From IMG/VR virus record IMGVR_UViG_3300032053_012030, positions 1-26,624 of that record: DNA of 26,624 nt; one strand, written 5' to 3'. Positions 1-26,624 of the stretch are shown piece after piece. Each line of letters starts with the position of its first letter. Position 1 is the stretch's first letter. A program made the position numbers and the translations under genes. Under the pieces are notes generated by a model. That model made no database searches. It worked only from the letters and a program-made list of their open reading frames with translations, and was not told where the DNA came from. The DNA comes from a virus.

Positions 1-472
1 ATTTGAACTGTCGGAGCATGTCACTAGGAGACAGATAGTTGGGCTCGGGGTATGACGGATCGAAATGCAATAATTGTTTCAGACGACAGTCTGCTGGTCC
101 TTCTTCTTCTGTTTTCGCGCATTCCACGCACCCGACGATCAACTTCTGAGGGCGCAGGCAAGAGTAATAACACTCGTGCATATTAACGTGGTCGATCTTG
201 CCGTCTGACCCGATGCTCCAAATATTTTCGTCTTTTTGTGCTCGGTCCAACCAGTCGAAAGCCTCTATCGGCAACTTCGGAGTTACGATGAGATTACCGT
301 AGTGGGTGGTAAACGCCAAGACCGGTAAATCTCCGAATACTTCCTTGAACTTTGGATCTTTGACTACTTCTTCAATCTTGAAGTCGTTTTCGCCGTTTTC
401 GAACACCAGCGTAGGCCTTCCACTCGATCTCTCGCCCGTTGTCAGGGCATACGTAAAGTACTTATTTTCCAT
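1..472 (-). CDS. Hypothetical protein, 3' end beyond window
   Basis: An open frame starts at ATG 472-470 and stays open to the left edge, giving 157 residues without a stop; the C-terminus is outside the window. It begins MENKYFTYALTTGERSSGRP. Its start overlaps the last 11 bases of the reverse transcriptase gene, so translation is probably coupled and it is the fourth gene of the minus-strand operon. A weak GGAAG lies just upstream of the ATG. The visible part is acidic and hydrophilic, with no membrane segment or signal peptide. It has a cysteine-rich stretch (CYYSC, then CVEC, then a further Cys) that could bind zinc. I do not recognise the family. Because it directly follows the reverse transcriptase, it could be an accessory factor, but nothing in the residues proves that. 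Confidence 0.75.
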   Translation of the reverse strand, partial: MENKYFTYALTTGERSSGRPTLVFENGENDFKIEEVVKDPKFKEVFGDLPVLAFTTHYGNLIVTPKLPIEAFDWLDRAQKDENIWSIGSDGKIDHVNMHECYYSCLRPQKLIVGCVECAKTEEEGPADCRLKQLLHFDPSYPEPNYLSPSDMLRQFK

Positions 473-1568
473 GCTTCCAAATTTCGATCGCCGGTCGTAA
501 AACATCCATTAACTTCTCGCCGTGCGCCGGATGTATCTGTCCGATGTAATTAACATTTCCCTGAACCCACGACCGGAACGCCTCCGGCGTTTTTCCGGAT
601 TTTTCGGCCTCTACTTCTAGCCCATACATCAAGCAATTGTGTACGACGCCCCGGAACTTTAGGTACTTCGCTTGGTCGACGTTAGGTTTCTGGTTCATTA
701 CTAGTCCTAGAAGTCGTTTCGCATGATACCTGAAGGTTCCTCTTGTCTTCGCCTTGTTTACGCGGTAGCCGCCAGCGCGCACTATCTTCGTAATGTCGCC
801 GATAAACTCTTCTTGCTCTTCCTGTGTTAGCGTCTTTCCACATGTGAACGACAAGTCATCAGAGTAACGCGTGTAGCGCCAGGAATATTCTCCCGACAGG
901 TTCATTGTTCTGTCAAGATTACCCAAGAATTGTCTTATCGGCCAGTCGAGGCGTTGATCCGCTACCAGGTTGCAAATCGCCCCCGAAGTCGGAGCTCCCT
1001 GCGGGACGATATTTTTGTCCCCGACCTTTACGGTGATCAACGACGCCATCAACCCGGCAACGTAGTGACTATACCCCAATCCCTTGAAGTAATTTCTGAT
1101 CCAACTTCGGAGCGTACTGCCGAAGAAGTTTTCCAGGTCCATGTGGACATACGTGCCGAGTCGGGGGCACGTATGTTCTGGTGCCGCGCCTTTTGCGGCT
1201 TCGCAAACGTCACATTTCGGGATATGCTGTTCGACAGCATCTCGTGTCGAACAGCCTTCCCGATAAGCCGTTACATGGTCGCCCAACAATTCCTGTAACG
1301 GGGTCAGAAACTTGTTCAGGAACTGTTGCAGCATCAACTTGAACAAGGGCGTTGGGGCATGGATAAGTCGTTTGCCCCCGCTCTTCTTTTTGATCGAAAG
1401 TACGCGGTACATTTCCTGTTTCTTGTGTATTGCGTACCAAACGATCTTGTTACGAAAGCCAAGGTGAAAAGCCAGAGAACAGTCGTCGACGGCGTAGGGC
1501 AAATAGAGAGGAATTTCCTGCGGGAGTTCTATTATGTCCAACGTCGTCGACGAAAAACCAATACTCAT
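462..1568 (-). CDS. Retron-type reverse transcriptase
   Basis: A 368-residue RNA-directed DNA polymerase. The fingers/palm motifs are clear: a basic KKKSGGKRLIHAP segment at about 60-72, the first catalytic Asp in MDLENFF (D144), VPQGAPTSGAICN at about 188-200 (the PQGxPTS motif of retron and group II intron enzymes), and the catalytic YSDD box at 235-238 followed by LSF. The later segment RVNKAKTR and LLGLVMNQK match retron motifs 6-7, though the usual VTG is LLG here. Between motif 0 and motif 1 there is a small Cys insertion (C119, C122, C134 with a nearby His) that looks like a zinc knuckle. No maturase, endonuclease or integrase domain is present, so it is not a mobile intron or retrotransposon enzyme. 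It overlaps its upstream neighbour by 4 bases (ATGA), which leaves no room for a retron msr-msd gene directly upstream. I see no template/variable repeat pair of a diversity-generating retroelement. The function in this phage is unknown. Confidence 0.9.
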   Translation of the reverse strand: MSIGFSSTTLDIIELPQEIPLYLPYAVDDCSLAFHLGFRNKIVWYAIHKKQEMYRVLSIKKKSGGKRLIHAPTPLFKLMLQQFLNKFLTPLQELLGDHVTAYREGCSTRDAVEQHIPKCDVCEAAKGAAPEHTCPRLGTYVHMDLENFFGSTLRSWIRNYFKGLGYSHYVAGLMASLITVKVGDKNIVPQGAPTSGAICNLVADQRLDWPIRQFLGNLDRTMNLSGEYSWRYTRYSDDLSFTCGKTLTQEEQEEFIGDITKIVRAGGYRVNKAKTRGTFRYHAKRLLGLVMNQKPNVDQAKYLKFRGVVHNCLMYGLEVEAEKSGKTPEAFRSWVQGNVNYIGQIHPAHGEKLMDVLRPAIEIWKHGK

Positions 1569-2188
1569 CGTCGTGGTTCCTCTGTTGCGTGTGAAATTTC
1601 ATGAAAGTACGCATCTGCCGGTAGGATTGTTTCGGCGTTTTTCGAACACATGCCTTTACCGGGCGAGCACTTGTTGTCGTGAAAGTCGAGAATTCGAGTG
1701 CAGACGGCGCAGAAGAGAGGAATCTCCTTGTACGGTGTGTGCAACGATATCCTCGGCATGCGCGCTTTTGCGTTGCTCGCGGAGCTCCGTTGCAGCACTT
1801 TTGAGAATCGGTACATCAACACGGATTCTTCTTTCGCGGATTCTCGCTTATCTTCTTTCTTCCTTCCCTTTATATGCGTTGGAACGATGAGGAGCCATTC
1901 TTCTGGACAAACGACGCGGTCAGTCAACTCGTCGCCCTCTCTCTTCCCTTCGAGTTTCTTGTCGTCGCGGTCGACGGTGATCGTTCTTTCGTGGGTTACT
2001 TTCAGGAGTGTTAGCGCCGCTAGGAGATCGTTGTCGAGATCCATCTCGAAGAAGTAACGAAACATTCGAAACACTGTTGCACGAAGTTCCCGGGGAACTA
2101 AGTAAACCCGGTCGTAAGGGAAGTATTGGTACCCGGTGCCGCCCTTGATTTCCCGTTGCGCAATTTTCACACAGAGTATCTCGGTCAT
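1565..2188 (-). CDS. Hypothetical protein with C-terminal Cys cluster
   Basis: A 207-residue protein I cannot assign to a family. The N-terminal half (MTEILCVKIAQREIKGGTGY...) looks like a compact mixed alpha/beta domain, followed by a very charged linker rich in Lys, Glu, Arg and Asp at about 100-120. The C-terminal third holds four cysteines in the spacing C-x2-C-x10-C-x6-C, a plausible small zinc ribbon. It overlaps the upstream VWA gene by 4 bases (ATGA) and the downstream reverse transcriptase start by 4 bases (ATGA), so the three are almost certainly made from one transcript in a coupled way. That placement makes it a candidate partner of the reverse transcriptase, which is inference only. 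No membrane segment or signal peptide is visible. Confidence 0.75.
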   Translation of the reverse strand: MTEILCVKIAQREIKGGTGYQYFPYDRVYLVPRELRATVFRMFRYFFEMDLDNDLLAALTLLKVTHERTITVDRDDKKLEGKREGDELTDRVVCPEEWLLIVPTHIKGRKKEDKRESAKEESVLMYRFSKVLQRSSASNAKARMPRISLHTPYKEIPLFCAVCTRILDFHDNKCSPGKGMCSKNAETILPADAYFHEISHATEEPRR

Positions 2189-3741
2189 GCGATCTCCTGG
2201 ATTTTTACGACTCGGGGGTGCATCGCGTCATCTTCCTGTCCGCTCGGGGTGAGGCACCAAATTAACGGGAACGCGGGGAGCCACTCTGGAATGGGGCCGC
2301 CTTGGTCGGTGCTGACCGGGGCGTAACCGTCGGTAAAGAGAATTGCGAGGTCGATCTTGTTGAAGCGGGGTTGTGTCAATCGAACGGCGTCGGGAATCCA
2401 ATCTCCTTCTTCGTCCTTGTTGCACAGATATTTGAGGAACGGCGTAAAACTGGTTCCTCCGTAACCATACCGCGAACAACCGTGGGTCCGGTTCTCGTCC
2501 GCGTCATCGTCGCTGAGTTCTTTCTCGTACTGCAGCGCGGCGTCGAACATCAATAACCGCATGCTGATTCCCTTTTCTACTTTAATGATCCCCAGCAATT
2601 CTCTCACGAACATCCGGAATTCTTCGTCGCTGACGCTTCCCGACGTGTCTACTCCTACCGCGACGTTGAACGTGAAGTTCTTCTGGTATCCCGGGTACGG
2701 TTCGATTCCCTCGTCTTCTAAGTGGAACAGCGCAGTGTTCGGGTAGGCCGTGCTCTCGTCCAACTTTGCACTGATCGCCGATTTCGCCAAAGACCGGAAG
2801 AGCAGATGCCAGGGGACCGTAGGTTCTTCGAGTAGATTGTCGATGTAGCCTTGAAGTCCCGCCGGAATCGTTCCCCTGGTTTTTTCGCTCTGCTCGATCG
2901 CCGCCCTAACGATGGCTTTCCCCTCTTTGTGCGCCCGGTCCATGACGCGTTCGATCTCGGCTTCAGTCATATCGTCGAGAATATCCTGCCAATCGACGTC
3001 GCCCTTGAAGTTCTTGTTTAGAAGATCCTTGAACCACTGGGGGTAGCCTTCCAAGCTGGGGTCGGCCTGACCAGGCGTTTGTCCGTCCCCTTCTCCAGGT
3101 TTTGGTTCTCCGTTTTCTCCGAGCAGCGCCGCCTTCATCTTCTGTTTTACGTCTTTGCCTTCGACGTCGAAGCCGTGACTGATCAGGTCGCCCAGCAAGA
3201 GTGCGAAGTATTCCTCGAAACACTGCCCCACCGGATAATTTCGATCTTCGGGCCAGATGAGCTTTGTTTTATAGCTTTCCAGATTCATCTTGGAATCAGT
3301 CATTATCCCGCGAAGAGCAACGTCATTCACCGCCATGTCCGCCGCGATATTCATCACCGGATGCAGCCTCTTTGCTTTGACGGGATCACCGATATCGATG
3401 CGAATCTTCAACCCCCTTTCCAGGTGTTGGAGTACTAGATGCCCCGCCTCGTGAATAATGCATAAGATTTGAAATTGGGCTTCCTGTTCGACGAACCAGT
3501 CCCGATCCCACAAGAAGAGATACTTGCCATCACGAGTCAGCGTAACGCCGACAGTGCCCATTCCCGGGGCCGCCCGCCGGCCGCAACTGTTCAGGATGCG
3601 TCCATAGAAATTGTTGCCACCACGGGGGCTACAGGCCCACTGCAAGCAGGCGCTCAGGGCGTCATTCGGGTCGATACTCGGGGTTATATCCCTCCCCGTT
3701 GTAGTTGTGATCTCAGTTTTCGGTTCCGTCTGTGCTTCCAT
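2185..3741 (-). CDS. Metallopeptidase-like protein with VWA domain (DUF2201 type)
   Basis: A 518-residue protein with the layout of the DUF2201 family: an N-terminal zinc-metallopeptidase-like domain and a C-terminal von Willebrand factor A domain. The zinc motif HEAGH is at 97-101 within an amphipathic helix. The VWA metal-ion-dependent adhesion site is complete: DTSGS at 365-369, the GGT threonine at 430, and Asp in FTDGY at 471. A Pro/Gly-rich acidic linker at about 206-232 separates the domains. In this family the VWA protein normally works with a MoxR-type AAA+ ATPase to remodel or insert cofactors into a client. A MoxR ATPase is encoded nearby at 5562-6809. The start has an excellent ribosome binding site, GGAGG, 5 bases before the ATG. 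It is the first gene of the operon that leads to the reverse transcriptase. The client and actual proteolytic activity are unknown. Confidence 0.85.
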   Translation of the reverse strand: MEAQTEPKTEITTTTGRDITPSIDPNDALSACLQWACSPRGGNNFYGRILNSCGRRAAPGMGTVGVTLTRDGKYLFLWDRDWFVEQEAQFQILCIIHEAGHLVLQHLERGLKIRIDIGDPVKAKRLHPVMNIAADMAVNDVALRGIMTDSKMNLESYKTKLIWPEDRNYPVGQCFEEYFALLLGDLISHGFDVEGKDVKQKMKAALLGENGEPKPGEGDGQTPGQADPSLEGYPQWFKDLLNKNFKGDVDWQDILDDMTEAEIERVMDRAHKEGKAIVRAAIEQSEKTRGTIPAGLQGYIDNLLEEPTVPWHLLFRSLAKSAISAKLDESTAYPNTALFHLEDEGIEPYPGYQKNFTFNVAVGVDTSGSVSDEEFRMFVRELLGIIKVEKGISMRLLMFDAALQYEKELSDDDADENRTHGCSRYGYGGTSFTPFLKYLCNKDEEGDWIPDAVRLTQPRFNKIDLAILFTDGYAPVSTDQGGPIPEWLPAFPLIWCLTPSGQEDDAMHPRVVKIQEIA

Positions 3742-3758
3742 GTCGCCTCCTTTTTCGC

Positions 3759-3764
3759 TATAAT
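3759..3764 (+). promoter_or_regulatory. -10 element of a likely divergent promoter pair
   Basis: A perfect TATAAT lies 38 bases before the ATG at 3802. The matching -35 around 3736-3741 is poor. On the other strand the same bases read ATTATAGC, and TTCAGA about 17 bases upstream could serve as its -35, so both divergent operons may start here. This is read from consensus only; no transcript data are available. Confidence 0.4.
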
Positions 3765-3767
3765 TCC

Positions 3768-3786
3768 TTCAGATGTTTCATCTGAA
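3768..3786. promoter_or_regulatory. Perfect dyad, candidate operator
   Basis: TTCAGATG and CATCTGAA form a perfect 8-base inverted repeat around a TTT centre. It lies just downstream of the TATAAT for the plus-strand genes and overlaps the putative -35 of the minus-strand operon. A dimeric repressor bound here could control both directions. There is no U-tract after the hairpin, so it is not a terminator. Confidence 0.5.
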
Positions 3787-3801
3787 AAGGGATGTTTCGG
3801 A

Positions 3802-4815
3802 ATGAACAATATTATCGATCAAACGAACGACCCCGGTTTCTCGAATCTTCGTGTCCTTGTAGAGCAGTTTCCGGAGCTCCGTGAAATGTCGAAAACTGCC
3901 TCTCTTGATCCCAACGAATTCGCGGAACTTCCTGACACGGCGTTTGCGTGGCCGGCGAAGCGGCAATTTCCGATACATAACCGGGAACACGCAGCGCTCT
4001 CGTTAGGATACAGTAAAACTGCTTCCGGGCTTCCGACCGACGTCCAAACTTCACTCAGTAAGGCAGCGGAGGTCTATGGGATTTCTGCTGACGCGTTCGC
4101 GGCACCTAAGTCGTTGACGAAAATCGCAAACAACGAAATCTGGCTACTCGCCGAAAAGAAGCGCTTTCGCGTAGCGTCTTCAGAAGATGTCAAAGTTGCG
4201 GAAAAAGTTGTTTTGGAAAAGTATGCCAGTCTCTCTATTGAAGATCGCGCGGAAGCCTTCCTGAACTTGAAGCGCGCAGCTTCCCAGTTTCAAACTCGAC
4301 TCCTGCCTTGTACCGAGAAACTTGCGGGATTTACAGTGACGAGTACGCAAACTTTTAAGGACTGGGTAGAAGCAAGAGAAGAGGCTTCGCGTAAATTGGG
4401 GTCGGCTCTGGCTCCGGCCTTCGCGAAACTCGCAGAAGCGTACTCGGGGACGGCGCCGTTTATCACTGATAGACCGACCCAAATCAAATTGGCGCAACTT
4501 GTTCACGCACTCGACAAGAAAGCTGGACTAACCAAGTATTATGGGAAGAAACTTCCCGACCCCATTCAGACTGTTTTCAACACTACGAAGTTAGCTGCCG
4601 ACATGGTGAACGTTGGGGGGATCAATTTCGACTCCGCCACCCTAGGGGAAATTCCCCTGACTTTCTGGGAAGACGCATTAGGAGCCGATGTCGCTAAAGA
4701 GATCGCTCCCACCGGAGTCGTTGACCCGACGCTGCTTAAGCAACTACTGCCTACGCTTCCCAACGACTTAAAGATGGCCGTTGGCAAGCAACTCGGCGCC
4801 TACGCTGCGAAGTAA
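3802..4815 (+). CDS. Conserved-looking phage protein, function unknown
   Basis: A 337-residue protein starting MNNIIDQTNDPGFSNL. The frame is open further upstream, to 3469, but that part lies opposite the VWA gene and across the promoter and dyad, so the ATG at 3802 is the sensible start. It is preceded by AAGGGA about 12 bases away and TTCGGA directly before it. Residues 45-75 contain DTAFAWPAKRQFPIHNREHA, resembling a short FAxPxxRxxPI...H motif that I recall from phage virion-associated or maturation proteins. The rest is Ala/Lys/Leu rich and predicted mostly helical, with one Cys and no membrane segment. The next gene starts directly after its stop codon. It may be a structural or internal head protein, but I cannot assign a function. 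Confidence 0.75.
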   Translation: MNNIIDQTNDPGFSNLRVLVEQFPELREMSKTASLDPNEFAELPDTAFAWPAKRQFPIHNREHAALSLGYSKTASGLPTDVQTSLSKAAEVYGISADAFAAPKSLTKIANNEIWLLAEKKRFRVASSEDVKVAEKVVLEKYASLSIEDRAEAFLNLKRAASQFQTRLLPCTEKLAGFTVTSTQTFKDWVEAREEASRKLGSALAPAFAKLAEAYSGTAPFITDRPTQIKLAQLVHALDKKAGLTKYYGKKLPDPIQTVFNTTKLAADMVNVGGINFDSATLGEIPLTFWEDALGADVAKEIAPTGVVDPTLLKQLLPTLPNDLKMAVGKQLGAYAAK

Positions 4816-5565
4816 ATGCAAGATTCACTTGATCGGCTCACCGCCCTCGCACCGACCTGGCACAATTACCTCGTAAAGACATCTTCGCGAGAGTCGCAAG
4901 CTCGGGAGTTTCTACTGCACCCGGAAGACAAATCCGCCGTCGGGATTTATATGGCGTTTAGGAATATTTACGGTGTAGAGGCGCTAGACTGGGAAGCAGA
5001 GACAGTCTGGATAACACTCGATAAAGATGGCATTAACTTAACCGAAGAAGCTAGAAACAAACTGGAAGCAGTTCTGACTCTGCACAAAAATCCAGCGTTT
5101 TATTGGGACAACATTGTTTTTCAGCAAACCGTCAATGCCCTGAATGAGGAAATCTTCGATCCGGAGTGCCTTCAGGAGAATCATCCTGGTCACATGGCCT
5201 GGGCCGTTTATGAGGCCGGCGTGATTCGAGGTCTCGATCCCGACAAAACGGCGATTCCTGAATTCGACGAAGATGTGCAACAGTACATGGCCGTTTGCTT
5301 GAAGCGAGCAGGACATGTTTATCCTCCAGACCAGCTCAAAGTCGTAGCAGACAATCTAGAGACTATGTTGCCGCCCGAGAAAAAAGAATTTATTGCTGAA
5401 GTCAAGAAAAGTTGGGAACACGTAGATAAGAGGGCCCTCCAGAATAGGGTATTTCTGGAGGACCCCCTCGATGTCCAATTGGCACAGTTGGCTTCTTGTT
5501 ACCTCTATGTCCGTGAACGCGCCAACTCGATGGCAGGCGAAGTCATGACCCTCGAAAACGATTAA
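4816..5565 (+). CDS. Hypothetical protein
   Basis: A 249-residue protein beginning MQDSLDRLTALAPTWHNYLV. Its ATG follows the stop codon of the previous gene with no gap (TAA ATG), so it is coupled to it. The sequence is acidic, helical and soluble, with few cysteines and no recognisable catalytic motif. Residues near 120-145 contain HPGHMAWAVYEAGVIRGLD, a helical segment that could pack in an EF-hand-like or all-helical fold, but there is no clear calcium loop. Its stop codon overlaps the stop codon of the convergent AAA+ ATPase gene in the four bases TTAA at 5562-5565. A strong 13-position hairpin with one mismatch lies in its coding sequence at 5432-5465. I do not recognise the family. Confidence 0.75.
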   Translation: MQDSLDRLTALAPTWHNYLVKTSSRESQAREFLLHPEDKSAVGIYMAFRNIYGVEALDWEAETVWITLDKDGINLTEEARNKLEAVLTLHKNPAFYWDNIVFQQTVNALNEEIFDPECLQENHPGHMAWAVYEAGVIRGLDPDKTAIPEFDEDVQQYMAVCLKRAGHVYPPDQLKVVADNLETMLPPEKKEFIAEVKKSWEHVDKRALQNRVFLEDPLDVQLAQLASCYLYVRERANSMAGEVMTLEND

Positions 5566-6809
5566 GGTTCTTTCTTTCCCCCGTCCTTGATCTTCTCTTC
5601 GTACTTCCGATGTGACTGGTCGAATTTCAAGTGCAGCTCGGACCAGGAAGGGTGTTCCTGTAACTCACGCATGAGCGATTTGAGGTAATCGCCGGCATTG
5701 TTCTCTTTGGCAAGACGTTTCATCTGGGTCAACATGGCGTGCGCCATGTCGTCGCTGTGCGCTTCGACGAACTCGATGAAATTCAACGCGGCCTTCTTCA
5801 CCGGCGGCGTCGTGCTGAAGAGAATCTTCAGGACGTTGAGGTCGAGATCGGCGAGGATTTCCTGCATCGAATTTTCGATCAATCGTTTGATCGCCGGTTT
5901 CACTTTCTTGAAATCGGTGAGCACAACGGCGGGGTCGATTGTTGTCGAATTGTCCTTCACGTGCCGCACGAGCTCCGCGGTCATCGTCGTTCCGATCGAG
6001 GCCGAGTAACGGAGTAACGCCATGTCGCCGTAGAGCGGTTCCCCTACCGCTTCGAGTGCGTATGCGTCGGCGCTGAGAGTCTCTATCGCCGCGGGGCAGC
6101 AATAGAGCTTATTGTTGTTCTTGGCTCCCTCGTCGTAAATTGCAGTGGGCTTATGTGTATAGTACGAAAGAATATCCGGGTGACACGCTTTTCCCCGGCT
6201 GACGGTAGACGAATTCGGGCCGTGAAACCGCGGGCTTTTGGCGTGGTTCATCCAACCCTTGAAGTCGGCGTGCAGGTAGAGGAACTTGATGCGACGGCGC
6301 AAAGCGGCGTTGTTTTCGATGGTGGTAACGGCGTACTGCGCCGTTGCCGGGTTCATGGTTCCGAGAACGATCGATTCTTCCGGGAGTTTGTAGTTAAACA
6401 TTTGGCCGTCTTCGAGCATCGAGAAGAACATCGCGATCGCGTGCTGCAGCCCCTGGTTGAGCTCGTCGAAAAGAACGATCGCTCTTTCTCCGGGATTCGG
6501 GAATACTGACGGAACGACTATGTTGAAGTACCCGGGCAGCGCTTCTTTCGTGCTCGGAATTCCGGCGCCCATCAAGCCATAATGGGCAGTACGGATTGTA
6601 CAGATGCGCATGTCGTTGTCTTGCGCGATCTGTTCGATGATCTGAGTTTTCCCGATTCCGGATTCTCCTACGAGGACGAAGCATCCGCGCCGTTGTTTCA
6701 TTTTGATACTCAACTCGATCTGCGCCCTGGCTTCGGCGATCGACGCCCTCGGCATGTCGTGGAGCTCAGCGTAGTTGATCTTCTCTTTTTCTTTCTCTTC
6801 TCTCGCCAT
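5562..6809 (-). CDS. MoxR-type AAA+ ATPase
   Basis: A 415-residue AAA+ ATPase. Walker A GESGIGKT is at 48-55, Walker B IVLFDELN at 111-118, sensor 1 GTMNP at 150-154, and an arginine-rich segment ALRRRIKFLYL provides the likely Arg finger. The GYFN...VFPNPGERAIVLFDELNQ arrangement is typical of the MoxR group, which acts as a chaperone-like motor together with VWA-domain proteins. The VWA/metallopeptidase protein at 2185-3741 is the obvious candidate partner even though two plus-strand genes lie between them. A GGAGG lies about 8 bases before the ATG. It is transcribed divergently from the terminase gene across only 29 bases, and its stop overlaps that of the convergent upstream gene. The substrate in the phage cycle is unknown. 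Confidence 0.88.
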   Translation of the reverse strand: MAREEKEKEKINYAELHDMPRASIAEARAQIELSIKMKQRRGCFVLVGESGIGKTQIIEQIAQDNDMRICTIRTAHYGLMGAGIPSTKEALPGYFNIVVPSVFPNPGERAIVLFDELNQGLQHAIAMFFSMLEDGQMFNYKLPEESIVLGTMNPATAQYAVTTIENNAALRRRIKFLYLHADFKGWMNHAKSPRFHGPNSSTVSRGKACHPDILSYYTHKPTAIYDEGAKNNNKLYCCPAAIETLSADAYALEAVGEPLYGDMALLRYSASIGTTMTAELVRHVKDNSTTIDPAVVLTDFKKVKPAIKRLIENSMQEILADLDLNVLKILFSTTPPVKKAALNFIEFVEAHSDDMAHAMLTQMKRLAKENNAGDYLKSLMRELQEHPSWSELHLKFDQSHRKYEEKIKDGGKKEP

Positions 6810-6838
6810 TTTCAGAACCTCCGTGTACTATTGATGTT

Positions 6839-8485
6839 ATGGGTGCTGCAGCTACACAACTCCCGATTGACGCGAGCCTCAGCGATTTTGCTGAGGCCTG
6901 GATTCTTTTGGACGGTAAACCCTTCCGACTCGACGACTGGCCGATGCATCGGGCATTCTACGATGGGCGCTTCAGGCGAACATTATTTAAGACAAGTCGT
7001 CAGGTAGCGAAGTCGACGACGTTGGCGAACTTCAGTATTATAGAGTGTGCTCTTATACCGCATTTTTCCACAATGTTTGTAAGCCCCTCAAAAGAACAGA
7101 CGACTCGATTTTCGACGACCCGCGTTGGGAAAGTCATGCGGTATTCGCCGATCATCAACAAGAGGTTCTTGCATCCTGACCTCTCTGACCGTGTTTTTCA
7201 TAAACAGTTTACTAATGGTTCTGAAATGCTCTTCACGTACGGGTGCGATGCGATCGACGGCGCTGATCGTTTACGTGGTCCATCGGCAGATCGCGTTTTA
7301 TACGACGAAGTGCAAGAAATGTTATACGACCCGGTGATCGTTGTAGGCAACGAGACTCTTTCTGAGTCCGATTACGCCTACGAGACTTATGCTGGGACTC
7401 CGAAGAGCATGGAGAACACAATCCAATATCTTTGGGAACTCAGTACTCAGTCTGAGTGGGTGATTAAGTGCGAGGCGTGCAATACGTATCAGTACATCGA
7501 CTCGGAAAAATCTCTGGGAAAACACGGACCCGTTTGTGTTAAGTGTGGGAAATACATCGATCCATTTTTGGGACAGTGGATCGACATGTCGCCGTTGGAC
7601 CTGATTAAGGGCGAGACCATAGAACAAAAACTCAAAGGTTTTCACATCAGTCAATTAATGATGCCGCGTAATTGCCCGCTCTCGATGCGGAATTACCGGG
7701 ATGCTGAGTTAGAGGAAAAAGCACGGTTACGTTGGGACCGTATTCTTGTGAAGCATCGTGAAGCGCCGACGTCGCTTTTTAAGAATGAGGTTCTAGGCGT
7801 TTCCGACACAATTGGAACTCGCATGATCTCTCTCGACGAACTTCGTAGTCTCTGTACGGGGCCTGCTCTCACTGAAGTCCCTACCCAGGCTACTTTCCGC
7901 GGGACCGCGCAGGTAATAGCGGGAGTCGACTGGTCCGGCGGGGGAACTAGTGGCCTTTCTCGCACGGTCCTATGGATTTGGGGTTATCGCCCGAGCGATC
8001 AGAAACTCGTTTGCCTGTTTTACAAAGTCTACCCCGGGACAAATCCTGTCCATGTCGTCGAAGAAATCGGACGCATCTGCAAAAATTACCGCGTATCGAT
8101 GACTATCGGCGACGCCGGCGAAGGGGCGTTAGCTAACGACCTCCTCCGGAAGTTTCTCGGCGGGGTTAATGTTTCGCAAGTTCAATACGGCTCGCAGTCC
8201 AAAGCACTGACGTTTAATGGAGTAGACAGGTACTTAGCAGATAGGACGACACTCATCGATAACTACTTCATGCTTCTTAAAGAAAAGAAGATAGAGTTTG
8301 GGCCAGTAGAACAGATGGAAACGGCGATCGACGATATTCTCAACGAGTATGAAGAAGTCACCCAGTCAGGAAAAAAAGTGTGGAGACACTCGCCGCAGAA
8401 GCCGGACGATTGTCTCCACGCTGGACTCTTCGGATGGATTGCCTGGAAGGTTATCCAGAACGACTTCAGATTCTATCAACAGTAA
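6839..8485 (+). CDS. terL: Terminase large subunit
   Basis: A 548-residue packaging motor that pumps DNA through the portal and cuts concatemers. The N-terminal ATPase has a deviant Walker A, TSRQVAKST at 52-60, a Walker B VLYDE at 153-157, and coupling motif AGTP near 185-188. A four-Cys zinc ribbon (C211, C214, C233, C236) sits between ATPase and nuclease. The RNase H-like nuclease has acidic residues in GVDWSGG (D364), IGDAGEG (D425) and PDDCLH (D522/D523). No Shine-Dalgarno is visible; TACTAT at 6826-6831 would place a transcript start at or next to the ATG, so a leaderless mRNA is possible. The gene is followed by the long structured non-coding region and, unusually, is about 16 kb from the portal gene. 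Confidence 0.93.
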   Translation: MGAAATQLPIDASLSDFAEAWILLDGKPFRLDDWPMHRAFYDGRFRRTLFKTSRQVAKSTTLANFSIIECALIPHFSTMFVSPSKEQTTRFSTTRVGKVMRYSPIINKRFLHPDLSDRVFHKQFTNGSEMLFTYGCDAIDGADRLRGPSADRVLYDEVQEMLYDPVIVVGNETLSESDYAYETYAGTPKSMENTIQYLWELSTQSEWVIKCEACNTYQYIDSEKSLGKHGPVCVKCGKYIDPFLGQWIDMSPLDLIKGETIEQKLKGFHISQLMMPRNCPLSMRNYRDAELEEKARLRWDRILVKHREAPTSLFKNEVLGVSDTIGTRMISLDELRSLCTGPALTEVPTQATFRGTAQVIAGVDWSGGGTSGLSRTVLWIWGYRPSDQKLVCLFYKVYPGTNPVHVVEEIGRICKNYRVSMTIGDAGEGALANDLLRKFLGGVNVSQVQYGSQSKALTFNGVDRYLADRTTLIDNYFMLLKEKKIEFGPVEQMETAIDDILNEYEEVTQSGKKVWRHSPQKPDDCLHAGLFGWIAWKVIQNDFRFYQQ

Positions 8486-8499
8486 TTTTGCGCTGCTTT

Positions 8500-8619
8500 G
8501 ATCCACTGGGTGATCTGATCTTTTCCGAGGAGCGCGTGGAGCTTTGTGACTCGAAGTCCTCGCGCGTGTCACAACGCTCCCGCAGCGACGAGCGAAAGAT
8601 CAGATCGGCCAGGAGGGTC
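8500..8619 (+). other. Domain 1 of the structured RNA, with pseudoknot
   Basis: A closing helix pairs 8506-8523 with 8595-8612 over 18 positions with one G-G mismatch and one U-G pair. An outer helix pairs 8500-8504 with 8615-8619. Inside, 8538-8550 pairs with 8568-8580 over 13 positions with one mismatch. The loop of that hairpin (TCCTCG, 8557-8562) is complementary to CGAGGA at 8526-8531, giving an H-type pseudoknot. A 3-base helix 8581-8583/8592-8594 fills the remaining gap. All helices are seen directly; the pseudoknot is inferred from complementarity. Confidence 0.7.
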
Positions 8620-8666
8620 CCAAAAGACTAGAGATATGGAAGTAGTTTTGTTTCGGGTTCTTTCTT

Positions 8667-8705
8667 GCGAAGTTAACTTCGCGCACATGTTTCCCTTTAA
8701 CATGT
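8667..8705 (+). other. Two adjacent small hairpins in the structured RNA
   Basis: The first is a perfect 16-base palindrome (8667-8682), GCGAAG and CTTCGC around TTAA. The second pairs ACATGTT (8685-8691) with AACATGT (8699-8705) around a 7-base loop. They sit between domain 1 and the first extended hairpin. Confidence 0.65.
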
Positions 8706-8740
8706 ATCCAGCGCAAGGTCAGTGTTGCTTGAATTCTCGT

Positions 8741-8823
8741 CCAAGAGCGCCAAAGCGGTCCGGGCGAATGTTTCTTGTCCAAACGATTGAAACTTTTGCC
8801 CGGAAACGCGTGGCTGGCCTTGG
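8741..8823 (+). other. First extended hairpin of the structured RNA
   Basis: The core helix pairs 8760-8774 with 8789-8803 over 15 positions with one mismatch and one G-U pair, around a 14-base loop. Three further helices stack below it across small internal loops: 8755-8757/8807-8809, 8749-8752/8811-8814 and 8741-8745/8819-8823. It contains one copy of the recurring GGCGAAT word (8763-8769). Confidence 0.65.
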
Positions 8824-8849
8824 AGGACATTCCGTTCTCTTAACGTTCG

Positions 8850-8899
8850 ACCGATTCGTTGCCGAGTTACTCGGCGTTCGCTGTTGAGGCGAATCCAAC
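8850..8899 (+). repeat. 3' two-hairpin module, copy A
   Basis: The block starts ACCGATT, then a perfect hairpin GCCGAG-TTA-CTCGGC (8861-8875), then a hairpin TTCGC/GCGAA (8877-8881/8889-8893) and ends GGCGAATCCAAC. The same block, with the same order and loop TTA, recurs at 9086-9133. Confidence 0.8.
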
Positions 8900-8920
8900 A
8901 CTGAGACAATGACGTTGCTA

Positions 8921-9049
8921 TCATTTTGTGTCCATGAGCTGGTGTACTCGAGCAGAAGGCGAATGAGAGTTGTGTTAGGAACTCTCCGGTTCCTAACACA
9001 ACGGTTAGACAGTTTCTGCTCGAGTTCTCCAGCGCATGGCCAGAAATGA
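8921..9049 (+). other. Second, very long hairpin of the structured RNA
   Basis: Four stacked helices: a perfect 14-base apical stem 8969-8982/8989-9002 with a 6-base loop, a perfect 12-base stem 8946-8957/9014-9025, a 14-position stem 8929-8942/9029-9042 with two mismatches, and a basal 6-base stem 8921-8926/9044-9049. It carries another GGCGAAT word at 8958-8964. A separate hairpin, CGCGGC/GCCGCG, follows at 9050-9070. Confidence 0.8.
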
Positions 9050-9085
9050 CGCGGCGGATCAGAAGCCGCGCAACCCTCGATAAGA

Positions 9086-9133
9086 ACCGATTTTGCCAAG
9101 TTACTTGGCGTTCGCGATTTCGGCGAATCCAAC
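9086..9133 (+). repeat. 3' two-hairpin module, copy B
   Basis: This matches copy A: ACCGATT, hairpin GCCAAG-TTA-CTTGGC (9095-9109), hairpin TTCGC/GCGAA (9111-9115/9123-9127) and the end GGCGAATCCAAC. Compared with copy A, one G-C pair of the first stem has become A-T on both sides, so the pairing is kept. It ends 5 bases before the stop codon of the polymerase gene on the other strand. Confidence 0.8.
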
Positions 9134-9138
9134 GTCGT

Positions 9139-12100
9139 TTAGTTTTCTTCGATCTCTTCGAAATCCTGTTTTATCGCATGCTCTAAGTAATCGTCCATAT
9201 TGTGCCGCAGTGGTTGGTTGTATTCTTTGAGGAAGTTATCAACCGACATTTGCTCGCCGTACGACGGTCCTACGGTAACGTCCCACTTAAACGGCACGGG
9301 AAGCCAGGGGTATTTCTGCGCTATCTTCTTTACCCCGTATTCTTCGATAAAATCAGGCATCAGGTGCACGTGCTTCTTGGGGAGCTCGAAGACGAGCGAG
9401 TCGTGCACGGTTATCAACAGCCGGCCTCCCATGTCCCGGATGGGTTTGTCGACGTCACAGAGGACGTCCAGAACTATCTCCGAACTGTTGCTTTGTATCT
9501 TAAAGTTGACCGCCTGGCGCATCGCCTTATTAGCCAACTTCGGTGGCAGGCCGTTTAGATCGAGCCTTCTCCGGCGCCCAGCGAAAGTTTCGACCATTCC
9601 CATGAATCTGAGCTGGTCCTGAGTTCGTTGAATATACTCGGGGATAGTCGGAAACATTTTAAACAGCGTGTCGATGATCGCCTGGGCCTGGTCTTTCGGA
9701 AGTCCTACGATTTCCCCGACCTTGTAGCTCGATGCACCGTAGAGAATTCCGAACACCATGCGCTTCATGTTCTTGCGCAATTTTTCGAGGCGCTTACCGT
9801 AAGCGGGATCGGAACCGGGATTCTCCTTCGTCCCGACGAGACGCGAAGCGTTCTCGAAATCGGCGTAACTCCAATCGTGTTCCGTGTCGATTCCAACGAG
9901 TGCTAGGCGGTCTTGGCACTCATGCTGTTTGACTCCTGCGAGGATCGTCGCGGGGTTGTACACCATGCCGGAGAAGAACGAGTGCGGGTCCATACCGTTG
10001 TTAAGCGCCGTTATTAGCGCTTTATCCCCGCTATACGCCGCGTACAGCCGTACCTCTGCAGCTTTGGCGTCGTCGTTGACGATAACCATGTTCTCACGGT
10101 CAGACGGGATGAACATCTTTTTGATATTGTGAATGCCGATCGCCAGGGGGATATTTTGCAGATTTTCGCCAGAACTGCTGGTGCGGCCCGTACTCGTGCC
10201 ATTTATGTGAAACGTCGTATGCATGCGCCCGTCTTCGCGACTCAGCACTCGAATGTTTTCCACGAACGTGTTGCGGGCCTTGATGATTGCTCGGTACTCG
10301 AGCAGGACCCCGGAGAAGACACAGTCGTGCTGGGTCTTCAGGCTGCGAAGGAACAAGGCGTTCGTACTGATGTCGCCGCCTTTGGTCTTTATCGGTTCGA
10401 CGATACCCTGATAGCAGATGACCTTTCCTGTTTCCGGGTGTCGGTACCCCGTCCCAAACAACACTTTGCGAAGTTGGTGCGCGCTGTTGGGATTGAACGG
10501 AGTTTTAAATGCGCCGGGGGGAATCATTGTGTGAATCTCGGCCTTGTAGTGGATGATCGAACGGTCCATCTCAATTGCAAGGTCGTTGATATACGCCGTA
10601 TCGACGGGAACGCCGTAAAGCTCCATGTCTGCTAGAACTCTAGTAACGGGAACCGTCCTCGTTACCATGAGCTCTTTCAACGGGTTTGCGGCGTTGGTCA
10701 TCGGCTTTAGGAGTTCACGGAAATGTCGATTTGTCCCTAATGCTTTGCGTTTGCGCGCGAGCTCCTGATCTTCTCTGTCGATCTTCTCTCGTTGTTTGAA
10801 GTACAACTGTCTGGTGACGTCGGCGTCGATCGCGCCGTAAAGATTGAGCTCGGCAAGAGGAATGTCGATAAACCCGGTGTCCTTAGCTAAGCGTTGCTCC
10901 GCCTTAGAAAGCTTTTCCTCGGTTTCTTTTTTTAGCGCGACTCCTTGGCTCTCGCTCTCGTTTTTCGCCAACGTATCGTGCAACTGGTCTTCGTATCCCG
11001 CGTAATGCGGCAACACCAACTTGGTCATCGACTTCAAGCCATAAAAACCCTTCTTGTCTTCTGAGAGCAGGTGTTCTCCGAGCATCGTATCCCACAGGAA
11101 CCTCCGGACTCTCCAGCCTTTTCTTGCGAGAACTTTCAGATCGAATTTTGCGTTGTGGAAAATCTTAGGCTTCGGAGAATTGAGAAGTTGCATTATTGAC
11201 GGATAAACCTGTTCCAACGTCCACGGAGTCTCAGGATGTTCTAGCGGGATTGACGCGGCCTTTCCGACGTCCCAAGCCACTACCAGACTTAGAATTTTTA
11301 ACTTTTGGCGGTGTGGGAACAGCGTATTGGTCTCTGTGTCAATCGAGATGACGTGGTTGTCTGGGTTTTTCCCGCCGGTAGAATAGTCGACAATCATGTC
11401 TACTAGTTTTCGTACCTCGGTGATGTTCTTCGGAAACACGTAATCCTTTGTAAGTGTTTCTATCGGAATCTTCGACGCTATCGTTTCCCCACGATTTCGG
11501 CGTTTCACCGCCTCCAGGAAGAGTAGTATGTGCTGCTGAAGAACTTCGTAGTAGCCCGTCTTCGCGAGGAGCTGTCGCTTTGACATCGACGGAAACACCA
11601 GAACTTTTTTGCCCCAAGCCGTTGTCTCTACAAACTGACCCTGGACGTCCGCGTATTTCCCGAATTTTATGTTGAGCGCCTGAAGGACTGCGGGTCCTAA
11701 CGCGAAGATCATGATTGGGTCTTCGGTCTTCTTGTGATTTACTTTAATGTCCTCGAAGAAGAACCGCTTACACGCGGTTAACATCGATCGGACCGGTTTC
11801 TCGTGCATACACCGGATTGCGTAGGTGTACCTGCCTTCGAGATTCTTGAGTTCGCTATTCTTGCTCTTGGCGCCTGTAAACGCCATTTTGATTACGCGTT
11901 CAATATCGTGTTTCCAAGAGTCGTGTGCGGTAGTATTGGAAGACACGCTGGGAATAAACGGCGATTCAGCAATGCAGAAGTAATCTGCGTTGTCTGAGCC
12001 GATTCCCTCTACATAATGCTGTCTCTGAAAGAGCGGGCAGGAGGGGCATTCGGCCCCCCTCCATGCCCGGTTCTCGCAGAGAGTGCACTTTAGTAATTCG

Positions 12101-12141
12101 TTATCCGGCGTTTGTGTCGTCTGGGGGTCCTGGTCGGGCAT
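9139..12141 (-). CDS. Family A DNA polymerase with degenerate uracil-DNA-glycosylase-like N-terminus
   Basis: A 1000-residue replicative polymerase. Residues 19-210 resemble family 4 uracil-DNA glycosylases, a fusion known from phage SPO1 polymerase: cysteines C19, C22, C111 and C124 fit Fe-S ligands, with extra C32 and C35. The GEAPG-like motif is AESPF and the HPS-like motif is SMSK, so the catalytic His is missing and glycosylase activity is doubtful. The 3'-5' exonuclease is intact: D268/E270 in SIDTET, D334 in HNAKFDLK, Y435/D439 in YGAID. Polymerase motif A is DAKAAEVR (D691), motif B KRMVFGILYG (K793, F797, Y801) and motif C VHDSL (H913, D914). Its start overlaps the primase gene by 41 bases, and only a distant GGAG is present. 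It is the last gene of the replication operon and converges on the structured RNA region. Confidence 0.93.
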   Translation of the reverse strand: MPDQDPQTTQTPDNELLKCTLCENRAWRGAECPSCPLFQRQHYVEGIGSDNADYFCIAESPFIPSVSSNTTAHDSWKHDIERVIKMAFTGAKSKNSELKNLEGRYTYAIRCMHEKPVRSMLTACKRFFFEDIKVNHKKTEDPIMIFALGPAVLQALNIKFGKYADVQGQFVETTAWGKKVLVFPSMSKRQLLAKTGYYEVLQQHILLFLEAVKRRNRGETIASKIPIETLTKDYVFPKNITEVRKLVDMIVDYSTGGKNPDNHVISIDTETNTLFPHRQKLKILSLVVAWDVGKAASIPLEHPETPWTLEQVYPSIMQLLNSPKPKIFHNAKFDLKVLARKGWRVRRFLWDTMLGEHLLSEDKKGFYGLKSMTKLVLPHYAGYEDQLHDTLAKNESESQGVALKKETEEKLSKAEQRLAKDTGFIDIPLAELNLYGAIDADVTRQLYFKQREKIDREDQELARKRKALGTNRHFRELLKPMTNAANPLKELMVTRTVPVTRVLADMELYGVPVDTAYINDLAIEMDRSIIHYKAEIHTMIPPGAFKTPFNPNSAHQLRKVLFGTGYRHPETGKVICYQGIVEPIKTKGGDISTNALFLRSLKTQHDCVFSGVLLEYRAIIKARNTFVENIRVLSREDGRMHTTFHINGTSTGRTSSSGENLQNIPLAIGIHNIKKMFIPSDRENMVIVNDDAKAAEVRLYAAYSGDKALITALNNGMDPHSFFSGMVYNPATILAGVKQHECQDRLALVGIDTEHDWSYADFENASRLVGTKENPGSDPAYGKRLEKLRKNMKRMVFGILYGASSYKVGEIVGLPKDQAQAIIDTLFKMFPTIPEYIQRTQDQLRFMGMVETFAGRRRRLDLNGLPPKLANKAMRQAVNFKIQSNSSEIVLDVLCDVDKPIRDMGGRLLITVHDSLVFELPKKHVHLMPDFIEEYGVKKIAQKYPWLPVPFKWDVTVGPSYGEQMSVDNFLKEYNQPLRHNMDDYLEHAIKQDFEEIEEN

Positions 12142-15100
12142 TGAATTCGCCGTCTACTCCACTGAAATCGTTGTAATCCGGAACTGCCGCCACTGCGACA
12201 GCGGGCTTCTGCGCCGTCGTTGGCGCTTTCTCTTCTTTTACGGTCGTGTTCGACGCGGACTGTAACCACGCATCGGCGTGCACGACAACGACATCCTGTT
12301 GTTTTATCCCTGCTCCAAAGATCGGAATGGCGCGTCGCATGATCCCCGACTTAGCAATTTCATCTTGGGTTAACGCCGTTCGGTGTCGTTCGAGCGTGTC
12401 CTTCAAGCGCATGCTCGACATGTTGTATCGGTAGATAGGCGGAAGCAACTGTGGCATTGCCTGCTCAAGTAAGAACATGAGCGTCTTGGTCTCTTTGTCA
12501 AAGTAGACGCCACAGTTTGAGGTGTTGATCTCTTCCCATTGTTCCGGGTCAGACAGAAGTTTGCCTACGCACATCTTAGTCCCGCGTCTATCGGCGACGG
12601 GGATGGCGGCAGTCACTAACATTGCACTGAGTATGCTGTCGGATTCGGAGATCGTTGTCGCCCGAGAAATTAGGTTTTCGTTCTGCATCGCGAATTCTCT
12701 ATAAAACGACTTCCAGTCCAAACCAATTAACTGCATAACGGCGAGCACGGGAAAGAGAGTTGACGCGTAGCGCCAGGGAACCTCAAATGGCATGAACTGG
12801 CTGAAGTTGCCGTAGTCCTTTTCGATTGCGTCGTAGTTAGCAAGTAGTTCAGGTACTCTTGGAAACATCGCTGTTGTAGTTTGACGCGCCAATTCGTCGA
12901 GGTGGTTTGTGGAAAAAACATCCCGGATCGCAGTATGCGGAGCTACCTTGTTGGCGACTTTCTTCATCTCTACTATGACGAGTCGATTGAAGTCCTGTGG
13001 TTTCTTCGCCCCGTTAATGGCGTTCATCACTACGCACATTCTCAGGAATTGTTCTCTTCTGGAGCCGTCTGTTCTGAGGCGCTCACGAGTTGTTTCGCCG
13101 TTGATCATCGGACGAATCATCTCCAACGTCGCAGTAACACGCTCTGCGTTGTAACCGTCGGTCTCGCTCTCATCCAACGCGACAAGCAACGAGGTTCGAT
13201 CGCACTTGTCGGCGATACTCGCTGGAGTATAGTCCTGTGTGTAATGCGAATGATAGAGAAGCCTGATGGGGTACCTTGCGCTTGAGCCGAACACCTGAGT
13301 CAACGATGACTTTCCGGAATGGGTGTCTCCAGTTATGAAGAGAACGATAGGATGGTCAAAACTATCCCAAACCGGCAGCGCGAGCATCAATGCAGCCAAG
13401 AACTGCGGCATGACGTCGTGGTGCTTGAACGTGAACCCCGTATCGAAGAACTTAACGAGGTCGTCGTACGTTTCTCGGAGGTTGATATCTTTCGCCTTAT
13501 TCAAAATCTCGAGTCTCAACTCTCCTGGATACCAACTGGCCGAGGGTTTCCCGGTTAGGCCGACATCGAAGATGATGTTGTTGTGGGACGGACCTTCCAA
13601 GAGGACGTACTTCACCTCGTTATCGGAGCGGTCGATCCAGTACACGTCCAGTCCGCAGACAATGTATTCCGCGTACTCAGCCTCTGCCCCTTCTTTACGC
13701 GGTATCTGTATCCGGTGATACCCCTGTTTCAACGATTTTGCGTGTGCAAAGTCTGGTGCTCCTCGGCTTAGTTCGTCCAATGCTGTCCTCATGTAAATAC
13801 CCAGCTGCCGATCCAGCTTTTGCCGAATAAGCCCTTCTGAGTTCTCGGGGGTCTCCAAGAATACTGGAAACCCAACGTATTCTTTCACGAATTGATAAAC
13901 GCTACCGACTATCGGCGCCAACTCTTGTGCTAACGACTGTTCACTGCTCAATTTAATACGATGAAAGCGCTTAGCTTTTTTGCTGTAACAGACGAGCCAA
14001 CGCTGATTCACTGTAAATTCAGTCCCGACAATGTATAGCAGATCGCGCAGCGCTTCCGCACATTTCATGATGAAGCCGTCTTCTGTCGGCTCTGTCGCCG
14101 TTATTTCCCGTTTCAAGAGGTGTCTGTTCAGGTCGTACTTGTCTGCGATCGCGTCGATGTACGCTTCTGACTCAAGCCCGTTCTTGATGTAGTTTCCGTG
14201 TTCCGCAGCCCGATTCACGATGTTGCGTATGTCTTCCGGAGCGACGAGATCAATCTCGGCGGACGCCTGGTCTACAGCCCAATTCCAAGCCGTGGTGAAA
14301 TTGTTCTTCGTGTCGCCGAAGATCACCTCCGAGACTTTTTCTTCCCCGAGCTGAACAATGGCGTCGTCCAAATCGCCGACGGCGGCAATCCCCGGAGCCG
14401 ACAAATTAGAATACCCAGTAAAGATGCGAGTCTCCAGGCGGAGGATTTTTTCGAGCCAACTTTGAACAATCTGGTCTCCTTTTTTCGCAGGTGCGTCGCC
14501 GATAATAAATAACTTCTCAATTCCTGATGCGGTTAATATTGGCTCGATGTGCGCAGCTCCGCCACGACCGCCGACAGAGAAGATGGGGTACTTGGCGGAA
14601 CCTTGTTCCGCGAATTTGGCCATTAACGACATTGCGTCCATCTCGCCCTCGACAAGATAGGCGTAGTTGATCTTGTCGGAAGAAATCAGGAGTGGTTTGT
14701 ACAAATCCCAACCAAGTCCGTAAAGACCCAACAGGTCCTCGTAGTCATCTTCGGGAATCAGGATGTCCTTGGGATTACGGTTGTGAGGGAGCCGTAGTTT
14801 TATTCGGCCTATCTCGGTTGGAGAGACGTGCAGTGGCCACAAAACCGATCCATTGTACGCTGGATTGGAGTAACTAGAAGACATATAGTCGGTTGTGTTG
14901 TCAGCCAGATTTTTAGGTTCCGCACTAGCGGCGGGGTTCTGATTCCACGCCTGCAATCGTTTCTTGTAGTCGTCGGTAACGATGTCGCCAAGTTGCGCCA
15001 TGCCAGGCAGGATGCCGACGGGGAGTGCATGCAATATCCCCTTCGGGACTTTGCGAGAGTTGATCAACCAGTCGAGCGCGTCCTTTGCGAAAGCGAAGTC

Positions 15101-15556
15101 TGGGTTGGTGGGATCGGCTATCGCCTGGCACATCGCGTAGTGCGCTGCGGCGTAGATCGACTCTTTAACGAGCATACAGCGCTTCTGGTTTTCGAGCTCG
15201 ACCGTCAATTTAGACGATAGAAATTTAAAGGCATGATGTTCGAGTAAGTACTGTACGGCGTCGGCAAGCGACGCTTCTAGGAATAACGAAATCAATTCTA
15301 TTGGGTTGCGACTATAGAACCCGCACCCAAAACACTTTGCATACTTCTTCTCCGTGTGAATGACGAAGGAGGGGTTGTGATCTGCGTGTTCTGGATTGAT
15401 GCAACGGCCGATAAGCGTTGGCCCGCGAGAATTGAAGTCGTGATCTCGTTTACGTTCGTTGGCTATGTCGAGCCACTGCTCTGGGGCTAGATTGGACCAA
15501 ATCTTATTGAGTTGGTCCCGCGTCAGCCCCTTGGTCTTCTTTTGTCTCGCCGTCAT
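12101..15556 (-). CDS. DnaG-type primase fused to a helicase/ATPase
   Basis: About 1150 residues from the ATG at 15556 (MTARQKKTKGLTRDQL). The frame is open to 15601, but this ATG is better placed, with AGGCGG 8 bases before it and a shorter overlap with the upstream nuclease. The N-terminal CHC2-type zinc finger has C52, H57, C75 and C78 with the typical NPSF and CFGCG words. A TOPRIM domain follows with VEGEMDA at 302-308; its second acidic motif reads GDAPAKKGD (D354), so the usual DxD is altered. A DLDDAIVQLGEE segment matches the end of the DnaG core. The C-terminal half has Walker A GDTHSGKS at 743-750 and Walker B LLVALDE at about 790-796, an AAA+/superfamily-3-like helicase. A low-complexity Ala/Pro tail ends the protein. 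It should prime and unwind at the phage fork. Confidence 0.88.
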   Translation of the reverse strand: MTARQKKTKGLTRDQLNKIWSNLAPEQWLDIANERKRDHDFNSRGPTLIGRCINPEHADHNPSFVIHTEKKYAKCFGCGFYSRNPIELISLFLEASLADAVQYLLEHHAFKFLSSKLTVELENQKRCMLVKESIYAAAHYAMCQAIADPTNPDFAFAKDALDWLINSRKVPKGILHALPVGILPGMAQLGDIVTDDYKKRLQAWNQNPAASAEPKNLADNTTDYMSSSYSNPAYNGSVLWPLHVSPTEIGRIKLRLPHNRNPKDILIPEDDYEDLLGLYGLGWDLYKPLLISSDKINYAYLVEGEMDAMSLMAKFAEQGSAKYPIFSVGGRGGAAHIEPILTASGIEKLFIIGDAPAKKGDQIVQSWLEKILRLETRIFTGYSNLSAPGIAAVGDLDDAIVQLGEEKVSEVIFGDTKNNFTTAWNWAVDQASAEIDLVAPEDIRNIVNRAAEHGNYIKNGLESEAYIDAIADKYDLNRHLLKREITATEPTEDGFIMKCAEALRDLLYIVGTEFTVNQRWLVCYSKKAKRFHRIKLSSEQSLAQELAPIVGSVYQFVKEYVGFPVFLETPENSEGLIRQKLDRQLGIYMRTALDELSRGAPDFAHAKSLKQGYHRIQIPRKEGAEAEYAEYIVCGLDVYWIDRSDNEVKYVLLEGPSHNNIIFDVGLTGKPSASWYPGELRLEILNKAKDINLRETYDDLVKFFDTGFTFKHHDVMPQFLAALMLALPVWDSFDHPIVLFITGDTHSGKSSLTQVFGSSARYPIRLLYHSHYTQDYTPASIADKCDRTSLLVALDESETDGYNAERVTATLEMIRPMINGETTRERLRTDGSRREQFLRMCVVMNAINGAKKPQDFNRLVIVEMKKVANKVAPHTAIRDVFSTNHLDELARQTTTAMFPRVPELLANYDAIEKDYGNFSQFMPFEVPWRYASTLFPVLAVMQLIGLDWKSFYREFAMQNENLISRATTISESDSILSAMLVTAAIPVADRRGTKMCVGKLLSDPEQWEEINTSNCGVYFDKETKTLMFLLEQAMPQLLPPIYRYNMSSMRLKDTLERHRTALTQDEIAKSGIMRRAIPIFGAGIKQQDVVVVHADAWLQSASNTTVKEEKAPTTAQKPAVAVAAVPDYNDFSGVDGEFNARPGPPDDTNAG

Positions 15557-16346
15557 CGATTTTGCCGCCTGTAAACGCAGGACACACTGTCTGGTATTCA
15601 CACCAGGAACAAAGTGGCCCGCGTCGTGTTCGATCCAAGTCGTGCATGTCTCGAGTCGAGTCGTTCAAGAAACGTATTAACCGGTCCCTCACCGGTGTGA
15701 TGTCCCTAACATCAGACATCTCTTTAATGAACTCGATCTTGTTGACCTTCAGAAAGGATATACCAAGTTTCACTTCTTCCAAAGCAGGATTCGCTGCCTT
15801 GAGTAGCAGCAAGTACATGTCGAATTGATCCCGGTAATACGCTAAGTCTTTTTGTTTGCCGGTCTTGTGATCAAGGATCAAAGCCCTATTCGTTCCGGTA
15901 AAGAGCATCGACATGTCGATAACGCCCCGGAGAAATGCTTTGTTGTTGTCAAAAAAGGGAACGGCGTTTCCATCGAAATCTACCGCGAGTTTCTGTTCCA
16001 TTACCGGAGTTGCACCACCATATTTATTTTTATACGCCGTAAATTTCGTGAGAAACAGTTGTACCGCCGATCGATAAGACATCACGTCTTCTATTTCTTC
16101 TGTCGACAGTGGATCGCGCACCTGTGATAATGCAACTTCAAAGCTCCGGGTTATTCCCGCTCCTCCTAGTGCGATTTCCAGGGCCCGATGTACTATCTGT
16201 CCGGTTGACGCTTCGTACGCTTTTGTCCGCGGCATCTTTACCTTTTCGATGTACTGGTACTTGAATTTTTTTGGACACTCTCGTGCTGTGTTAGCTTTGC
16301 TTACACTCCACGGAGTATGCGCAAGAACAAATGCGTTAGGAGTCAT
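15504..16346 (-). CDS. PD-(D/E)XK nuclease of the Cas4/RecB type with Fe-S cysteines
   Basis: A 280-residue nuclease starting MTPNAFVLAHTPWSVSK. Motifs in order: N-terminal C24 in ARECPKKFKYQY, GQIVHRALE (H53), RGVIDMSM (D144), LILDHKTGK (D159, K161) and the QFDMYLLLL helix (Q-Y motif). The C-terminal CSWCEYQTVC supplies three more cysteines, so with C24 a 4Fe-4S cluster as in Cas4 and AddB is likely. The frame continues upstream to 16394, but that part crosses a terminator; the ATG at 16346 has GGAGAG 9-10 bases before it. It is the first gene of the primase-polymerase set and overlaps the primase start by 53 bases. It probably processes DNA ends during replication or recombination. Confidence 0.88.
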   Translation of the reverse strand: MTPNAFVLAHTPWSVSKANTARECPKKFKYQYIEKVKMPRTKAYEASTGQIVHRALEIALGGAGITRSFEVALSQVRDPLSTEEIEDVMSYRSAVQLFLTKFTAYKNKYGGATPVMEQKLAVDFDGNAVPFFDNNKAFLRGVIDMSMLFTGTNRALILDHKTGKQKDLAYYRDQFDMYLLLLKAANPALEEVKLGISFLKVNKIEFIKEMSDVRDITPVRDRLIRFLNDSTRDMHDLDRTRRGPLCSWCEYQTVCPAFTGGKIDDGETKEDQGADAGPTQ

Positions 16347-16359
16347 CGGAGCACTCTCC

Positions 16360-16407
16360 AAAAATAAAAAGAGGGGCGAACAAGTGTACTTCACTTGCCC
16401 GCCCCTC
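16360..16407 (-). terminator. Rho-independent terminator after the ssDNA-binding-like gene
   Basis: Read on the minus strand, a 16-base stem (GAGGGGCG, two G-U pairs, CAAGTG) closes a 5-base loop and is followed by TTTTTATTTTT. It starts 12 bases after the stop codon at 16419. It is the clearest terminator in the window. The ribosome site of the next gene overlaps the end of its T-tract. Confidence 0.93.
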
Positions 16408-16418
16408 GCGTTTACTAC

Positions 16419-17471
16419 TTACGGGGCTTTACCTTCTTCGGGGACATCATCCATGTCGCCGTAGTCGCCGGTACCGCCCGCAGGCGCCGCTCCCGCCAAC
16501 GCCGGTCCTGCGCTGTTCCCGGTGTTTTCTTCGAGGGTCTCGCGCGCTTGGCGGTAGATGCTCGCCAACCCCGGCAAGTACTGTTTGGCTTCGAGCATTG
16601 TACACATTGCATCCCCGAACGGGTGCAAGTACTCTGGAACGTATTCGTCGGCTACCGGTTCCACTTGCATTTTGAACCAGCGGTTGCGTTCCTTCTTTTC
16701 TTCCTGGAGCGTCAGTTTGTACCATTTGCTCCAGGGATACGTCCCGCGCTTGGCGAACTTCATGAGCATGCGCCCGGCCGCTTCAGACGTTTTCGAGAAT
16801 CGAACGATCACGAGGTCCTTGAGGTTCTTCGTCAACATGATCGCAACGACGTCGTTAGCACATGCATTCGGCTTCCCGTCTCGCCACGGACGGTTTGGGC
16901 ATGCCTTACATTCCCCGTAAGTGCTCCCCACCTTGCGGTCCAGGGAGATACATTGCGGGGCGCCACGAGTTGTACCGCCGCTGGAATCATTCGGCGGCCA
17001 CATGGTGTTCCCTGAATACACGAGCAACACCGTACCGATGAACTCTTTGCCGACATTCTCTTTAGACGTCAGATAGAATTGTCCCGGCTGTTGGTTTTCA
17101 GGGCGGTTAACGTCATTCCCGGTGCCATGAAATATGCGGAGCTCGGGCAAGTCCGGGCGTTCGTCGGTATTGTACACCCCTTTACGGTGTCCAGAAATGC
17201 GCTTAATGATTTCACTGATCGAATCCGCCGCAGTTTCGTCGGGGATGGCGTCGATGATTTTCATCAGCGCGGTATCCGACGGCAATTCTTTGGCAACTCG
17301 GTTCACGTTCTCGCCGTAGTACCGCATGAACAGGTCATTGTTATCGCCGAGCAACGCTGCGAGAGTAGACGTTGTTTCAGCGGGAACAATTGCTTCGGGA
17401 TTACTGTCGACTTCTTCGACGGTGGGCGTTTCGGTCTCAGTCACAACGGGTTTCTCATTCTTCTTGGTCAT
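16419..17471 (-). CDS. Probable ssDNA-binding replication protein with zinc-binding insert
   Basis: A 350-residue protein beginning MTKKNEKPVVTETETPTVEE. The N-terminal about 35 residues are a disordered acidic/Thr-rich segment. The centre has alternating beta-like strands (EFIGTVLLVYSGN, DVVAIMLTKNLKDLVIVRF) that could form an OB fold, and a Cys cluster of the form C...C-x2-C...C in ISLDRKVGSTYGECKACPNR and KPNAC. The C-terminus is Gly/Ala/Pro rich and ends in an acidic tail (GDMDDVPEEGKAP), typical of single-strand binding proteins that recruit partners. It heads the replication gene group but has its own terminator, fitting a protein needed in large amount. A strong AGGAGA precedes the ATG. 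The fold assignment is inference; a T4 gp32-like or other phage SSB type is possible. Confidence 0.65.
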   Translation of the reverse strand: MTKKNEKPVVTETETPTVEEVDSNPEAIVPAETTSTLAALLGDNNDLFMRYYGENVNRVAKELPSDTALMKIIDAIPDETAADSISEIIKRISGHRKGVYNTDERPDLPELRIFHGTGNDVNRPENQQPGQFYLTSKENVGKEFIGTVLLVYSGNTMWPPNDSSGGTTRGAPQCISLDRKVGSTYGECKACPNRPWRDGKPNACANDVVAIMLTKNLKDLVIVRFSKTSEAAGRMLMKFAKRGTYPWSKWYKLTLQEEKKERNRWFKMQVEPVADEYVPEYLHPFGDAMCTMLEAKQYLPGLASIYRQARETLEENTGNSAGPALAGAAPAGGTGDYGDMDDVPEEGKAP

Positions 17472-17481
17472 TACATTCTCC

Positions 17482-17512
17482 TACAGTGGTTTGTGAAACA
17501 GTGACCACTGTA
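17482..17512. promoter_or_regulatory. Perfect 9-base dyad, candidate operator for divergent promoters
   Basis: TACAGTGGT (17482-17490) and ACCACTGTA (17504-17512) are perfect inverted repeats 13 bases apart. The right arm coincides with the -10 element of the minus-strand promoter. On the plus strand the dyad overlaps a possible sigma-gene promoter (TTGTGA at 17491-17496, TCAAAT at 17513-17518). A dimeric regulator bound here could repress one or both genes. Confidence 0.55.
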
Positions 17513-17535
17513 TCAAATTCTACTAGACGAAACAA
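17507..17535 (-). promoter_or_regulatory. Promoter of the ssDNA-binding-like gene
   Basis: Read on the minus strand: -35 TTGTTT at 17535-17530, a 17-base spacer, and an extended -10 TGATACAGT (17515-17507). Transcription would start near 17500, about 30 bases before the ATG at 17471. Confidence 0.55.
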
Positions 17536-17558
17536 GGGTACTTCTGTACCTTGTTTTT
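17530..17558 (+). promoter_or_regulatory. Hairpin with T-tract in the sigma gene leader
   Basis: AAACAAGGGTAC (17530-17541) pairs with GTACCTTGTTT (17546-17556), with one bulged G and loop TTCT, and is followed by T residues up to 17558. It looks like a weak terminator or attenuator 24 bases before the sigma ATG. Its left arm also contains the -35 of the divergent promoter. Confidence 0.45.
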
Positions 17559-17581
17559 AGGTGTTTCAAGGGAGATGTGCA

Positions 17582-18604
17582 ATGGCAGACTACTACTCGG
17601 AACGGACGTATAAGGATTACTACGACGACGTAGGACAACACGCCCTGCTGTCCCCCGCCGAAGAGAAGAGCCTTTTACTCCGATATAAATCGTGTCCACA
17701 ATGCCATCGACGTTTACCGCAACTTGTGAAACTTCATAACTGCCCTAAATGTGGAGAACCTACGCCCGCACGCGTCGTTGGCAGAGTTTGCACGTGCTCC
17801 ACATGCGAACACAAGTTCGAGATTAAGACTACCCCAAGAGTGTGCTCATTTTGTGGAAGTTCTCGAGACATCGAAGCGCGGGAACGTCTAATACAGTCTA
17901 ATCTTCGTTTTGTTATTAGACGTGCCCGAAGTTTCACAAACAGACCAGATTATATTCACCAACTTATTTCCGCCGGGAACGTCGGATTGATGTTGGCGAT
18001 CGACAAATTTGATTTATCTAGGAACACCCGTTTTCTTACGTACGCAGAATGGTGGATCAGGAAAGAGATGTTGGATGAAATACACAATTCGCGGTTGATA
18101 CATATACCCACACACAAACAGAAGGCTATTCTGAAAGAACGCAAAGAGGGTATATATGTCTGCGCAAACTGCGGGATACGTTCTGATCAATCGGAAAATC
18201 GTTTTCACGTACGTAGGTGTTTACTAGGTAAAGAACATGACTTCACGATCCCAGTAAAGAATGAAGCGGATCTGATGTCGGACACCAAATCTATTGACGA
18301 CGTTTCTGTCCATTTAAGTCTCGATGTGAACATCGAGAAAGAGGCGATTGACGCCGATATGGAAGAAACGATACGACAAGTAATTCGGAGCTTACGACTA
18401 AGTGAACGGGACCGGTTCATTCTTGTAGGATTTTTTGATGTACCACAAGATGATCGCAAGACTTCAGCGCCCAAATCTTTGCACCAATTAGCGGCACTTA
18501 CGGGAGTAACACCTGAACGGGTAAGGCAGATAAAAGAACAAGCCCTCCGGCAATTCAGGAAAGAATTGACGCGGAGGGCCGCAAAGGTTAGCCGAGTTCC
18601 TTAA
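17582..18604 (+). CDS. Phage sigma-70 family factor with zinc-ribbon insertions
   Basis: A 340-residue sigma factor that should direct host RNA polymerase to phage promoters. A GTG at 17561 is in frame, but the ATG at 17582 has AAGGGAGA 6 bases before it and is chosen. Region 1.2 is at about 15-36 (DVGQHALLSPAEEKSLLLRY). Then comes an unusual insert with Cys pairs at C38/C41, C54/C57, C70/C72/C75 and C88/C91, apparently two zinc ribbons. Region 2 runs about 97-165, including LIQSNLRFVIRRA, the DKFDLSRNTRFLTYAEWWIR core-binding and melting segment. A second Cys insert (C184, C187, C203) falls where region 3 would start. Region 4 is at about 265-335, with the helix-turn-helix HQLAALTGVTPERVRQIKEQ. 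The 3' end overlaps the convergent ParB-like gene by 17 bases. Confidence 0.92.
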   Translation: MADYYSERTYKDYYDDVGQHALLSPAEEKSLLLRYKSCPQCHRRLPQLVKLHNCPKCGEPTPARVVGRVCTCSTCEHKFEIKTTPRVCSFCGSSRDIEARERLIQSNLRFVIRRARSFTNRPDYIHQLISAGNVGLMLAIDKFDLSRNTRFLTYAEWWIRKEMLDEIHNSRLIHIPTHKQKAILKERKEGIYVCANCGIRSDQSENRFHVRRCLLGKEHDFTIPVKNEADLMSDTKSIDDVSVHLSLDVNIEKEAIDADMEETIRQVIRSLRLSERDRFILVGFFDVPQDDRKTSAPKSLHQLAALTGVTPERVRQIKEQALRQFRKELTRRAAKVSRVP

Positions 18605-19568
18605 TACCAGAACCTAGTTCCAGTCCTTCCAGAACTCCTTCGAGGTATGAACGTCTGTTTTTGCTAGACGTCTTTTGAATCCGTGACGTGTAATACTCAA
18701 AGTACTCAACGTACTTGGTCTTATTCGTCAACGGCGTCATTTGCTGTTTAATTTCCGGGGAGGAATAGTCGGTCAACTTGACCGAGGGTCCCCGTTTCTT
18801 CTCCGCCTTGGTCTTGCCGGCGGTATTGCGTGTTTTGCCTTCCTTTTTGGCTTTCTTTTCGAGGTAGGCGTCGATCGTCGTGTTGAGGTCGTCCGAAGAA
18901 ACGTCTGGGTCCATGATCGGGCCCTCAATCTTTTCGAAGAATTCTGCGTCTTTCTCAACGTCCAACCGCGCGAGTGTCCGCGCCTTCGCAAAAGTGATCT
19001 TGCTCTTCTTCAGAGCGTCGACATAGCCTTCTGGGAGCTTGAAGACCCCCAAATGCTGACTGACGAATCCTTCGGACTTCCCGAAGGCTCGGGCAATCTC
19101 CTTGTTCTTCTTCCCGGCGTCGGAAAAACGTTTACATTCCGTCGCCATTTCGAAGTCCGTCAGGTTCTCACGGTTGACGTTGGCGGTTGTCGATATGAGC
19201 TCGGCTTCCGTTTCGTCGGTGATCTCCCTGATGTAAACCGGCGCACGGGGGATTCCCGCTTCTTGGAGCGCGGCGTGCCGTCGACGCCCGTCAATCAGAA
19301 TGAACTTTCCAGGTTTAGACGGGTGGGCGCGCACCGCCAGGGGTTGCGTGAGTCCGATATCCTTGATCGACTGCACCAATCCTGCGATGTTTCCCAGCTT
19401 CTCACGATTCCAGTGTTCCGCCAGGAGGATGTCCTTGAGCGGAACCTCGGTTGTCGGAAATTCAATCTTCGCTGGGGTGTTCTTCGCGGGTTTCGTCCCG
19501 CCTTTGGGCGCCGGGGTCGGCGCTTCGGTAGTCTCGGGAACAGGCGTGTCCTTCGTTGTTTCGGTCAT
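18588..19568 (-). CDS. ParB-like partition/nuclease family DNA-binding protein
   Basis: A 326-residue protein. After a 35-residue Pro/Thr-rich disordered N-terminus comes a ParB/sulfiredoxin-like domain: IKDIGLTQPLAVR at about 68-80 and the DGRRRHAAL box at 93-101. A helix-turn-helix follows at about 153-175 (NKEIARAFGKSEGFVSQHLG), as in KorB/ParB. The C-terminal part is Lys rich and helical. No ParA partner is seen in the window, so a role in phage genome partition is unproven. Many phages use lone ParB-like proteins as DNA-binding or CTP-binding regulators or nucleases. It is the last gene of the minus-strand operon that begins with the SNF2 helicase, and it converges on the sigma gene. ACGAGA before the ATG is a modest ribosome site. 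Confidence 0.87.
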   Translation of the reverse strand: MTETTKDTPVPETTEAPTPAPKGGTKPAKNTPAKIEFPTTEVPLKDILLAEHWNREKLGNIAGLVQSIKDIGLTQPLAVRAHPSKPGKFILIDGRRRHAALQEAGIPRAPVYIREITDETEAELISTTANVNRENLTDFEMATECKRFSDAGKKNKEIARAFGKSEGFVSQHLGVFKLPEGYVDALKKSKITFAKARTLARLDVEKDAEFFEKIEGPIMDPDVSSDDLNTTIDAYLEKKAKKEGKTRNTAGKTKAEKKRGPSVKLTDYSSPEIKQQMTPLTNKTKYVEYFEYYTSRIQKTSSKNRRSYLEGVLEGLELGSGIKELG

Positions 19569-19583
19569 TTTTTCTCGTTGAAT

Positions 19584-19829
19584 TTAGAGCTCTTCGAGCT
19601 CTTGCAGAAATACTGACTTGTCGATGCGAACTAGGTCCAACTCCTCGGCGGGAACTCCCTCTAGAATCTCGCCGACGGCATGAAACAATTCTGTCGCAAG
19701 AGGGATGATACTCTCTTCACCGTTGTACAACATGACGTACAGAGTTCGAAGCATCCGAACTTTTTCTGCGTCTGACGTTGAACGAAGACGACTTACTTTT
19801 CGTACGGCCTTGAACCGCAACGCGGGCAT
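19584..19829 (-). CDS. Small hypothetical protein
   Basis: An 81-residue protein: a basic N-terminal 25 residues (MPALRFKAVRKVSRLRSTSD) and an acidic helical C-terminus ending in EELEEL. The ATG at 19829 has a strong AGGAG 8 bases before it. The start lies inside the 3' end of the small zinc-ribbon gene, in another frame, with a 37-base overlap. An alternative start at the internal Met 26 would remove the overlap but has a much poorer ribosome site. The last codons and stop form a 7-base hairpin (19586-19602) without a T-tract. ParB follows after 15 bases. Function unknown. Confidence 0.65.
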   Translation of the reverse strand: MPALRFKAVRKVSRLRSTSDAEKVRMLRTLYVMLYNGEESIIPLATELFHAVGEILEGVPAEELDLVRIDKSVFLQELEEL

Positions 19830-19951
19830 ATTAAGACTCCTGTTTGTTCCTGATCACGTAGTGTCGATCCGCAATCAGGACACGTCGGTTTATTCGGCCC
19901 TTCGTTTGCCTTCTTTGCCGTCTCGGATTCTTCGACCCCGTACTTTTCCAC
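19793..19951 (-). CDS. Small zinc-ribbon protein
   Basis: A 52-residue protein from a GTG start at 19951, two bases after the stop codon of the preceding gene, with AAGGGG about 8 bases upstream. It has a charged 20-residue N-terminus and then CPDCGS, 14 residues between the inner cysteines, and CPRCGSRPYEK at the end. This C-x2-C...C-x2-C pattern with Gly after each pair is a textbook zinc ribbon. It overlaps the following 81-residue gene by 37 bases in a different frame. Small phage zinc ribbons often bind nucleic acid or host RNA polymerase; which applies here is unknown. Confidence 0.75.
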   Translation of the reverse strand: MEKYGVEESETAKKANEGPNKPTCPDCGSTLRDQEQTGVLICPRCGSRPYEK

Positions 19952-19953
19952 TG

Positions 19954-20355
19954 TTACTTCCCCTTCCCCTTCGGCGTTCCGTTTTCTTTCGGAGCCGCGG
20001 GGTCTTTCTTTACCTTCGCTTTTCGCGGAGCCCGGGGAGTCGGAGACATGAAGATTTCATCGATCAGGGTGTGAACTCGCGTGGAACATCCCTTGTTCTT
20101 CTTGGCCCCAGGGGCGTAGCACAGATCGTTGTGGGTCATGACTACGTAAGCGCTGTTGAGGTCCTTCGGACGGCAAATGACGATCACTTCCGGACAGACT
20201 TTGGCGTCAAGTGTCGTTGCGTATTCCTGAATCTTCGCTAAGGCCTCGTCCTTCTTCTGGTCCTCCCCCGCCATTCCCTGAGCGGTTTCCAGCGGAACAA
20301 CCAGTTCCTGCATCTTTCCACAGCGCGGACACTTTTTCTCGATCTTTACTTCCAC
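19954..20355 (-). CDS. Cys-rich protein with basic tail, function unknown
   Basis: About 133 residues from GTG at 20355, which has AGAAGGAG 7 bases before it and lies 14 bases after the endolysin stop. An in-frame ATG at 20415 would overlap the endolysin gene by 47 bases and lacks such a site. The protein begins with a CPRCGKMQEL zinc-knuckle-like pair. It has a central alpha/beta region with two further cysteines (VCPEVIVICR) and more (LCYAPG, GCSTR), and ends in a Lys/Pro/Gly-rich basic tail (KAKVKKDPAAPKENGTPKGK). The tail suggests nucleic-acid contact. I do not recognise the family. Confidence 0.72.
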   Translation of the reverse strand: MEVKIEKKCPRCGKMQELVVPLETAQGMAGEDQKKDEALAKIQEYATTLDAKVCPEVIVICRPKDLNSAYVVMTHNDLCYAPGAKKNKGCSTRVHTLIDEIFMSPTPRAPRKAKVKKDPAAPKENGTPKGKGK

Positions 20356-20368
20356 AGGTTTTCTCCTT

Positions 20369-21427
20369 CTAGAGTTTGAGGCACGCGCAGGTGCGCGGGC
20401 CGGGTATGCCGTCAACTTTGAGTTGTTCGGTGTGGTTTTTGTTCCATGTCATTTGGAATGACTTTACTGCCACCTGAGTCTTCGGTCCGAATTTTCCGTC
20501 GGAAGCTATCGCGAAGCCTTTCCGGTCTAGTGCCTGTTGCACTTCGGCGATACTCATGAGCTTCGGTTCCGGGTCCGGGTCGTCGTCATGCGTCGGGGTG
20601 TTTACGCCGTATTCCGGGTTATTTGTCTCGTCGACATCGGCGATTGTCCCAACAGAGTCCAGAAAGTCGGGGTCGTAACGCTGTATAAATGCCAACTCCG
20701 GAATCGGATCGTTGCTGAATGCCGCCTCGTTTACGTCTTGGAACGGCCAGAGTGGCCCCATGTCCTTCTTGCCTTCACGCCAGTCGGTGTGTTGACTCAT
20801 TCGGCACAACGCGAAGCGCCCCGGGAATGCCGCGATGACGATTCGCTTGAGTTTGAGGTTTGCAACGATCTGGTTTTTCGAGAACGGCTGAAAAATCGTA
20901 GCCCCGCGATATGGCTTATCAAGAAACACGGGGGGAAAAGTTTGAATAAGTTCTGCTGGCATCTCCCTAGCCCAGAAGCGCCACTTGCTCGCGGCCTTGT
21001 CGAATGTCAGGGGACCAGGATTGACCATCTCTATTGCGACTGAGTCTGCGTTTCTTTTGGGCTCATGCCACGCTCCATCGGAAAGTTTCACGATGTAATA
21101 GGGGTCCCCGGTGTAGTCCATTACGAAGTGTGTTGACGCCCCCGCTACTTTCCCCTTCCGGCACTTGTTTGAACTGAACCAATTGAGCGTGCTCTTCGAG
21201 GAAATACCGGCAGTGAAGTGATCGACCCACCAGACATCTTCAACTTTAGCGAGCCGGTTGGGGGTGCGCTGCACCGTCGGATAGAACTTGCCGAGTCCCA
21301 GGGATTTGGTCCGTTCGAGCGTATAGTCCCAAAGACAGGCAAGGCACTCCTGTGCTTCACCAAGTGTTAAAACTTCTTCCCCGACTTTTTCGAAGAGCTC
21401 CTTGAATCGTTTTTCAACATTCGTCAT
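20369..21427 (-). CDS. Endolysin: N-acetylmuramoyl-L-alanine amidase with peptidoglycan-binding domain
   Basis: A 352-residue lysis enzyme that cleaves the bond between N-acetylmuramic acid and L-alanine in peptidoglycan. The Amidase_2 domain spans about 60-230: zinc ligand H70 in WWVDHFTAG, the STHFVMDYTGDPYYIV strand pair (about 98-113), H121 in GAWHEPKRN, E133 in VAIEMVNPG, and H212 with the KKDMGPLWPF end motif (D221). A Pro/Asp-rich linker (about 260-287) leads to a C-terminal PG_binding_1 domain with VQQALDRKGF and DGKFGPKTQ words. There is an N-terminal helical extension of about 45 residues but no signal peptide, so release needs a holin encoded elsewhere. It overlaps the upstream nuclease gene by 4 bases (ATGA), an unusual operon position for a lysis gene. 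Confidence 0.88.
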   Translation of the reverse strand: MTNVEKRFKELFEKVGEEVLTLGEAQECLACLWDYTLERTKSLGLGKFYPTVQRTPNRLAKVEDVWWVDHFTAGISSKSTLNWFSSNKCRKGKVAGASTHFVMDYTGDPYYIVKLSDGAWHEPKRNADSVAIEMVNPGPLTFDKAASKWRFWAREMPAELIQTFPPVFLDKPYRGATIFQPFSKNQIVANLKLKRIVIAAFPGRFALCRMSQHTDWREGKKDMGPLWPFQDVNEAAFSNDPIPELAFIQRYDPDFLDSVGTIADVDETNNPEYGVNTPTHDDDPDPEPKLMSIAEVQQALDRKGFAIASDGKFGPKTQVAVKSFQMTWNKNHTEQLKVDGIPGPRTCACLKL

Positions 21428-22263
21428 TTCGGACCTCTACACTTGTTGTAGTATCCACAGAACCGCTCGGTGCACGCCCAGGACGTAGGGTCACAGCGAG
21501 GAAAAATTCCGCGCTTGATCAAGTCGACGACTTGTTCCAAATCCTCGGTCAATACTCGTTTGTCGTTCAATGTTCTCAACGTCCTTTTAGGTTCGTAGCG
21601 GGTCCCTGATTTCTGGTCTAGCAGAAAATCAACGCGAACTCTAGGCGTATTTTCAACGATCGAATAAAACGTGAGTTGTGGTGCGCATTCGATCTTCTGG
21701 TCGGGCCAGATACGCCCGGTCACCTTCAGGTCGGAGACAACTTCAACTTCCGCGCCGGCGTCTTCGACGCGGTCGATTAGGTCGATAACTCCCCTGACGG
21801 GCACCGTTCCGATCTTCACCGCGAACGTTTTCTCTGCCGCTACGGGGTGGATTTTTGGTACTGCCTGCGCGTAGTAAACCCGGAAGTTCGCAATGGCGCG
21901 ATCTTTTTCGCGACCAGGATCATCGTCTTTTCCAAGAGCAACGCGTTCGAGTTGCTCCACGAAGTTGTCGGCTACTTCCTGTACTGCGGCCTCCACCCCC
22001 AGGGGTGTTCCGGTATCGATTGTATGTCGGTGTGTTACTTCCGCTCCGCGGTGCACCGCAGTTCCCTTGATCATCGCAATTCCCGGCGGTTCTATGAGCC
22101 CCTGTATATACCGGAAATCGTATTGCCGCGCACAGCGGCGGTACATGTCGAACTGCGAAGGCGACATAACTCCCTTCGGGAGCCCCGTGTCTAAGAAGTT
22201 CGGCGGGTATTCAAATTTTCGATCAGACGTTTCAACGACTTCTACTTCGATCTCTTCGGTCAC
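21424..22263 (-). CDS. Second PD-(D/E)XK nuclease of the Cas4/RecB type
   Basis: A 279-residue nuclease with a GTG start at 22263 that overlaps the previous stop (GTGA). Motifs in order: C44 in MYRRCARQYDFRY, KGTAVHRGAE (H71), RGVIDLIDR, VVSDLKVT (catalytic Asp and Lys), and the APQLTFYSI helix. The end, WACTERFCGYYNKC, gives three cysteines that with C44 would hold a 4Fe-4S cluster. It has the same architecture as the nuclease at 15504-16346 but low visible identity, so the two are diverged paralogues or separate acquisitions. Coupling to a SNF2 helicase upstream suggests a joint role in DNA processing. It could also act in recombination or host DNA breakdown. Confidence 0.87.
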   Translation of the reverse strand: MTEEIEVEVVETSDRKFEYPPNFLDTGLPKGVMSPSQFDMYRRCARQYDFRYIQGLIEPPGIAMIKGTAVHRGAEVTHRHTIDTGTPLGVEAAVQEVADNFVEQLERVALGKDDDPGREKDRAIANFRVYYAQAVPKIHPVAAEKTFAVKIGTVPVRGVIDLIDRVEDAGAEVEVVSDLKVTGRIWPDQKIECAPQLTFYSIVENTPRVRVDFLLDQKSGTRYEPKRTLRTLNDKRVLTEDLEQVVDLIKRGIFPRCDPTSWACTERFCGYYNKCRGPK

Positions 22264-22565
22264 GGCATGTCCACTTCCGGCCCCGGGGGGTCATAAGATT
22301 CGTTACTGCCTAGGTTTTCACGCATCAACAACTCATTCTCTTCGAGAAGTTCTTCTTCGGAGAGCAGCGATCTCGTTGCCGGTTCTTGTACCGCCGTCGG
22401 CACCGATTTTGTGTTCGATGACGCCACTAATTCCTCGAGCCGCATGTCGCGAATGTGGACCTCAAAAGGCTTGGTTTGAATGTCAACATCCTCGTCGTTG
22501 ATCTTGTAATTCAGCGCTTTACTTAACAAGGCTATTAGGTCCGTACGTTCTAACGTAATTCTCAT
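22260..22565 (-). CDS. Small hypothetical protein
   Basis: A 101-residue acidic protein (MRITLERTDLIALLSKALNY...) between the helicase and the nuclease, overlapping both by 4 bases. The N-terminal 45 residues look like a small alpha/beta fold; the C-terminal half is a disordered acidic stretch with a Glu/Leu-rich helix (SEEELLEENELLMRE). No cysteines or catalytic motifs are visible. The tight coupling suggests it works with the helicase or nuclease, perhaps as an adaptor. I do not recognise the family. Confidence 0.7.
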   Translation of the reverse strand: MRITLERTDLIALLSKALNYKINDEDVDIQTKPFEVHIRDMRLEELVASSNTKSVPTAVQEPATRSLLSEEELLEENELLMRENLGSNESYDPPGPEVDMP

Positions 22566-24607
22566 GGAATTGTCCTCGCTCGCGCAATGTCGCGCGTTGC
22601 CCTAGTCGGTAATACGCAGTTTTCCCCCCACGGTTCGATCTTTCGGTCCCGGCAGTCTACATACTTTGCACAGAACACGCAGTTAGATTGTTGTCGGTGC
22701 GTCATCAATTCACCAGATTCCTTTCGGGTCTTTAGCGCATGGAGTTGTTGTTCTTCTAACGAGAATCTCGCAGTCAAATCGTAGACGACAGTTTTCGAAG
22801 TTTGGCCAATTCTATAGTTACGAAACAGCGACTGCTCCCTGTCGTCGGGAAGCCAGGAACGACTATAGTAGATCATGTATTGCGCTGCCGTCAACGTGAC
22901 TGAAATTCCAGTATGGACTTGTGCGAGCCAAATGCAACAGTTTGGGTCATTCTGGAACTTCTCTTCGTGTTCGTGCATTAGCTGTGAATTCGAACCGTCG
23001 ACTCTGACATAACCGACGCCGCGCGTCTTGAGCGCAGCCTCGATTATGTCGAGTTCGCCGGCGACGTAGGTAGCCCAGACGATAACCTTAGTCCCAGACA
23101 AGACTAAACAGTCGGTGAGAAGATCGTTTAACATGTCTAACTTCGGGTTCTCTGAAAACCGATACGTCTGTCGTTTGGCTTCTGGCAACGTTCCAAAGTG
23201 TTTGCAGCGCGGCATACCGGGGAGAACCTTCCGGGAGACACAGGACTCGACGTTTTCACAGGAGTCGCAAATTTCGGTGTCGGCAGGCAAGTACAAGAAA
23301 CCGCTACACAGTTGCAGGAGTTTGTTAACTCGGATAGCACCGTGTTCTAATTCCAACGGCTCCGCGTTCGGTAGTTCGATTTCCCAGTTGTTTACGGCGT
23401 AATTGTACATCTCACGCTGCGCTGGACTCAGGTTGAACTCTACCAGCTCGAAACGCCGTGTCGGTAATGCGACGCAATCATCTAATTTACGAACACTGGA
23501 GACCTTCGAAACCCGGCGGTTCAAAATATCGAGATTCTGTGAGCCGGTGACGATGTGCTTGTTGTACGGAGAAAACGTTAGGAAACGTTCCGTAAACTTC
23601 TTCCAGTCTTCAGGGATCAGGTAGGGGGCCAGGAACTTCAGTTGAGGATATAAGTCTCTGGGATCTCCGAACGACATCGTTCCCGTTAACAAATATCTTC
23701 GCGAAGCTCGTCTTGAAAGTCCCAGCGCTACTTTTGTTTGTTGACTCTGAATATGCTTAATCCGATGTGATTCATCGGCGATCACCGTTTCGTAGGGTAG
23801 GTCGGTTAGCCACTGCAGGCGTCCCGCAGTTACTTCGAGTCTCTCTTCGCGTACTTCTCCGACTTTTCTTCCTGCGGCCCACTCCGTTGCTAGGCGCAGC
23901 TGTAGCTTCGAATCGTTTATCGCCAATAACTCTTTTCGACAGGCTGGCGTGGGAGGGATTCCCCGGTTTTTGAAGAATTCGACGACTCGCGGAGCGAGAT
24001 GTGGCAACCCGAAGGTCCTTGCCGTGTCGTAGTTCGTCACTATGACTTGGTAATCTTTCGCTTCCTGAAGCTGCGCGAGTTTATGAGTACCGTGAATAAC
24101 GACTGTTTCGACTGTTTCGTCACTGTGTTTTTTTACCTCTCGAACCCAAGTACCGATCGCCACTCGAGGACACAGGACCAACACTTTTTCCCCCTGCAAC
24201 CGCAGCGCGTCGACCATGACCTTGGTCTTGCCAGTGCCCATCTGCCACTGCAAAATCCAGCGGTAATTGAGTAGAACTTCTGCGAGTCCGTCGAGCTGGT
24301 GGTCGTAGCTAGGAACGGGCAGCTCTAGGCTTCCCACCTCTTCCCGGAGTTGTTCAAGGGTCTTTAAACCGGCGATGTAGGCTTCTGCGTCTCTGGAGAA
24401 CTTCAGGTCTTTCCGGATTGCTTTTAGGTCAGCGATCGTGTTATTCATAAACGGTGGGAATGCAGGAAACAGAAATTGCCCCGCGGACTTGTCGTGTACT
24501 GCCCCGTAGATGCGGGCGTTGTTGGGGTCCATGTCGGAAACCCGAAAAACAGGGGTAGAACCTTTGTACTGGAGTTCGATTTCCACTGACGTTCCTTGTC
24601 GTATCAT
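22562..24607 (-). CDS. SNF2-type superfamily 2 helicase/translocase
   Basis: A 681-residue ATP-dependent DNA translocase. Motif I is WQMGTGKT at 121-128, motif Ia VLCPRVAIGTW, motif II ADESH at 277-281, motif III LTGT, and motif VI near the C-terminus is REQSLFRNYRIGQT, the SNF2 signature with Arg fingers. Two Cys clusters are inserted: CDSCENVESC plus a later Cys in the second RecA lobe (about 455-480), and CVFCAKYVDC plus a later Cys in the last 45 residues. The N-terminal 90 residues are a separate small domain. It is the first gene of the minus-strand operon; no good ribosome site precedes the ATG, only GAG. Similar phage enzymes act in replication fork or recombination remodelling. The gene lies divergent to the portal across 31 bases. 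Confidence 0.9.
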   Translation of the reverse strand: MIRQGTSVEIELQYKGSTPVFRVSDMDPNNARIYGAVHDKSAGQFLFPAFPPFMNNTIADLKAIRKDLKFSRDAEAYIAGLKTLEQLREEVGSLELPVPSYDHQLDGLAEVLLNYRWILQWQMGTGKTKVMVDALRLQGEKVLVLCPRVAIGTWVREVKKHSDETVETVVIHGTHKLAQLQEAKDYQVIVTNYDTARTFGLPHLAPRVVEFFKNRGIPPTPACRKELLAINDSKLQLRLATEWAAGRKVGEVREERLEVTAGRLQWLTDLPYETVIADESHRIKHIQSQQTKVALGLSRRASRRYLLTGTMSFGDPRDLYPQLKFLAPYLIPEDWKKFTERFLTFSPYNKHIVTGSQNLDILNRRVSKVSSVRKLDDCVALPTRRFELVEFNLSPAQREMYNYAVNNWEIELPNAEPLELEHGAIRVNKLLQLCSGFLYLPADTEICDSCENVESCVSRKVLPGMPRCKHFGTLPEAKRQTYRFSENPKLDMLNDLLTDCLVLSGTKVIVWATYVAGELDIIEAALKTRGVGYVRVDGSNSQLMHEHEEKFQNDPNCCIWLAQVHTGISVTLTAAQYMIYYSRSWLPDDREQSLFRNYRIGQTSKTVVYDLTARFSLEEQQLHALKTRKESGELMTHRQQSNCVFCAKYVDCRDRKIEPWGENCVLPTRATRDIARARTIP

Positions 24608-24638
24608 TTACGTAACTCGAAATTGGAGATAACACAAG

Positions 24639-26384
24639 ATGTCTGATCCCCTGTCGATATTAGACCCGACCTTGGTGAGCGACCGTAACGCTGGTGCACA
24701 TCCGAATCCGTACTATACGTATTCGCAAATTTACAGCCCGAAAAGACTCAAAGAGCTTTTCAAGTGGTGCGAATACCTGTTTTACAACAGTGCACACATC
24801 TATTCGGCGTTACGAAAATTTGGTGAATACCCGATCACAGAGGTCACGTACGACACCACGAACCAGGCAGTTAAAGAGAAACATAAATATCTTCTTGAAA
24901 AGGTTATTCGAGCAAGAGAACTGCTTATTAAGGCAACTCTCGACAAATATGTTTACGGAAATGCCTTTATATCTATGTACCAACCGTTCATCCGGTATTT
25001 GAAATGCCCACATTGTCAGACTATGACCAACATTCAAAATTTGAATTACAAATTCAATGTGTCTAAAACGTCGTTTGCTTATACCTGTGGCAGCTGTAAA
25101 GGTATTGCTCAAACTGATTCAACAGGAGTTATTGACAAAAAATTGACGCTTAGTCGTAAAGTTAACTTCATCCGTTGGGACCCCAAGCTCATGGATATCG
25201 ATCACAACCCCATGACAGGTGAATCATCCTATTACTACACAATCCCCCAAGACGTAATTCAGCGCGTTAACAGTGGGCACAAAACACTGATCGATACGTT
25301 ACCAATGGGGTTTTTGAAAGCGATAAAAGAGGGCAAAAAATTCAAGTTTGTGCCGGGAGCGATCTTCCACATGAAAGTCGGGGGACCCGCAGGAATCAAT
25401 CCTCAGTGGGGGCTTCCTCCGCTGATTTCGACGTTACAACTGTTTCATTACGCGGCAATACTCCGTAAAAGTAATGAGGCAATTTCGATGGACTACTTAG
25501 TCCCGTTGCGTGTTTTGCATCCTGCACAATCCTCGCAACAAGCAGACCCGGTTACGGCGATCAGTCTTCGTAAGTGGACGGAGAATATGTCATCGAACAT
25601 TAAGCAGTGGCGCCGTGACCCGTTGCACATCATGTACGCACCAATCCCCGTAGGGATGACACAAATTGGCGGGACGGGAAGATCGTTGTTAACGTTGGGA
25701 GAGGTTCAGGAAGCTGAAAAGGGCATCGTCGCCGCGCTCGGTATTCCGATCGAGTTCTTGTACGGCGGGTTGACTCAGAGCGGCATGGAAGCGACTCTCC
25801 GGTTGATTGAAAATCAACTGGAGACCCACATTAACGACCTGAAAGACCTCTTACAGTGGGTTGACGACAAGTGTGCTCAGTTCCTAGGTTGGAACAAAAT
25901 AGAGGTCGGCCTCAAGAAGTTTAAGATGGTCGACGATCAGAAGAAGCAAGATGCCCTTTTCCAAATTTGGGCGCAGGGAAAACAAACGGGAGAGCCGTTA
26001 CTCTCTGACACGAGCATCGCCGAAGCCTACGACTTCGACACGAAGAAAGAGCAGGAGATTCTCAAGCAGGAAGCGCTCGACAAACTGCGGCGGCAACAAG
26101 AGATGCAAATCGCCGTGCAAAAGGCGCAGAACAACATGGCGCAACAGGTACAACTCGAGGCGCAGCAATCGGCCGGAGGGGTTCAGTACGACCAGCAAAG
26201 AATAATCTCTGAGGCCGACAGCATCGTTCAACAAGTCATGGCGCTTGATCCTGGAACGCGTCGCAGTCGTCTGCACCAACTTCAGGTCGAAGATTTGGTC
26301 ATGTACGCTGTCGTTGTTCAACGTCTTGAACAACAACAAACAAACATGGCTCAACAGGCGAAGACCCAAGTAGGGGGTGTTTGA
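24639..26384 (+). CDS. Portal protein with zinc-ribbon insertion
   Basis: A 581-residue portal subunit, which would form the ring at the capsid vertex where the terminase docks. Typical portal features are the N-terminal helical region with YSPKRLKELFKW, the wing strand region, and the segment TLGEVQEAEKGIVAALGIPIEFLYGGLTQ ahead of the long stem helices, followed by a coiled-coil, Gln-rich tail (about 480-580). An unusual four-Cys insert (C123, C126, C150, C153) falls in the wing region and should bind zinc. TTGGAGAT precedes the ATG by about 10 bases. The next gene starts at the last base of the stop codon (TGATG). The terminase that should dock here is encoded about 16 kb to the left. Confidence 0.87.
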   Translation: MSDPLSILDPTLVSDRNAGAHPNPYYTYSQIYSPKRLKELFKWCEYLFYNSAHIYSALRKFGEYPITEVTYDTTNQAVKEKHKYLLEKVIRARELLIKATLDKYVYGNAFISMYQPFIRYLKCPHCQTMTNIQNLNYKFNVSKTSFAYTCGSCKGIAQTDSTGVIDKKLTLSRKVNFIRWDPKLMDIDHNPMTGESSYYYTIPQDVIQRVNSGHKTLIDTLPMGFLKAIKEGKKFKFVPGAIFHMKVGGPAGINPQWGLPPLISTLQLFHYAAILRKSNEAISMDYLVPLRVLHPAQSSQQADPVTAISLRKWTENMSSNIKQWRRDPLHIMYAPIPVGMTQIGGTGRSLLTLGEVQEAEKGIVAALGIPIEFLYGGLTQSGMEATLRLIENQLETHINDLKDLLQWVDDKCAQFLGWNKIEVGLKKFKMVDDQKKQDALFQIWAQGKQTGEPLLSDTSIAEAYDFDTKKEQEILKQEALDKLRRQQEMQIAVQKAQNNMAQQVQLEAQQSAGGVQYDQQRIISEADSIVQQVMALDPGTRRSRLHQLQVEDLVMYAVVVQRLEQQQTNMAQQAKTQVGGV

Positions 26385-26624
26385 TGGACCAATCGAGTGG
26401 CGGGTCGTTTACGTCGATGGTCGCAGAAGGGCGAAAGATTCCCGCGAACATCGATTCAGACAAAGCTATAGAAGCACCGGGATTCTTCTCCGAAACGCGG
26501 GGACCGGTGACGCGCGACAGCGGCGCGGAGAAACTCGGCGCCGAAACCGAATGCGTTAGTTTTTCGAAGGTCTTTCTTCTCTGGCGTCCCTGGAACGAAT
26601 GTGCCCGTTGTGTGCGTGAAATCA
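26384..26624 (+). CDS. Hypothetical virion-region protein, 3' end beyond window
   Basis: An open frame starts at ATG 26384, sharing one base with the portal stop codon (TGATG), and runs off the right edge after 80 residues. It begins MDQSSGGSFTSMVAEGRKIP. The visible part is polar with a disordered N-terminus and then an aromatic stretch, VFLLWRPWNECARCVRE, whose C-x2-C pair may be the first half of another zinc ribbon. GGGGG lies about 9 bases upstream. Its position directly after the portal suggests a head protein such as a scaffold, protease or vertex protein, but the fragment does not identify it. Confidence 0.7.
   Translation, partial: MDQSSGGSFTSMVAEGRKIPANIDSDKAIEAPGFFSETRGPVTRDSGAEKLGAETECVSFSKVFLLWRPWNECARCVREI

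Follow-up and report, generated by a model that had tools for sequence, protein, structure and literature searches.

The window, by which we mean the whole stretch of DNA analysed, is a 26.6-kb fragment (26,624 nucleotides) of an uncultured phage (IMG/VR record IMGVR_UViG_3300032053_012030). Relatives were found via its terminase and polymerase. Among named phages there is no near relative, the reverse transcriptase being at most 29% and the terminase at most 31% identical. Besides a sigma factor and a ParB-like protein, the window encodes the following genes:

462-1568, minus strand: retron-type reverse transcriptase (RT) with intact YSDD, the proposed trans-acting partner of the units described below
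1565-2188, minus strand: gene overlapping the start of the RT gene, without family match, possibly an accessory protein
2185-3741, packaging-gene flank: VWA/metallopeptidase-like protein
5562-6809, packaging-gene flank: AAA ATPase
6839-8485, plus strand: terminase large subunit (TerL)
9139-12141, minus strand: family A DNA polymerase

The VWA/metallopeptidase-like protein and the AAA ATPase are kept in 24 related records. One contig (L285, QMZE01000001.1), filed under an Archaeoglobales genome (Guaymas), coincides in its coordinates with virus record G003 of this lineage; since relatives in the lineage encode a bacterial-type sigma factor, it has possibly been misbinned as archaeal.

terL and the polymerase gene are convergent, and between them lies a non-coding gap of about 650 bases (8485 to 9139). 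A sequence-only reading of the window had described some 640 densely paired bases at this place, with no protein gene and with stems that are not terminators, and on all three points our analysis agrees. The minimum free energy of 8486-9138 is -294.5 kcal/mol on the plus strand, compared to -212.9 +/- 8.8 for shuffled sequences (z -9.3; 0 of 20 shuffles as good), and -260.8 kcal/mol on the minus strand (z -8.6). The gap holds inverted repeats of 58 nt at 78% and of 48 nt at 71% complementarity together with shorter ones, and a 41-nt stretch recurs as a direct repeat with 85% identity (8859-8899 and 9093-9133). It reveals no credible open reading frame. Behind the main stems no T-tract terminator is found, the sole terminator-like match being at the level of shuffles, and a search for tRNA and tmRNA gave none. 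Rfam covariance models, those of ROOL and GOLLD included, gave no match at the gathering threshold in the whole window and none at E <= 10 in 8400-9250.

The same reading had taken the gap for one large structured RNA and placed it near ROOL and GOLLD. A non-coding structured RNA locus is supported, but not a single RNA, as a module is repeated threefold; the idea of a single ornate RNA was dropped because of this repeated unit plan. Neither is the placement supported: no Rfam family is matched, the locus is built of modules whose number ranges from 0 to about 10 among relatives, and the units show retron ncRNA anatomy in phages that carry a retron-type RT.

Tandem units in the window and in related phages

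The gap is made up of three tandem units of a common plan (9139-8908, 8904-8719 and 8719-8485). Read on the minus strand, each unit consists of a segment a1, an invariant G directly after it, a small hairpin, a triloop hairpin (stem of 6-8 bp, triloop G-NWA-C), a long variable hairpin, the letters AG and a segment a2 which pairs with a1. Their parts are, all on the minus strand:

8908-9139: unit 1, on the polymerase side; a1 9139-9130, G 9129, a2 8917-8908
9128-9110: unit 1, small hairpin (P4)
9109-9095: unit 1, triloop hairpin (P3), GCCAAG-UAA-CUUGGC
9094-8918: unit 1, variable hairpin region (msd-like), AG at its end
8719-8904: unit 2; a1 8904-8896, G 8895, a2 8727-8719
8894-8876: unit 2, small hairpin (P4)
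8875-8861: unit 2, triloop hairpin (P3), GCCGAG-UAA-CUCGGC
8860-8728: unit 2, msd-like region
8485-8719: unit 3; a1 8719-8709, G 8708, a2 8495-8485, touching the end of terL
extending to 8683: unit 3, P4
8682-8667: unit 3, P3 with a 4-nt loop, GCGAAG-UUAA-CUUCGC
8666-8496: unit 3, msd-like region

The a1/a2 closing stems measure 9-11 bp in the window and 7-15 bp in relatives. Unit 3 was found by its closing stem of 11 bp, its divergent loop being missed by the strict descriptor.

In relatives the slot between TerL and polymerase measures 0 to about 1150 bases and is made of repeated units, from 0 to about 10 in number. Phages without units in this gap have units elsewhere in the genome, and some genomes carry second arrays (four units in G015, 64222-64810; three units in G008, 132041-132464). 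A descriptor of the form a1-GA..triloop hairpin..AG-a2 gave 37 matches in 2.47 Mb of related genomes, compared to 4.5 in Markov-shuffled sequence. When the letters of loop and junctions were left free, only the G/G junction (G after a1, G before a2) was strongly enriched, with 46 matches versus 8 in shuffled sequence; the commonest loops of this free search were UAA and UUA, followed by AGA, CUA and AUA. An unrestricted search for closing stems, with the loop limits removed, yielded mostly noise.

The curated units (n = 45) measure 110-232 nt, with triloop hairpin stems of 6-8 bp. The triloop hairpin covaries: six of seven pairs stay paired through two-sided changes in 14 sequences, mostly polymerase-adjacent units, a set that is not fully independent because most of the 14 came via the descriptor, which demands pairing. 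A second triloop hairpin, C-UUC-G on the strand of the retron reading (in the cDNA sense, C-GAA-G), is present 11 times in G015, G008 and the gap arrays where 0.1 would be expected, and its complement never occurs. In locus L001 a lone unit (6582-6746) has a T-run behind it on the plus strand and may also serve as the terminator of terL.

Some relatives depart from the one-to-one arrangement. In L069 (record G037) nine copies of AGCAGT(A/G)CC, a motif not present on the other strand, come after a single a1-G-msr part, and the eight stretches between successive copies are differing hairpin-forming sequences of 51-130 nt. The same layout with three or four copies is found in L014, L015, L022 and L025. 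Every copy is able to pair with the single a1. The msd-like regions fold into structure (median z -2.1) yet match neither one another nor the rest of their own genome, and no template copied from elsewhere in the genome was found. Alignment of the variable hairpin between units is not possible.

The reverse transcriptase and its association with the units

By sequence and predicted fold the RT belongs to the retron clade. It matches PADLOC retron types with E 3e-47, and among PDB sequences, where all matches are retrons, Ec86 with 2e-13; of the NCBIfam models the retron models St85/Ec67 match, with scores under the curated cut-offs. Its AlphaFold model (pLDDT 92) finds retron RTs at each of Foldseek ranks 1-17 in the PDB. 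The catalytic motif is YSDD in the window, and YxDD is invariant in an alignment of 21 sequences. At the position of NAxxH in retron region X the window RT has, by eye, DAVEQH, and in region Y it has LLG in place of VTG. Most RTs of the lineage (window 462-1568, L123-L146) carry, ahead of the catalytic domain, a zinc-ribbon-like insertion with CxxC and HxCP, which the more distant RTs L147, L150 and L152 lack.

Full examination of 25 related records showed the RT in 20; of all 50 records 30 have it, and many of the rest are fragments. The gene order RT, VWA protein, AAA ATPase and terminase is conserved, and the gene at 1565-2188 is kept beside the RT in 14 related records.

Units are present in nearly all RT-positive relatives, sometimes at other genome sites. 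Three relatives without any RT (348 kb) have no unit, although the frequency in the other records would predict about seven; the equally distant but RT-positive G040 and G048 (TerL 43-49%) have three units each. G005, an RT-positive fragment, has no unit by the descriptor. In the window the units lie about 7 kb from the RT gene. The non-coding gaps up to about 1.5 kb from the RT gene held no triloop hairpin in any of 30 loci, and since most loci have no non-coding gap beside this gene at all, the RNA of the RT must lie elsewhere. Beside bacterial relatives of the RT (at most 31% identical) no convincing unit was found.

Strand, mechanism and competing explanations

Most likely, the units are read on the minus strand. 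Of the 12 loci whose two flanking genes share one direction, 11 agree with this reading (9 of 10 once five doubtful matches are set aside), and in the terminase-polymerase gap of the records examined it always continues from the polymerase. The motif GGTAWAA, which resembles a -10 element, precedes a1 by no more than 30 nt in 7 of 45 units and is found at the mirrored place on the opposite strand in none of 45; in several gap loci it lies 5-14 nt before a1, as if a1 were the start of transcription. Before the first a1 of the window, which directly follows the polymerase stop codon, no such promoter-like motif was seen, and the strand of the window is thus taken from its relatives. The plus-strand polarity proposed from the window alone, on which also our first descriptor was based, was set aside on account of the position of the invariant G, the direction of the flanking genes and the promoter-like motifs; transcription from the plus strand is probably wrong. 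Its support had been the wobble pairs, and these do not inform on the strand: the window has one G-T and no A-C, all loci together have 12 G-T versus 7 A-C (p = 0.36), and the stems of the retron reading 11 GU versus 6 AC. The plus strand folds lower in energy in 20 of 28 loci as oriented.

Retrons are known from bacteria as defences against phages, in which one enzyme goes with a single RNA encoded next to it. The retron ncRNA has the order a1, branch G, msr, msd and a2, and the G next to a1 primes by its 2'-OH. Bacterial retrons (Ec86/Eco1, Ec67/Eco2, Ec73, Eco8) resemble the phage system in the retron-type RT, by sequence and fold, and in the order of the ncRNA (a1, G, msr with a triloop hairpin, structured msd, a2). 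They differ in that the phage units lie kilobases from the RT gene and belong to other transcription units, a genome having several of them, often tandemly arranged; that some phage relatives have a single msr with many msd-a2 cassettes behind it; that the phage system has no recognised effector; that its RT is a near-core gene of the phage lineage; and that it has LLG for VTG. As the enzyme clade, a1/a2, G and triloop hairpin are found and the RNA is not adjacent to the enzyme, we regard the system as a variant of retrons rather than a confirmed member. Separation of this kind has a precedent in Retron-Nex1 (Ne160) of Nannocystis exedens, in which duplicated msr-msd repeats have no RT within a kilobase (PMC6868368). 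Those are repeats on a myxobacterial chromosome, whereas here unrelated variable hairpins share a unit plan in phages that keep their RT.

Several computed results together make it probable that the gap is a phage-encoded, trans-acting, multi-unit retron-like system with three ncRNA units on the minus strand: the structure and its modular anatomy, the invariant G and the triloops, the covarying triloop hairpin, unit numbers that differ between relatives, and the link of the units to the RT. Against the retron reading count the usually lower energy of the plus strand, the distance of the units from the RT gene, LLG for VTG, the sub-cut-off NCBIfam scores, the bacterial relatives without an adjacent unit, the unitless G005 and the window's first a1 without promoter-like motif.

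In the proposed mechanism the array would be transcribed on the minus strand, following the gene for the DNA polymerase, and each transcript would be closed by pairing of a1 with a2, with the invariant G placed at the base of the resulting stem. The subsequent steps (RT binding, priming at this G and synthesis of cDNA) we infer from Ec86, whose RT binds an msr stem of 8 bp capped by a UUU triloop (PMC6868368). The RT, encoded about 7 kb away, would recognise the conserved triloop hairpin, prime DNA synthesis at or near the invariant G and use the neighbouring long hairpin (msd) as template for a short hairpin DNA. The DNAs would differ from unit to unit, and one a1/msr part with several hairpin-a2 cassettes would offer alternative templates. 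The units and their association with the RT suggest that small DNA molecules (msDNA) are made from RNA by the phages themselves. Tentatively, we extend this to a multiplex retron: one phage RT may serve many ncRNA units in trans, and a single a1-G-msr part may choose its a2 partner among as many as about nine copies, so that different template hairpins would yield a repertoire of hairpin DNAs during infection. For such a panel, a role as decoys or in counter-defence against host immunity is conceivable, somewhat short of an even chance, and is the weakest inference made here; it fits the fast turnover and the unrelatedness of the hairpins. The main alternatives are roles in phage replication or gene regulation, which fit the conserved place of the RT.

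Among explanations without a retron, a large RNA acting alone is the least unlikely, though improbable. Such an RNA would be a scaffold or multimer like ROOL or GOLLD, transcribed from the plus strand with terL, and the RT would be unrelated. ROOL and GOLLD are likewise large, highly structured, phage-associated ncRNAs of several hundred bases, the gap is within the size range of such RNAs, and its strong folding, mostly better on the plus strand, fits; but no covariance model matches it, its short modular units vary in number from 0 to about 10 with some standing alone elsewhere, and neither their tie to the RT nor the gene and promoter context of the minus strand is in keeping with it. Still less probable is that two convergent transcripts have structured ends here, with terminators or RNA-stabilising hairpins that were multiplied by duplication. 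The convergent position of terL and polymerase and the closing stem with T-run on the plus strand in L001 would agree with this; the window units, however, have no T-tract, units also occur between co-directional genes, and termination needs no invariant G, triloops or link to an RT. A palindromic element acting at the DNA level (packaging, origin or recombination site) is very improbable, for despite near-perfect Watson-Crick stems with few wobbles and a locus adjoining terL, several relatives carry no array beside terL and have units elsewhere, and the units are consistently oriented relative to the flanking genes and to a promoter-like motif.

If the retron reading is true, phages would themselves use retron chemistry, with an RT near the packaging genes that is fed by a changing set of RNA units. 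The naturally separated enzyme and template and the arrays of one primer with many templates would be of interest for retron-based DNA-writing tools. No earlier report of such phage arrays was found in the literature searched, which holds few of the subscription journals. In a distant phage (L411, 1603-2597), whose enzyme is 32% identical, at least three units lie upstream of the RT gene and co-directional with it, a layout nearer to the classical retron arrangement.
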